A stretch of DNA of 64,000 nucleotides. Origin: Chitinivibrionales bacterium. Lineage in GTDB: Bacteria; Fibrobacterota; Chitinivibrionia; Chitinivibrionales; FEN-1185. Within the stretch, counting starts at the first letter, position 1. Every line of letters begins with the position of its first letter. Made by a program: the position numbers and the translations under genes. Positions 1-64,000 of the stretch are shown here, one piece after another. The stretch spans positions 186,001-250,000 of the forward strand of contig DATJAL010000031.1 in the NCBI GenBank assembly GCA_035516255.1, given 5' to 3'. The notes below the pieces were generated by a model. That model was not told the DNA's origin. It made no database searches and was given only the letters and a program-made list of their open reading frames with translations.

Positions 1-360
1 TCGTGTAAATTTATTGCGTCCCAACTAGTCGCATGCTCTACTTCCCCAAAACCAGCAAAATTCACCACCACGTATATCATGCGCACCAAAACGGCATACA
101 TGTCATACTTTTTAGCCGCCTAAAGTATGTCATACGTTTTTATCTTTTTTAAGGTTTAAATGGGCTATTGGGCTTCGTATCCTGCATGTTGCCGGTTAGC
201 TGACGTGGGTACGGGTTTCTGTTTAAATCAACATTCCCGCCTTCCCCAAAAGCAAGTTTTCCGCATCTGCGCCGCTCGCGAATAAAAACAAAATCGGGTA
301 TACTGCTTATACCCGGTGATAGGTGGTGTCCAATTGTGGTGGTTCTTCTTTTTATTTTTA
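1..360. other. Gene-free left edge with two hairpins
   Basis: No convincing coding region is visible here. Two inverted repeats stand out. CATACTTT (104-111) pairs with AAAGTATG (122-129), and the second arm overlaps a near-palindrome GTATG-T-CATAC (125-135); the 9-mer ATGTCATAC occurs twice (100-108 and 127-135). CGGGTATA (295-302) pairs with TATACCCG (308-315) around a 5-nt loop. These could be operators or weak terminators of a gene beyond the left edge; nothing in the window decides. Confidence 0.3.
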
Positions 361-525
361 CAGCGCGAAGCGCGCACCTTAGCAGGAAGGGGTGCGGGTG
401 CGGATCGCCGGCGCCGCGCTTTTAAAAGGCAAGGAGCATACGCGGTGCCGGAAGCCGCACCCCAGGGATTTCGCGCGCCCAATTGGAAGGGCGCAAAGCG
501 ACACGAAGTGGTTGCCCCACCAGAA
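361..525 (+). repeat. Intergenic repeat family A, copy A1
   Basis: GC-rich mosaic element downstream of nifJ. It shares with copy A2 (4650-4870) the blocks GGTGCGGATCGCCGGC and GCGGTGCCGGAAGCCGCACC, and the closing block GCCCCACCAGA that ends all three copies. The hairpin that opens A2 and A3 is missing, and the last third differs, so this is a partial or recombined copy. Confidence 0.7.
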
Positions 526-555
526 TCTTTTTAAAATCCAATTAATAATAGAACA

Positions 556-600
556 AATAAAAATCCCCGGAAAATCAAACTCAAAAATTTCCCGGGGACT
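556..600 (-). terminator. Rho-independent terminator of nifJ
   Basis: TCCCCGG (564-570) pairs with CCGGGGA (592-598), extended by A/T pairs after a one-base bulge. Read on the minus strand, the stem is followed by a T-rich run. It sits about 35 nt past the nifJ stop codon, the expected place for its terminator. Confidence 0.75.
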
Positions 601-633
601 TTAAAATCAAATCAAACAAAACAAATTACCAAT

Positions 634-3600
634 TTACATCTGCGTCTCCGCCATCCGCTTCAGCATCTGGTACTTCGCGTTGATCTGCTTCTGCGCCATG
701 TCCATGAACTTCGCGCTCGCGTCCGGGTTAGTGCGCTGCAGGATCTTGTACCTGTTCTCGCGCATGGTGTAGTCGACGAGCGGCATGGTCGGGTCTTTGC
801 TGTCAAGCTGCAGCGGGTTCTTGCCCTGCGCGGAAAGCGCCGGGTTGTACCGGTACAGCGGCCAGTGGCCCGAGGCCACCGCGTTTTTCTGCTCGGTGTA
901 TCCCTCGAGCATGTCGATGCCCTGGTTGATGCACTGGGCATAGCACAGGACGAGCGACGGGCCGTTGTAGGCCTCCGCTTCCATGATCGCCTTCACCGCC
1001 TGCTGCGGATTGGCGCCCAGCGCGATCTTGGCGACAAAGATGTAGCCGTAGCTCATCGAGATGAGGCCCAGGTCTTTTTTGAACGTGGGCTTGCCGCCGG
1101 CCGCGAATTTCGCCACCGCGCCCATGGGCGTGGCCTTTGACGATTGGCCGCCGGTGTTGGAATACACCTCGGTGTCGAGCACCAGCAGGTTCACGTTGCG
1201 GTTGGCCGCGAGCACGTGGTCGAGTCCGCCGTAGCCGATGTCGTAGGCCCAGCCGTCGCCGCCGAACGCCCACACCGATTTCTTCGCCAGAAAATCGATG
1301 ACCGAGAGCAGTGACTTTGCCTCGCCCGACTTGTCTTTTGCGAGCGCGGCCTTTGTGCGGTCGATGCGGTTGCGCTGCGTCTCTATTTTCTCGGCGTCGG
1401 CCTGGTCTGCGGCGAGGATCTCGCCGAGGAGCGCCTTGGTCTCGGCGCCGCAGGATCCGGTCTCCATCATCTTCTTCGCCGCGGTCGCGGCGATGTCGTT
1501 GAATTTGTCAACGGCAAGCCGCATGCCGAACGCGACCTCGGCCGGGTCCTCGAACAGCGAGTTGTTCCAGGCCGGGCCGCGGCCGTCGGCGCGCTTGCAG
1601 TAGGGCGTGGTGGGCAGGTTGCCGCCGTAGATGGACGAACAGCCCGTGGCGTTGGCGATGATGGCCCGGTCGCCGAACAGCTGCGACACGAGCTTGATGT
1701 ACGGCGTTTCGCCGCAGCCCGCGCACGCGGACGAGAACTCGAACAGCGGCTTGACGAACTGGCTGCCCTTCATGGTATCTGTTTTGTAAAGTTTCGGGTC
1801 TGTTTCCGGGAGTTTAAGGAAGAACTCCCAGTTCTTCGCCTCGGCTTCGCGCAGCGGCGTTTGCGGCTGCATCACGATGGCATCGCCTTTGCCGGTCATG
1901 GGGCAGTTCTCGACGCACACGCCGCAGCCGGTGCAGTCTTCCACCGCCACCTGGAGCGTGTACTTGAGGCCCGCGTATTCTTTTCCCTTTGCGTCAACCG
2001 ACTTGAACGTGGCGGGCGCGCCGGCCAGATGTTTCGGGTCGTACGCCTTGGGCCGGATCGTGCCGTGTGGACACAGCAGCGAGCACCGGTGGCACTGGAT
2101 GCACACGGCCGGGTTCCACACCGGCACGTTCACCGCGATGTTGCGCTTTTCGTACTGCGTGGTGCCGGTGGGCCAGACGCCGTCTGCGGGCATCTGCGAT
2201 ACTTTGACCGTGTGTCCCATCTGCTTGAGCAGGGTGCCGATCACCTCTTTCACGAACGGCGGGGCATTGTCGGGCACGGGCTTGATTTCCTCGACCGGGT
2301 TGGTCACCTTGCCGGGGTATTCCACCTTGTTGATCTCGCTTTGCGCCTTGTCAACCGCGGCGTTGTTCATCTGCAAGACCTTTTCACCCTTCTTGCCGTA
2401 CGACTTCTGGATGGCGTACTTGATTGATTCAATTGCCTTGATGTCGTCCATTACTTTTGAAATGCGGAAGAACGCGGTCTGCATGATCACGTTGATGCGG
2501 CCGCCGAGCCCGAGGCCCTGCGCGATTCCCACCGCGTCAATCACGAAGAACTGCGCCTTCTTGTCGATGATCTGCTTCTGCACGCGGCCCGGCAGCTTCG
2601 ACCAGATGGTCTTCGCGTCGTATTCGCTCGTGAGCAAAAACACGCCGCCCTCCTCGAGCGAGCTCAGCATGTCGTATTTCTCCAGGAACGAATAGTTGTG
2701 GCACGCGATGAAATTCGCTTTTGTAATGAGGTAGGGCCGCCGGATGGGCTTGGGCCCGAACCGCAAATGCGACACGGTGACCGCGCCGGCCTTCTTGGAA
2801 TCGTACACGAAATATCCCTGCGCGAAGTTCGGCGTCTTCTCGCCGATGATCTTGATGGAGTTCTTGTTCGCGCCCACGGTGCCGTCGGAGCCGAGGCCGT
2901 AGAACAGGGCGCGGTGGGTCTCCTTGTCCTCCACGCTGAAGTTGGGGTCATAGGCGATGGACGCGCCGGTGACGTCGTCCTCCGGGCCCACCATGAAATG
3001 GTTCATGGACTTGTCTTTTGCGAGTTCGTCGAAGATGCCCTTGACCATTGCGGGCGTGAATTCGGCGCTGCCGAGGCCGTAGCGCCCGCCGATGATCGCG
3101 GGATACTGCTTGATCGCCGCGGTGCCGTCGCTCATGGCCTCGCCGATCGCGGTGCGCACGTCTTCGTACAACGGTTCGCCGAGCGAGCCGGGTTCCTTGG
3201 TCCGGTCGAGCACCGCGATTTTTTTCACCGTGCCGGGGAGTGCATTGACAAATGCCTTGCCGTCAAACGGCCTGAACAGGTGCACCTTGAGCACGCCGAG
3301 CTTCGCGCCCTTGGCGTTGAGGTATTCCACCGTGTCCTGCACGGTTTCGCCGCCCGATCCCATGATGATGATCACGCGGTCGGCGTCCTTGGCGCCCATG
3401 TAGTCGAACAGTTTGTACTGGCGTCCGGTGAGCTTGGCGAATTTGTCCATGGCCTGCTGCACGATGCCGGGGCATGCGGTGTAGAACTTGTTGACCGTTT
3501 CGCGTCCCGTGAAATAAACGTCCGGGTTCTGCGACGTGCCGCGGAGCGTGGGATGGTCGGGTGACATGCCGCGCGCCCTGAACGCGCGTATGTCTTCTTC

Positions 3601-4191
3601 GTCAATCATGGCGCGCATGTCGTCCTGGGTGAGCTCCTCGATCTTCTGCACTTCGTGCGAGGTGCGGAACCCGTCGTAAAAGTGAAGGAACGGCACGCGC
3701 GACTTGAGCGTGGCGGCCTGCGCGATGAGCGCGAAGTCCATGGCCTCCTGCACCGAATTGGAGCAGATGAGCGCGAACCCGGTCTGGCGGGTGGCCATCA
3801 CGTCGCTGTGGTCGCCGAAAATATTGAGCGCCTGGCACGCAAGGGCGCGCGCGGTCACGTGGAACGCGGTGGGCATGAGCTCGCCCGCGATTTTATACAT
3901 GGTGGGGATCATCAGGAGCAGTCCCTGTGACGCGGTGAAGGTGGTGGTGAGCGTGCCGGTGCAGAGCGACCCGTGCACTGCGCCCGCCGCGCCCGCTTCG
4001 GACTGAAGCTGTGCAACCGTGGGAACCGTTCCCCAGATGTTCTTTTCGCCTTTAGCGGATTTTTCGTCGGCGATTTCTCCCAAGCCCGACGACGGGGTGA
4101 TGGGGTAGATGGCGATCACTTCGTTCACCGCGTGCGCGACATGGGCGCTAGCGGTGTTGCCTTCATGCGGTACCATTTTCCGGTTTGCCAT
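634..4191 (-). CDS. nifJ: Pyruvate:ferredoxin (flavodoxin) oxidoreductase
   Basis: Converts pyruvate, CoA and oxidised ferredoxin to acetyl-CoA, CO2 and reduced ferredoxin in the cytoplasm. The 1185-residue single chain matches the homodimeric NifJ/PFOR type. The N-terminal domain carries the YPITPSS motif. Two 4Fe-4S motifs follow near residues 692-710 (CIQCHRCSLLCP) and 750-762 (CTGCGVCVENCP). The C-terminal thiamine-diphosphate domain begins near residue 820 (CAGCGETPY) and has the GDGWAYDIGYGG cofactor motif near 978. The start is supported by AGGAG 7 nt upstream. The gene appears monocistronic: a terminator follows and a 695-nt repeat-filled gap precedes it. It supplies acetyl-CoA and reduced ferredoxin, which ties it functionally to the acetate cluster at 43-51 kb. 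Identification is secure. Confidence 0.97.
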   Translation of the reverse strand: MANRKMVPHEGNTASAHVAHAVNEVIAIYPITPSSGLGEIADEKSAKGEKNIWGTVPTVAQLQSEAGAAGAVHGSLCTGTLTTTFTASQGLLLMIPTMYKIAGELMPTAFHVTARALACQALNIFGDHSDVMATRQTGFALICSNSVQEAMDFALIAQAATLKSRVPFLHFYDGFRTSHEVQKIEELTQDDMRAMIDEEDIRAFRARGMSPDHPTLRGTSQNPDVYFTGRETVNKFYTACPGIVQQAMDKFAKLTGRQYKLFDYMGAKDADRVIIIMGSGGETVQDTVEYLNAKGAKLGVLKVHLFRPFDGKAFVNALPGTVKKIAVLDRTKEPGSLGEPLYEDVRTAIGEAMSDGTAAIKQYPAIIGGRYGLGSAEFTPAMVKGIFDELAKDKSMNHFMVGPEDDVTGASIAYDPNFSVEDKETHRALFYGLGSDGTVGANKNSIKIIGEKTPNFAQGYFVYDSKKAGAVTVSHLRFGPKPIRRPYLITKANFIACHNYSFLEKYDMLSSLEEGGVFLLTSEYDAKTIWSKLPGRVQKQIIDKKAQFFVIDAVGIAQGLGLGGRINVIMQTAFFRISKVMDDIKAIESIKYAIQKSYGKKGEKVLQMNNAAVDKAQSEINKVEYPGKVTNPVEEIKPVPDNAPPFVKEVIGTLLKQMGHTVKVSQMPADGVWPTGTTQYEKRNIAVNVPVWNPAVCIQCHRCSLLCPHGTIRPKAYDPKHLAGAPATFKSVDAKGKEYAGLKYTLQVAVEDCTGCGVCVENCPMTGKGDAIVMQPQTPLREAEAKNWEFFLKLPETDPKLYKTDTMKGSQFVKPLFEFSSACAGCGETPYIKLVSQLFGDRAIIANATGCSSIYGGNLPTTPYCKRADGRGPAWNNSLFEDPAEVAFGMRLAVDKFNDIAATAAKKMMETGSCGAETKALLGEILAADQADAEKIETQRNRIDRTKAALAKDKSGEAKSLLSVIDFLAKKSVWAFGGDGWAYDIGYGGLDHVLAANRNVNLLVLDTEVYSNTGGQSSKATPMGAVAKFAAGGKPTFKKDLGLISMSYGYIFVAKIALGANPQQAVKAIMEAEAYNGPSLVLCYAQCINQGIDMLEGYTEQKNAVASGHWPLYRYNPALSAQGKNPLQLDSKDPTMPLVDYTMRENRYKILQRTNPDASAKFMDMAQKQINAKYQMLKRMAETQM

Positions 4192-4334
4192 GGGTAACTC
4201 CTGTTTTATATGGTTTGTATTTTTGTGGTCTTTCGAAGGAATTTGATGTGGCGAAAAAGAGATACAAAATACATGATTACTGATAATTTTTCAAGGCCTG
4301 GCGGAGGTGATTATTTCAATATTAAAAATATTTT

Positions 4335-4509
4335 GGTGTGGGGGAGGCTTCCCCCTCGCTGCGGCCCGGTCGCGCTCCAAAATATTTCTTAGTATCTCGT
4401 ACCCGAAATCAAGCGCGACCGGTCCTCCGCTACCCCCTCCCCGGGTGCGGCCGGGTACCGGCGGATGCAAGCCCGGTCCTTCCGCCGGGCGCGCCCTTGT
4501 TGCGGCAGC
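4335..4509 (+). repeat. Intergenic repeat family B, copy B1
   Basis: Contains a variant of the family core GGGTGCAGCCGGGTACCGAC (here GGGTGCGGCCGGGTACCGGC, about 4442-4461), flanked by short GC-rich hairpins such as GGGGGAGGCTTCCCCC near the start. Related copies lie at 15481-15575 and 51677-51872. It starts about 140 nt upstream of nifJ. Confidence 0.65.
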
Positions 4510-4649
4510 TGATTCAATATAATTGATCCGGTGAACATTTTAATTGACATGCTGGAATTGTTGTAGGTAATTTTTTTTATGCCCCATAGGGGCGAAATGG
4601 TTGTAGCCCGGGGCAGCGCCCCGGGATGATTTATCCCAAAAAAACGTCA

Positions 4650-4870
4650 CCCCTCTCCTGCGAGGAGAGGGGACGGGGTGAGGTGATTCCGTAGCGGTTG
4701 CGTTGCGAAGGTACGACGCCGCGCGAGCGAAGTCGAGCGCCTTAGGCGCGTACCTTCGCAGAAGGGGGTGTGGGTGCGGATCGCCGGCACCGCCATAGGC
4801 GTGTGGTTGTAACAGCGCGGTGCCGGAAGCCGCACCCCAGGGGGAAACGCGAAGCGGTGCCCCCACCAGA
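4650..4870 (+). repeat. Intergenic repeat family A, copy A2
   Basis: Opens with the perfect hairpin CCCCTCTCC-tgcga-GGAGAGGGG (4650-4672), continues with GCGGTTGCGTTGCGAAGGT and an inverted arm GCGTACCTTCGCAG, shares its middle with A1, and ends with a 33-nt block identical to the end of A3 (GGGGGAAACGCGAAGCGG, then CCCCCACCAGA). It lies just past the stop of the kinase gene. Confidence 0.75.
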
Positions 4871-4886
4871 TCAATTTAGAATTGTA

Positions 4887-6899
4887 TTACTTGATATTCG
4901 ACAACTCGTCCACGGCCTTTTTGAACCGCGGACTGTTGGGCGCGTTGTTGTACATGTTCTTGACAACGCGCCACGACTGCATGACCATGCCGCGATTGTC
5001 GGCGGAGGGATCGTCCTTATACATCTCGCTGTAGGCGACGGCGGTGAAGTAGAGCGCGTCGTTGCGCACGTCGCGGATGTTGCGGTAATTGCTGGGTTTG
5101 GTAAGCGCGGCCTGGAAATTGTCTATGGCGTCCTTGTCGCGGCCCATGCGCTGGTACATCTCGCCGGTGAGCAGGGAATATTCCGCGTCGTTGATCTGCT
5201 GGTTGAGGAGTTTCTCCTTAGCGACGCGGAGGTTGTCGGACTGGATGTAGGCGTCAACGAGCATGAGGAATGCCTTTTCGTGCTGCGGGGAGGATGCCGG
5301 CACTTTTTCCAGCGCGTCGACCGCGTCCCCGAACGCGTTTTTGCTCATCGCCTTTTGTCCGATTTCAAGGGGATCGGATGCGCCGTATTTCTTTTTGAGC
5401 TTGTCAAGCGACGGGCCGCCTTCGGCGGCGGCCTCGTGCTGGGGCTGCCTGTTTTTTTGCGCCGCCTCGATGGAATGCGCGGCACCATGCGGAGGTTTTT
5501 TTTCAGCCGCGGCGGCGTGCGTTGACGGCTGCGACGGTTCCTGTGACGGCTGTTGCGGGGAAAGCGGTTGCAGCGGCTCCTGTCCCGCGGCCTGCGGCGT
5601 TGCCGGCGCCTGCACCGGGGCGGATGGCTGTGCGACAGGAGGCGGAGTAACGGGTTTTGCCGTCGCCACAGGTTCGGCAGGTTTGGGCCCGGTGATGATA
5701 AAGACGGCAATGAGCAGTCCTATCACCAGTACTGCCGCGGCAGGGATGATTATTTTCAGGTTCAGCCAAAGGGGAACGCGTTTTACTGCCGCGCTCGAAA
5801 TGCTCGATGGATTTGCAATGTATGCCTTGAGCACCGCTTCGGGGGAGCCGGAGCTGAGCGCACGGTGCGCTTCCTCGACCGCGGCCAGGAGCTCCGTGGC
5901 GCCGGCGTGCCGGTCTTCCTTGTCAAGTTGCAGGCATTTCTGGGAAATTTCCGCGAGCACCTTTGGGACCGAGAAGTCGAACTCCTCGAATTTCCGGTAA
6001 TCGTTCGTGATCTTTTTCTTCATCAGGTTCGTGATGGTTTCCTGCGGAAAAGTCTTGGTGCCGGTAAGCATTTCGTACAGAATGGCGCCGAACGCGTACA
6101 CGTCGGCGCGGCCGTCGATGTCGACGCCGTCGATCTGCTCGGGCGACAGGTACTGCATGGTGCCCACGATGTTGCCCTCCACCGTGTGAAGGCTCGCCTC
6201 GGTGGGCCGGGCAATGCCGAAGTCCATGAGCCGCAGCTCGCCGTACTTTGTGATCATGATGTTGGCCGGCTTTAGGTCGCGGTGGATGATGCCGTGGTAG
6301 GTTTTTCCGTAAAGTAAAAAGTCCTGGTTGTGCGCGTAGGCGAGCGCGCGCGCCACGAAAACGGCGACGGCCGAGCACACGGACGGCGGCAGCTTGCCCT
6401 GCTTTGCGATGATCGTATCGAGCGACGCGCCGTCGATGAGCTCCATTTCGAGAAAGGGTAGGCCCTTCCAGTCTCCCACACTGTAAATCTCGACGATGTT
6501 GGGATGGCGCAGCTTTGCCGTTATCTTCGCTTCGGTCTCGAACCGGTTCTTGAGGTCGCTCTGCTGCGTGGGCGTGAGGATCTTGACGGCCCGGAATACC
6601 TCGAGCTTTTCGTTCCAGATCTTGTACACGCGCGCCATGCCGCCCGCGCCCAGCAGCCCAACGATGGTGCCGGAGCCGAGCGGAAGCGGCTCGTTGCCCG
6701 ACGGGAGGTCGTCCGGCGCATACACCGTTGTTTTCTGGCCGTACGGGTTTGTGGCGCCGATCTGCGTTGCGTCGACGCGGGACTTGGTGTCAAACGAATG
6801 GTAGCCGGTTTTGGTTTCCGGGCCCTCAACGAACGTCTTGTCGAAATCCGGTTTTTTATTGGGATCCTGCGGGCTGCCGGCGTTGGTGGAGGTGTTCAT
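4887..6899 (-). CDS. Membrane Ser/Thr protein kinase with TPR-like tail
   Basis: Hanks-type kinase of 670 residues. After an about 75-residue polar N-terminus come the glycine loop (GLLGAGGMARVY, near 77), the VKIL lysine, the catalytic loop HRDLKPAN (near 204), the magnesium motif DFGIAR (near 225) and the GTMQYLSPEQ activation segment. A transmembrane segment at about 380-402 is followed by a Pro/Gln/Ala-rich linker and an all-helical, TPR-like domain, likely periplasmic. It lies 65 nt downstream of the PEGA gene on the same strand, so the two probably form an operon. The divergent T6SS genes suggest, but do not show, a PpkA-like role in controlling secretion. Substrates are unknown. Confidence 0.9.
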   Translation of the reverse strand: MNTSTNAGSPQDPNKKPDFDKTFVEGPETKTGYHSFDTKSRVDATQIGATNPYGQKTTVYAPDDLPSGNEPLPLGSGTIVGLLGAGGMARVYKIWNEKLEVFRAVKILTPTQQSDLKNRFETEAKITAKLRHPNIVEIYSVGDWKGLPFLEMELIDGASLDTIIAKQGKLPPSVCSAVAVFVARALAYAHNQDFLLYGKTYHGIIHRDLKPANIMITKYGELRLMDFGIARPTEASLHTVEGNIVGTMQYLSPEQIDGVDIDGRADVYAFGAILYEMLTGTKTFPQETITNLMKKKITNDYRKFEEFDFSVPKVLAEISQKCLQLDKEDRHAGATELLAAVEEAHRALSSGSPEAVLKAYIANPSSISSAAVKRVPLWLNLKIIIPAAAVLVIGLLIAVFIITGPKPAEPVATAKPVTPPPVAQPSAPVQAPATPQAAGQEPLQPLSPQQPSQEPSQPSTHAAAAEKKPPHGAAHSIEAAQKNRQPQHEAAAEGGPSLDKLKKKYGASDPLEIGQKAMSKNAFGDAVDALEKVPASSPQHEKAFLMLVDAYIQSDNLRVAKEKLLNQQINDAEYSLLTGEMYQRMGRDKDAIDNFQAALTKPSNYRNIRDVRNDALYFTAVAYSEMYKDDPSADNRGMVMQSWRVVKNMYNNAPNSPRFKKAVDELSNIK

Positions 6900-6964
6900 A
6901 AATATTTTTTGATGATCTTTAGCCGAAGAAAAAATAAATCATTTAATAATTTTCCGATTTCCGA

Positions 6965-7663
6965 CTAGAAAAATGCAACTATTTCAAACCCAATCACGCA
7001 AAGCGATCCCGCCACGATGCCGATGATCTGGCCGTTTTGCGAACCGTTGCCTTGAGATTTGGAATTCTTGTCGAAGCCTTCCACGGCGGTAAATACCAGC
7101 GCCCCGATCGCGCCCGCGCCCAGCGCGAGCCGCAGCAGTGCCTTGCCGTCAAGGGCGTTTATTTTGGGAAGCGTTTTGTTGAGCGTGACGGTTTCGCCCT
7201 TGGCCACGGTAACATCTTCAACGACTTTATCATACGATTTATTCTGATGCCGTACCTCGAGCCGGTACTTTCCCGGAATGATGAAGTCGTTGGAAACCGG
7301 CGTTTTTCCCAGCGAGGTGAGAATGTAAACGTCCGCGCCCTCCGGGTCTGAGTTCAGCTTGAGCGATCCGTAGCGCGACTTGACCGTTTTTTCAATCAAG
7401 GTCTCCTCGTTGGCCTGGATTAGTACATCTTCGACCGTGCTGGTTTTTTGCACAGGATCAACAAGCTTGAGCGAATACCTGCCCGCCTTGAGCTTTTTGG
7501 CCATGACGGGGGAATCGCCGATGTACTTGTCGTCGAGCCAGACCTCGATGCCGTCCGGGTCGGTCTTGACGGTAAGCGTGCCTTCGCTTTCCGCGAACAC
7601 CGAGGCGCGCATGGTGATTAACATAACGGCGGCCGCAAGATATGACCATTTTCCCAGCCTCAT
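6965..7663 (-). CDS. PEGA-domain exported membrane protein
   Basis: 232 residues with an N-terminal signal peptide (about 1-24), two PEGA domains in tandem (each begins with a GTLTVKTDPDG- or GSLKLNSDPEG-like strand, about residues 26-95 and 98-165), and two hydrophobic segments at the C-terminus. PEGA domains are surface or periplasmic beta-domains, often found beside kinases and envelope machines. The start at 7663 is preferred over 7681 because a strong ribosome-binding site (AAAGGAG) lies 6 nt upstream of it, inside the longer reading frame, and the protein then starts directly with the signal peptide. It probably heads an operon with the kinase gene. Exact role unknown. Confidence 0.8.
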   Translation of the reverse strand: MRLGKWSYLAAAVMLITMRASVFAESEGTLTVKTDPDGIEVWLDDKYIGDSPVMAKKLKAGRYSLKLVDPVQKTSTVEDVLIQANEETLIEKTVKSRYGSLKLNSDPEGADVYILTSLGKTPVSNDFIIPGKYRLEVRHQNKSYDKVVEDVTVAKGETVTLNKTLPKINALDGKALLRLALGAGAIGALVFTAVEGFDKNSKSQGNGSQNGQIIGIVAGSLCVIGFEIVAFF

Positions 7664-7828
7664 CGCAACTCCTTTGCGCATCGGGCCCAGCGGACCCGCA
7701 TGGTTTTTTTCAGGAAAAGCTTTTCACAACGGAAAAACAGGTTTATTTTATGTAATTACTAAAAATACAATCCGTTTTCCGGCAACGCCAGAGCATTGGT
7801 CTATAACAGGAAAGGTAAAAAAAAGGTA

Positions 7829-7977
7829 GCCGCAGAGACATAGAGAGCACAGAGACCATAAATGGTTTAAAGTTGGAAGTTTGAGGTTAATTATTTGTTC
7901 TTCTACTTTCAACTTTCAACCTCCAACTTCCAACTTTGATTCGTTTTTCTCCGAGTCCTCCGTGTCTCCGCGGTGAA
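7829..7977. repeat. Long nested inverted repeat upstream of tssK
   Basis: The outer arms are CCGCAGAGACATAGAGAGCA (plus CAGAGA) and TCTCCGAGTCCTCCGTGTCT (plus CCGCGG), complementary at about 19 of 26 positions. The inner arms AAAGTTGGAAGTTTGAGGTT and AACCTCCAACTTCCAACTTT are complementary at 19 of 20. A related element lies at 57340-57460. The element occupies most of the gap between the divergent PEGA gene and tssK, so any tssK promoter lies in or beside it. Confidence 0.7.
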
Positions 7978-8015
7978 TTTGCTTTTTCCAACCTTAGAAA
8001 AAAGGCAGGAAACCC

Positions 8016-9368
8016 GTGTTAACAAACAGCAAGGTCGTCTGGAAAGAAGGCATGTTTCTCCAGCCCCAGCATTTTCAGCAGGAGGAACGGCATATCTTCA
8101 ACGCGTTTCATGCCGCGCTTGCGGCGCATTCGCCGCACTGGTACGGCGTCACCGAACTCGAGATCGACAACGACGCGATCGCCAACGGCCTGGTTTCGGT
8201 GACGCGGTGCGGCGGCATGCTGCCCGACGGCGTTTCGTTTTCCGTTCCCAAGGAAGATCCGGCCCCGCCCGCCCGCGCGTTCGGCGAGCACCTGACGCAC
8301 GAGCAGCAGTCGCTCGACGTGTATGTGGCCTTGCCGCTTGCCGTCGAGGGAAAGTCAAACGTGGTGTCGGCCGCAATGGAGGGACAGGCCGCGGCCCGGT
8401 ACCGTTCGCGGCCTTTGCCTGTTGCCGACGAAGTATTGGGCTCAGAGCGCAAGGAGATCGAGGTGGGCGCGCTCAATTTTGTCATTTTATTCGGGGACGA
8501 ATCGCTTGACAACCATGCGGCGTTCCAGATAGCGAAGCTCGCGAGGAACGCAAGCGGAACCGTGGAGCTTTCACCGTTGTATGTGCCGCCCCTGCTCTTC
8601 ATCGCGGCATCGCCGCACGTGCTCAACCTGTTGAAGTCGCTGCTCGAGTTCCTGTTTGCAAAGATCAACTCGCTTTCGCAGGGGAGAAAACACGTGGAGG
8701 GCGGGTTTGCCGAGTTTTCCGGCGCAGAGGAGACGCCGTTCCGCCTTCTCCAGACGCTCAACACCTACACGCCGCTGCTCGCGCACTACCACTCGTTCCC
8801 GAGCGTGCATCCCTACGAGGTGTTCTGCCTGCTCACGCAGTTCGCGGGCAGCTTGTGCACGTTCTCTTCCGAAGTGTCAATCAAGAACCTGCCGCGGTAC
8901 GACCACGCGAACCTGTCCGCCACGTTCGGCGTACTCTGCAAGCTCATCAGGAGCATTCTGGAGGCCGATATCCAGGCCGGGTGCGTGCCCGTGCCGATCG
9001 AGCAGATAAACCAGGCCACGTTCCTGTGCAAGGTGCCGGACGAAAAGCTGCTCTCGGTGGCGAAGTTCTATTTCGGCGTGTCGGCAAAAGCGCCGGAAAA
9101 GGAGCTCGTGGTGGGTGTACTGCAGCGCATCAAGATGTGCTCGCGCAACAAGCTCGACCTGCTCATCTCGTCTGCGATGCCCGGCCTGCCGCTCAAGCAT
9201 GTCATGCGGCCGCCTCAGGGGCTTTCCACCAAGCCGGGTTTCGTGTATTTCAGCTTGGAGCAATCGGGAGATTTCTGGAACCAGATCAAGGCGGCAGGGA
9301 ATATCGCGTTTTATTTTCCGAATAATTATGCCGAGTTGAAGATGGAGATGTTGGCGCTGAAAGAATAA
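8016..9368 (+). CDS. tssK: Type VI secretion baseplate protein TssK
   Basis: 450 residues. The N-terminus (VVWKEGMFLQPQHFQQEERH) is the hallmark TssK opening, where the usual form is VVWxEGMFLxPQHFQQ. TssK is the trimeric baseplate adaptor that connects the phage-like baseplate to the TssL/TssM membrane complex in the cytoplasm. Translation starts at a GTG, supported by AGGCAGGA 5 nt upstream. It is the first of three co-oriented T6SS genes, but a 414-nt gap filled with repeats separates it from tssL. No sheath, tube, spike or ClpV gene is in the window, so the rest of the system must lie elsewhere or be absent. Confidence 0.93.
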   Translation: MLTNSKVVWKEGMFLQPQHFQQEERHIFNAFHAALAAHSPHWYGVTELEIDNDAIANGLVSVTRCGGMLPDGVSFSVPKEDPAPPARAFGEHLTHEQQSLDVYVALPLAVEGKSNVVSAAMEGQAAARYRSRPLPVADEVLGSERKEIEVGALNFVILFGDESLDNHAAFQIAKLARNASGTVELSPLYVPPLLFIAASPHVLNLLKSLLEFLFAKINSLSQGRKHVEGGFAEFSGAEETPFRLLQTLNTYTPLLAHYHSFPSVHPYEVFCLLTQFAGSLCTFSSEVSIKNLPRYDHANLSATFGVLCKLIRSILEADIQAGCVPVPIEQINQATFLCKVPDEKLLSVAKFYFGVSAKAPEKELVVGVLQRIKMCSRNKLDLLISSAMPGLPLKHVMRPPQGLSTKPGFVYFSLEQSGDFWNQIKAAGNIAFYFPNNYAELKMEMLALKE

Positions 9369-9382
9369 TAAAGTCTTAAATC

Positions 9383-9526
9383 CGGACGCCCCGCCGGAGC
9401 GGCGGCGGCCCTCCTTCCGGTCTCGCCTTCGGCTCGGGCCGCCACGGCCCGATGGCGGAGGACCGTCAGGGTCCGGGCGGCATCGCTCTCCGGAGCGACC
9501 TCCAGTCCTGCCTGGCGCGCGGGCAG
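9383..9526 (-). repeat. Intergenic repeat family C, copy C1
   Basis: Reads on the minus strand. Central stem GCCGCC (9438-9443) / GGCGGC (9476-9481) with inner hairpin GGACC-CTGAC-GGTCC, followed in element orientation by CCCGAGCCGAAGGC and GGAAGGAGGGCCG and a GC-rich terminal hairpin. It lies between tssK and tssL, directly before family A copy A3. Confidence 0.75.
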
Positions 9527-9549
9527 AAAAAAAATTGCCGCACTTGCTT

Positions 9550-9757
9550 CTCCCCCTTATCAAGGGGGAGGCGCCGAAGGCGGAAGGGGATGTTCTGCAG
9601 CGGTTGCGTTGCGAAGGTGCGACGCATCGCGAGCCTCAAGCGAGCGACATCGCGCGCACCTTTGCAGGAGGGGGTGTGCCCCGCAATGCAGGGACGTTGC
9701 GTGCAGCGTCCCTGCATGTGGGGCCAGGGGGAAACGCGAAGCGGTGCCCCCACCAGA
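9550..9757 (+). repeat. Intergenic repeat family A, copy A3
   Basis: Opens with the perfect hairpin CTCCCCCTT-atc-AAGGGGGAG (9550-9570), then GCGGTTGCGTTGCGAAGGT and the arm GCGCACCTTTGCAG. The middle differs from A1 and A2 and holds its own inverted repeat (TGCAGGGACG / CGTCCCTGCA). It ends with the 33-nt block identical to A2. It stops about 25 nt before the tssL start. Confidence 0.75.
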
Positions 9758-9782
9758 ATATTTTATTTAGGAAGCTGAAATT

Positions 9783-10529
9783 ATGCCGTCGTCATTTGTC
9801 AACACCGTCACTTCCCAAACCATGAACCTTGACCTATCCAAAACTTTGGGCGGGTCGCGGGACGTGAGCACGCTGTGCACCGACCTGTTTCTCATCATCA
9901 TCAGGATGCGCGAGGCGGAGGACCTCGGCGACCCGGCTGCGCTGCGCAAGCTCATCACGTATTACATCGGGCTTTTCGAAAAGAACTGCAAGGCCATCGG
10001 CATGGCTCCAGAGTCGATCCTCGAGGCCAAATACGCCATGGTGGCGCTCATGGACGAGACCGTGCTGAGCGTGCCCGGCGCGTGCAGGGACTTCTGGCTC
10101 ACCAGGCCCATGCAGCTCGATTATTTCGGCGACAACCTTGCGGGACAGGAATTTTACGAGAAACTGCAGAAGATGCTCCTGCAGCCTGAAAACAAGAAGG
10201 ACGTGCTTGAGGTCTATTTCCTGTGCTTGTCGCTCGGGTTCGAGGGCAAGTACAAGCTCTTCAACCCTGAGGAGCGCATCACCATCATGGAAGACCTGGG
10301 CAGGATGATACGCCGTACCAGGATCCGCGTCTCGGCAGAGCTTTCTCCCCATGGAAAGCGTGCAGCGCCTTCTTCGGCCGCAAAGCCGAAAACATTTTTC
10401 TTCCCGCTCTGGCTGTCCGGCGCGATCGCCGCGGGAATGGTTATGGCGGGCTGGACGGCAATGTTCATCATAAACAATTCGGCATGCGGCAATCTGCTTG
10501 CCTCCATCCAATCTTTCATCGCGAAATAA
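9783..10529 (+). CDS. tssL: Type VI secretion protein TssL (DotU/IcmH family)
   Basis: 248 residues, the length of a short TssL without a peptidoglycan-binding extension. The cytoplasmic helical domain (about 25-190) has the family's LCTDLFLIIIRMRE start and the ALMDETVLS segment. A single transmembrane helix lies near the C-terminus (about 207-229) with a very short periplasmic end, the tail-anchored topology of DotU/TssL. It partners TssM in the inner-membrane complex and contacts TssK. An AGGAAG precedes the ATG, and tssM starts 6 nt after its stop, so tssL and tssM are co-translated. Anchoring to peptidoglycan, if any, would need another protein. Confidence 0.9.
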   Translation: MPSSFVNTVTSQTMNLDLSKTLGGSRDVSTLCTDLFLIIIRMREAEDLGDPAALRKLITYYIGLFEKNCKAIGMAPESILEAKYAMVALMDETVLSVPGACRDFWLTRPMQLDYFGDNLAGQEFYEKLQKMLLQPENKKDVLEVYFLCLSLGFEGKYKLFNPEERITIMEDLGRMIRRTRIRVSAELSPHGKRAAPSSAAKPKTFFFPLWLSGAIAAGMVMAGWTAMFIINNSACGNLLASIQSFIAK

Positions 10530-10535
10530 CCGGCT

Positions 10536-13500
10536 ATGAAAAAACTCCCTGCGTGGATCGTCGTTGTCTGGTGCGTTCTGGTCGTTCTCGGCACACTCTC
10601 GTTTGTCATCGGCGGGCTGGTAAAGCTGTCCGCGCTTGTTGAGTGGCTGATCGCGGGACCGCTGTTTGCCGGCGCTGCCGTGTGGGTCTCGCTTCATTTT
10701 CTTCTCGGTAAACCAAGAAAGAAAAAGGCAAGCGGTTTTATCGGGGGAAACCAGGCGGTGTTCCAGCGGGTGCTCCGCGAGACGAACGAGGCGGTGCAGC
10801 GGTACCTCGGCGCCGTGATGCGTAAGGGCCTTTTGCAGAAAAGCGCGCTGTACGAGCGGCCGTGGTTTTTGCTGTGCGGCGCGGAAAAATCCGGGAAAAC
10901 GTCGCTGCTGCGGGGCGCCGGCCTCAATTTCCCGATGCGCTATCCGTCGGAAAAGGACGGCATGGTTCTTGACGGAAGCGACCAGATCACCTGGTATTTC
11001 GCCAACGAGGCGGTGTGGATCGACACGCCGGGCGCCGTCATGGACGAGGCGAAAAAAGACACCTGGCAGGCGTTTATCGCGTCGCTCATGGAGGTGAGGC
11101 CCGAAAAGCCGGTTGACGGCATGGCGCTCGTGGTGAGCGCCCGGGAGGTGCTCGACGCCGATGACGCAACGGTCAAGGACATGGCCGGCCGGCTCCGGCG
11201 CAGGGTGGACGAGCTCATCGCGGCCTGGGGAATAGAATTCCCGGTGTATCTCATCTTCAACCATTCGGATGAAATCCCGGGGTTCCAGGAATATTTCGGT
11301 GACCAGTTGATGAAAGCGCAGGACCAGATCTTCGGCGCGACGCTTTCGGTCGACGACGAAAAAATGCTGCCGCGCATGGCCTTTGCCCAGGAGTTCGGGC
11401 TCCTGAGCAGGTCGCTCACCGATCTCCGTCTTGACAAGCTGTACAAGGAAAAAGACGCGGCGCGCAAGAGGATGATCTGCCGCTTTGTGATCCACTTCGA
11501 GGGCATGCAGGAAAAGCTCGGCGCTTTTGTGACCGAGCTTTTCAAACCGAGCAGCTACGAGGGCAGGCCGTTGTTCAGGGGATTTTACTTTACGAGCTGC
11601 AGCGAGGCCGCTCCCGGGAACGAGGAAGGGGAGCAGCGCCGGCCGGAGGCCGGGATGACCGTCGCCAGCCATCCGCTCAACCCGCGCAGGATGCTCGCGC
11701 CGCAGGCGCAGAAGGGCGAGAAAATACCGGTCGTCACGTCGCTGTTCGTGCTGCCGCTGTTCAGGGAGCTCATGGTGCGCGGCAAGGAGTTTGTCAAGAC
11801 CACGCAGAAGCGCACGCGGCGGCAGTACGTTCGCCATTACCTGGTCACGGCCGCCATCGCGCTGGCGGCATTCGGCGTGCTGGGGCTCATGCTGGCGGGC
11901 ATGCAGACGTCGCTTGCGCTGTTCGAAACGCTTCGCTCTGATATGTCAATGATGCCGGCCGACAACGGGACCCTGCTCAACCAGTACGCCAGCCTCGACG
12001 CAGTGGGCAAGAGCATCGCGCGGCTCCAGGGCTATGAAGACCGCGGCGCGCCCCTGTTCACCGGCCTGTTCGGGTTTTACCGCGGCCGCGCGGCGCTCGA
12101 ACAGCTCAAAAATGTTTACTTCAGCAAAATCAACCGGCTCCTTGTTGTCCCTGCCGTCAAGTATCTCGAATACCAGTTGTGGGAGAAGGTACAGGGGTAC
12201 GGCGAACTTGCGGGACAGGACTACGACAACCTGTACGGCAATCTCAAGGCCTACCTTTCGATGTCCGAGGCGATGAGCGGCCGCCCCAAGGACATCGACA
12301 CAACGTTTTTACGCGGCCTGTTGCTCGACGCGATCAAGCAGTCGCTCGTGTCGGCCCAGGGCGGGCAGGGCCGGCTGCCGCAGCAGATCGAGGCCATTCT
12401 GTCTGAAAACACGGGGGTGTACCTGCTGTATCTCAAGCGCCAGGCCATTCCTCCCATCCAGGGCAACCAGCGGCTCATCACGCTCGCGCGCACCAAGCTG
12501 CGCCGGCTGCCTTCCGCGCAGTCGCTGTACGAGTCCGCGATCAACCGGCTGAGCCAGGACGCGCCCTCCATCACGCTTGACCAGATGCTCAACCGCCAAC
12601 AAGAGGGGATCCTCAAGTCCGACCGGCCGATCAGCGTTCTTTACACACAGGAAGGATGGGACAAGTTCGTGGCCGAGGCGATCGCCCAGGCGAGCAAGGA
12701 CCCGTTCAAGCTCGACTGGGTGATCGGGCTGTCGCCCGACGACGTGCCCACCGAAGCACTTGACAAGAAGCAACTGTACAACGACATGCTCGCCGCCTAC
12801 CTGGCCGATTTCTCGTCGCAATGGCTCGGCTTCCTCGCCTCGGTGAAGATGGAGCAGTTCGGCGATTTGTCGCGCTGCCAGCGCGTTTTGCTCAAGCTCG
12901 TGGCCGACAAATCGGAGCTTGCGGTGCTCCTGGAGACCGTCGCGAAGTATTCCGAGATCAGCAAGGAGGGCATGGCCGACAAGGCGGGCGGAGCGCTTGA
13001 CGCCGCGGCAAAATTCAAGGCCACCAAGGACCTTGCCAAAAAAGTCGATAAGGCCGAGGCCGCGGCTGGCCAGGCGGGGGAGGCGATGGGATTTTCGCTC
13101 GGCCAGAAGAAATCGCCCTTCGACGACCTGAACGCCACGTTCGACCCGCTCCGCGTGTTCGCGCGGTCGACCGGCGGCGCCTTGAGCGGGTACGAGGGAT
13201 ACCGCGACAAGATCACGACCCTTGCGGGAAAACTGGCCGCGCTTGAGACCCAGGGACCGGATTTCGCGCTCGCCGTGTTCAGCGGCAAGGACGACGACGC
13301 GCTGCTTGCCGCATGGAAATACACGCAGGCCGCACTCGCCAACATGCCCGAAAACCTTGCTGCCGCCATGAAGGGCGTTCTCATGCTTCCCGTCGAATAC
13401 ACCGGAAGCGCCGCCACGAGCCTGCTCACCCAGACGCTCACCGCGAAATGGCATTCCGAAATTGTCAAGCCCTATACCAGCAGGTTCTCGGGCAAGTACC

Positions 13501-14165
13501 CGTTCTCGCCGCGCGGGGAGGACGCGTCGTTCGCCGATGTCATGGACTTTTTCAGGCCGCAGACCGGAACGTTCTGGGGATTTTACGACAGGGTCCTGTC
13601 GCCTTACATCGTGAAGACAACGTCGGGATGGATGGTAAGGCCGGTGGGAAGCCTCAAGCTCACGTTCAATCCGCAGCTGGCCAAGTCATTGAGCAGCGCC
13701 GAGCGCGTGCGCGACATGTTCTTCAAGCCCGACGGCACGGTGCGGCCCATGACCATCACCCTGACGCCGGCCGCGTCGAACAAAAACAGCGCGAAGCTCG
13801 AGGTGAACGGTCAGGCGTCCGACCTTTCGCCAGGCGGGAAATCCGTTCTTTTCAACTGGCCTTCAGAAACCGCGCCCCTGGGCGCGTCGCTCAAGATATC
13901 CGTGAGCTCCGATTTCACGCAGGACATTTCCTTTCCCGGCCCCTGGGGATTTCTCAAGCTGGTGCAGGCGGGCCGTGTGAGCAAGGTGAACCCGAGCACG
14001 GTGAACGCCCGGTGGCAGGTGAACGTGCAGAACATGTACGTGGTGTATCTGGAGTACAAGCTGCAGGTGTCCGGCGCCGACCATCCGTTCGGGGACATGG
14101 TTTTTTCTGATTTTGATTGCCCGACTGATTTGTTGACAAGTGAGGAAAAGAAAAATACTAATTAG
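10536..14165 (+). CDS. tssM: Type VI secretion protein TssM (IcmF family)
   Basis: 1209 residues, normal for TssM. Two transmembrane helices at about 5-60 and a third at about 434-455 bracket a cytoplasmic NTPase-like domain with an intact Walker A (GAEKSGKTSLL, about 115-125) and WIDTPGA as Walker B. The NHSDEIPGF motif follows. The long periplasmic region (about 460-1209) matches the TssM helical and beta-rich C-terminal domains that bind TssJ and TssL. It spans the periplasm to form the T6SS channel core. It follows tssL by 6 nt. No tssJ lipoprotein is adjacent. Identification is firm; activity of the NTPase is inferred from the motif only. Confidence 0.93.
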   Translation: MKKLPAWIVVVWCVLVVLGTLSFVIGGLVKLSALVEWLIAGPLFAGAAVWVSLHFLLGKPRKKKASGFIGGNQAVFQRVLRETNEAVQRYLGAVMRKGLLQKSALYERPWFLLCGAEKSGKTSLLRGAGLNFPMRYPSEKDGMVLDGSDQITWYFANEAVWIDTPGAVMDEAKKDTWQAFIASLMEVRPEKPVDGMALVVSAREVLDADDATVKDMAGRLRRRVDELIAAWGIEFPVYLIFNHSDEIPGFQEYFGDQLMKAQDQIFGATLSVDDEKMLPRMAFAQEFGLLSRSLTDLRLDKLYKEKDAARKRMICRFVIHFEGMQEKLGAFVTELFKPSSYEGRPLFRGFYFTSCSEAAPGNEEGEQRRPEAGMTVASHPLNPRRMLAPQAQKGEKIPVVTSLFVLPLFRELMVRGKEFVKTTQKRTRRQYVRHYLVTAAIALAAFGVLGLMLAGMQTSLALFETLRSDMSMMPADNGTLLNQYASLDAVGKSIARLQGYEDRGAPLFTGLFGFYRGRAALEQLKNVYFSKINRLLVVPAVKYLEYQLWEKVQGYGELAGQDYDNLYGNLKAYLSMSEAMSGRPKDIDTTFLRGLLLDAIKQSLVSAQGGQGRLPQQIEAILSENTGVYLLYLKRQAIPPIQGNQRLITLARTKLRRLPSAQSLYESAINRLSQDAPSITLDQMLNRQQEGILKSDRPISVLYTQEGWDKFVAEAIAQASKDPFKLDWVIGLSPDDVPTEALDKKQLYNDMLAAYLADFSSQWLGFLASVKMEQFGDLSRCQRVLLKLVADKSELAVLLETVAKYSEISKEGMADKAGGALDAAAKFKATKDLAKKVDKAEAAAGQAGEAMGFSLGQKKSPFDDLNATFDPLRVFARSTGGALSGYEGYRDKITTLAGKLAALETQGPDFALAVFSGKDDDALLAAWKYTQAALANMPENLAAAMKGVLMLPVEYTGSAATSLLTQTLTAKWHSEIVKPYTSRFSGKYPFSPRGEDASFADVMDFFRPQTGTFWGFYDRVLSPYIVKTTSGWMVRPVGSLKLTFNPQLAKSLSSAERVRDMFFKPDGTVRPMTITLTPAASNKNSAKLEVNGQASDLSPGGKSVLFNWPSETAPLGASLKISVSSDFTQDISFPGPWGFLKLVQAGRVSKVNPSTVNARWQVNVQNMYVVYLEYKLQVSGADHPFGDMVFSDFDCPTDLLTSEEKKNTN

Positions 14166-14460
14166 AAAAATGTTTTATATGGGGGCTCCACCCCCACGCC
14201 CCGGCCAGGGGTGCTCATCAGCGAGCACCCTTGGAACCCGCGCCGTGCCTGCAGCGCCGCCTCATCCCTCGGCACTCGGGTCGCTCGTGAACTCACCCGG
14301 CAGGAAGGGATAAAGATTAGCGGGCTCGAACAGCACGAGCGACGTGTCCTCCTGCCTCAGGGGCGGCCCGAGCCGAAGGCGAGACCGGAAGGAGAACCGA
14401 CCCGGCCGCAGGCCGGGGAACGCCCAATTTATTTACGAATTTAAGGCTGAAAAGTTCCGC
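14166..14460. repeat. Repeat-filled gap with family C copy C2
   Basis: Between convergent tssM and the unknown gene. It has a hairpin near 14209-14232 (GGGTGCTC / GAGCACCC) and then a family C copy (about 14296-14426) with CCCGAGCCGAAGGC and GACCGGAAGGAG, closed by the hairpin CCCGGCC-GCA-GGCCGGG followed by GGAACGCCC. Its 5' half differs from the other copies. No gene seen. Confidence 0.65.
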
Positions 14461-14919
14461 TTACGCAATCTGCCCCCTCACCTTCGTATACTCCCTTATA
14501 ATCCTCACGAACCGGTAAATGGAACTTATCGTCCGGGCGGAGATGCGGTGCCAGTTGGGATTGTTGATGGCGCTTCCGAGGCGGGAGGTCTTGCGGATCT
14601 TTTTGGAAAGATCCATGAGCACCTCGATCTGGCCGAGGTTGAGGCGCATCATGATGCGGCCCGGCTCCCGTTCCACCGTGCCGCCGTAAATTTCGACGAG
14701 GTCAACGATGTCCTGCGTCAATGGAATGCGGCCCAGGAGTTCAAACACGAAACTTCCGCCCTTTCCAACGGTGACGAACATGTTGCAGAACTGCATGAGG
14801 TCGTCGTTGTCGTCCTGGTCGTCGATCTGGAAGGCGTAGTCCTTGTTGACGTTGCCGGTGATGACATCCTTTTCACCCAGGTACAAGTCGGCGAGATACC
14901 GCCGGAGTTTTGAAGACAT
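14461..14919 (-). CDS. Uncharacterised small protein
   Basis: I do not recognise this family. The protein is 152 residues if it starts at 14919 (MSSKLRRYLADLYLGEKDV). An upstream in-frame start at 15030 would add 37 residues that look unlike protein and run towards the csp promoter, so the shorter form is preferred; AAAGGA lies about 10 nt upstream. It is soluble, has an acidic stretch (DDQDDNDD), a mixed alpha/beta middle and a basic helical C-terminus, with no signal peptide or membrane segment. It converges with tssM and is divergent from the cold-shock gene. A T6SS link is possible only by proximity. Confidence 0.65.
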   Translation of the reverse strand: MSSKLRRYLADLYLGEKDVITGNVNKDYAFQIDDQDDNDDLMQFCNMFVTVGKGGSFVFELLGRIPLTQDIVDLVEIYGGTVEREPGRIMMRLNLGQIEVLMDLSKKIRKTSRLGSAINNPNWHRISARTISSIYRFVRIIREYTKVRGQIA

Positions 14920-15053
14920 CGGACGTGATTCCTTTTCGGATGGTGTGGGCCGCCGGTTCACAAAAAAGATAATTCCTTTGCCGCGCGTCGGCCAATAAAA
15001 GTTTCTGCGGGACAGGTAAAAGACCCGCATTTTCAGCCAAAACCGTTTTTAAC

Positions 15054-15082
15054 TTGACACAAAGGTTAGGAGGAAATAATAT
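15054..15082 (+). promoter_or_regulatory. Sigma-70-type promoter of the cold-shock gene
   Basis: Consensus TTGACA (15054-15059), 17-nt spacer, TAATAT (15077-15082). This is the best match to a housekeeping promoter in the window. It implies a 5' untranslated leader of roughly 65-70 nt before the csp start, typical of cold-shock genes. Confidence 0.8.
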
Positions 15083-15092
15083 TTACTGCCAA

Positions 15093-15113
15093 CGGACGCC
15101 GCGTTGGCGTCTG
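15093..15113 (+). promoter_or_regulatory. Hairpin in the csp 5' leader
   Basis: GACGCC (15095-15100) pairs with GGCGTC (15106-15111) around the loop GCGTT, extended by two outer pairs (one is G-U). It lies just after the expected transcription start, where cold-shock mRNAs often carry temperature-responsive structure. The regulatory role is inference. Confidence 0.45.
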
Positions 15114-15156
15114 GAGTTATTCATCATCAATTAATTTTTTAGAAAGGTTGTTGTTT

Positions 15157-15363
15157 ATGGCAACAGGAGTAGTCAAGTGGTTCAACAGGTCAAAGGGTTA
15201 CGGTTTCATCAAGCCCGATGACGGTTCAAAAGACGTGTTTGTCCATTTTTCCGCGATCGTCGGCGAGGGCGTAAAGGATCTCAAGGAAGGCGAGAAAGTG
15301 GAGTTCGAAATTGTCGTGAATCAGAAGGGACCCAATGCGAAGGACGTGAAGCCTATTGCATAA
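15157..15363 (+). CDS. Cold-shock protein (CspA family)
   Basis: 68-residue single OB-fold nucleic-acid chaperone. It has the RNP1 motif [10 protein letters not shown] and the RNP2 motif DVFVHFSAI, the normal length and the typical [10 protein letters not shown] start. The ATG at 15157 is chosen because AGAAAGG lies 9 nt upstream; the in-frame TTG at 15148 touches that site and is unlikely. It has its own strong promoter, leader hairpin and a perfect terminator, so it is monocistronic. CspA-family proteins melt RNA structure at low temperature or act as general RNA chaperones; which applies here cannot be told. Confidence 0.95.
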
Positions 15364-15407
15364 CCGTGTGAATTCTTTTTTTTGATTCATAGAAGTAAGA
15401 TCCCTGA

Positions 15408-15442
15408 ATGCCGCGCTGAAAAGAAAGGCGCGGCATTTTTTA
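15408..15442 (+). terminator. Rho-independent terminator of csp
   Basis: Perfect 9-bp stem ATGCCGCGC (15408-15416) / GCGCGGCAT (15428-15436) with an 11-nt A-rich loop, followed by a run of T. It is placed 45 nt after the csp stop codon. Confidence 0.9.
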
Positions 15443-15480
15443 TTTGTGCTAAAGAAATCTTTCTTACTACATTGGTAAAA

Positions 15481-15575
15481 AAGTGGTGAGGGAAGTTTCC
15501 CCTTCCTGGGTGCAGCCGGGTACCGACTGTTGCACGATTCATATGTCCGCAGGGCTCACCCGCGAAAGGTAGTTG
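15481..15575 (+). repeat. Intergenic repeat family B, copy B2
   Basis: Shorter copy with the exact core GGGTGCAGCCGGGTACCGAC (15508-15527), then TGTTGCA where B3 has AGCTGCA. The rest of the gap to the next gene holds a 14-bp perfect palindrome GCAATTATAATTGC (15598-15611) and CCTATGAATAGG (15582-15593), possible promoter or operator material. No further gene seen. Confidence 0.65.
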
Positions 15576-15672
15576 AAAAGGCCTATGAATAGGACGGGCA
15601 ATTATAATTGCTTTTCTGGATTTATTACTAATCGGATGTATAAAGGGATTTTCCCGAATTTATTTTCCTATC

Positions 15673-18339
15673 ATGGAAACCCAGATAAGAAAAATCTTCA
15701 TTTGTATTGTATTATTGGCGGTACCGGCATGCACCATTTTTGCACAAAACCAATCGAGTACGGACTATCTTCAAGCTAAATTTAACTCGCTCGACTCAGT
15801 CTTTTCCTCCTTGCCGCAGGTTCCCGAGATCCGAATGAAAGACGCCGCCCCCGTCAACGGCCTGTTCGGAAAATTGCTCAGGCAATATCCCGAAATCGTT
15901 CTTCTGGCGCGGACCGGCGCAAAAGGCGTGGTGGTCAATTACGTTGACCGGGAAGGAGACGACAAGGGATTCGGCGTCGACGTATCGGACAGCGCGTGGT
16001 TTTCCTCGCCGAAATCCGGCATGGCGGCATGGCACGGACCATTGACCAAGGAAACCAGGCGCTCGGTGGTGCTGTGGAGCAGGCCGTTTTCCGGCCGTGC
16101 CGCGGTGGGCGGCGATCGGTTCGGCGGCGTCGTTGCGATGAAAGTCGACGTCACCACCTGCTTCAAGGAATTCGCCGCGCTGGAAAAAGGGCCGTTTGAG
16201 ATCTTGTTTAACGGTCAAACTTTTTATTACCTTTCATGGAACGACAGCATACCGTTTGCCGACCGTACGGTCTCGATGCCGGGCAACATTAAATTCACGG
16301 TCCGCAGGCCGAAAAACGCCGATGAAAAGAGCAGATCCGCGCCGGCGGCCGTCGCACTTTCCAAACAGGAAGAGGCAAAGAGCGCGGTTGCGGCGTCTGC
16401 CGGTAAAACGAGCAATGTGGGTGAACATAAGGCCGCACATAAGGAAGAAGCCGTGCCGCCGGAAGATACCGCCGCGTCCGGCGAAACCGGGAGCCCGAAC
16501 AAAAAGCTTTCGCATAGCGACCTTTGGATAAAGCTCCTCGCGCTCGCCGTGCTGCTTGCCGGCGCCCTTTTTGGCGTGTTGACCGTCGGTCGACTGCGGC
16601 GCCGCAAAGCCTCCGATGATATCATGCTTGAAGACACCCATCAGCCCGAGAAGCATGAGGAGCCGCCCGCTGTTTCCGCGCAGGAAGCGGAATCGGAGAA
16701 TCTGGTTCACATCAGCGAAGACATGCATGAAAAGCCTGATGAAGACAGGAAGCCTGCATCAGAAAATAAAAAAGAGTTGATTGAGGAAATTGGAGAAGCG
16801 GGCGCCCATGTCATCACGGTACGGGCGGAAGCCGTTACCGATGTCAACACGGAAGCAAAAGCCGTATTGACCGCAAAGGACAAAGCGCGGATTAAAGAGG
16901 AGGAGAAAAAAAAGGCTGAGGAACGGTTCGCGGCAAAAATCAGCGAGGAAGCGCTGAAGGAGCTTACGGCAACCATCACGAAAAAAGTGCGGGACGAACA
17001 GGCCGGCCGCCTCCGGGTAACGGCCGAGGAGGAGCTCAAGAACGAGTTCAAACGGACCGTTCTGGACAGCGAAAAGGAGTCGATTTCTCGAAAAGCAAGG
17101 CAGGAGGTCGAACGGGAGCTGCACGCCTCGGTCGAAAGGGAATCCCGCGAGGCGCTGCTGGCGCAGGCGCGAAACGAGCTCGCCGCCGAGGTCCGGAAAC
17201 AGCTTGAGGAGAAGGAAAAGGGCAAAATTTACGAAAAAGAACTCGAAAGCCTTACCGCCGCCGTGCGCCAGCAGCTCGTCGAAAAAGAGATGCCCGGCCT
17301 TGTCGAGGAGCGCCGCCGTCTCATGGCGAACGAAATAAAGGAGGAAGTCGCCGCGTCGCACACCGATGAATTCCGGGAGCAGGCGCGCGCCGCCCTTAAA
17401 AATGAAATCGCCGAGGCCGTGAAAAAGGAAGACGGCGACCGCGTCAGGGAAGAGGAGACGCTGGCGCTCCGGCAATCCCTCCGCCGAAAGCTTGCGGAAG
17501 AGGAAACATCCAGGCTCACGGCAAAAGCGCTCGAATCGCTTGAGGCGGAGATACGCGGCAAGGTGGAAAAGAACGAGGGCGCGGTGCTCAGGGAGCGCAT
17601 CCTTGCCGAAGTGAAGGACGAAATCCGCGCCGGCCTCATTGACAAAGAGCAGGAGGCGATACGTGAAGAGCAGCGCGGAAAACTGGAGAAAGAACTCTAT
17701 GCCGAAATCGCGGCCGCGGAAACCGAGAAAATCCGCGCCGCGCTGGTCGACCGCGTCACCCGTGAGGAGCGCGCGCGCGTCGAGTCTGAGGAGCGGAAGA
17801 ACATCATCGAGGCGGAGAAGAACCGCATCATCTCCCACGAGTCGCCCGCGCTCCGGGAGCAGCTCCGCGCGCAGATACGCGAGGAGGAAATGAAGACCAT
17901 CAAGGAGACCGTGAAGGCGGAGATATATTCCGAGACGGCGCAGGTGATCCGGAACAACATCGAACAGAAATACAAAAACGCCGTTCAAGACAAAATCGCC
18001 GAACTCAAGGAATCCCTCGCGGTGAGGGCGCGCGCCGACGTCAGGACGGACCTGCAGAAGGAATACCAGTCGCTTCTTGACAAAGTGGAGCAGTTGTCCG
18101 GCACTCTGGCCGGCAGCGACGCGCTGCAGTCGTTCGGCAAGACCATCGCGCTGCTTGCCGAAGAAAAAAAGAAGTTCAAAAACCTCAATCTCAACACGGC
18201 CCAGACCGAGAGCCTGCTCGATTACCTCAAGCGTATGCACAGCCGCCTGACCATCCATCTCGACAAAATCGACCAGAGCGTGCGCGAGCTGATTCTCTCG
18301 GCGGGAAGCGTCAAGGCAAAAATTAACAAAGAGGAATAA
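15673..18339 (+). CDS. Sensor-like membrane protein with a very long coiled coil
   Basis: 888 residues, family not recognised. A signal peptide or first anchor (about 1-25) is followed by a globular extracytoplasmic domain (about 30-215) whose layout resembles a single Cache/PDC sensor, then an Ala/Lys/Glu-rich linker, a transmembrane helix (about 285-308) followed by RLRRRK, and an acidic linker. Residues about 400-840 are almost pure Glu/Lys/Arg/Ala helix with irregular units of roughly 30-40 residues, each with an E-x-LRxxL core, predicted to be a rod inside the cell. No kinase, GGDEF or methyl-accepting motif was seen. No clear ribosome-binding site precedes the ATG. The ispF start codon lies 5 nt past its stop, so the two are probably co-transcribed. 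Confidence 0.75.
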   Translation: METQIRKIFICIVLLAVPACTIFAQNQSSTDYLQAKFNSLDSVFSSLPQVPEIRMKDAAPVNGLFGKLLRQYPEIVLLARTGAKGVVVNYVDREGDDKGFGVDVSDSAWFSSPKSGMAAWHGPLTKETRRSVVLWSRPFSGRAAVGGDRFGGVVAMKVDVTTCFKEFAALEKGPFEILFNGQTFYYLSWNDSIPFADRTVSMPGNIKFTVRRPKNADEKSRSAPAAVALSKQEEAKSAVAASAGKTSNVGEHKAAHKEEAVPPEDTAASGETGSPNKKLSHSDLWIKLLALAVLLAGALFGVLTVGRLRRRKASDDIMLEDTHQPEKHEEPPAVSAQEAESENLVHISEDMHEKPDEDRKPASENKKELIEEIGEAGAHVITVRAEAVTDVNTEAKAVLTAKDKARIKEEEKKKAEERFAAKISEEALKELTATITKKVRDEQAGRLRVTAEEELKNEFKRTVLDSEKESISRKARQEVERELHASVERESREALLAQARNELAAEVRKQLEEKEKGKIYEKELESLTAAVRQQLVEKEMPGLVEERRRLMANEIKEEVAASHTDEFREQARAALKNEIAEAVKKEDGDRVREEETLALRQSLRRKLAEEETSRLTAKALESLEAEIRGKVEKNEGAVLRERILAEVKDEIRAGLIDKEQEAIREEQRGKLEKELYAEIAAAETEKIRAALVDRVTREERARVESEERKNIIEAEKNRIISHESPALREQLRAQIREEEMKTIKETVKAEIYSETAQVIRNNIEQKYKNAVQDKIAELKESLAVRARADVRTDLQKEYQSLLDKVEQLSGTLAGSDALQSFGKTIALLAEEKKKFKNLNLNTAQTESLLDYLKRMHSRLTIHLDKIDQSVRELILSAGSVKAKINKEE

Positions 18340-18343
18340 TGCG

Positions 18344-18874
18344 ATGGCCGCGCGCCGGTATCGGGGAATCAAGATGACTGGCGCCGCGCCCGGATTCAAG
18401 GCGGCGCTGGGGCAGGACTCGCACCGGTTCGAGGGCGCGCGCTCGTTAAAGCCGCTCATGCTCGGCGGCATCGCCGTCCCCGGATGCCCCGGGCTTGCGG
18501 GCAACAGCGACGCCGATGTCGTGCTGCACGCCGTCACCAACGCCGTGTCCGGCATTTCGGGAAAGAACATTCTCGGCCGCGTCGCCGACAGAATGTGTCT
18601 TGACAAAGGAATAACCGACAGCGCCGCCTACCTCAAAAAGGCGCTCGCGACGCTCGGCCCCTGGCGCCTTGTCCACGTGTCGGTGTGCATTGAGGGAAAA
18701 CGCCCGGTGCTCGCAAAACATATTCCCGCCATGAAAAAATCCATTGCGCGGATATGTTCGTTGACAGAACGCGATATCGGCATCACCGCAACGACCGGAG
18801 AGGGGCTTACCGCATTTGGCAGGGGAAAAGGTATGCAGGCGTTTGCCGTGGTGACGGCGGAGAGACGGCATTAG
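18344..18874 (+). CDS. ispF: Divergent 2-C-methyl-D-erythritol 2,4-cyclodiphosphate synthase
   Basis: 176 residues, IspF fold of the MEP isoprenoid pathway. The metal-binding residues are kept (D25 and H27 in GQDSHRF, H62 in VVLHAVTNAV), as is the C-terminal ATTGEGLTAFGRGKG motif. Two features depart from the norm: the histidine of the usual HSDGDV motif is Asn (N54 in GNSDADV), and the GDIGxxFPDTD segment is replaced by GKNILGRVADRM, which lacks the acidic residues. The protein has about 15 extra N-terminal residues; a later start at 18374 is possible, but GAGGA precedes 18344. It may be a weakly active or repurposed IspF. No ispD or other MEP gene is adjacent. Confidence 0.75.
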   Translation: MAARRYRGIKMTGAAPGFKAALGQDSHRFEGARSLKPLMLGGIAVPGCPGLAGNSDADVVLHAVTNAVSGISGKNILGRVADRMCLDKGITDSAAYLKKALATLGPWRLVHVSVCIEGKRPVLAKHIPAMKKSIARICSLTERDIGITATTGEGLTAFGRGKGMQAFAVVTAERRH

Positions 18875-18970
18875 ATTTGTAGGACTTTTTTCTGCTAAAA
18901 GTTTCCAGGGTAAGGTAATCGCCGCTTTGCGGCCGCGGGAAAAAAACAGGAATGTAGTTGACTTATGCAA

Positions 18971-19161
18971 AGCGTCAGGCCGGACTGGAGGCCGCGCTGG
19001 AGCGCGGTGCTGCCCGGGCCCGGCGGTCTTCCGCCATCGGGCCGTGGCAGCCCGAGCCGAAGGCCGACGACCCTTGTGACCCTTGGAAATCCCTGACGAG
19101 GGAGAAGCACCCGAAGGGGTGGACCGGAAGGAGGGCCGCCGCGGCGAAGCTGCGGAACGCC
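18971..19161 (+). repeat. Intergenic repeat family C, copy C3
   Basis: Central stem GCTGCC (19009-19014) / GGCAGC (19046-19051) with inner hairpin GGCGG-TCTT-CCGCC (19022-19035), then CCCGAGCCGAAGGC, then an insertion (about 19066-19120) also present in C7, then GGAAGGAGGGCCGCC, a terminal hairpin and GGAACGCC. It lies between convergent ispF and the metalloprotease gene; nothing else is seen in that 317-nt gap. Confidence 0.75.
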
Positions 19162-19191
19162 ATGATTATTAGGATTTATTTTTTTTAGATG

Positions 19192-21594
19192 CTAGGGCAG
19201 GACAAATATCTTCTGTAATTTTTTATTCATCCCTCTTGTGGCTTCATTTTTATAGCCAACCTGCGCAAAGTACACCCCCGGCGGAACCGATGTTCCTGAA
19301 TTGTTGCATAATTTCCATTCGAACCCGTAGGCGTACTCAGGCAGCGAGCGCGGCTGGCTGTTCTGGCCCTTTACGGCATGCGAAACAAGGCGGCCGTCGA
19401 TTGAGTAGATCCAAATTTCGAGGATATTTCTTCCCTTGAACCTGATGCTGCCGTCCCTTTTGAGACGTGCCGGGTTCGGAAGCGCCGTAAACACGCTGTC
19501 GATATGGTCTCGATTGGGATTGGGAAGGAGCCCAAACAGGCCGTAGATGCCGGGAACGGAATCGAGACAGCGCCGAATGTAGGTCAGGGAATCCGGCGCT
19601 TTCCGGGGCAGCAGCTGGCTCATGATTGGCTTCCAGGAGCTTGACGAATCGTCCCAGCGGCAGATATCGAAAAGCGTGTCGGGAATGGCATGCGCCGATG
19701 CAATGGCGTCCACCTGTTGTTTTAATTCAACGATCGAAAGTACCAACCCAGCGTTATGCAGCCAGGTGAGCGGAAAGGAAATGTCGTAAAACGTTCCCAG
19801 CGCGGCGAGGCTGTCGTTCCGCGCGCTGTCGAGAAGGGAAGACCCGGCAAGGTTCGTTTCCTTGACGGAAAGCGAGCAGGACAAATCGGTGAGGGCCTTT
19901 ACCGATACGGCCGCATACGGCGCGGTCAAAGGAGCGCCCGACGGAATTGAAGTGACGGTTGCGCTGTCGCCGCTGCGGTAGGTGATCCCGCACGGCATGA
20001 AGGTCACTTTGCCGTTGCGTGTGCTGTCGTACCTGGCGTTGGTGGCGATCACGAGCGCCTCGATAAAATCCTGCCAGTTTGCTATGGCCGCGCCCGCCTT
20101 TGTCGCCGACGTGTTCGGTATAACGATGATTGAATCGTGCGCAGGCGACGCGTCTTTTTTAAGGATGCAGCGAAGGTTCCAGACCGCGTTCGTATCGGCG
20201 TCGCCCGCGAGCGGCCCATCGCCGGAAAACACGATGTTGAGCGGCGCGCCGCCGTTGTGCATGGTAAAGGAGAATGTGTTCATGCCGAACGGCTGCACGG
20301 TCTTGCTAACTGAAAAAGACTGGTCGGGCTGGTCCTGCGGATAGACCCACTCGTCCTTGAGCAGCGGCGCGTCCGCGATGAACCGGCCCGGCGCGGCGCG
20401 CGGCCCGGTGTAATAGCTTCCCGTGAAAAATCCGCCCAGAATATCCGGCCAGGTGCGGCCGGCCTGGCCAGAGGCCATGACAAGGTTGTTGTAGAACCTG
20501 GTAAACTGATGGTAATTGTTGAAAAGAAGGTTTTTGATGAAATCGATGCGCGGGGACGGGTATGCTAATTGGTAAAGATACATCGTCGGGAGAGCGTTCT
20601 TGTAAACGGGGTCGCCGTCCTCGTAAATGTATTTGAAGATGGCACCATAAGGGTCGCCGAAAAAATCTCCGACGTATTGGAAATAATCATTGACATAATC
20701 GAAGCCGAGGTCTTCCATTAATACCGCGCTGCCTTCGAGAAAGGTGACCGGAAAATCGTCGACATAAAAGATGTCGGTATATGATCGCGCCATGGCATAC
20801 TGCACGCCGTGAAAGAACTCATGACAGCAGGTGACGCGCACCGCGTTTTCGGGATGCATGTTATACCCATAGTCTGACCAGACGGGCCCATTCCATTCAC
20901 TGCGGGTTTCTATGTAGCTTGTAAACCCTATATTGCCCGCCGGCGCGTTGTCCTCCGGGAACGTATAGGCATAGGTGGTTGCATCGTCGCCGGTCATCAG
21001 ACGCAGGGCGATTTTGTAGAGAGAAGAGTTGTGGGTTTGGTCCATATAGGGCCATGGCTTGACAAAGCCGAACCTGTCGATTTCCATCGACCATGCGCTG
21101 TCGGCCGCGTACGCCACCTGATCAACGTAATCCGGCACGCCGTTCGGTTCGTGCGTCTGCGTCCTCCAGTCGGTACTGGAAAAGCCGATGGTGTCGGTAA
21201 GATCGACGGCTTCAATGCCTGAGGTGTAATAGTAAATTTCGAAATGGCCGCTGGGAGAAACGTATTTCGTCATGTCCGACGGGATCTGTGTGGCTTTTAG
21301 ATACAGAGCTTTGAAAGAGGGCGACAGTAATTCCCAGCATTTTGCAAGGGCAATGAAGTCGGCATCCGTTGGCGCCGCAACACCTTTTCCGGGCTTTGCG
21401 TGCACCGCTCTCGCCTGGAAATAGGGCGTCAGTGCCGATTCAAATGCGGAAACGGATTGCTTCACGGCCGCAATCGTGGTTTTCCCCTCGAAGACGCGTG
21501 AAGCGGTTGCGCGCACGCCTGCTGTTTTTGCCGATAGCGATGAAGCTGCAATCAGAAGAAGAAAAACAATGAAAAGACGTTGAGGCTTGATCAA
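19192..21594 (-). CDS. Secreted HEXXH metalloprotease with sorting-like C-terminal domain
   Basis: 800 residues with a signal peptide (about 1-22). The catalytic zinc motif HEFFH lies at 258-262 and a glutamate follows in LEGSAV (E287), a gluzincin-like arrangement; this resembles the MXAN_6640-type family of putative metalloproteases. A central beta-rich region follows. The last about 95 residues (from TALPNPARL, with VPPGVYFAQV and the ending QKIFVLP) form a FlgD/T9SS-like tail domain, so the protein may be exported through a Por-type system or anchored to the surface. It is divergent from dsbD, which could assist folding of secreted proteins. The substrate is unknown. Confidence 0.82.
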   Translation of the reverse strand: MIKPQRLFIVFLLLIAASSLSAKTAGVRATASRVFEGKTTIAAVKQSVSAFESALTPYFQARAVHAKPGKGVAAPTDADFIALAKCWELLSPSFKALYLKATQIPSDMTKYVSPSGHFEIYYYTSGIEAVDLTDTIGFSSTDWRTQTHEPNGVPDYVDQVAYAADSAWSMEIDRFGFVKPWPYMDQTHNSSLYKIALRLMTGDDATTYAYTFPEDNAPAGNIGFTSYIETRSEWNGPVWSDYGYNMHPENAVRVTCCHEFFHGVQYAMARSYTDIFYVDDFPVTFLEGSAVLMEDLGFDYVNDYFQYVGDFFGDPYGAIFKYIYEDGDPVYKNALPTMYLYQLAYPSPRIDFIKNLLFNNYHQFTRFYNNLVMASGQAGRTWPDILGGFFTGSYYTGPRAAPGRFIADAPLLKDEWVYPQDQPDQSFSVSKTVQPFGMNTFSFTMHNGGAPLNIVFSGDGPLAGDADTNAVWNLRCILKKDASPAHDSIIVIPNTSATKAGAAIANWQDFIEALVIATNARYDSTRNGKVTFMPCGITYRSGDSATVTSIPSGAPLTAPYAAVSVKALTDLSCSLSVKETNLAGSSLLDSARNDSLAALGTFYDISFPLTWLHNAGLVLSIVELKQQVDAIASAHAIPDTLFDICRWDDSSSSWKPIMSQLLPRKAPDSLTYIRRCLDSVPGIYGLFGLLPNPNRDHIDSVFTALPNPARLKRDGSIRFKGRNILEIWIYSIDGRLVSHAVKGQNSQPRSLPEYAYGFEWKLCNNSGTSVPPGVYFAQVGYKNEATRGMNKKLQKIFVLP

Positions 21595-21840
21595 GAATGA
21601 TTCCTGTTGCTTTACAGCAGTAAGGTGAAATCATCGTCATGAAAATTTGATAGGATTACGTATTAAATATAAATACTGATCTGATTTTTATTAAAAAATA
21701 ACGGGATTTCAAGAAACGGGGCGCGGGACTATATGAGGACGGCCCTTTAATTGCTCCCTATCAATTATATTTTGTAAGGCATGATGCGTGAAGTTTTTTA
21801 ATTCGCACCGCAAAACATTTTAACCTGGTACGGGAACCGG
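21595..21840. other. Divergent AT-rich promoter region
   Basis: A 246-nt gap between the oppositely transcribed metalloprotease and dsbD genes. It is markedly A/T-rich around 21655-21710, as expected of promoters. I could not assign a -35/-10 pair with confidence, and no gene is seen. Confidence 0.35.
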
Positions 21841-23763
21841 ATGCCTTTTTTAAAAATAAACCCGCGGGAAGTGTCCCGGCAAACGATCCGGTTCTTGATT
21901 GCCGTTTTTTTTGTTCTTCTTTGTTCAGCTCGCGCGCATTCCCAGGATCTTTTTTCCGAAGTCTTTTTGAATAAGCCGGCATACGCCCGCGGCGACACGC
22001 TTGTCGCCGCCATGCACGTGGCGATCCCCGATCATTTCCATTTGTACAGTAATCCGCTCGGTCCGGGCATAGGAAAGCCGTTGCGGCTGCGCGCGTTCAG
22101 CGGACCGGGCGTCCGTTGGATCGCGGCGTACAAGTCACCCCCAAAACGATTCTACCCCGAGTTCGGGGGGTGGGTGTGGGCATATGAAAAAGAGGCCACC
22201 TTTTTCATCAAGGGTGTGATCACCGATTCGGCCGCTTCGGTGACCGGCGCGACGGCCTATGCAAGCGGGCTTGTTTGCTACACCTCCTGCGTGCCGGTCA
22301 CCACGGGAAACGATTTTGAGATTCGGATTACAGACTCGTCGGCCGGCGGCTCGTTTGACGACCGCCCGTCTTTACGGTACCTTCTGAACAGCGCCGAGCC
22401 CCTGGATTTTGAAGTCGGGCCGGTTGAGGCAAAACAGAAAACCGAACCCGGAGCCCTGGGCCAGATTACGATGCCGGGCCAGACCGCGCTCGCCGCCGAA
22501 ACGCCGCACCGCTGGGAATACGAACCCGTCGAGAAAAAAATATCCATGAATTTTCTCCTCGCGGTGCTCTTCGGATTCATCGCGGGGATCATCCTCAACG
22601 TGATGCCGTGCGTGCTGCCGGTGCTCGGGATAAAAATACTGTCGCTCGCTAAGGCGGGCGGCGCCTCGCGCAAAACCGTGCTGGCGCACAGCCTTGTTTT
22701 TACCGGCGGCATCCTCACCGTCTTCATGGCCCTGGCGGCGCTTGCCTCGTTTGCGCAGCTTTCGTGGGGACAGCAGTTCCAGAGTCCCTGGTTCCTTGTC
22801 TCGCTCATCGTTCTCACCGTGGTGTTCGCGCTCGGGCTTTTCGACGTGTACGTTCTCGTGGTGCCTTCCAATATTTCCAACCTTGAGCGGAAAAGCGGAA
22901 AGGGTTTCCTGGGCGAATATCTCCGGGGCATGTTCGCCACGCTGCTCGCGACGCCGTGCAGCGGCCCTTTTCTCGGCGCGACGCTCGCCTGGACGCTCAC
23001 CCAGTCCACCGTCATCATCTTCCTGGTGTTTTTCTCCATCGGCGCGGGCATGGCGTTTCCCTACATACTTTTCTCCTTGAGCAAGACGCTGGTCAGGCTC
23101 ATCCCGAAACCGGGCAAATGGATGGAGGACTTCAAGCACCTCATGGGCATTCTCCTGCTCGGCGCCGCGGTCTACTTCCTGCTCGGCCTCCCTAAGGACA
23201 TGGTGGTAAGCGCGGTGGGGTTCAGCGTGGCGATCGCCTTTGCCGTGGTGTTCTTTTTCCGCTACGCGCCGTGGGGTTCTTCTTTGAAAAGGAATATCGT
23301 TGCGGGCATTCTGGCGCTCGCCATCGCGGCCTTCGGGTACTATCTCACCTTTGTCGTGATCTACCGCAACACCTCCACCCAGGCGGCGCTTGCCGCCGAG
23401 CGCAACGAGGTGCAATGGGAGGAATTCACGCCCAAGCTGCTCCTTGATGCGCACGCCAACGGCCGGCACGTGATCGTGGACTTCACCGCCAACTGGTGCC
23501 TCAACTGCCAGTACAACATGCTGACCGTGCTGTCGTCGAAGGAAGTGGCAGAATTGATAAAGAGGAAAAACGTCCTGGCGCTCAAGGCCGACCTGACCTG
23601 GACCAACGTGCAGGCCGAGTCGCTGCTGCACCATCTCGGCTCGCGCAGCGTGCCGTTTTTCGCCGTGTTTCCCGGCGACGATCCGTATCATCCGATCATC
23701 ATGAGGGACATTCTGAGCAAACGGGCGGTGGTGAAGGTGCTGAAGGGGTTGGAGGAGAAGTAA
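21841..23763 (+). CDS. dsbD: Thiol:disulfide interchange protein DsbD
   Basis: 640 residues, three-part DsbD. A signal peptide (about 1-35) precedes a periplasmic alpha domain with a Cys pair near YTSC (about 142-146). A transmembrane beta domain of about eight helices has the paired cysteines in NVMPCVLPV (about 253-262) and TPCSGPF (about 370). The C-terminal thioredoxin domain has the WCLNC active site (W552, C553, C556). DsbD carries electrons from cytoplasmic thioredoxin to periplasmic thiol systems, keeping DsbC- or CcmG-like proteins reduced. The aconitase gene starts 35 nt downstream, so they are likely co-transcribed. The ribosome-binding site is weak. Confidence 0.92.
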   Translation: MPFLKINPREVSRQTIRFLIAVFFVLLCSARAHSQDLFSEVFLNKPAYARGDTLVAAMHVAIPDHFHLYSNPLGPGIGKPLRLRAFSGPGVRWIAAYKSPPKRFYPEFGGWVWAYEKEATFFIKGVITDSAASVTGATAYASGLVCYTSCVPVTTGNDFEIRITDSSAGGSFDDRPSLRYLLNSAEPLDFEVGPVEAKQKTEPGALGQITMPGQTALAAETPHRWEYEPVEKKISMNFLLAVLFGFIAGIILNVMPCVLPVLGIKILSLAKAGGASRKTVLAHSLVFTGGILTVFMALAALASFAQLSWGQQFQSPWFLVSLIVLTVVFALGLFDVYVLVVPSNISNLERKSGKGFLGEYLRGMFATLLATPCSGPFLGATLAWTLTQSTVIIFLVFFSIGAGMAFPYILFSLSKTLVRLIPKPGKWMEDFKHLMGILLLGAAVYFLLGLPKDMVVSAVGFSVAIAFAVVFFFRYAPWGSSLKRNIVAGILALAIAAFGYYLTFVVIYRNTSTQAALAAERNEVQWEEFTPKLLLDAHANGRHVIVDFTANWCLNCQYNMLTVLSSKEVAELIKRKNVLALKADLTWTNVQAESLLHHLGSRSVPFFAVFPGDDPYHPIIMRDILSKRAVVKVLKGLEEK

Positions 23764-23798
23764 CTATTTTTGCAGATTGATACAAAGGAATTTCCAAA

Positions 23799-25748
23799 AT
23801 GCCCAAAAACCTAGTTCAAAAAATCCTCGACGAGCACATCGTCGCGGGAAACCCGGTCCTCGGCGCCGAGATCGGCATCAGGATAGACCAGACGCTCACG
23901 CAGGACGCCACCGGCACCATGGCCTATCTCCAATTCGAGGCGCTCGGGTTCGAGCGCGTGAAGACCGAACTTTCGGTTTCGTACGTTGACCACAACACCA
24001 TCCAGGACGGTTTCGAAAACGCGGACGACCACAAGTACCTCGAGACCGTTGCGCAGAAATACGGCATTTATTTTTCCCGGCCCGGCAACGGCATCTGCCA
24101 CCAGGTGCACCTCGAGCGGTTCGGGTGCCCCGGAAAGACCCTGCTCGGCAGCGATTCACACACGCCGACCGGCGGCGGCATGGGAATGATCGCCATCGGC
24201 GCCGGCGGGCTCGATGTGGCCGTGGCAATGGGCGGCGGGCTTTTTTACCTCACGTACCCGAAGGTCATCAAGATCGATTTGCAGGGAAAGCTCGGTTCGT
24301 GGGTGTCGGCGAAGGATGCGATTTTAAAAGTGCTCGAAACGCTCTCGACAAAAGGGAATGTCGGCTCGGTACTGGAATACGGCGGCAAGGGCGTGGAAAC
24401 CCTTTCGGTGCCGGAGCGCGCGACCATCACCAACATGGGCGCGGAGCTCGGCGTGACGTTCTCGGTTTTCCCGTCCGACGCTGCGACAAGGGCGTTTTTA
24501 CGGTCGCAGGGCCGCGAGGACTGCTTCAAGCCCATTGCCGCCGACGACGACGCGAGCTACGACCGCGTCATCCACCTCGATCTTGCGAAACTGGAACCGC
24601 TCGCCGCGACCCCGCATTCGCCGGGAAACATCAAGCGGCTCGCCGAGATCGCCGGGCTCAAGGTGAACCAGGTGTGCATCGGCTCGTGCACGAACTCCTC
24701 GTATCAGGACCTCATGCTGGTGGCCTCCGCGCTCAGGGGAAAGAAGATCGCTTCGCATGTTTCGCTCGCGCTCGCGTGCGGGTCGCGCCAAGTGCTTGAA
24801 ATGATAAGCCGCAACGGCGCGCTCGCCGACATCATTTCGGCGGGCGGCCGCGTCATGGAGAACGCCTGCGGGTTCTGCATCGGCAATTCGCTGGCGCCCG
24901 CGTCCGGCGCCGTGAGCGTGCGTACCTCCAACAGGAATTTTTTCGGCCGCAGCGGCACCGAGAGCGCGCAGGTGTTTCTCGTTTCGCCGGAGGCGGCCGT
25001 CGCGGCCGCGCTCGCGGGCGAGCTTACGGATCCGGTTAAATTTTTTAGCGGCCAGAAATATCCCGACATCGCGATGCCGGACAAATTCATCATCGACGAC
25101 AGCATGATCATGCCGCCGCAGGAGAAAAACGCAAAGGTTGAGATCGTGCGCGGGCCCAACATCGGCGCGCCGCCCGCAAACGCCGAGCTGCCCATGGTGC
25201 TGAACGGTGTCGTGGCGATTCTCCTGAAAGACAAGGTCACCACCGACGACATCATGCCGGCCGGCAGCCGCATGAAATACCGCTCCAACATTCCCAAGTA
25301 CGCCGAGTTCGTTTTCGAGCGCCAGGACGCGACCTTTCCCTCGCGCGCCATGGAGAACAAGAGGAAGGGCCTGCACAACGTGATCGTGGCGGGCGAGAGC
25401 TACGGCCAGGGCAGCTCGCGCGAACACGCGGCGATATGCCCCATGTTCCTGGGCGTCAAGATGGTGGTCGCAAAGTCCATCGAGCGCATCCACAAGGCGA
25501 ACCTGGTGAATTTCGGGATCGTGCCCGCGCAATTTGTCAATCCGCAGGATTTTAACAAGATCAAGCAAGGCGATTTGCTGGAGATAACGGACGTGTATTC
25601 CGGGATTGAAACAGGGGATCTAGCTCTTGTCAATAAGACCAACGGCGAAAATATCCAGCTCAAGGTCGAATTGTCGGCACGGCAGAAGGAGATTGTGCTG
25701 GCGGGAGGGTTGATTAATTTGACAAAGAGCAAATCAAAGACGGGGTAG
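23799..25748 (+). CDS. Aconitate hydratase (short, Aquifex-type)
   Basis: Interconverts citrate and isocitrate in the cytoplasm. At 649 residues it is shorter than AcnA or AcnB and fits the Aquifex-type aconitase group. The three cluster-ligating cysteines are visible: C297 in GSCTNSS, and C357 and C360 in ENACGFCIG. The swivel domain follows the linker and has the GESYGQGSSREHAA motif. AAAGGA stands about 10 nt before the ATG. A homoaconitase or isopropylmalate isomerase role is less likely because both domains are in one chain and no leu or lys genes are nearby. It is probably co-transcribed with dsbD. Confidence 0.93.
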   Translation: MPKNLVQKILDEHIVAGNPVLGAEIGIRIDQTLTQDATGTMAYLQFEALGFERVKTELSVSYVDHNTIQDGFENADDHKYLETVAQKYGIYFSRPGNGICHQVHLERFGCPGKTLLGSDSHTPTGGGMGMIAIGAGGLDVAVAMGGGLFYLTYPKVIKIDLQGKLGSWVSAKDAILKVLETLSTKGNVGSVLEYGGKGVETLSVPERATITNMGAELGVTFSVFPSDAATRAFLRSQGREDCFKPIAADDDASYDRVIHLDLAKLEPLAATPHSPGNIKRLAEIAGLKVNQVCIGSCTNSSYQDLMLVASALRGKKIASHVSLALACGSRQVLEMISRNGALADIISAGGRVMENACGFCIGNSLAPASGAVSVRTSNRNFFGRSGTESAQVFLVSPEAAVAAALAGELTDPVKFFSGQKYPDIAMPDKFIIDDSMIMPPQEKNAKVEIVRGPNIGAPPANAELPMVLNGVVAILLKDKVTTDDIMPAGSRMKYRSNIPKYAEFVFERQDATFPSRAMENKRKGLHNVIVAGESYGQGSSREHAAICPMFLGVKMVVAKSIERIHKANLVNFGIVPAQFVNPQDFNKIKQGDLLEITDVYSGIETGDLALVNKTNGENIQLKVELSARQKEIVLAGGLINLTKSKSKTG

Positions 25749-25913
25749 GCGGCCGGTAGAAAGCGAACAGCAACCAGAAGTCATTAGTTGAACAGAGCTG
25801 ATTGGATTTTTAATCGCACAGGGCATCCGCGCAATTCCGGGAATGCGGCTTCCACCGCTCAGCTTCACGAAAACCGAAATGACGCGGGGCGATTAAGAAA
25901 CAGGATGATGTTT

Positions 25914-26050
25914 CGCGCCAGTGCGGGCTGGAGGGTGAGCAAGGGCGAATTGCCGGCCGACCCATCGCCGAAGGCGATTTCGGGCGGTCCGGCAACGAGG
26001 CGAATAGCCGAGCCCGGAAGGAGGCACGGTGCCGTGACCGGCAGGCACCA
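25914..26050 (+). repeat. Intergenic repeat family C, copy C4
   Basis: Central stem TTGCCGG (25950-25956) / CCGGCAA (25989-25995) with inner hairpin CGCC-GAA-GGCG, then GAGCCCGGAAGGAGG and a 3' hairpin (GGTGCCGTGACCGGCA) shared with C7. It lies between convergent aconitase and ArgA genes. The rest of that 383-nt gap (25749-25913 and 26051-26131) shows no gene. Confidence 0.72.
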
Positions 26051-26131
26051 AAGTTAGAATATTTTTGTATTTGATTTTTGAGAAATAAGGAAAATGACAA
26101 TTTGGAAGGCGGGAAACAAACAAGAACCCGC

Positions 26132-27484
26132 TCATTCCACAAAATGCCCCTTCCTCGCCTGCGAAATCCTGTAAATCAACACAAGCGAATTCCGCTTCTT
26201 GTCGTAGGTGGCCTGCCGCTCGGGCGGCAGCGCCTTGACATCCGCCTTTTTGAAACCGTGCAGGGAGAACCAGTCCGACGTCTGCGTGGTGAGCACGAAG
26301 ACCTGCTTCAGTTTCAGGCCATGCGCTTTTTCAACGAGGTAGGAGACCATTTTCATGCCGATGCCGAGGCTTTCGTACAGTTCGTCAACGGCGATGCCGG
26401 CGATCTCGGCCTGGTGGCCGGGATATACATGCAGCGCGCCGCACGCGTGCACGGTGCCATCCACTTCGTATACCGCATAGTCGGCGAGCCGTTCCTCGAG
26501 GTCGGACGCGGTCCGCTGGATGAGCGTTCCCTTGGCAATGTACGGCGCCATGAGCTGGAGCACTTCGGGCACGTCGGCGTGGTTCATGGCCCTGATGTTT
26601 TCGTGCTGGTTGGCGTAGATCATGGTGCCGAGGCCCCGGTTGCTGAAAATTTCCTTGAGCAGCATGCCCTCGAGGTGCCCGTCGATGATGTGCACCCGCG
26701 CCACGCCGCTCTTGCAGGCCCGGCAGGCGAGGGACACGAGTTCGTATTCGGGTTTTGCCGACGGTTCGTTTGTGGAAACGAACTGCTCCGCCTCGGCAAG
26801 CGTGAATTGTGAAATCACGCCGTCGCTTGACACATACACACTCTTGGGGACCGTGAACCCCTTTGTATGAATGCCGCCTGTTTCGGTGACAAAAAAGAGC
26901 TTGGCAGCCTTAAGCTCGGTGCTGATGGTGAAGGCGAGCTCGTTTGATGAAATGTTGTATGGTTTTCCCTGCGCGTTCCATCCGATGTTGGGGAATATGG
27001 GCACCAGGCCGTCGGTAAGCACGTTCTGTATGATGCCGGTCTGCAGCGTCTCAACGATGCCGGTGCTCTGAAAGTCAACACCGCCCCGCACGCCGATGCT
27101 CCGCGCCTTTACCCAGTTGCCGATCACCGCGTTGGTGTTGTTCTCGGCGAGCATGGTCATGACCTTGTTGGAGACGTCGAACGCCGCCATCTTGATGAAC
27201 GGTATCGATTCGGGCGTGGAGATCCGGATACCCTTGACCGTTTCGAACCCGATGTTGTATTTGTTAAGGATCTCATCGATCCGTTCCTTTGCACCGGGAA
27301 CGAGCGCCACCCGTATGCCCATGTGGTGGAGCAGCGCGATGTCCTTGATCAGGCCCGGGAAAAACGGGTGCGACAGGAGTGAGCCCTCGATTTTGATGAC
27401 GAACGTCTCGCCCCGGAACCGCTTGATGTAGCTGAACGCCTGCCGGATGGTTTCGACCTGCTGTTTGAGTTGCTTTTTGTCCAT
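26132..27484 (-). CDS. argA: N-acetylglutamate synthase (ArgA-type kinase-GNAT fusion)
   Basis: 450 residues. The N-terminal amino-acid kinase-like domain (about 15-290) starts with FVIKIEGSLL and binds arginine in this family. The C-terminal GNAT domain (about 300-445) holds the acetyl-CoA site around EIAGIAVDELYESLGIGMKM. It acetylates glutamate with acetyl-CoA, the first step of arginine synthesis. The start at 27484 is chosen because AAGGG lies 7 nt upstream; an in-frame ATG at 27499 with GGGGA 4 nt upstream is an alternative. No other arginine gene is adjacent. Feedback inhibition by arginine is likely from the domain layout. Confidence 0.9.
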   Translation of the reverse strand: MDKKQLKQQVETIRQAFSYIKRFRGETFVIKIEGSLLSHPFFPGLIKDIALLHHMGIRVALVPGAKERIDEILNKYNIGFETVKGIRISTPESIPFIKMAAFDVSNKVMTMLAENNTNAVIGNWVKARSIGVRGGVDFQSTGIVETLQTGIIQNVLTDGLVPIFPNIGWNAQGKPYNISSNELAFTISTELKAAKLFFVTETGGIHTKGFTVPKSVYVSSDGVISQFTLAEAEQFVSTNEPSAKPEYELVSLACRACKSGVARVHIIDGHLEGMLLKEIFSNRGLGTMIYANQHENIRAMNHADVPEVLQLMAPYIAKGTLIQRTASDLEERLADYAVYEVDGTVHACGALHVYPGHQAEIAGIAVDELYESLGIGMKMVSYLVEKAHGLKLKQVFVLTTQTSDWFSLHGFKKADVKALPPERQATYDKKRNSLVLIYRISQARKGHFVE

Positions 27485-27735
27485 GGTGATGCCCTTCATG
27501 ATTCCCCGGAAATTTTTCTTCTTTACAATATACCATTTCGACGTTGCGATTGTCAGCTTCTTTTATGATTGCGTCCATCAGAGCCGGAGTTTTTTCATGC
27601 CCGAATCGACCCGGACAACGGAAAACCGGCGAATCCCCGAACCATGGCAGGCCCCAATAGGTGGGGCTAGTTGACAAATCCGATACCGTATTTAGATAAC
27701 TCGTTGGGAATTATCCCGGTTGCGGCTTTTCCATC

Positions 27736-27765
27736 TTGACTTATATTATACGTTCTGGTTATAAT
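27736..27765 (+). promoter_or_regulatory. Sigma-70-type promoter of the coiled-coil/AraC operon
   Basis: TTGACT (27736-27741), 18-nt spacer and a perfect TATAAT (27760-27765), about 45 nt before the start codon at 27813. The rest of the 328-nt gap since argA has no gene; it holds a hairpin GCCCCA-ATAGG-TGGGGC at 27651-27667. Confidence 0.7.
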
Positions 27766-27812
27766 CGAAACGGAACAATAGACCGAATGCAGTTCTCTGA
27801 AAGGGGAAAGTC

Positions 27813-29102
27813 ATGGACAGTATGGAGAAGCTTTCGCAGAAAATCGTCGATCTTTCAAAGAGCACCAAGGACTCGAACAAATTCTATTCCATCGTGCTTG
27901 ATGCGACGGCGTCGACGGTCTCCGAAAACGCCTGCGACATCGCGGAACGCCTGCTGCGCGGGGAGACCGACAACGCCAGGGCCGCGCTCGAGCACCTGTG
28001 GTCGCTCAAGAAAATTATGATAAGTAAAGACGAGGCGGCCACCATCGAGCAGCTCATCCACTATTATCAGAAAAAAATGGACGTGGTGCGCAACAAGGAG
28101 GAGCACATCAGGCAGGTGAGCAGGGATTCGCGCAATCTCCTTGAAGAAAAGGGGAAGCGGGACGTGGAGCTCGCCACGGTACGGCAGGAGATAACCAATT
28201 CCTCAAAGGAGATCAAGGAGCTGGAGGAAAAGGTTGAAAAATATAAAAAAAAGGAGCAGGAGCTTGCCACCATCGACACGGAGGTGCGGAAGGAACTGCT
28301 GGTGAATGAAAATGAAATCATCAACGGCCTGTATGAAATCATCATGTCGCAGCGGGAAGGGCGCAATCCCGTGCAGGATTTCACGGAAAAACTCAAGAGC
28401 CATACCGCGGCCAAGGAAAAGAACCCTGAGGGAGTTTCTGCAGATGAACTGGGAAAAGCCCCTCAGAAAATGCCCTCGGCAGGGCCGTCCCAAAAGCAGG
28501 ACGATAAAACGGTCCGTTCGGCCGGTGCCGCGGCAAAGGGGGCTGCCGACATACCCGTCAACGAGGAAATATTCGAGGTTGACAAGGACAAGACAACGTC
28601 ATTTTCACTTGAAACGTTTGCCAAGGCAAGAAGCGGCGCTGGCGAGCCAAAGGTTTCGAAAGAGACCGGCGAGCCGCGGTTCCCTAAATCGCTGGTAAAG
28701 ACCGCGAACGGCAGCGTCATAGGGGAATACTATTACACCCCACAATTACCGAAAGATAAGCGGCATTATGTTTTGAACAGCAGGTTTTTCCTCGACCGCC
28801 TGTACTCGGCGCTCGGCGTGCTTTCCGTGAGGTCGGACCAAACCATCGCAAACGACATCCTCCACATGATCCGCGATGCGGTAAAACGGATATCGGGCAG
28901 CACCACCATGCATTTCGAGGTTTCCACGGCCGAGATTCTCAACGAGCAGGCGCTCAAGGATCTTTGGCATAATGTCAAGGCTGGCAATTTTGCCGAGGCA
29001 ACGCGGTATTGCTCAAAGTTCGCGGTGAAAATGACGGCCCTCAAGCCGAAATACGCGGCGATGCTCGAAGAACAAATGGGCCGGTATGCCGCGGAAGAAT
29101 AA
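27813..29102 (+). CDS. Uncharacterised coiled-coil protein
   Basis: 429 residues, family not recognised. There is no signal peptide. Residues about 85-180 form a strong coiled coil rich in Lys and Glu, 195-300 are low-complexity and polar, and 300-429 form a compact helical domain (around YVLNSRFFLDRLYSALGVLS). The start is supported by AAGGGGAAAG just upstream and by the promoter at 27736-27765. The next gene, for a membrane-tethered AraC-type protein, overlaps it by 17 nt, so the two are translated together and probably work together. A cytoplasmic partner of the following membrane machine is possible, but nothing in the sequence proves it. Confidence 0.75.
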   Translation: MDSMEKLSQKIVDLSKSTKDSNKFYSIVLDATASTVSENACDIAERLLRGETDNARAALEHLWSLKKIMISKDEAATIEQLIHYYQKKMDVVRNKEEHIRQVSRDSRNLLEEKGKRDVELATVRQEITNSSKEIKELEEKVEKYKKKEQELATIDTEVRKELLVNENEIINGLYEIIMSQREGRNPVQDFTEKLKSHTAAKEKNPEGVSADELGKAPQKMPSAGPSQKQDDKTVRSAGAAAKGAADIPVNEEIFEVDKDKTTSFSLETFAKARSGAGEPKVSKETGEPRFPKSLVKTANGSVIGEYYYTPQLPKDKRHYVLNSRFFLDRLYSALGVLSVRSDQTIANDILHMIRDAVKRISGSTTMHFEVSTAEILNEQALKDLWHNVKAGNFAEATRYCSKFAVKMTALKPKYAAMLEEQMGRYAAEE

Positions 29103-29988
29103 ATCCTGGCCTGACCGTTTTATCACCGCCGTCAAAATCGCGGCGATCCTTTTCCTTTTTAGTTTCCTGTGTTTCGCGGCGCCAAGCCGCGACACCGCCG
29201 CACGACAGGCGGCCGGTGCCAAGGTCAAGGCTGCAAAAACCGCACCAGACACGATTCCGGCAAAGGCCGCTGTAAAAAAAAAACCTGACACGGTGTCGGC
29301 GAAAATCGCAACGGGTGCCGCGGACACCGTGATGCGGCCGCGCGCAGCGTCCATATCCGACACGGCAAAACTGGCGGCGTCTGCCAAAAAGGACACGGTG
29401 CCAATTGTCAAGGCGCAGGCCGAGACTTTGCAGGATTCCACTGCAAAAATTACGGCGTCTGGAATTAAAACCGGAGAAAAAAAAATACCCGCGTCCATTC
29501 CCGATAAAAAATGGACCTCTATCACGAAACCCGCGGCGCTCATCATCTTCCTTGCAGTGGTTGTCTTTGCCGCAATTGTCATCGGCATTGCAAATATTGT
29601 CGCGCAGAAACGCCAGAAGCGGAGATTCCTCACCACCACGCGCCTGTCGGTGATGGACAAGGAAGTACAGAAAGCATGCCGCTACATAGAAAAAAATTAT
29701 TCAAACCCTGAACTCACTGTGCAGAGCATCTGCGCCGCACTGGTAACGGGGGAGGCCTTTCTCGAAGCGCTCATGCAGCGCGACCTCGGTATAAGCATTG
29801 GTGATTTCATCACCCATGTCCGGATCAACAGGGCAAAGGGGCTGGCCCAAAACAACCCTTCTTGTCTGCGGGAATCGGCTGCGCAGCAGACCGGGTTCAT
29901 CGATACGGATGCGTTTGACGCCGAATTTAAAAAGATCACCGGGGTGCCGTTTGAGGAATATTGCCGTGTGCTAAGGGAAAAGACATAA
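29086..29988 (+). CDS. Membrane-tethered protein with AraC-type DNA-binding domain
   Basis: 300 residues. A hydrophobic N-terminal segment (about 13-31) is followed by an about 115-residue Lys/Ala/Thr/Asp-rich region with recurrent DTV-AKA-type units, a transmembrane helix (about 149-170) and, from residue 190, a domain with the AraC/XylS double helix-turn-helix layout: RYIEKNYSNPELTVQSICAA, then AALVTGEAFLEAL, and a second half ending FDAEFKKITGVPFEEY. The predicted topology puts the low-complexity part outside and the DNA-binding part inside. AraC proteins are normally soluble, so this would be a one-component membrane regulator. The gene overlaps its upstream neighbour by 17 nt and precedes the ExbB cluster by 216 nt, its likely target or partner. 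Confidence 0.72.
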   Translation: MPRKNKSWPDRFITAVKIAAILFLFSFLCFAAPSRDTAARQAAGAKVKAAKTAPDTIPAKAAVKKKPDTVSAKIATGAADTVMRPRAASISDTAKLAASAKKDTVPIVKAQAETLQDSTAKITASGIKTGEKKIPASIPDKKWTSITKPAALIIFLAVVVFAAIVIGIANIVAQKRQKRRFLTTTRLSVMDKEVQKACRYIEKNYSNPELTVQSICAALVTGEAFLEALMQRDLGISIGDFITHVRINRAKGLAQNNPSCLRESAAQQTGFIDTDAFDAEFKKITGVPFEEYCRVLREKT

Positions 29989-30204
29989 ATAATGATCGAA
30001 GATAAAAAATGAAACGAGATGATCGGTCTGATCGTTATTATAGTGGAAAGGATTAAATTCGTATCTGAAATCAGCCAATATTATATTTTTAATCCTAATT
30101 TTTAGGGGAAATAAAAATCTATTGGATTCTCATTGTTACCAATAGGATAATAAAGGTATTCAGTTCTTTATGCATCGCCACTACGAAGGAACGGAGGATC
30201 ATAC

Positions 30205-30972
30205 ATGGAATTCATTGTGAAACTGTTGAACGCTTTCAACCCGCGGTCGGACGCATTCCTCTTCATGTGGGCAATTTTAGTGACGGGCGTGTTCAGCATT
30301 TCCGTCATCATTGAACGTTTCATCTATTTGCAGTCCAAATCTTCATTCCGGCCCGTGATGTTCATTAAGGACATCCTGAGCAACATCCAGAAAGACGACA
30401 TTCCCACGGCGCTCAAGGCCTGCGACAAAAACAAGAGCATGGCGCTTTCCGGAGTCATCAAGGCCGGATTAGAGGAGGCCAACACCGGGGCGGAGCGTAT
30501 ACGCAACGCCATTGACGAGGCAATGCTTAAGATCATTCCGCTGCTGGAAAAACGGACCGGATACCTTGCCGTGATCGGCAACGTTGCCACCCTCATGGGG
30601 CTCCTCGGAACGGTGTATGGCCTCATCATGTCGTTTGCCGCGGTGGGACGTCCCGGCATCGACGCCGCCCAGAAGTCCGAACTGCTTGCGTCCGGCATCG
30701 CCACCGCCATGAACTCGACCTTTACCGGACTGTCGGTCGCCATCGCCTCCATCATGGTATACGCGTTCCTCAAGTCCAAGACGCAGAAGATCATCGACGA
30801 GCTTGACGAATATTCGGTGCGCGTGCTCAATTCGCTCATCGAGAAATCGTTCAAGACGCACAAATATCATATCAGCGCGACACAGCTCAAGGAAGGGGTG
30901 GGGCTTCACGTGACGCACAACAACATCAAGATTTTCACGGACAATAAGCTGATAAAGGAAATAAATATCTGA
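30205..30972 (+). CDS. ExbB/TolQ/MotA-type proton channel protein
   Basis: 255 residues with three transmembrane helices (about 18-38, 118-140, 160-185) and the family signature in the last two (LMGLLGTVYGLIMSFAAVG and GIATAMNSTFTGLS). Such proteins form pentameric stators that use the proton gradient to drive ExbD/TolR/TonB-type partners. Starts with an ATG after GGAGG. It opens a run of four co-oriented genes: ExbB, ExbB-ExbD fusion, ExbD and transducer. Upstream is an inverted repeat CTATTGG (30119-30125) / CCAATAG (30139-30145), a possible operator. Whether it serves nutrient uptake, outer-membrane stability or gliding cannot be told from this protein alone. Confidence 0.9.
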   Translation: MEFIVKLLNAFNPRSDAFLFMWAILVTGVFSISVIIERFIYLQSKSSFRPVMFIKDILSNIQKDDIPTALKACDKNKSMALSGVIKAGLEEANTGAERIRNAIDEAMLKIIPLLEKRTGYLAVIGNVATLMGLLGTVYGLIMSFAAVGRPGIDAAQKSELLASGIATAMNSTFTGLSVAIASIMVYAFLKSKTQKIIDELDEYSVRVLNSLIEKSFKTHKYHISATQLKEGVGLHVTHNNIKIFTDNKLIKEINI

Positions 30973-31022
30973 TTGTCACGGGCATTTTGCCGTCAGTCAA
31001 CATATTCCTCTTTTGAAATGCC

Positions 31023-32333
31023 ATGGGAATTTTTTCCGAACTGTTGAAATGCTTTCTCCCTGCACATGAAGCTTTTTTCTTCATGTGGATGCTTTTAGCG
31101 CTGGGAGTGACGGCCGTCGTCATCACCATTGAGCGGTGGCTCGACATCAACCGCCGCACCGATTACGATGCCGCCTCGCTGTTCGGGCGAATCAAGAGGC
31201 TCATTGAGGAAAAAAACCTCACCGAGGCATACCGCATTTGCACCTCGGGCGGGCACCGAGCGCTGCCGCGCATCCTCGGCGCGGGCATCAAGAAGGTCGA
31301 GGTGGAGCCGCATCTTGTGGAGGGCGCCATGGGCGAGGAGTCAACCCATATGGCGGCCGCCATGGAAAAACGCCTCCCGCTGCTCGTCATGTTCAGCAAC
31401 GTGTCGACGCTGCTCGGGCTATTGGGCACCGTGTTCGGCCTCATCATGTCGTTTGCCGCCGTGGGAAAACCAGGCGTGGCCGCCGTTGAGAAATCATCGC
31501 TGCTCGCGGCGGGAATTTCGGCCGCCATGAACTCGACGCTGGTGGGACTTTCGATCAGCGTGCCCTGTATTCTTGCTTTTGCGTTTCTGCGCGCCCGCGT
31601 TGACATCGCGCTCGTGGAAATAGACCGTTACGCGGTCGCCATCCTCAACCAGCTCAACCCGCCCACGGACTCACAGAAGAAACTCAATTCGCTCATCCGG
31701 CGTTCCGGCGACGAGGAAGTGGCCGACACCGACGTGACGCCCATGCTCAACCTCATGGTGATGCTCATTCCGTTCCTGCTCACCTCCTCCGAATTTGTCA
31801 AGATGGGGACCATAGAGCTCAAGCTGCCCGAGTCTTCACAGGGCGGAGCGGGCGGCGGCGGGGGCGAAGAAAACCTGCAGAACGTCAAGCTCGAGCTCGG
31901 CGTGGTGATAACCGCGAAAGGGTTTAACCTGTTCCACTATTACAACCAGGCCGAGAAGGCGTCCGCGGCAAACCAGACCCTCGGCGAGAAGGCGGCCGAT
32001 ATCCCGCTTGTCAACGGTGAATACAACTATACGGAGCTCAACAACAAGCTGGCGGAGGTGAAGCGCAAAGTGCTGTACGAAATCGTGCGGCAGTATGATC
32101 CTACCCTGCCGCCCGACGCATCGCTCTTTAAGCTGTACGAGGCATTCGTGTCGAAAAACCTTTCGGGAACCACGGTGTTCGCCGACAACGAGGACATCAA
32201 GCTTGTGGGCGAGGACAAGGTGCAGTATAAGACCGTGGTGGCGGTGATGGATGCCGCGCGGGGTACGCACACGCCCGAAGGCAACGTCACCATGTTTCCG
32301 AATGTGTCAATCGCGGGAGGAATCATACAATAA
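31023..32333 (+). CDS. ExbB-ExbD fusion with Asp-to-Asn change in the ExbD helix
   Basis: 436 residues. Residues 1-215 are a second ExbB/TolQ-type channel protein with the LLGLLGTVFGLIMSFAAVG signature. From about 225 an ExbD/TolR-type part follows in the same frame: a membrane helix after DVTPMLNLMVMLIPFLL, then a large periplasmic domain (about 265-436) with a Gly-rich linker. In ExbD/TolR the helix normally carries an essential Asp (consensus TPLID); here that position is Asn (N243). The next gene encodes an ExbD with the Asp intact, so a mixed complex could have one working and one silent ExbD. The stop and the next start overlap (TAATG). Confidence 0.87.
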   Translation: MGIFSELLKCFLPAHEAFFFMWMLLALGVTAVVITIERWLDINRRTDYDAASLFGRIKRLIEEKNLTEAYRICTSGGHRALPRILGAGIKKVEVEPHLVEGAMGEESTHMAAAMEKRLPLLVMFSNVSTLLGLLGTVFGLIMSFAAVGKPGVAAVEKSSLLAAGISAAMNSTLVGLSISVPCILAFAFLRARVDIALVEIDRYAVAILNQLNPPTDSQKKLNSLIRRSGDEEVADTDVTPMLNLMVMLIPFLLTSSEFVKMGTIELKLPESSQGGAGGGGGEENLQNVKLELGVVITAKGFNLFHYYNQAEKASAANQTLGEKAADIPLVNGEYNYTELNNKLAEVKRKVLYEIVRQYDPTLPPDASLFKLYEAFVSKNLSGTTVFADNEDIKLVGEDKVQYKTVVAVMDAARGTHTPEGNVTMFPNVSIAGGIIQ

Positions 32334-32833
32334 TGTCACAGCAATCCGTACGGAGAAAACACAGAAAACGCAGCGAGGGCACGGTGAAGCTCAACATCAC
32401 CTCGATGATCGACATGTTCACCCTCATGGTGGTGTTCCTGCTCAAGAATTATTCGGCGCAGGGACAGCTCGTTACGCCGGCGAACAATCTCATGCTCCCC
32501 TCGTCGTCCATCGAAAAAAACGCGGCCGAGGCGCTTTCGGTCAAGGTGTCCCAGACCAACATCATGGTCGAGAACACCATCGTCATCGACGAAAAAGGGT
32601 ACCAGGCTGTGCTGGCGCAAAAGGATTTCCTCATTGAACCCCTGTACAATGTGCTGAAAAAGTACTGCGACGAGGCGAAAAAGTCGTCGGAGATGTTCAA
32701 AACGGAATTTTCGGGCAAGATATCCATCCAGGGGGACGTCGCGATTCCGTATAACATGCTGACCAGGATCATGTACACCTGCGGGCAGGCGGGCTATCCG
32801 GTCATGAACCTTGTGGTTTACAGGAAGGCATAA
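32333..32833 (+). CDS. ExbD/TolR-family protein
   Basis: 166 residues: a short basic cytoplasmic N-terminus, one transmembrane helix (about 21-42) with the conserved protonatable aspartate (D27 in TSMIDMFTLMVVFLL), and a periplasmic domain ending in the typical MNLVVYRKA-like strand. It pairs with the ExbB-type proteins encoded upstream to convert proton flow into movement. Its start overlaps the preceding stop by 1 nt and its stop overlaps the next start, so three products are translationally coupled. It is somewhat longer than classical ExbD. Confidence 0.87.
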   Translation: MSQQSVRRKHRKRSEGTVKLNITSMIDMFTLMVVFLLKNYSAQGQLVTPANNLMLPSSSIEKNAAEALSVKVSQTNIMVENTIVIDEKGYQAVLAQKDFLIEPLYNVLKKYCDEAKKSSEMFKTEFSGKISIQGDVAIPYNMLTRIMYTCGQAGYPVMNLVVYRKA

Positions 32834-33906
32834 TGGCGAACATCGGCAAGTCGGGCCTTTTTTACATACAAAATTCGGGCGAGATCTCTCTCGCGGGGTT
32901 TCCGAAGGATCTCCGCAGGGGCCTGTTGTCCCGGATCGAGCCCCGATTCATGATCATCTTCAGCTCGCTTCTGTTTTTTGCCTTCAGCACGGTGTTGATT
33001 CTCTCTTTTGTCAAGGTATCCGAAACGGTGAGCGAAAAGGAGATTGTAAAAATACAGGAACGGTATGCGCAACTCGTGCTGAACCAGCCCAAGGCCAAGC
33101 CGCCCGAAACAAAGGCGGCGACAAAAGCAAAAACGGCCGAAAAAGGAAAATCCGCGGCGGAGGCGGCGAAAGAGGAGGCGAAGGTCGACCGTGAAAAGGA
33201 GACCTTCGTGGCTCGCAAGGAGCGGCAGGTGGCGACCGCGGCGCAGCGCCAGGCCGTGCGCGAGAAAGTGGCGGCCGCGGTCCAGACCGCGGGAATTTTT
33301 GCCGCCATCACCGCTTCGGCGGGAGGCGGAAAAGGCGGCCATTCATCCGGTGGGAGCGTCACCGACCTGCTCGGCGCGGCGGGCGACGGCATCGGCGACC
33401 TGGGGAGCATAAAGGTCTCAAAAGGGACGTTCGCCACGCGGGGTAACATTGATGTGGCCGAACTCAAGGCGCGCCGCGGCACCGTGACGTCGGGCGTTGA
33501 CATCGCGCGCGAAAGCGTGGGCCGGGCCAACGCGCAGCGTCTCTCCTCAGCGGGGAGCGTCAACATCACATCGACGCCGCCCGAGATCACGGGAGAAACG
33601 GGCGGTGCGGAGGCGAGAAGTCAGGCATCAATCCAGAAGGTCATCACCCTTGAACAGCAGCGTATCAAGCGCGTCTATGAAAACTGGCTCAAGAGGGATC
33701 CGACGCTTTCGGGCTCGCTCAAGGTTAAGTTCACCATCATGCCCGACGGCAGCGTGTCGAACGTAAGCGTTATCGCTTCTACTACCAAGAACTCCGAATT
33801 TGACGACGCGATCGTGCGGTATATTAAGCGCTGGGCGTTCCTGCCGGTCCAAGGCGGCGGTCCGGTGGAAGTCGTGGTTCCGTTTGCCTTGGAGGCGCAG
33901 ACCTGA
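32833..33906 (+). CDS. TonB/AgmX-like energy-transducing protein
   Basis: 357 residues. After a cytoplasmic N-terminus there is one transmembrane helix (about 39-60), a long Lys/Ala/Glu-rich stretch able to span the periplasm, a Gly/Ser-rich segment, and a C-terminal TonB-like domain (about 265-357) around SLKVKFTIMPDGSVSNVSV and RYIKRWAFLP. This C-terminus resembles the AgmX/PglI C-terminal domain known from Myxococcus gliding proteins as well as TonB. It probably receives energy from the ExbB/ExbD proteins encoded just upstream and acts on an outer-membrane or surface partner. No TonB-dependent receptor gene is adjacent, which favours a non-uptake role. Confidence 0.82.
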   Translation: MANIGKSGLFYIQNSGEISLAGFPKDLRRGLLSRIEPRFMIIFSSLLFFAFSTVLILSFVKVSETVSEKEIVKIQERYAQLVLNQPKAKPPETKAATKAKTAEKGKSAAEAAKEEAKVDREKETFVARKERQVATAAQRQAVREKVAAAVQTAGIFAAITASAGGGKGGHSSGGSVTDLLGAAGDGIGDLGSIKVSKGTFATRGNIDVAELKARRGTVTSGVDIARESVGRANAQRLSSAGSVNITSTPPEITGETGGAEARSQASIQKVITLEQQRIKRVYENWLKRDPTLSGSLKVKFTIMPDGSVSNVSVIASTTKNSEFDDAIVRYIKRWAFLPVQGGGPVEVVVPFALEAQT

Positions 33907-33954
33907 AATAAAATCGCTGAGGCAAGTTTTATTTTTCCAAAATAGGAGAGAGTT

Positions 33955-34266
33955 ATGAAGGACAGGGCCAGTGAACGTATCGAATTTGTCAATGTGAACG
34001 GGTCACAGGTGCCGGCGCTTTTTGACCTCAGCAAGACCGGTGTATGTTGCTTCAGCGCGAAGAAACTGGACAAGGGGGCCGTCGCTTCCCTCACCATCAA
34101 CAAACTTTCAATCAAGGCGAGGGTCATTTACAGCCAGGACCGTCTCGACGGCTTTAGGGTCGGCATGCAATTCATTGAAGTGACCCCGCAGCAGCAGGAA
34201 ACCCTTAACGATTTGGTGGATAAATTTTCCCGCGGAGTTCCGCTTTCCTGTACCATTGAAGGGTGA
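33955..34266 (+). CDS. PilZ-domain protein
   Basis: 103 residues, a single PilZ domain. The c-di-GMP-binding motifs are visible: the Arg pair near the N-terminus (RASERIEF) and DLSKTG as the DxSxxG motif. Such proteins bind cyclic di-GMP and pass the signal to motility, secretion or surface-polysaccharide machines. The gene lies 48 nt after the transducer gene in the same direction, with AGGAGAG before the ATG, so c-di-GMP may control the ExbB/ExbD machine. That link is inferred from position. The protein has no output domain of its own. Confidence 0.88.
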   Translation: MKDRASERIEFVNVNGSQVPALFDLSKTGVCCFSAKKLDKGAVASLTINKLSIKARVIYSQDRLDGFRVGMQFIEVTPQQQETLNDLVDKFSRGVPLSCTIEG

Positions 34267-34404
34267 CATCGCCAAGGAAAAACCGTATGAGTTCGGAGCT
34301 GTCATAGAAAAACCTCTTAATAAAAGCTCCCGTCTGCAAAAACTTTCGGTAAATAACTTGCCGACATGATCGTAAAACTGTCCTGGCGGCTCTTGATAAG
34401 ATTC

Positions 34405-34433
34405 TTGAAGTGACTAAATTAACTTATTATATA
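34405..34433 (+). promoter_or_regulatory. Possible secA promoter
   Basis: TTGAAG (34405-34410), 17-nt spacer, TATATA (34428-34433), about 30 nt before the secA start in a very A/T-rich stretch. The -35 box is a partial match only. Confidence 0.4.
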
Positions 34434-34463
34434 TCATAAAGTTGCGTATAGATAGGTAAAAAA

Positions 34464-37400
34464 ATGCTGATATTAAGAGTTCTTGAGACTGTTTTTGGCT
34501 CAAAACAAAACCGCGACATGAAAAAGCTGCGGCCCGTGGTCGCCAAGGTCAATAGCTTCCGGGAAGCCATGGTTTCCTTGACCGATGACCAGCTCAAGGC
34601 AAAGACCGTTGAATTCAAAGAACGGCTTTCCAAAGGAGAAACGCTCGACGACATCCTGCCCGAGGCCTATGCCGTGTGCCGTGAGGCCACCCACCGGGTG
34701 CTCGGTGAGGGGCGCACCGTGTTCGATCCGGTTTTCAAAAAAGAAATCCCTTTCATGGCGCATTTCGACGTGCAGGTGATGGGCGCCATCGTGCTGCATC
34801 AGGGAAAGATCTCGGAAATGAAAACGGGAGAGGGAAAAACGCAGGTGGCCGCCATGGCTGCGTATCTCAATGCACTGTCCGGAAAGGGCGTCCATGTCGT
34901 CACGGTCAACGACTACCTTGCAAAGCGCGACAGCGAATGGATGGGAAAAATCCACACGTTTCTCGGCCTTACCGTGGGTTGCCTTGACAAGACCGAGCCG
35001 GGAACGCCTGAGCGGCGGCTGGCCTACGAATGCGACATCACCTACGGCACCAACAACGAGTACGGCTTCGATTACCTGCGTGACAACATGGCAAGCTCCC
35101 CCTCGCAGCTCGTGCAGCGCGAGCTCAACTTCGCCATCATCGACGAGGTGGACAACATCCTCATCGACGAGGCGCGCACACCGCTTATCATCTCGGGGCC
35201 CGTGACGAAATCCAACCGCGAATACGAGGAGCTCAAGCCGCGCGTGGAGCGGCTCGTGAACGCCCAGGCCCAGCTCATCCAGAAGACCATCAACGAAATA
35301 GAGCAGCTGGTGGGCAAGGAGGGCAAGGAATACGAGCTCGGGTACAAGCTGTTCGTGGTGAAACGGGGTGCGCCGAAAAACAAGAAGCTGATCAAGCTGC
35401 TCAAAGAGGAGGGCGTCTCTGCGTACATGAAGCAGGTCGAGACCGACTATCTGCGTGAAAAGAAACTTTACGAAATAGACGAGGAGCTGTTCTACACCAT
35501 CGATGAGTCAGGCCACAGCGCCGAGATGACCGAAAAGGGACGGGCGCTCGTGTCGCAATCCAACCCTGATTTCTTTATAGTTCCTGATCTCTCTGATCTC
35601 ATTCACAAGATCGATACCGACGCCGCGCTCACGCCGCTTGAAAAATCGGAAAAGCGCGACGAGGTGCACCGGATGCACGCGGAGCGCTCGGAGCGCATCC
35701 ATTGCGTGAGCCAGCTCCTGCGCGCGTACTCGCTGTTCGAGCTCGACGTCGACTACGTGGTGCAGGACGACCAGATCCTCATCGTCGACGAGTTCACGGG
35801 CCGCATCCTGCACGGCAGGCGTTGGAGCGAAGGGCTCCACCAGGCCGTGGAGGCAAAGGAAGGCGTGAAGGTGGCGGGCGAGAACCAGACGCTCGCCACC
35901 ATCACCTTCCAGAATTTTTTCAAAATGTACACGAAAATCTCCGGCATGACCGGCACGGCCATCACCGAAGCGGGCGAGTTCAACGAGATTTACAAGCTCG
36001 ACGTGGTCACGGTGCCCACGTACCGTCCCATGCGACGTGACGATTTCGAGGATGAGATCTACCGCACGCACCGCGAGAAATACGCGGCGGTGGTCAAGGA
36101 CATCACCGAGTTGCACGAAAAAGGGCGGCCGGTGCTGGTGGGGACGACCTCGATAGAAAAGTCTGAATTGTTAAGCAAGCTCCTGCTGCGCGCCGGCATC
36201 CAACATGAGGTGCTCAACGCCAAACAGCACGCCAAGGAGGCGCAGATCGTGGCCCAGGCCGGAAGAAAAGGGGCGGTCACCATCGCCACGAACATGGCGG
36301 GCCGCGGCACCGACATCGTGCTCGGCGGCAACTTCGAGGCCCTCGCGAACAACGAACTGTTCAAGGAAGGCATCGCGATCGACGACCTGACGCTCGAGGA
36401 AAAGCGCCGGCGTTTTGCCAAGCTCCACAAGGAACTCGAGGAGGAGCACAGCAAAGTGGTGGAGGCCGGAGGGCTCCATATCGTGGGAACCGAACGACAC
36501 GAGGCGCGGCGCATCGACAACCAGCTGCGCGGCCGCTCGGGCAGGCAGGGCGACCCGGGCTCATCGAAATTCTATCTTTCCCTCGATGACGACCTGATGC
36601 GCATTTTCGGCTCTGAGCGCATCGCGAGGATCATGGACCGGCTCGGCGCACAGGAAGGCGAAGTGATCTCGCATCCGTTTGTGACGCGTGCCATCGGCAA
36701 CGCGCAGAAGCGCGTGGAGGCGCGCAACTTCGAGATCCGCAAGCACCTCAAGGAATACGACGACGTCATGAACCTCCAGCGCAAGGAGATTTACGGCCTG
36801 CGCCAGCGGATCCTCAAAGGCGAGGACATTAAGGAGGAAATCCTTGACCAGCTCGCCGGAACGCTTGAGGACATCATCTACAAGCACACGGGCGACGGCA
36901 AGCACCCCGAGTCCTGGAACCTGCACGACCTCGATAAGGAACTGCAAACCTCCATGGGTGTCACGTTTCTGCCAGCCGAAAGTGCGCCGCCGCCGTCGAG
37001 CCAGGACACCCTGTTCGACGAGATCTGGAAACTGGTCAAGGCGCGCTACGAGGACAAGGAGCAGCGCCTCACCCCGCAGATCATGCGCCAGTTCGAGCGC
37101 GGCGTGTGCCTCATGGTGATCGACAACCTGTGGAAAGATCACCTTTACGAAATGGACCACCTCAAGGGCGGGGTGCAGTACCGCGCCTACGGTCAGAAAA
37201 ACCCGCTTTACGAATACCAGAAGGAAGGAATGAAGATGTTCGAGGAACTGCGCGCCAGCATCGCGCGCGACGTCACCTCGTTCATTTTCCGCCTTGAGGC
37301 GGTGAGTGCCGAGGAAGACCGCATGGGCCTCAACCGCAGCCAGACTTCCCACGGTGCATTCGATATTTTTTCCTCGTCGAGCGAGGTGCCGCCCGCCGAG

Positions 37401-37583
37401 GAAGCGCCGCGACAGCCGCAACCATGGCAGCCGCAGCCGCAGATGGTCACCAACCGCGGCCCGGCCGAAGGTCCTGCACGACGTGCGCCCGTGGTACATT
37501 CCGGCCCCGTGGTGGGCCGCAACGACCCGTGCCCTTGCGGCAGCGGGAAGAAATACAAGAAATGCCATGGTGCCGCGGCATAA
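34464..37583 (+). CDS. secA: Preprotein translocase motor SecA
   Basis: ATPase that drives preproteins through SecYEG. 1039 residues, longer than E. coli SecA (901), with an about 50-residue extra segment around 285-330 and a Pro/Gln-rich tail. Walker A is MKTGEGKTQ (about 118-126); [14 protein letters not shown] contains the DEAD-like Walker B motif (about 225); [10 protein letters not shown] and [15 protein letters not shown] mark NBD2. The C-terminus carries the zinc-binding SEC-C motif ([13 protein letters not shown]) that contacts SecB or ribosomes. Housekeeping gene, probably with its own promoter, and a single secA as far as the window shows. Confidence 0.97.
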
Positions 37584-37592
37584 AACTAATAT

Positions 37593-37718
37593 TCACCGCA
37601 AAGGCGCAAAGAGCGCAAAGAAAATTGAAATGTTAGTCAAGAACACGCTAACCTTTCGCATGAACCTCACGTTTTATTATCACCTGTCTACTTTGCGTCC
37701 TTTGCGCCTTTGCGGTGA
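37593..37718. repeat. 28-nt inverted repeat between secA and tmk
   Basis: TCACCGCAAAGGCGCAAAGA (start of the 28-nt arm, 37593-37620) is complementary at 26 of 28 positions to the arm at 37691-37718 (ending TTTGCGCCTTTGCGGTGA). The 70-nt spacer is A/T-rich. It lies 10 nt after the secA stop and ends 24 nt before tmk, so it may separate their expression. Confidence 0.75.
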
Positions 37719-37742
37719 TTTTTCTTTGATGAGAGCAACGGT

Positions 37743-38375
37743 ATGAAGGGCCTGTTTGTAACCTTTGAGGGCATTGACGGGTGCGGCAAGAGCACCCAGG
37801 TTGACGCGGCGCGACGCGGCCTTGAACAGAAAGGAATCGCGTGTACCGTGACGCGCGAGCCGGGTGGCGCTGCGATAAGCGAACAGGTGCGCGAGATTCT
37901 TCTTTCACCCGGCCACCATGAAATGTGCAATGCCTGCGAAGTGCTTTTGTACCTTGCCGCACGCGCCCAACACGTGCATGAGAAGATCGCGCCTGCGCTT
38001 GACAAGGGTGCAGTGGTGCTGTGCGACCGGTTCATGGACGCCACGTTCGCGTACCAGAGCTTCGGCCGCGGAATTCCCCTCGACCTGCTTTTCACCATGA
38101 ACGATTTTGCCACCGGCGGCATTGCGCCCGCCCTGACCTTCGTGTTCGATGTCGATGTCGAAACCGCCTTCGGCCGGCTCGCAAAAGCGAAAAAAACGCC
38201 GGACCGGCTCGAACAGAGCGGAAGGGAATTCTACGAAAAAGTCCGCAGGGGCTATCGGGCGCTTGCCTCCCGTTTTTCCCGGAGAATCGTGGTGCTCGAC
38301 GGCGCCGCGCCCGCAGAGGAACTCTCGGCCCGCGTGCTCGCGAACATCATGCAGCGGCTGCCCGGAAAGCAATGA
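37743..38375 (+). CDS. tmk: Thymidylate kinase
   Basis: Phosphorylates dTMP to dTDP, essential for DNA synthesis. 210 residues, normal length. P-loop FEGIDGCGKST at about residues 8-18, TREPGG for dTMP binding, and the DRFMDATFAYQ motif. The lid region has AKAKKTPDRLEQ. There is no strong ribosome-binding site (AGAGCAACGGT precedes the ATG). It lies 159 nt after secA, with the large inverted repeat in between, and 122 nt before the protease gene. Confidence 0.93.
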   Translation: MKGLFVTFEGIDGCGKSTQVDAARRGLEQKGIACTVTREPGGAAISEQVREILLSPGHHEMCNACEVLLYLAARAQHVHEKIAPALDKGAVVLCDRFMDATFAYQSFGRGIPLDLLFTMNDFATGGIAPALTFVFDVDVETAFGRLAKAKKTPDRLEQSGREFYEKVRRGYRALASRFSRRIVVLDGAAPAEELSARVLANIMQRLPGKQ

Positions 38376-38497
38376 CCCGTTTCGGGAAATAATTAGTGGG
38401 GAAATCAAGGATAATGATGTATTTTATCCACCTTGCGCCGTAATTGAATCGTGGAAAAAAGCGTGTAGGCGCTTACGATGAAGTTTAAGGAGCCGTG

Positions 38498-40333
38498 ATG
38501 AAGAATAATTCCGAAAAAGACAGGAAAACGCTTGCGGGCAGGATCCCCGTGTTCGGCGTGATCGTACTCATCGTCGTTATCGCGGGCCTTGCCTTTGATG
38601 TGACCAGGGCCGATAATGACAATTTTTACAAGGACACCCAGCGGTTTGACCAGGTGTTCCTCACCATTCACCAGAAATATGTCGAGGCCATCGACTCGAA
38701 AAAACTCATCGACAGCGCCATTGACGGCATGCTCAGGATCCTCGATCCGCACAGCAATTATTTCGAGAAGAAGCAGTACGACGAGCTGATGATCGCGACC
38801 GAGGGAAAATTCGGCGGCCTGGGCATCCAGATCTCAATCCGCGACAAGGTGCTCACCGTGATGACGCCCATTCCCGGGACGCCCGCCGAGCGCGCCGGCA
38901 TCCAGACGGGTGACCAGATCCTCAAGATAAACGGGAAATCAACCGAAGGCATCACGATCGACGAGGCGGTGAGCAAGCTGCGCGGCGCCCCCGATACTGA
39001 CGTCATGATCACGATCCGCAGGAGAGGCGAGGCCAAGGATCTCGAGTATAAAATCACCCGCGCCATCATACAGATAAAGCCCGTGCCTTTTTACGGCGTA
39101 TTCGGCGATGGCATCGGTTACCTGGTTCTCAAGACGTTTTCGCAGGACGCAGGCCCTGAGGTGGAGAAGGCGCTCAGAGAGCTGCTCAAACACAACATCA
39201 AGGGAATCGTGTTCGACCTACGGTATAACCCCGGCGGGCTGCTCCAGCAGGCGGTTGAGGTGGCGGAGAAATTCCTCGCCCGCAATTCGCTCGTGGTCTA
39301 TACAAGGGGCCGCATGGCCTCGCAGAACGCCGAATATCCGGCTCAGTCCGGCCCGGTGGTGCCGGCCGATATCCCGCTCGTGGTGCTGGTCAACGGCGCG
39401 AGTGCGAGCGCGTCCGAAATCGTCGCGGGCGCTATCCAGGACTGGGACCGGGGGCTCATCGTGGGAGACACCACCTTCGGCAAGGGCTCGGTGCAGACCG
39501 TTTTGCCGATTGACGACGTTAACCACCTTAAGCTCACCACCGCATACTATTACACCCCATCGGGACGCTGCATCAACAGGCCGGAAAACGGATTGCGGGG
39601 CGGAAAAAAGGCCCTTGAGGACGAGGGCGAGGAGGGCGAAAAAGACACGGCCGCCGAAAGCAATGCCAAGAAAGCGGTCAGGGACACCGCGACCTACCGG
39701 ACGAAAAACCAGCGCATCGTGTACGGCGGCGGCGGCATCATTCCCGACACCGTCATCCAATTCAAATTTCCAGCGTATGTGATCCGCTCGCTCCTCATCA
39801 AGGACGCGTTCTTCTCATTTGCCAACACCGAGTATCCCAAGCTTCAGGCCAGGCACGTCAAGATTGACGAGAAATTCACCGTGAACGAGGCGCTGCTCAA
39901 GGACTTTTACCATTACCTCGACTCGGTCAATTTCAAATATCAGAGCTATGCCCAGATGGCATTCGACGATTTTAAGTCCCGCACCGGCATCAGCGATTCG
40001 GCGAAGGACACCACGCGCAAGTCCTCGGCCGATTCCGCCGCGCCCTTGTTCCAGAAAAAGCCGGAATGGACAAAAGATGAAATCGAACTGCTTCGAAAGA
40101 TCTCGCAGCAGATGGGGAAGGTGCTTACCGAAGAGAACAAGCGCGAATTCACCAAAAGCGAGGGCGATGTCCGTACGTTTATTAGGGAGGCGCTGATGGA
40201 GCGCGCCTTGGGTCAGGACAACGAAGTCATCTATCGCCAAAAGCTCATGGAAGACGACCAGTTCAAGGGTGCGTTATCGATCATTGCGAACAGGGATGTT
40301 TATTCCCGGTTGCTCAAGCCAAAGGGAAAATGA
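38498..40333 (+). CDS. C-terminal processing protease (peptidase S41)
   Basis: 611 residues. An N-terminal signal anchor (about 15-35) is followed by an S41 N-terminal helical part, a PDZ domain (about 95-180: FGGLGIQISIRDKVLTVMTP) and the S41 catalytic core with GASASASEIVAGAIQD (Ser, near 305) and GKGSVQ (Lys, near 328). These Ctp/Prc serine-lysine proteases trim or degrade periplasmic proteins. The C-terminal about 200 residues are charged, with an acidic insert. The ATG at 38498 is preferred over the GTG one codon earlier because AAGGAG is then 5 nt away rather than 2. A PpiD-like chaperone gene follows, making a periplasmic quality-control pair. Confidence 0.9.
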   Translation: MKNNSEKDRKTLAGRIPVFGVIVLIVVIAGLAFDVTRADNDNFYKDTQRFDQVFLTIHQKYVEAIDSKKLIDSAIDGMLRILDPHSNYFEKKQYDELMIATEGKFGGLGIQISIRDKVLTVMTPIPGTPAERAGIQTGDQILKINGKSTEGITIDEAVSKLRGAPDTDVMITIRRRGEAKDLEYKITRAIIQIKPVPFYGVFGDGIGYLVLKTFSQDAGPEVEKALRELLKHNIKGIVFDLRYNPGGLLQQAVEVAEKFLARNSLVVYTRGRMASQNAEYPAQSGPVVPADIPLVVLVNGASASASEIVAGAIQDWDRGLIVGDTTFGKGSVQTVLPIDDVNHLKLTTAYYYTPSGRCINRPENGLRGGKKALEDEGEEGEKDTAAESNAKKAVRDTATYRTKNQRIVYGGGGIIPDTVIQFKFPAYVIRSLLIKDAFFSFANTEYPKLQARHVKIDEKFTVNEALLKDFYHYLDSVNFKYQSYAQMAFDDFKSRTGISDSAKDTTRKSSADSAAPLFQKKPEWTKDEIELLRKISQQMGKVLTEENKREFTKSEGDVRTFIREALMERALGQDNEVIYRQKLMEDDQFKGALSIIANRDVYSRLLKPKGK

Positions 40334-40401
40334 TCTTTGCCAACAATGACGCCTTTTAAATGTAATTTGGCGTGCAATGGAAAAATTGAAGCATGAGCGG
40401 A

Positions 40402-40426
40402 CGCCCTTCGCTCAGGGCGAACGACG
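40402..40426. repeat. Short palindromic repeat downstream of the S41 protease
   Basis: CGCCCT-TCGCTC-AGGGCG (40402-40419) followed by AACGACGG. It resembles the CTTCG/CTCAGG-type palindromes scattered in many environmental genomes. No T-run follows directly, but TTTTTTTTT lies about 20 nt downstream. Confidence 0.4.
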
Positions 40427-40504
40427 GTTTAATAAACTTTTTTTTTCATCAATAACTTCTGGATAAAACATCATCCAATACAAGCCGGGCAGGAGAATTG
40501 TACA

Positions 40505-42325
40505 ATGATTCAGTCGTTACGGAACAATGCAGCCATCATCATGTGGATCGTGATCGTCGCGTTCATCGCCACCATCGTTTTTGCCTGGGGAATGGACCTT
40601 TCCAGCCGCAACCGGGTGCGTGACACGGTGGGAAAGGTGAACGGCAAGGAGATCACCTACCGGACGTTCGAGCGTATGGTGGCCGCCGAACGCGAGAAGG
40701 AACGCGAGAGGAACAACGGCGTTGAGGCCTCCCCGGAGCAGAGCAGAATGCTGCCGCGCCAGGTGTGGCAGATGGAGGTGAGCAGGATCCTGATGGACCA
40801 GGCGTTCGCGGACATGGACATCGGCGCCTCGACCGACGAGGTGTACGAGTACATCAAAAAGAACCCGCCGCCCGAGGTGTATTCGGTGAAGCAGTTTCAG
40901 ACCGACAGCGTGTTTGACACGAGCAAGTTTGTCTCGTTCCTCAACAACCCGGCGGTGTATGAAAACGAGGGGATGCAGGCGCTCGAAAAGCACACGCGGG
41001 AATTTCTTGTTCCCATGCAGACGCTCCGTCTCCTGCTTTCGATGCAGGAATTTCCCTTCAAGTCCGAAATCGCCTACCAGTACAACGAGGAAACCGAAAA
41101 GGCCGTTTTCGAATACGCAAAAGTCAATGTGGCCGCGTTTGCTCCACCCCGGCCGACCGACGCCGAAGTGGCCGCGTATTACCAGGCCCATCAGGATTCT
41201 TTCGCCACGCCGGAGCAGGTCGATCTGTACTATGTGAAGATCCCCAAGATCGCGACGCCGGCCGACGAAAAAGCAACGTACGACGAGATGCTTAACCTTC
41301 GCGCAAAGCTGAAGGTCGGGGATTCCTCTTTCGCCGAAGAGGCGAAGCTGGAATCCGACGACGAGGCCACGGCGTCCCGCGGCGGGTACCTGGGATGGGT
41401 GACCAAGGGAAGCACGGCGCCCCAGTTCGATTCCGCGGTGTTTGCCTTGAAGGTCAACGAAATATCCATGCCCGTGAGGACGCAATTCGGTTACCATCTT
41501 GTTCTTGTTGAGAAACGCGAGACCAGCAACGGAAAAGAACGGGCAACGGTGAGGCACATCCTCAGGAAAATCGTGCCCTCGGGCGAGACCCTTGACAAAC
41601 TCAACGCGCTGGCCGACAGCGTGCGCGGCATCATCGTGTCGGACGGCATATTGAACGTCGCCAAGAAAGTGCCTTCGGTCAGGGTGGATTCCACCGGACT
41701 TTTCAAACGCGGCGACCAGATGCCGAAGGTGGGGTATGTTTCGGGCGCCGCCGGCTTTGCCTTTGCCCATGTGGAAAACGAGCTCTCCGACCTCCTGGAA
41801 AACGAGGACGGCTATTTCTTCTTCCAGGTCAAGACAAAGGTAAAGAAAGGCATCCTCCCGCTCGAGGTGGCCAAAGAGCGGATCGTCGCAACGTTGTCCG
41901 ATTCCATCCGGCTCGCAAAGGCCCACGGCTATTTTGTGGAATTCTTGAAAAAGGTCCCTGATAAAAACGCGGTCGCGCAATATTCCAAGAGCGATTCGCT
42001 CATCATTTCGGGCGTCACCGACACTGTAGGCCGCGCGCAGTACATCCCGCAGGTGGGATTCAACAACCAATTGGTCGCCGCCGCTTTTGCGCTGCCGATC
42101 GGCAAGGTCTCCTCCGTCATCGAGGGCGGAGGGTCTTATTTCGTGGTGAAACCCCTGTGGCAGAAAAAACCGGGAAATAATGTTCCATGGGGCTCGACTG
42201 ACGTGCTCAACATCAATAGAAAAATGATACAGGACAACATGGAAAAAAATTACTACGATTGGTACCTGTATTACATGAGCAAGGCGAAGATCGTGGATAA
42301 TGTAAACCAGTTTTATCTTGACTAA
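40505..42325 (+). CDS. PpiD/SurA-like periplasmic peptidyl-prolyl isomerase
   Basis: 606 residues with the layout of PpiD: an N-terminal membrane anchor (about 10-30, MWIVIVAFIATIVFAWGM), a SurA-type chaperone region (about 40-200), a parvulin rotamase domain (about 230-345: DLYYVKIPKIATP to GYHLVLVEKRETS) and a second, degenerate parvulin-like or C-terminal region. PpiD-type proteins sit at the SecYEG exit and help outer-membrane and periplasmic proteins fold. The gene follows the S41 protease gene by 171 nt. GGAGAA precedes the ATG. Assignment to PpiD rather than SurA rests on the membrane anchor in place of a cleavable signal. Confidence 0.88.
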   Translation: MIQSLRNNAAIIMWIVIVAFIATIVFAWGMDLSSRNRVRDTVGKVNGKEITYRTFERMVAAEREKERERNNGVEASPEQSRMLPRQVWQMEVSRILMDQAFADMDIGASTDEVYEYIKKNPPPEVYSVKQFQTDSVFDTSKFVSFLNNPAVYENEGMQALEKHTREFLVPMQTLRLLLSMQEFPFKSEIAYQYNEETEKAVFEYAKVNVAAFAPPRPTDAEVAAYYQAHQDSFATPEQVDLYYVKIPKIATPADEKATYDEMLNLRAKLKVGDSSFAEEAKLESDDEATASRGGYLGWVTKGSTAPQFDSAVFALKVNEISMPVRTQFGYHLVLVEKRETSNGKERATVRHILRKIVPSGETLDKLNALADSVRGIIVSDGILNVAKKVPSVRVDSTGLFKRGDQMPKVGYVSGAAGFAFAHVENELSDLLENEDGYFFFQVKTKVKKGILPLEVAKERIVATLSDSIRLAKAHGYFVEFLKKVPDKNAVAQYSKSDSLIISGVTDTVGRAQYIPQVGFNNQLVAAAFALPIGKVSSVIEGGGSYFVVKPLWQKKPGNNVPWGSTDVLNINRKMIQDNMEKNYYDWYLYYMSKAKIVDNVNQFYLD

Positions 42326-42347
42326 TAGATATAAATAAAATAATGAT

Positions 42348-42488
42348 GGGCGTTCCGCCGCTCGCGCGGCGGCGGCCCTCCTTCCAGGCTCGGCCCTCGG
42401 CCTCGTTGCCGGACCGCCCTAGTCGTTTTCGGCGAAGGGTCGGCCGGCAACGTGCTTCAGCGCTCCTTCCGGTCCTGCCTAACGCCGG
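42348..42488 (-). repeat. Intergenic repeat family C, copy C5
   Basis: Minus-strand copy. Central stem CGTTGCCGG (42404-42412) / CCGGCAACG (42444-42452), a 9-bp perfect match. Terminal hairpin CCGCCGC-GCGA-GCGGCGG near 42355-42372. The ends carry GGCGTT and AACGCC, which are complementary to each other and could close the whole element. Confidence 0.77.
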
Positions 42489-42841
42489 ATAAAAGAAATT
42501 TTGCCGTTTCTGTTTTTTCTCGTCTTGCAATCTGGAATTGACTTTTCACACAAGTTAGTATTTATTATATAAGCACTGGCAAAGAGCACAATAAATCCAG
42601 CTGCTGTTCTAGAATCATCCGTTATGAATTTCAATAATGATCCGACAGGTGGCATGTGTGTCTTCCAAACAATTAAAGAAATTCCCTCCGTGTGCCACGG
42701 CCGTCCGGCCGTGTTTTTCCAAAAGCTCAATGTGCATCTCGCTTTCAATACCTTTACAAATTCAATTAATCATGAACTCATTCATCATCTCATTCCCCTC
42801 GATTCTTTCCTTGATTACCCCCTAAATTTCATTTATATTAT
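42489..42841. other. Gene-free stretch upstream of acs
   Basis: Contains a terminator at 42696-42718 and otherwise A/T-rich DNA. Short reading frames on both strands (for example 42624-42845, 73 codons) have no ribosome-binding site or recognisable product and I do not count them as genes. Confidence 0.5.
42696..42718 (+). terminator. Rho-independent terminator
   Basis: Perfect 8-bp GC-rich stem CACGGCCG-TC-CGGCCGTG (42696-42713) followed by TTTTT. It is about 370 nt after the PpiD-like gene and before acs, insulating the two. Confidence 0.75.
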
Positions 42842-42869
42842 TTGACTTTTTCGAAGCTAAATCTAAAAT
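42842..42869 (+). promoter_or_regulatory. Possible acs promoter
   Basis: TTGACT (42842-42847), 16-nt spacer, TAAAAT (42864-42869). A perfect TATAAT also occurs at 42880-42885 but without a good -35 box. Either would give a leader of about 75-90 nt before acs. Confidence 0.4.
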
Positions 42870-42965
42870 TGATTAATCGTTATAATATCATTTTAAAACA
42901 AAGACTTGTAGACAGAACTTTACATATAACTTTAATCAAAACCAATGCACTGAAGGGAGTGGCCA

Positions 42966-44945
<1,980 letters not shown>

Positions 44946-44980
44946 TAAATTTTTTTATTACCTTAAAAGGAGAAGAAGTT

Positions 44981-45568
44981 ATGAACGAGACTACTATGGA
45001 AATTCGGGACACCACCGCCAATCCCGCGCCGCTCGGATTGTTCGGGTTCGGCATGACAACAATCCTGCTCAACATTCACAACGCGGGCATCTACGAGCTG
45101 GGGTCAATGATTCTGGCCATGGGGATTTTCTATGGCGGGATGGCGCAGATTATTGCCGGCATCATGGAGTGGAAGAAAAAGAACACCTTCGGCACCGTCG
45201 CCTTCACTTCTTACGGCCTGTTTTGGCTCACGCTGGTCGCGCTGCTCATCATGCCGAAACTGGGATGGGGCGAACCGACGTCGTCCAAAGGGATGGTGAG
45301 TTACCTGACATTATGGGGGTTCTTTACGCTCCTTCTGTTCCTGGGTACACTCCGGCTTAACAAGGCGCTGCAGGTCGTGTTCGGAACCCTCGCTCTTTTG
45401 TTCTTTCTGCTTGCCATTGGAGACGCAACCGGAAACGCTCTTGTCAAGGTGTTTGCCGGCTGGGAAGGAATGTTCTGCGGGCTTTCGGCCATGTATGCGG
45501 CGATTGCGCAGGTGCTCAACGAGGTGTACGGAAAAACAGTTCTGCCGCTGGGGTTGGTGAAGAAGTAA
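44981..45568 (+). CDS. satP: Acetate/succinate permease of the SatP (YaaH/GPR1) family
   Basis: 195 residues, six transmembrane helices, with the family signature [14 protein letters not shown] near the N-terminus. These inner-membrane proteins take up acetate (and succinate) with protons. The gene follows acs by 35 nt with AAGGAGAAG before the ATG, and a strong terminator follows, so acs-satP is a two-gene operon for acetate uptake and activation. Confidence 0.95.
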
Positions 45569-45595
45569 GCTTTGTAGGCTCTGATCTTTTTTGTA

Positions 45596-45628
45596 AAGGC
45601 TGCGTTTTTAAGACGCGGCCTTTTTTTT
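45596..45628 (+). terminator. Rho-independent terminator of acs-satP
   Basis: 10-bp stem AAGGCTGCGT (45596-45605) / ACGCGGCCTT (45613-45622) with one G-U pair and a 7-nt loop, followed by a T-run. It lies 27 nt after the satP stop. Confidence 0.92.
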
Positions 45629-45660
45629 GGTACGAGGATTAACTGGTCGTTAGGGAGTCG

Positions 45661-45772
45661 TCTCGATACATCTGCTCTGCGGATTACTCGGCGACCGTAG
45701 ATATTTCTGGTTTCTCGATGATAACGAAATTGACCCGCACATCGAGTAGCCAACAACGACGGCGTATCGAGA
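45661..45772. repeat. Inverted repeat between satP and acuC
   Basis: TCTCGATAC (45661-45669) is exactly complementary to GTATCGAGA (45764-45772). Between them are related fragments such as CTCGATG and CATCGAGTAG. It resembles a degraded CTCGATACG/CTACTCGA-type intergenic element. It separates two convergent genes. Confidence 0.5.
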
Positions 45773-45786
45773 TGAATACGTTAAAT

Positions 45787-46923
45787 TCAAATCCTATGTA
45801 TCGGAAACACCGTCTTCTTTATATACTCCACCACCGCCATGGCTTCCTTCTCGTTTTTCTCCTTGTCCTCGCCGGTCACGTAAATCTTCATGTCGCGCAG
45901 GCCCGCGTTCCATTCGGCGTTGCCCAGAAAGTCGCCGCCCATGCCTATTGACATATCGGATTCCGGCTCGATGCCGCACAGCACGGTCCACGCAAGCGCC
46001 CAGCCGCGCGCCGCGTTCTGGGGGTTGTAGCCGCCGCCGCCCACGCCAAGGATCGGCGCGCCTTGCCGCATGACAAGCGGGAGAAGGTCGGCAACGGCGT
46101 TGTTGGTCATCCTGAAGTGCGCAAGCGGGTCGGTGGACAGCACATCCATGCCCAGCTCGAGCACGATGACGTCCGGGCGGTACGCCGAAAGCAGCGGCGG
46201 GACGATCTCGTTGAACACCCTGCAATACAGGGCGTCATCGGTGCCTGCGGGCAGAGGAACGTTCACGTTGAAGCCGCGTCCGTCGCCTTCGCCGATCTCG
46301 TCCTCCCAGCCGCCCCAGGGAAACAGGGTCTTGCCGCTTTCGTGAAGCGACACCGTGAACACGCAGCGGTCGCCGTAAAAGGCGGCCTGGGTGCCGTTGC
46401 CGTGGTGCACGTCGAGGTCGAGGCAGAGCACCTTCTTGCCCGCCTTGACGAGCGCCATGCACCCGAGCACGACGTCGTTGACATAACAGAATCCGCCGGC
46501 CTTGTCCGCAAAGGCGTGGTGATACCCGCCCGACGGGTTAAAGGCCATGTGGACGCCCTTGTCGAGGATGAGACGCGCGCCGGTGACCGTTCCTCCGGCG
46601 GCAAGCGCGGCATACGAATACAGGCCGCCGAAGACCGGGGTGTCGGGCGTGCCCAGGCCGGCAAAAAGGTCCGATGCGTCAATGTCGCCCGCCGAGACGC
46701 GCTTGAGCCGCTCGATGTAATCGGGCGTATGGAACCAGGCTATTTGCTCGTCGGAAAGCCGCTGCGGCGCGACCTCGGCGCGGTTGCCGCCGGCATAGCA
46801 GCCGTCTTTAACCAGGATTTCCTTGGTAAGGCCGGCGCGCTCGGTTTTGAACGGACACGATTCCGGGTAATGGTATTTCTCTATTTCCGAAGAATGGATA
46901 AATGCGAAGCGTGTGGATGCCAT
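45787..46923 (-). CDS. acuC: Histone-deacetylase-family protein (AcuC-like)
   Basis: 378 residues, class I HDAC/AcuC fold. The active site is intact: the His pair in GGYHHAF, the zinc-binding D-x-D-x-H in LDLDVHHGNG, a later Asp in ELGMDVL, and the Tyr loop GGGGYNP. In Bacillus, AcuC removes acetyl groups from the catalytic lysine of acetyl-CoA synthetase and reactivates it. Here acs lies just across a terminator, and a CoA-transferase with a fused GNAT domain is a few genes away. It is divergent from the acyl-CoA ligase gene and shares a control region containing a palindrome. Its substrate is inferred from context. Confidence 0.9.
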   Translation of the reverse strand: MASTRFAFIHSSEIEKYHYPESCPFKTERAGLTKEILVKDGCYAGGNRAEVAPQRLSDEQIAWFHTPDYIERLKRVSAGDIDASDLFAGLGTPDTPVFGGLYSYAALAAGGTVTGARLILDKGVHMAFNPSGGYHHAFADKAGGFCYVNDVVLGCMALVKAGKKVLCLDLDVHHGNGTQAAFYGDRCVFTVSLHESGKTLFPWGGWEDEIGEGDGRGFNVNVPLPAGTDDALYCRVFNEIVPPLLSAYRPDVIVLELGMDVLSTDPLAHFRMTNNAVADLLPLVMRQGAPILGVGGGGYNPQNAARGWALAWTVLCGIEPESDMSIGMGGDFLGNAEWNAGLRDMKIYVTGEDKEKNEKEAMAVVEYIKKTVFPIHRI

Positions 46924-47030
46924 GGCGAACCGCTACGAAATGGTGTGCGAAAAATCTACTATCTGCAACAAACGCCCCGGCCCGGGGAAAGGTGAAAAAT
47001 ACGGACGCAGAATGTATTTTTAAAAGTCTG

Positions 47031-47048
47031 TTCAAAATGAATTTTGAA
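47031..47048. promoter_or_regulatory. Palindrome in the acuC/ligase divergent promoter region
   Basis: TTCAAAAT-GA-ATTTTGAA, an 8-bp perfect inverted repeat in the 190-nt gap between acuC and the ligase gene. It is placed about 65 nt before the ligase start, a typical operator position. The binding protein is unknown. Confidence 0.4.
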
Positions 47049-47113
47049 AATGATATATCGGAAATTCGTCTTGATAGAAAATAACCAAATCGCCGGATAA
47101 AAGGACGATAAAA

Positions 47114-49219
47114 ATGAGCTTTGAAAAACTGCTTACTCCCAATTCGGTTGCCGTGGTAGGGGCGTCGGCCAACCCGGACAAGGTGGGGTATGCCGTGCTC
47201 AACAACATTATTACCGGAGGATACAAGGGCGCTCTTTATCCGGTCAATCCCAAGGCCGACGAGATACTCGGAAAAAAATGTTATAAAACGCTCTCCGAAA
47301 TTCCGGGCGAAATCGACAGCGTAGTGGTGGTTGTCAAGCGCGACCAGGTGGTGCCGATCATGGCCGAGTGCGCCGACAAGGCAATCAAGGCGGTCATCAT
47401 CATCACGGCCGGATTTGCCGAAACGGGCGAGGAGGGAAAGAAGCTCCAGCGGGAAATCACCGAAATCGCGCGCCGCGCCGACATGACCGTGCTCGGGCCG
47501 AACTGCCTCGGCGTCATCAACCCGTTTTTCAGGCTCAATGCGTCGTTTGGCCAGCCCATGGGCGAGCCGGGCCCGATCGCCTTTATGTCGCAGTCGGGCG
47601 CACTCATCACCGCGGTGCAGGACATTGCGGCAAGCTCCCGCATCGGTTTTTCGCTCCTCGTTTCGATGGGCAACAAGGCGGCGTTTGACGAAGTGCAACT
47701 TTTGGAAAACCTCCGCTACGACGGAAACACCAAGGTCATCGCGGCCTACCTCGAAGACATTTCGCGCGGCCAGGACTTCATGCGCGTGGCAGAGCGCGTG
47801 GGCAAGCAGAAGCCCATCGTGATCCTCAAGGCGGGCCGCACCCAGGCGGGCGCCCGCGCCGCTTCCTCGCACACGGGAAGCCTCGCCGGCGCCGACGCCG
47901 CCTACGACAGCGCGTTCGAGCGCACCGGGGTCATCCGAGTGGATTCGGTGGAACACCTGTTCGATGTGTCAACGGCGCTGGCGTCGCAGCCGCTGCCCGC
48001 GGGCGACCGCATTGCCATCGTGACCAACGCGGGCGGCCCCGGCATCATGATGACCGACGCGCTTGAAATGGCTGGCTTGACAGTTGCGAAACTCGACGAC
48101 GAAACAATCGCCAAGCTCCGCGGCCTGCTGCCGGAGGCGGCGGCGGTACGCAATCCGGTGGACGTGCTCGGCGACGCAAAGGGCGAGCGGTACGGCAGCG
48201 CCATGGAAATCCTGCTTGCGAGTCCTGCCATCGACGGGCTCGTGGTGATCCTCACCCCGCAGAAAATGACCGACGACGTGGGCACGGCCAGAGAGATCGT
48301 GCGGGTGTCAAAGCAATTCAACAAGCCGGTACTCACCTGTTTCATGGGTGCAAACATCGTGGCTGGGGGCGTTGCGATTCTTCGGGAAAACAAGATCCCC
48401 CAGTACGGGATACCGGAGCGCACCGCCAAAACAATGAAGGAAATGGTGGACTATGCCCGGTACAAGGCGCGCAGGCTCCGCATGGTGGAGCGGTTCGCGG
48501 TCAACAGAAACCCGGTGATCAAACTGCTGCGCTCGTACCGCAACCGCAATACCCACGAGATCGGCGAGTTCGACTCGAAGGCCATTCTGAAGGCGTACAA
48601 TTTCGACGTGCCCCGCGGCATCCTCGCCACATCGGTGCCCGAGGCGGTGCGCTTCGCGGCCGAGGCCGGCTTTCCGCTCGCCATGAAGATCTCCAGCCCG
48701 GACATACTTCACAAATCGGACGTTGGCGGCGTGCGCATCGGCCTTACGAACACGGCGGCGGTCGAGGACGCGTTCGAGCTCATGATGCTGCGCATCAGGC
48801 GCAAGCTGCCCGACGCCGAGATCCGCGGCGTGCTGCTGGAAAAAATGGCCATGGCCGGACGCGAGGTGATCCTCGGCATGAAGCGCGACCCGCAGTTCGG
48901 CCCCATGCTGATGTTCGGCCTCGGCGGCATTTTCGTGGAGGTGCTCAAGGACGTCACCTTCGGCCTCGCGCCGGTGACCGCCGCCGAATGCCTCAAGATG
49001 ATGGAATCCGTCAAGACCTACCGCCTCCTCAAGGGCGCGCGGGGCGAGAAGCCGGTTGATATGGACGCGATCGTGCTCAACCTGCAGCGGCTGTCGCAGC
49101 TGGTCATGGACTTTCCCGAAATCGAGGAGGTCGACATCAACCCGCTCAAGGTGGGACAGGAGGGCGACGGCGCCCTGGTGGTGGACGCGCGGATCATCCT
49201 TGCAAAGGAGCCGGAATAA
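47114..49219 (+). CDS. Acetate/acyl-CoA ligase (ADP-forming), fused alpha-beta type
   Basis: 701 residues. Domains in order: CoA-binding Rossmann domain (about 5-125, SVAVVGASANPDKVGYAV), two succinyl-CoA-ligase-like domains (about 150-450) with the phosphohistidine in SSHTGSLAG (H253), and an ATP-grasp domain (about 480-701). It interconverts acyl-CoA plus ADP and phosphate with acid plus ATP, giving energy from acetyl-CoA in fermenters. It is also the non-GNAT part of the Pat protein acetyltransferase, but no GNAT domain is attached here. AAAGGA precedes the ATG. The next gene starts 1 nt after its stop, so they form an operon. Whether acetate or another acid is the substrate is uncertain. 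Confidence 0.92.
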   Translation: MSFEKLLTPNSVAVVGASANPDKVGYAVLNNIITGGYKGALYPVNPKADEILGKKCYKTLSEIPGEIDSVVVVVKRDQVVPIMAECADKAIKAVIIITAGFAETGEEGKKLQREITEIARRADMTVLGPNCLGVINPFFRLNASFGQPMGEPGPIAFMSQSGALITAVQDIAASSRIGFSLLVSMGNKAAFDEVQLLENLRYDGNTKVIAAYLEDISRGQDFMRVAERVGKQKPIVILKAGRTQAGARAASSHTGSLAGADAAYDSAFERTGVIRVDSVEHLFDVSTALASQPLPAGDRIAIVTNAGGPGIMMTDALEMAGLTVAKLDDETIAKLRGLLPEAAAVRNPVDVLGDAKGERYGSAMEILLASPAIDGLVVILTPQKMTDDVGTAREIVRVSKQFNKPVLTCFMGANIVAGGVAILRENKIPQYGIPERTAKTMKEMVDYARYKARRLRMVERFAVNRNPVIKLLRSYRNRNTHEIGEFDSKAILKAYNFDVPRGILATSVPEAVRFAAEAGFPLAMKISSPDILHKSDVGGVRIGLTNTAAVEDAFELMMLRIRRKLPDAEIRGVLLEKMAMAGREVILGMKRDPQFGPMLMFGLGGIFVEVLKDVTFGLAPVTAAECLKMMESVKTYRLLKGARGEKPVDMDAIVLNLQRLSQLVMDFPEIEEVDINPLKVGQEGDGALVVDARIILAKEPE

Positions 49220-49220
49220 C

Positions 49221-51080
49221 ATGAACGATTGGAAGGAACGCTACCGGGATAAGTTGACTTATGCGAACGCCGCCATAGGAAAAATCAGGCCCGGCGCCCG
49301 CATCTTCATCGGCACGGGCTGCGGACAGCCGCAGCTGCTCGTGGCCGAGCTGGTGTCGGGCAACAACGAGATCATCGACGCGGAGATTTATCATCTGCTC
49401 ACGCAGGGAGAGGCGCCCTACATCAGCGAGGAATATGTAAAAAAATTCCGCACCTGCAGCTTCTTTCTCGCGCCCAACGTGCGCGAGGGCATCGCCAGCG
49501 GCCGCGGCGACTACGTCCCGATATTCCTCTCCGAAATCCCGTCGCTGTTCAAGCAGGGCAGGATCCCGCTTGACGTGGCGCTCATTCAGACCAGCCCGCC
49601 CGACAAAAACGGCAACATGAGCCTCGGCATCTCGGTGGACATCGTGAAGGCCGCGGCCGAGAACAGCCTCATGGTGATCGCGGAAGTAAACGAGCGGATG
49701 CCGCGCACCTATGGCGATTCGTTCATCCCGGCCGACCTCGTGGACTATATGGTGGAAAGCGACCGTCCCATTATCGAATACAGCCTGCCCCAGCCCGATC
49801 CCGCCACCGACGCTATCGCGCGCAACGTGGCCTCGCTCGTGGAAGATGGCGCCACCGTCGAGGTGGGCATCGGCCATATCCCGCAGGCGGTGCTGCGCTA
49901 CCTTGGCGAGAAGAACGACATCGGCATCCACACCGAAATGTTCAACGACGCAATTATCCCCCTGGTCGAGAAGGGGGTGATCAACGGCAGCCACAAGAGC
50001 ATCAACCGGGGCAGGATCACGGCGAGCTTCTGCCTGGGCACCCGCAAGCTCTACGACTACATCCATGAAAACCCGATGTTTGAGTTCCGTCCTTCCGAAT
50101 ATGTCAACGACCCGTTCGTTATCGCGCAGCACAACAAGATGGTGGCGATCAACGTCGCCCTCGAGGTCGACATGACCGGCCAGGTGTGCTCCGATTCCAT
50201 CGGGTTCAACTTCTACAGCGGCGTGGGCGGCCAGGTGGACTTCAACCGCGGCGCGGTGCGCGCCAAGGAGGGAAAGGCCATCATCGCGCTGCCGTCGACC
50301 GCCAAGCAGTGGACCAAGTCGCGCATCGTGCCGCGGCTCACCGAGGGCGCGGGCGTCGTGCTCACGCGCGCCGACGTGCATTACGTGGTCACCGAATACG
50401 GCATCGCCGAGCTGTTCGGCAAGAACATCCGCGAGCGCGTGCTCGCGCTGGCGCAGGTGGCGCACCCGGATTACCGCAACGAAATCCTCAAAGAGGCCAA
50501 GACGCGCAATTACATTTACATGGACCAGAAGGACCTGCCCCTGGCCGGTGTGCCCAAGCCGGGCGAATTCGAGGTTGTCAAGCCGCTCGCCGACGGCACG
50601 CAGCTCTTTTTCAGGCCCATACGCGCCACCGACGACAAGCTGTTCCGCGACATGTGCTATGCGCTGTCGGAGCGCTCCATCGCCTTCAGGTTCTTCAAGC
50701 CCATCAAGGCGTTCCCGCACCGCTTCATCCAGGACTTCACGGGCGTCGATTTCTCGAAGGACATGGTGATCGTGGGGCTCGTGCAGGACATGGGCGGCGA
50801 GCAGATGGTGGGATTGGGCAGCTATCACCTCAACAAGGCGACTAACAAGGCCGAGGTCTCGTTCCTCGTGCGCGACGAATGGCAGGCAAAAGGCATCGGC
50901 ACCGACCTGCTCGACATGCTCACCGACATCGCGAAGAAGCGCGGCGTGCTCGGGTTCGACGCCGAGGTGCTTGCGCAGAACCAGCCCATGCTCGCGGTGT
51001 TTTTCAACTCGGGGTACCAGGTCTCCACCAAGAAACTGGAAGACCTGTATCACATCACCTATAGTTTCAAGGACCAGTGA
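49221..51080 (+). CDS. Acetyl-CoA hydrolase/transferase fused to a GNAT acetyltransferase
   Basis: 619 residues. Residues about 1-440 are a CoA-transferase of the acetyl-CoA hydrolase/4-hydroxybutyrate CoA-transferase type with the catalytic glutamate in VTEYGIAELFG (E392). Residues about 455-615 are a GNAT domain starting FFRPIRATDD, with the acetyl-CoA loop VRDEWQAKGIGTDLLD. The start at 49221 is used (AAAGGAG 10 nt upstream); a longer reading frame from 49056 overlaps the ligase gene and is not protein-like. The operon with the ligase gene suggests acetyl-CoA conversion. The GNAT domain could acetylate proteins, possibly Acs; that is a guess from context. Confidence 0.9.
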   Translation: MNDWKERYRDKLTYANAAIGKIRPGARIFIGTGCGQPQLLVAELVSGNNEIIDAEIYHLLTQGEAPYISEEYVKKFRTCSFFLAPNVREGIASGRGDYVPIFLSEIPSLFKQGRIPLDVALIQTSPPDKNGNMSLGISVDIVKAAAENSLMVIAEVNERMPRTYGDSFIPADLVDYMVESDRPIIEYSLPQPDPATDAIARNVASLVEDGATVEVGIGHIPQAVLRYLGEKNDIGIHTEMFNDAIIPLVEKGVINGSHKSINRGRITASFCLGTRKLYDYIHENPMFEFRPSEYVNDPFVIAQHNKMVAINVALEVDMTGQVCSDSIGFNFYSGVGGQVDFNRGAVRAKEGKAIIALPSTAKQWTKSRIVPRLTEGAGVVLTRADVHYVVTEYGIAELFGKNIRERVLALAQVAHPDYRNEILKEAKTRNYIYMDQKDLPLAGVPKPGEFEVVKPLADGTQLFFRPIRATDDKLFRDMCYALSERSIAFRFFKPIKAFPHRFIQDFTGVDFSKDMVIVGLVQDMGGEQMVGLGSYHLNKATNKAEVSFLVRDEWQAKGIGTDLLDMLTDIAKKRGVLGFDAEVLAQNQPMLAVFFNSGYQVSTKKLEDLYHITYSFKDQ

Positions 51081-51083
51081 TTC

Positions 51084-51665
51084 ATGAAGGAATTCTGGCT
51101 CTGCTTCGTGCCCCTTTTCGTCGCCGTTGACGCCATCGGCGTGCTGCCCCTTTTCATGAACCTGACCGACGGCGTGGAAAAGAAACGGGTGAGAAAAATC
51201 GTGCTCCAGGGCCTGGTCACCGCGCTCGTGGTGGCGATCGTGTTTCTTGCGATCGGCGAGCTCATCCTCAAATTTCTCGGGATCACCGTCGCCGATTTCA
51301 TGGTGGCAGGCGGCAGCCTCCTGTTCGCGTTGTCGCTCTCCGACCTTCTCGCGGTTGAAAAACACCATAGGAAAATCGACGTCCAGGGACTCGGCGCGGT
51401 GCCGATCGGCGTGCCGCTCATCGTGGGCCCGGCGGTGCTCACCACGTCGCTGCTTCTCCTGCGTCAATACGGCATGGTCCCCACTATCACCGCCGTCGTG
51501 CTCAACGTGGTGATGGCCGGGGTCGTGCTGTGGTTTTCCCAGGCGCTTATCCGCGTCGTGGGCAAGACGGGCGCCAAGACCGTTTCCAAGCTCGCGAGCC
51601 TTTTACTTGCGGCCATCGGTGTGATGATGGTGAGAAAAGGAATCATGTTGTTTTTAATACGGTAA
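51084..51665 (+). CDS. MarC-family integral membrane protein
   Basis: 193 residues with six predicted transmembrane helices and the MarC features FVAVDAIGVLPLF near the start and AVPIGVPLIVGPAVLTT in the middle. The family's function is unsettled; despite the name it is not shown to give antibiotic resistance. The gene starts 3 nt after the stop of the CoA-transferase gene, so it belongs to that operon. A link with acetate or acid transport is possible but unproven. Confidence 0.88.
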   Translation: MKEFWLCFVPLFVAVDAIGVLPLFMNLTDGVEKKRVRKIVLQGLVTALVVAIVFLAIGELILKFLGITVADFMVAGGSLLFALSLSDLLAVEKHHRKIDVQGLGAVPIGVPLIVGPAVLTTSLLLLRQYGMVPTITAVVLNVVMAGVVLWFSQALIRVVGKTGAKTVSKLASLLLAAIGVMMVRKGIMLFLIR

Positions 51666-51676
51666 AATGTTTTTTT

Positions 51677-51872
51677 TGTGGGGAGGTCGCCATGCGCCCT
51701 TCCAGTTGGGCGCGCAAAATCCCTCGCTCCGGCCCTGTCGCGCTCCACATTATTACCAATAATTTCGCATTTAAAAACTTGCGCGGCCGGTCCTTCTGCC
51801 CCCCTCCTGGGTGCAGCCGGGTACCGACAGCTGCAAGTCCGAAATTTCCGCTAGGCGCACCCGTGCAGTTGA
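51677..51872 (+). repeat. Intergenic repeat family B, copy B3
   Basis: Starts with GTGGGGAGG like B1, holds the stem GCGCCC-TTCCAGTTG-GGCGC, and has the exact core GGGTGCAGCCGGGTACCGAC (51810-51829) followed by AGCTGCAAG. It ends about 15 nt before the HAD gene and fills the gap after marC. Confidence 0.7.
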
Positions 51873-51887
51873 AACGGAACCTAATAA

Positions 51888-52622
51888 ATGGATCTTAATT
51901 TTTCTTGCATATTTGATTGGGACGGAGTGATCATTGACTCGTCGGGACATCATATTGAAGGCTGGAGAAGGCTTGCCAAAGAAGAACACCTTGTTTTTCC
52001 GGAGCATCTATTCAAGCAAAGCTTCGGGATGAAAAACGAGGAAATCATACCGAATTTATGGAAATGGACAAATGACATTTCGGAAATAAGGCGTATTGAC
52101 AAGAAAAAAGAGGCTATGTACCGGGAGATCATGAAGGAAAAAGGGCTTGTCGCGCTTCCCGGAGTGGAAAAGCTTCTGCGGATTTTAAAAGAGAATAAAA
52201 TATCCTGCGCCATTGGATCATCAGCTCCCAGGGCGAATATAACGACGGGGCTTGACATTCTAGGATACAATGGTTTTTTCAAGGCGATAGTTTCCGGAGA
52301 GGACGTGAAGCTCGGCAAGCCCTCGCCTCAAATATTTCTTGAAGCAGCAAAAAGGCTTAAAGCAAATCCGGAGGAATGTATTGTATTTGAGGATGCGAAA
52401 GTCGGGGTGGCTGCGGGAAAGGCCGCGTGCATGAAACTTGTTGCAATAACAAACACCTATCCTGAAAGCGAATTACGCGATGCGGATATTGTCGTTGACA
52501 GTCTGGAAAAGATATCATTGATGGATTTAGAACTGCTTTGGAAAAAACGGCTGCTGTCACTCCCGCGTACGCGGGAGTCCAGTCAACAATTAAAACATAG
52601 AGTCCCGCTTTCGCGGGAATGA
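51888..52622 (+). CDS. HAD-family phosphatase, beta-phosphoglucomutase-like
   Basis: 244 residues. Motif I is DWDGVIIDS (nucleophile D10, acid D12), motif II the Ser in GSSAPR, motif III the Lys in KLGKPSPQ, motif IV FEDAKVGVAAG. A helical cap lies at about 15-90. This matches the subgroup of beta-phosphoglucomutases and sugar-phosphate phosphatases; the substrate is unknown. The last about 20 residues (from LPRTRESS on) are encoded by a palindromic intergenic repeat, so the natural end of the domain is near residue 223 and the tail is an accident of insertion. No strong ribosome-binding site; family B copy B3 lies directly upstream. Confidence 0.82.
   Translation: MDLNFSCIFDWDGVIIDSSGHHIEGWRRLAKEEHLVFPEHLFKQSFGMKNEEIIPNLWKWTNDISEIRRIDKKKEAMYREIMKEKGLVALPGVEKLLRILKENKISCAIGSSAPRANITTGLDILGYNGFFKAIVSGEDVKLGKPSPQIFLEAAKRLKANPEECIVFEDAKVGVAAGKAACMKLVAITNTYPESELRDADIVVDSLEKISLMDLELLWKKRLLSLPRTRESSQQLKHRVPLSRE
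52556..52622. repeat. Palindromic repeat pair overlapping the HAD gene end
   Basis: Two hairpins: CTCCCGCG-TA-CGCGGGAG (52560-52577) and TCCCGC-TTTC-GCGGGA (52603-52618), arranged as an inverted pair around an A/T-rich spacer. The flanks GTCACTCCCGCG and, on the other strand, GTCATTCCCGCG match the common GTCATTCCCGCG-type intergenic repeat. It supplies the stop codon of the HAD gene. Confidence 0.75.
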
Positions 52623-52668
52623 CACCTGCAAGGATAAACGACTTACTGATTGAACCGTTGCATGGGTT

Positions 52669-52702
52669 TTAACTTTGTAACTTTGTCACTCAGTCACTTT
52701 GT
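52669..52702. repeat. Low-complexity ACTTTGT-type repeat before folC
   Basis: Irregular tandem of the unit AACTTTGT / CACTTTGT / CACTCAGT immediately upstream of folC. No promoter could be assigned inside it. Confidence 0.4.
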
Positions 52703-52710
52703 TTCTTTTT

Positions 52711-53967
52711 ATGGAATCCTCCTCCCAAATCGCCCAGCGCCTCTTCTCCCGCACCACGCACGGCATCAAGCTCGGGCTCCAGCGCATGCAGGCCGCCGCG
52801 GAGCGGCTCGGAAATCCCCAGAACGAATACAAGTCCATCCATGTGGCGGGCACCAATGGAAAAGGCTCGGTGTGCGCCTACCTAGAGTCCTGCCTCCGGC
52901 ACCGCGGATGCGCAACAGGCCTTTTCACCTCGCCGCATATTGTTGATTTCGAGGAACGTTTCATCATCGGCGGCAGGCCTGTGCCGCCGGAAAAATGGGT
53001 TGAGGTCTTCCACGATGCAGAGCCCCTTATCAACGAACTCGGCCTCACGTTTTTCGAAGCGGCCACGCTCATCGCCTTTGAGCTTTTCAAACGGGAAAAC
53101 GTGGAGTGGGCCGTTTTCGAGACAGGGCTCGGCGGCAGGCTCGACGCGACGAACATCCTCATGCCAGAGGTGAGCGTCATCACCAAGGTGGCCCTGGACC
53201 ATACGGACCTTCTCGGCGGCGACCTCGCGTCCATTGCCAGGGAGAAACTCGGCATTGTCAAGAACGGCGTTCCGCTTGTCATGGCGGAACCAGCCGAGCC
53301 GGACATTAAAAAAATTGCCTTGGACTGTTGCTCGCATGACGGGAGTAAATGCCGGTTCGTTTCACGATCAATGGCGCAGGAAACAGGGGACACGGAAGGA
53401 CTATCGTGGCTTTTGCATCACAACCAAAAATTCCAAGTGCCGCTGGCCGGAAGGTATCAGGTAGAAAATGCATTGCTCGCCATCAAGGCGCTTGCTGCCG
53501 CGGGCATCACTGATGATGCTTCCGTCGCAGAGGGCATTCGCAAAACTAAACTGCCTGGGCGATTTCAAAAAATGACTATCAAAGATAAGACCGTAGTGTT
53601 TGACGTTGGGCATAATCCCGATGCCGCGAAATCGTTCGCCGAAACGCTCACGGCACAGTTTCTTGATACGGCGGTATGTCTGGTGACGGGCATCATGAAG
53701 GACAAAAACGCGGCCGGCATGTTCGAACAGTATTGTAAAAAGGTTTCCAGGATCATTCTGACAAGACCTGATGTTGACAGAAGCGCGGATACGGCGCAAT
53801 TGCGGCGGGCGATACCTTCGTGGTTCACGGGCGAAGTGGCGGAAGTTCGGAATGTCAATGATGCGGTTAACCGCGCGCTTGATTGTCGGGAAAAGGTGGT
53901 TTGCATTGCCGGATCGTTTTATACGGTCGGGGAGGCGATGAAGGCATTGGGGTTGAAGCCGTATTGA
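52711..53967 (+). CDS. folC: Folylpolyglutamate synthase/dihydrofolate synthase
   Basis: 418 residues. Adds glutamate to (dihydro)folate in the cytoplasm. The ATP loop VAGTNGKGSVCAYLES (about 44-60), the EVSVITKVALDHTDLLG segment and the C-terminal ligase domain with DVGHNPDA match FolC. The ATG at 52711 is preferred to an in-frame TTG at 52699, which lies at the edge of a low-complexity repeat; neither has a clear ribosome-binding site. Whether the protein has both activities cannot be told. No accD or other fol genes are adjacent. Confidence 0.92.
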   Translation: MESSSQIAQRLFSRTTHGIKLGLQRMQAAAERLGNPQNEYKSIHVAGTNGKGSVCAYLESCLRHRGCATGLFTSPHIVDFEERFIIGGRPVPPEKWVEVFHDAEPLINELGLTFFEAATLIAFELFKRENVEWAVFETGLGGRLDATNILMPEVSVITKVALDHTDLLGGDLASIAREKLGIVKNGVPLVMAEPAEPDIKKIALDCCSHDGSKCRFVSRSMAQETGDTEGLSWLLHHNQKFQVPLAGRYQVENALLAIKALAAAGITDDASVAEGIRKTKLPGRFQKMTIKDKTVVFDVGHNPDAAKSFAETLTAQFLDTAVCLVTGIMKDKNAAGMFEQYCKKVSRIILTRPDVDRSADTAQLRRAIPSWFTGEVAEVRNVNDAVNRALDCREKVVCIAGSFYTVGEAMKALGLKPY

Positions 53968-54187
53968 CATGAATTGGATGGAAAAATACGGAAGTAGATG
54001 AGATTGACAAAGGGAAATAAGGTTTATCGGCGTTGTCAATTTGGGACGAGGGTTTTCATGCTTATCCGCTTTTATTCATGGATGACAAGTGCTAAATAGG
54101 TTGAAAAGAAATAAGCGCATAATGTAGAATATTGAGTAAGTATTTTGGCGCTATCAATTGGCTTATTTTCTCACCAAAGGACATCTC

Positions 54188-55069
54188 ATGAAGAAAAAAG
54201 GTTTATTTGCATGCGGCATTGCCTGCGCCGCAGTTCTTTTCACCAATTGCACCACCGGGACCATAGAGCCCCATCCCGGTGCCACACTCCGGATCGACAA
54301 TAATTCCACCGGCGACATCGGATGGGTATATATGTCGACCAGTTCAACCTCGATAGGAACAAATAGAATAGAAGGCGTTACGATTCCCGCGGGGACGGTC
54401 TATGACATCACCAAACTCGCTCCGGGATACTATGATGTGCGGGCCGTGCATACATTAACGTTCGACACCGCCTGGACCGGAGCGACCCTCACGGCGGGAA
54501 CCACCTACACATGGTCAATATCGAATAGTGATTTTTACGGCGGTCTCCAGATCACCAATTCATCCTCGTATACCTTCGTCAATGTCTATTTATCCCAGGA
54601 CAACACCACGTGGGGAAGCGATTGGCTGGGTAATAATTCCATCGCCCCGAACAGTTCGTACACGATTCCCAGCGTTCCCAGGGGATATGTCAACATGAAG
54701 GTGGTGACGTCCGCCTCCGATATTTATTGTTTGCAGCTGCTTGACATTCCAGACGACGGCTCATTGCAAATCGAGCTTTACAACAGCGATTTCTTGACCA
54801 CCCCGAACGGAAGCCTGAAGGTCGTGAACAATTCGTCGTCCCTGGTTGAATACCTGTACATGCGCGCCACCGGCACCACAACGTGGAGCGGTGATCAGCT
54901 GGGAACCGCATCAATCTATCCAGGCGACCAATACCAGATCAACGGGATTGCCCCTGGCATGTATGATTTTCGCGTCGAGGATTCGTATCAGACCTATTCA
55001 GCTGAAATTGACAGCCAGAGCGTCAGCGCGGGGCAGCTGCTGTCATGGAAGGTGAGTGCGCTGAATTGA
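54188..55069 (+). CDS. Exported protein built of three repeats
   Basis: 293 residues, family not recognised. The N-terminus (MKKKGLFACGIACAAVLFTN then Cys) looks like a lipoprotein signal, although Asn before the Cys is unusual. The mature part is three tandem repeats of roughly 90 residues, each starting with a strand such as GATLRIDNNST, GGLQITNSSS or GSLKVVNNSS, then an asparagine/serine-rich turn, a W-containing loop and a Pro-Gly-x-Tyr-x-hydrophobic strand (APGYYDVRA, VPRGYVNMKV, APGMYDFRV). This suggests a beta-sandwich surface protein. AAAGGA lies 6 nt before the ATG at 54188, better than an ATG 30 nt upstream. A perfect terminator follows, so it is a single-gene unit. Confidence 0.8.
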   Translation: MKKKGLFACGIACAAVLFTNCTTGTIEPHPGATLRIDNNSTGDIGWVYMSTSSTSIGTNRIEGVTIPAGTVYDITKLAPGYYDVRAVHTLTFDTAWTGATLTAGTTYTWSISNSDFYGGLQITNSSSYTFVNVYLSQDNTTWGSDWLGNNSIAPNSSYTIPSVPRGYVNMKVVTSASDIYCLQLLDIPDDGSLQIELYNSDFLTTPNGSLKVVNNSSSLVEYLYMRATGTTTWSGDQLGTASIYPGDQYQINGIAPGMYDFRVEDSYQTYSAEIDSQSVSAGQLLSWKVSALN

Positions 55070-55121
55070 GGAGCGTTAGTTGACCGGCGACAATGAAGTC
55101 GGAAGATTACTCGATCATTTG

Positions 55122-55155
55122 AATAAAAGCCCCCGCATGTGCAGGGGCTTTTATT
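55122..55155. terminator. Rho-independent terminator, probably bidirectional
   Basis: 12-bp perfect stem AATAAAAGCCCC (55122-55133) / GGGGCTTTTATT (55144-55155) with a 10-nt loop that can pair further (GC/GC). The A/T end of the stem gives a T-run on both strands. About 55 nt after the preceding stop. Confidence 0.9.
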
Positions 55156-55430
55156 TTGCGGAGAACTCGTGAGGACATGTTATCTACCTCCCGAAGTGCC
55201 AGCCAGGCCGCAACGCTTTTTTGCTTGATAATTGAACGATTCAGTTTTGCCGTTGAATACCCAGATCTTTTTTTATTTTTCAAGAGACTAATTTGATGTC
55301 TTACTTTTTGGCATTTTGCCCGATTTCTCCATCTTTTTCCCCTAAACAAGTTTTAACTATTGTATTTTTTTAAAGTTGGATCTAAATTCTCGTTTTCAAA
55401 TTTAAAAAGTATCGCGGGAGTTTTAGCTCT
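55156..55430. other. Gene-free AT-rich stretch before the PfkB gene
   Basis: No gene seen. A minus-strand reading frame at 55107-55349 crosses the terminator and has no credible start. The promoter of the PfkB-uxs operon should lie in the A/T-rich part (about 55330-55410), but I could not assign boxes. Confidence 0.35.
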
Positions 55431-56360
55431 TTGATTTATTGCACATTGCTCAACCCTGCTCTCGACGTCATGTATGACATTGCAGAGCTCAAGCCCGGCG
55501 TCACCATGACCGATGTGCCGAGCCAGATATTCCCCGCTGGAAAGGGGATCAATGTTGCATCCGTGGTTAAAACGCTCGGCGAGGACGTGACGGTCGTCGG
55601 CATTGTTCCCGAATACAGCAACAAGCAGTTCACGGAATATCTCAACCGTCTCGGGGTATCGTCTCGGTTTTTCAGCGTAAAGGGAAGTGCGCGGATCAAC
55701 GCCACGATCCTGGAAAACGCGAATGGCGGCACGACGCATATCAGCAGCGCAGGCGCACAGCTTACCACCCGCGTGCAGGACGAGGCGCTGCATTTCATCC
55801 GCTCGTACATGTCCGAAGGCGACCTGTGGGCGTTTTCGGGGAGCCTGCCGCGCGGTTTTGAAAGCGACTCGTACCGGAAGCTGGTGCGCTTCTGCCGGGA
55901 AAAGGGCTGCGCCACCATGCTTGACAGCAGGGGAGACGCGCTCAGGGTGGGGATGCGCGCCAAACCCGCGATGGTAAAGCCCAATCTCGCCGAGCTCGAG
56001 CAGTTTTTCGGCGAGCAGATTCAGGGCGTGCACCATATCGCGCTCAAGGGAAAGCGGCTGGCCGACATGGGCGTCGAATACGTTTTCATCTCGCTCGGCT
56101 CCGACGGCATGATCGCGATTCACGACAACGACTGCCTGCTGTGCAGCGCGCCGGCGGTGAAGGTGATAGACCAGGTCGGGGCAGGCGACGCGCTCGTGGG
56201 CGGCCTGCTCGTGGGGCATTCGAGAAAATTTTCCTTTCCGGAAATGTGCCGCATGGCGGTCGCCTGCGGCGTTTCAAAGGCAATGCACCGCGGGCCGGGA
56301 AACATCACCCGCGACGAGGTGTGGCAATTCATGGAGGAAGTGAAAGTGAGAGCGATATGA
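55431..56360 (+). CDS. PfkB-family sugar kinase (1-phosphofructokinase-like)
   Basis: 309 residues. Starts at a TTG with CGGGAG 10 nt upstream, giving the family's usual opening ([17 protein letters not shown]; FruK/LacC begin with TLNPALD). PAGKGINVA binds the sugar and [12 protein letters not shown] holds the catalytic Asp. This fits 1-phosphofructokinase or tagatose-6-phosphate kinase; no PTS gene is near, so the substrate is open. Its stop overlaps the next start (ATGA), so it is translated with the UDP-glucuronate decarboxylase gene, suggesting a nucleotide-sugar or glycan role. Confidence 0.88.
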
Positions 56361-57319
56361 GAAATTATTTCGAGACAAAACGGATCCTGGTGACCGGCGG
56401 CGCGGGGTTTCTCGGTTCGCACCTGTGCGACCGGCTCGTGAAAGAGGGCAACGACGTGGTGTGCCTCGACAATTTCTTCACCGGAAGCAAGAAAAACATC
56501 GAGCACCTCATCGGGCTCAAGAACTTCGAGCTGGTGCGGCACGACGTCACCATTCCGATTTTAATGGAGGTGGACCAGATTTACAACCTGGCATGCCCCG
56601 CCTCGCCGGTGCATTACCAATACAACCCGGTAAAAACCATCAAGACGAGCATGCTGGGCGCCATCAACATGCTGGGCCTGGCAAAACGGGTGAAGGCGCG
56701 GGTGCTGCAGGCCTCCACGTCGGAGGTGTACGGCGACCCGGACGTACACCCGCAGCGGGAAAACTACTGGGGCCACGTGAACCCCATCGGCCTGCGCTCG
56801 TGCTATGACGAGGGCAAGCGCGTGGCCGAGACGCTGTTCTTCGACTACCACCGTCAGAACAAGGTTGACATACGCGTCATGCGCATCTTCAACACCTACG
56901 GTCCGCGCATGCATCCCAACGACGGCAGGGTCGTATCGAACTTCATCATGCAGGCGCTGCGCAACGAAAAACTGACATTGTACGGCGACGGGAGCCAGAC
57001 CCGCTCCTTCTGCTACGTTGCCGACCTTATCGACGGCATGGTGCGGCTCATGGAGCAGGACGATATTGTCGGGCCCGTGAACATCGGCAACCCGGGCGAG
57101 TTCGCCATAAAGGAACTCGCCGAGCAGGTGATACAACTCACAGGAAGTAAATCGGGCATCGTGTACAAGCCGCTGCCCTCGGACGATCCAAAGCAGCGCT
57201 GCCCGGACATTACCTTGGCAAAGAAGAAACTCCGCTGGCAGCCGAAGGTCAAACTGGCCGAGGGATTAAAAAAGACAATTGATTATTTCAGGTCAACTGT
57301 TCAGGAAAAGAGAAAATAG
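56357..57319 (+). CDS. UDP-glucuronate decarboxylase (UDP-xylose synthase)
   Basis: 320 residues, extended short-chain dehydrogenase. The NAD motif is [12 protein letters not shown] (about 11-22), the catalytic YxxxK is in SCYDEGKR, and the family-specific block [14 protein letters not shown] is typical of UXS, which turns UDP-glucuronate into UDP-xylose. The start at 56357 overlaps the stop of the kinase gene (ATGA); the reading frame upstream of it is a shadow. UDP-xylose would feed lipopolysaccharide, capsule or another surface glycan. Distinction from a dTDP-glucose 4,6-dehydratase rests on the YWGHVNP block. Confidence 0.92.
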
Positions 57320-57339
57320 CCACAAGGCTCCAGATCAGT

Positions 57340-57460
57340 TTGAAGTTGAGAGTTGGAAGTTGAAAGTGACTTGACTTATTGCATTGCTTCCAACTTTTAA
57401 CATTCAACCTCCAACTTGTTTTGCCTTTCTCTGTGTCCTCCGCGTCTCTGGGGCGATCTT
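57340..57460. repeat. Inverted repeat upstream of leuS, related to 7829-7977
   Basis: AGTTGGAAGTTGAA (57351-57364) is complementary at 13 of 14 positions to TTCAACCTCCAACT (57403-57416), followed by TTCTCTGTGTCCTCCGCGTC, which matches the right end of the element before tssK. It lies between uxs and leuS. Confidence 0.65.
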
Positions 57461-57484
57461 TTTTGAGAATTAAAGGAGCAACGA

Positions 57485-60004
<2,520 letters not shown>

Positions 60005-60071
60005 TTAATAATCTTTTTATTGCAGGATGCCGGACAGGCGCCATAGAAGTGTTGCTTGAATTGATAGTTTG

Positions 60072-60226
60072 CCGCCGCGTTAGGCCGGACTGGAGTGGTG
60101 AGCTAGAGCGAATTGCCGGCCGGCCCGGCCGATAGGCATCGGGCGGTCCGGCAACGAGGCCGGTAGGCCGAGCCCGGAAGGAGGGCCGACCCGAGCCGGA
60201 GTCTTGACGATGGCGTGGGCACGCCC
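60072..60226 (+). repeat. Intergenic repeat family C, copy C6
   Basis: Central stem TTGCCGG (60113-60119) / CCGGCAA (60148-60154), then GAGCCCGGAAGGAGGGCCG and a closing palindrome GGCGTGGGCACGCC. Starts with GCGTTAGGCCGGACTGGAG. It lies between leuS and rdgB in the same direction. Confidence 0.75.
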
Positions 60227-60254
60227 AGATTTATTTCCTTATTTAATAGAAGAT

Positions 60255-60878
60255 ATGCATCCAGTCATTGTCGCGACAAACAATCAAGGAAAGCTCCGGG
60301 AGATCAAGGAAATTTTATCCGGCGCACCGTTTGAGCTTACCGCTTTAAAAGACCATTTTGATCCGGTTCCCTCGATCCCGGAAACCGGAAAAACATTTTA
60401 CGAAAACGCGGCCCTCAAGGCGCGCTGGGTGTTCGACAGAAAGAAAATCTGGTCCCTTGCCGACGATTCAGGGCTCCAAGTCGATTGTCTGAACGGAATG
60501 CCCGGCGTTCAGAGCGCGCGGTATGCGGGCGAACACGCAACTGACCAGGACAAGGTGAAAAAACTGCTCGCCGCGATGAAGGACTGCCCGCCGGAAAAAC
60601 GCACGGCGCGGTTCCGGTGCGTGATCGTCATGAAATTTTCCGACAACGACGAGCTTTGCGCCGAAGGGGTCTGCGAGGGAAGCATGGGCTATGCGCCGGA
60701 AGGGACCAACGGATTCGGATATGATCCCGTTTTCTTTCCAAAAGGATACGACCGGACCTTTGCGCAGCTTGACGCCGTTACAAAAAATGCCATAAGCCAC
60801 CGGGGAAAGGCGCTTGCGGCGCTGTGGAGAAGCCTGCATGACAGATTCGGAAAAGAATGGATCAACGGCCGGGACTAA
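60255..60878 (+). CDS. rdgB: XTP/dITP pyrophosphatase (RdgB/HAM1 family)
   Basis: Hydrolyses non-canonical purine triphosphates (XTP, ITP, dITP) so they do not enter DNA and RNA. 207 residues. The signature begins VIVATNNQGKLREI, followed by LADDSGLQVDCLNGMPGVQS (catalytic acidic residues), TNGFGYDPVFFP and SHRGKAL. The start at 60255 is chosen because it gives the family's usual N-terminus; upstream codons lie in repeat C6. The following histidine-kinase gene overlaps its end by 41 nt. Confidence 0.95.
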   Translation: MHPVIVATNNQGKLREIKEILSGAPFELTALKDHFDPVPSIPETGKTFYENAALKARWVFDRKKIWSLADDSGLQVDCLNGMPGVQSARYAGEHATDQDKVKKLLAAMKDCPPEKRTARFRCVIVMKFSDNDELCAEGVCEGSMGYAPEGTNGFGYDPVFFPKGYDRTFAQLDAVTKNAISHRGKALAALWRSLHDRFGKEWINGRD

Positions 60879-61992
60879 AATCCTGGTCGTCGACGACGAC
60901 AAGAACGCCGCTGCATACATCGCCGACCTGCTGCGCGGCGCCGGCTTTCGCATAAGCGTGTGCAGCAGCGGCCCCGATGCGCTCGAATTTGTCAAGAAGC
61001 AGCCCGCCGACCTTGTCCTCCTCGACGTGCGCATGCCGGGCATGGACGGCTTCGAGGCCGCCCGCGAGATGAAAAAGATTTTCGGGAAGAACAACTTCGT
61101 GCCCATCATCTTTCTCACCGCCGTGGCGGGCCAGAACGAGAAAATAGCGGGGCTGAAACTCGCCGACGATTTCATCACCAAGCCGTTCAACGCCGACGAG
61201 CTCCTCGCGCGCATCAGGGTGATGCTCCGCATCCGCGGGCTGCAGCGCGAATTGCTTGTGTCAAAAAGCAAGTACGAGGAGGAGCAGCGGATCGCACGCG
61301 CCCAGCTGTACCGCTCGGCGCGGCTGGCGTCCATCGGCACCTTCGCGTCGGGCGTCGCGCACGAGTTCAACAACCCGCTCACCGCCATCCTTGGATTTTC
61401 GAGCGCGCTCGTGGAACGCATGCGAAAAAAGGAAACGGTGGACCCCGACGAACTCGAGCAGTACCTGGGCATTATCAACGCCGAGACGTTGCGCTGCCGC
61501 GACACGGTGGACAACCTTTCGCGGTTCGCGCGGGAAGGCGATACGCAGATCCGCGAGTTCCCGCTCGGCGAATGCGTGGACGGCGCGTGGAAGCTGGTCA
61601 AGACGCGGGCGGCGAAAAAACGTATCGAAATCGCGGTGAACATCCCCGCCACAATGCGCGTAAAGGCCGATTTGCAGAAATTGCAGCAGGCCATGGTATA
61701 TGTGCTCACCAACTCGCTCGATTTCTGCGGGGAAGGAAGCACGGTGTCCATTTCCGCGGAATCCGACGAAGGGTTCGCACGGGTCATCATCGCGGACAAC
61801 GGCCCGGGCATTCCCGCAGCGGTCCTTCCCAAGGTGTTCGACCCGTTTTTCACCACCAAGCAGGTGGGACAGGGCATGGGCCTGGGGCTCGCCATGTGCC
61901 ATGTCATCATGGAGGAATGCAGCGGCGCGATCGACGTTTCGAGCGAGGCGGGCAAGGGGACCACGGTGGTGCTGGAAGTCCCGGTCGCTTGA
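60838..61992 (+). CDS. Receiver-histidine kinase hybrid protein
   Basis: 384 residues, soluble. An N-terminal receiver domain (about 10-135; phospho-acceptor D63 in LLDVRMPGMDG) is followed by a short coiled coil, a HisKA domain with H175 in GVAHEFNNPLTAI and an HATPase domain (DNGPGIP, GQGMGLGLAMC). With no sensor or membrane segment, it probably relays a signal received at its own receiver. The start at 60838 has GGAG 9 nt upstream and lies inside rdgB (41-nt overlap). An NtrC-type regulator gene follows by 49 nt, its likely partner. Confidence 0.92.
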   Translation: MTDSEKNGSTAGTKILVVDDDKNAAAYIADLLRGAGFRISVCSSGPDALEFVKKQPADLVLLDVRMPGMDGFEAAREMKKIFGKNNFVPIIFLTAVAGQNEKIAGLKLADDFITKPFNADELLARIRVMLRIRGLQRELLVSKSKYEEEQRIARAQLYRSARLASIGTFASGVAHEFNNPLTAILGFSSALVERMRKKETVDPDELEQYLGIINAETLRCRDTVDNLSRFAREGDTQIREFPLGECVDGAWKLVKTRAAKKRIEIAVNIPATMRVKADLQKLQQAMVYVLTNSLDFCGEGSTVSISAESDEGFARVIIADNGPGIPAAVLPKVFDPFFTTKQVGQGMGLGLAMCHVIMEECSGAIDVSSEAGKGTTVVLEVPVA

Positions 61993-62041
61993 CATGAGCG
62001 AATAGTTACGGGACGCCGAAAACGGTAAGAAAGGCTGATCT

Positions 62042-63412
<1,371 letters not shown>

Positions 63413-63473
63413 TAAATATCTTTTTTTTACAAGGGGGGAGGTTCAGCCTGCATCATAATTACCCAAACAATCA

Positions 63474-63664
63474 TGGCGCTTGCCGGTCACGGCACCGGTT
63501 CTACCCCTTCGGGTACTTCTCCCTCGTCAGGGATTTCCAAGGGTCACAAGGGTCGTCCCTCCGGTCTCGCCTTCGGCTCGGGCTGCCACGGCGCGATGCC
63601 GCTGAGCGGCGTCCGGGCAGCACCGCGCTTTAGCGACGGCCTTCGGTCGCTCCTGGCGCGGAAC
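63474..63664 (-). repeat. Intergenic repeat family C, copy C7
   Basis: Minus-strand copy between convergent ntrC-type and dedA genes. Stem GCTGCC (63582-63587) / GGCAGC (63616-63621) with inner hairpin GCCGC-TGA-GCGGC, and it carries the same insertion as C3 (63511-63556). The rest of the gap (63413-63473) is a T-run and a G-rich stretch, with nothing else seen. Confidence 0.75.
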
Positions 63665-63671
63665 ATTCAAT

Positions 63672-64000
63672 TTATTTATGCTTTACATGCCGGACGATAA
63701 ACCAGGTAAGTCCCGCCAGCAGCAGCACCACCACCACGACATCCACGATGTGGCTGTATTTCATCACCACTTCCCAGTTCTGCTTTAAATAGAGGCCGCA
63801 ATAGGTGAGAAAGGCGTTCCAGATTCCGGCGCCGAGTATGGTGTAGATGATGAAAGTGACGAAGTGCATTCGTCCGGTACCGGCCGGAATTGAAATAAGA
63901 TGCCGTACCACGGGAATGAACCGGCAGACCAATACCGTAAGCGGTCCTCGTTTTTTAAAGAACGATTCGGTGATCTCAAGGTCGTGCCGGTTAAGCAGCA
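63672..64000 (-). CDS. DedA-family membrane protein (partial, runs off right edge)
   Basis: Only the C-terminal about 109 residues are in the window; the frame stays open to the edge. The visible part has the DedA (SNARE-associated) signature: FFKKRGPLTVLVCRFIPVVR followed by HLISIPAGTGRM, then two hydrophobic helices and a short basic C-terminus (RHVKHK). DedA proteins are inner-membrane transporters or scramblases tied to lipid (undecaprenyl phosphate) recycling and membrane homeostasis. The true start lies beyond position 64000. Confidence 0.88.
   Translation of the reverse strand, partial: LLNRHDLEITESFFKKRGPLTVLVCRFIPVVRHLISIPAGTGRMHFVTFIIYTILGAGIWNAFLTYCGLYLKQNWEVVMKYSHIVDVVVVVLLLAGLTWFIVRHVKHK

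Follow-up and report, generated by a model that had tools for sequence, protein, structure and literature searches.

The window, that is, the whole stretch of 64,000 nucleotides analyzed here, contains a gene cluster that probably encodes a proton-driven 5:2 motor in which two different ExbDs, only one of them with the proton-carrying Asp, form the axle as an obligate heterodimer. The sequence basis consists of a conserved, one-sided loss of the Asp, the pairing of both ExbDs in an operon, the retention of the pore threonines and the frequent loss of the residue equivalent to Glu176 of Escherichia coli ExbB. The heterodimer itself and a cycle with a single proton site are what we infer from these sequences. 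The recurrence of the lopsided pair in several phyla suggests that motors with one proton site, versus two in their relatives, are a genuine class. In a literature library with few subscription papers and no bioRxiv preprints, no paper was found that describes ExbD pairs in which one member lacks the Asp.

All genes of the motor cluster are located on the forward strand. The first encodes a free channel subunit, ExbB1, of 255 aa (30205–30972; Pfam MotA_ExbB, 6.4e-26, 91 bits). It is followed by an ExbB2~ExbD fusion of 436 aa (31023–32333), identified by alignments and by Pfam matches to MotA_ExbB at residues 82–198 (1.8e-20, 73.4 bits) and to ExbD at residues 231–413 (8.2e-12, 45.7 bits), with residues 1–212 forming the ExbB part and residues 225–436 or so the ExbD part. 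The partner ExbD is 166 aa long (32333–32833; Pfam ExbD, 2.0e-13, 50.9 bits). The Pfam cut-offs are passed by both domains of the fusion, by ExbB1 and by the partner ExbD. The fusion and the partner exbD gene share nucleotides of their stop and start codons (TAATG), indicating that both are translationally coupled, and the exbD stop codon likewise overlaps the start of the next gene. The latter (32833–33906) encodes a TonB-like transducer with an AgmX/PglI C-terminal tail (NCBIfam NF033768, 1.1e-22, above its cut-off) and a partial similarity to GltG (NF033760, 5e-31, 107.9 bits), which spans the C-terminal half and the tail alone and lies far under the cut-off of 650 bits. A gene for a PilZ-domain protein (33955–34266; Pfam PilZ, 4.8e-9) and then secA come next. 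The order ExbB1, fusion, ExbD, TonB-like protein, PilZ (where found) and SecA is conserved across the Fibrobacterota records, the position of the PilZ gene behind the motor genes being mostly conserved. No TPR gene was identified among the neighbours scanned in the window. Positions 29086–29988 encode a protein with an AraC-type helix-turn-helix domain, a hydrophobic N-terminal stretch and a second such stretch near residues 150–170; because of these two stretches it is possibly a membrane-anchored regulator. Of the relatives, only the closest one has a gene of this type next to the motor (L042, 945–1904).

The ExbD helix of the fusion reads VTPMLNLMVMLIPFLL and contains Asn243 (codon AAC, 31749–31751) at the site of ExbD Asp25, the proton-carrying residue. 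The first-pass annotation had pointed to this substitution and to the Asp kept by the adjacent ExbD, and both are borne out: Asn243 by its codon and by alignment with the Asp of three ordinary ExbDs encoded in the same genome, and Asp27 of the partner by its GAC codon (32411–32413). No other acidic residue aligns at the site. The alignment further places Pro250 at +7 and Glu257 at +14 in the ExbD part of the fusion, and the partner has Ser24 at −3 and Lys38 at +11. Both ExbBs keep Thr136 and Thr172, the equivalents of E. coli ExbB Thr148 and Thr181. The Glu176 equivalent is missing in both, a feature absent from that annotation, and is replaced by Ala167 in the fusion (alignment) and by Thr167 in ExbB1 (homology to the fusion and PDB alignment). 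An AlphaFold monomer of the fusion (pTM 0.47) has a poor ExbD helix, with residues 217–284 too uncertain to place Asn243.

The whole fusion protein was searched against 60 relatives, the residue playing no part in the selection. The 20 orthologues, including that of the window, all stem from Fibrobacterota and carry Asn (18) or Gly (2) at this position, never Asp. The expected conservation among orthologues thus holds in full for the loss of Asp and in 18 cases for Asn itself. The partner ExbD has its Asp in all 18 cases in which it was seen beside a fusion orthologue. Two further Asn/Asp pairs, both unfused, occur in the same genome (L005, L010), as does an orphan ExbD-like protein of the Asn type with neither an adjoining ExbB nor an Asp partner (L009, 1486–2325 of C16). 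Since the orthologues never carry Asp and L005, L010 and L009 have Asn as well, sequencing error or chance is ruled out as the source of Asn243. The idea that Asn serves as a specific mimic of a protonated Asp is weakened by the occurrence of Ser, Gly and Ala variants; the conserved trait is therefore the loss of the carboxylate, not Asn. A separate fusion event is represented by L002 of the same genome (C52), where a free ExbB (1–837) is followed by an ExbB~ExbD fusion (841–1878) that keeps its Asp and has no second ExbD.

We collected 157 tandem ExbD pairs from Fibrobacterota, Myxococcota, Bdellovibrionota, Nitrospinota and other deltaproteobacteria by scanning named genomes with the partner ExbD and two DNA patterns and by searching two further phylum-wide samples with a profile of the first ExbD. 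The second ExbD carries Asp in all 157 pairs, some of which are near-identical. The first ExbD carries Asn in 65, Ser in 14, Ala in 7, Gly in 3 and Asp in 68, proportions that do not represent natural frequencies because the Asp of the second ExbD is part of one DNA pattern, and sequences of the Asn type make up most of the first-ExbD profile. In the two phylum-wide sets, which were not selected on the second ExbD, this protein still always has Asp. Operons with the order ExbB, neutral ExbD, ExbD with Asp are found in Fibrobacterota (fused), in Nitrospinota and deltaproteobacterial lineages (Asn) and in Bdellovibrionales/Bacteriovoracales (Ser). The profile of the first ExbD has matches, not all of the Asn type, in 80 of 113 genomes taken to be Myxococcota for their GltG content, and in 64 of 78 genomes taken to be Bdellovibrionota. 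A large genome taken to be myxobacterial encodes three consecutive ExbDs with Asn, Asp and Asn, respectively (L105). A plasmid collection searched for relatives gave weak matches to Pseudoalteromonas ExbDs only.

In a tree built from ExbB and both ExbDs, with the trait columns masked, the label of the first ExbD requires seven changes, of which at least five are forced by starred branches. All changes are one-sided, with none on the second ExbD. An earlier tree favours two clades of the type with Asp in both ExbDs (D/D), and a single origin is compatible with the AU test on a thinned set (p 0.12). A lone Asp inside an Asn clade (L069) represents either a reversion or a retention; in the ExbB of this system, the stretch around Glu176 is deleted.

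Among the columns of ExbB, the one aligned to E. coli ExbB Glu176 separates D/D systems best from those with a neutral first ExbD (Jensen-Shannon 0.95). Glu is found there in 44 of 49 D/D systems versus 1 of 73 others, and Thr occupies the Thr148 and Thr181 equivalents in 109 of 109 ExbBs. In the Bdellovibrionota, which were held out and examined afterwards, the coupling is weaker, with Glu in 7 of 13 Asp systems versus 1 of 12 neutral ones (Fisher p 0.02, uncorrected for kinship). The starred branches offer only four independent pairs, with which the sign test of the link between Glu and Asp is underpowered and not significant. We therefore do not maintain a strict coupling of both losses, and the link is partly owed to shared ancestry. 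Exceptions occur in both directions, as L005 and L219 combine Asn with Glu and L233 and L238 combine Asp with Ile or Val. Systems of the latter kind, with Asp kept and Glu gone, suggest that Glu may be lost before Asp. Two residues near the site behave similarly. In the first set, Pro at +7 is present in 76 of 77 neutral systems and in none of 37 Asp systems. It also occurs in five Asp systems from the held-out Bdellovibrionota, and was rejected as a diagnostic of the loss. At −3, all 75 neutral systems of the first set have Ser in place of Pro in the partner ExbD, and in the Bdellovibrionota Ser is also found in most Asp systems.

The proposed motor would be of the ExbB/ExbD, AglRQS-like kind, with two different proteins as axle subunits. 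The ExbD of the second gene carries the proton-binding Asp, the first (here fused to ExbB) has lost it, and both would heterodimerise inside one ExbB pentamer. One carboxylate per axle would then cycle protons. Because each ExbB would pass a single active site per turn, a revolution would need about five protons and proceed in steps of 72 degrees, compared with ten protons and steps of 36 degrees. The Asp helix would do the work, the neutral helix would hold the axle and the periplasmic domain, and the TonB/GltG-like protein would relay the force to envelope proteins. Through the fusion, the neutral axle subunit of Fibrobacterota would also be linked firmly to one ExbB2. As this subunit brings its own ExbB, the ring would contain at least one ExbB2, probably as four ExbB1 and one fusion. 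One proton-carrying ExbD per axle is the simplest reading, since the Asp loss is conserved, the partner always has Asp, no acidic substitute is present and the operon pair is strict. To this extent the asymmetric motor predicted in the first-pass annotation stands. Its dependence on a fusion and two ExbB genes does not, as the pair outside Fibrobacterota consists of one ExbB and two unfused ExbDs. The Asn subunit may be structural, as that annotation has it, and may be bound one-to-one to a channel subunit once the ring is assembled; the latter would concern only the Fibrobacterota fusion.

The Asp has been called absolutely required, the two TolR Asp exchanging protonation states in 36-degree steps (review, PMC12905483). 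In Myxococcus xanthus, the D28N substitution in AglQ abolishes proton conductance (PMC3858216). A one-Asp motor must therefore differ from AglRQS and some compensation is expected, for which the loss of the ExbB Glu ring would be a candidate. In the cryo-EM structure of TolQRA the two Asp sit in unequal surroundings (PMC12965293), an inequality that a neutral/Asp pair would fix in the genes. More tentatively, and with less confidence than we place in the heterodimer of the window, these systems may belong to a natural and widespread class of 5:2 motors whose axle has a single protonatable carboxylate, with half the protons per turn and a hard-wired asymmetric cycle, enabled by the removal of the ExbB glutamate ring. 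Current models of ExbBD, TolQR and MotAB let two axle Asp exchange protonation states in 36-degree steps, and the need for both is hard to test in homodimers. Here each position has a gene to itself and one of them is neutral from the outset, which makes it possible to mutate either site independently and learn its role. If such motors work, two alternating carboxylates are not required by the 5:2 design.

Both ExbDs might instead form separate homodimeric motors while drawing on the same ExbB pool. One of these, ExbB5-ExbD(Asp)2, would be active, whereas the other, ExbB5-ExbD(Asn)2, would be proton-dead and serve as a brake, anchor or regulator. Orphan neutral ExbDs (L009, L099) fit this arrangement, and whether AglQ and AglS form homo- or heterodimers is stated as unknown (PMC9389320). 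We consider it unlikely, given that in most phyla the two genes are paired almost strictly 1:1 and accompanied by one ExbB. The shared ExbB also lacks Glu, so the active homodimer would be changed too. In addition, all 22 first ExbDs with Glu at +14, which belong to about two clades, have a partner with Lys at +11, a co-occurrence across both helices. In the window, the corresponding Glu257 (codon 31791–31793) and Lys38 of the partner could form an ion pair across the two axle helices.

It is quite improbable that the proton site has moved, with the proton carried by a different acidic residue, either in the neutral subunit or in ExbB, and two sites remaining. GldLM is a known motor whose site lies elsewhere, and in the Fibrobacterota fusions position +14 of the same helix is always Glu. 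However, this position sits about four turns toward the periplasm and is acidic in only 22 of 75 neutral ExbDs, which have no other acidic residue from −3 to +16, and the sole conserved pore Glu of ExbB was lost, not gained. Least probable of all is ordinary decay of the first ExbD into a degenerating paralogue no longer engaged in energy coupling: several residues (Asn, Ser, Gly, Ala) are tolerated at the site, but the helix and the periplasmic domain are conserved over several phyla together with synteny, and the residues flanking the site in neutral ExbDs (Pro at −3 and +7, IPFLL) are highly conserved.

The closest described system is AglRQS with Glt/Nfs of M. xanthus (Luciano et al., 2011, PMC3169522; PMC3858216), in whose operon an ExbB gene likewise precedes a pair of ExbD paralogues. 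Asp is present in AglQ as well as in AglS (PMC9389320), whereas the window type has one Asp and an ExbB without Glu. The window system is thus related to AglRQS and predicted to work like it, but lacks the two-Asp feature. ExbBD-TonB and TolQR-TolA of E. coli share the Pfam families and the pore threonines, and the 5:2 architecture is assumed from this homology; they differ in their homodimeric axle with two Asp and in the presence of Glu176 in ExbB and of its TolQ equivalent (alignment). TolQ-linked vWA proteins with a transpore helix are reported to form heterologous pairs, likewise of the 5:2 type with a predicted two-protein axle, but both partners are reported to have a conserved aspartate and they are not ExbDs (PMC12204202).

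The Asn- and Ser-type operons L059, L061, L062, L072 and L083 adjoin genes for TPR proteins and/or GltG-like proteins with an AgmX tail. GltD/E-like TPR proteins lie beside the Asn type in several deltaproteobacterial lineages and a GltC-like gene in L072 alone; the Asn-type operons of several such lineages thereby resemble the ‘core’ Agl-Glt complex (PMC3169522). Large myxobacteria whose genomes are rich in GltG contain putative AglQ-like operons, presumed to be such from this richness, from the length of the protein and from its Asp at residue 28. These AglRQS-like operons are of the D/D type with the ExbB Glu in nearly all, and their first ExbD has a length of 159–162 aa in several. In the large GltG-rich genomes L210–L216, two divergent ExbB-ExbD-ExbD operons lie side by side, with Asp in every ExbD.
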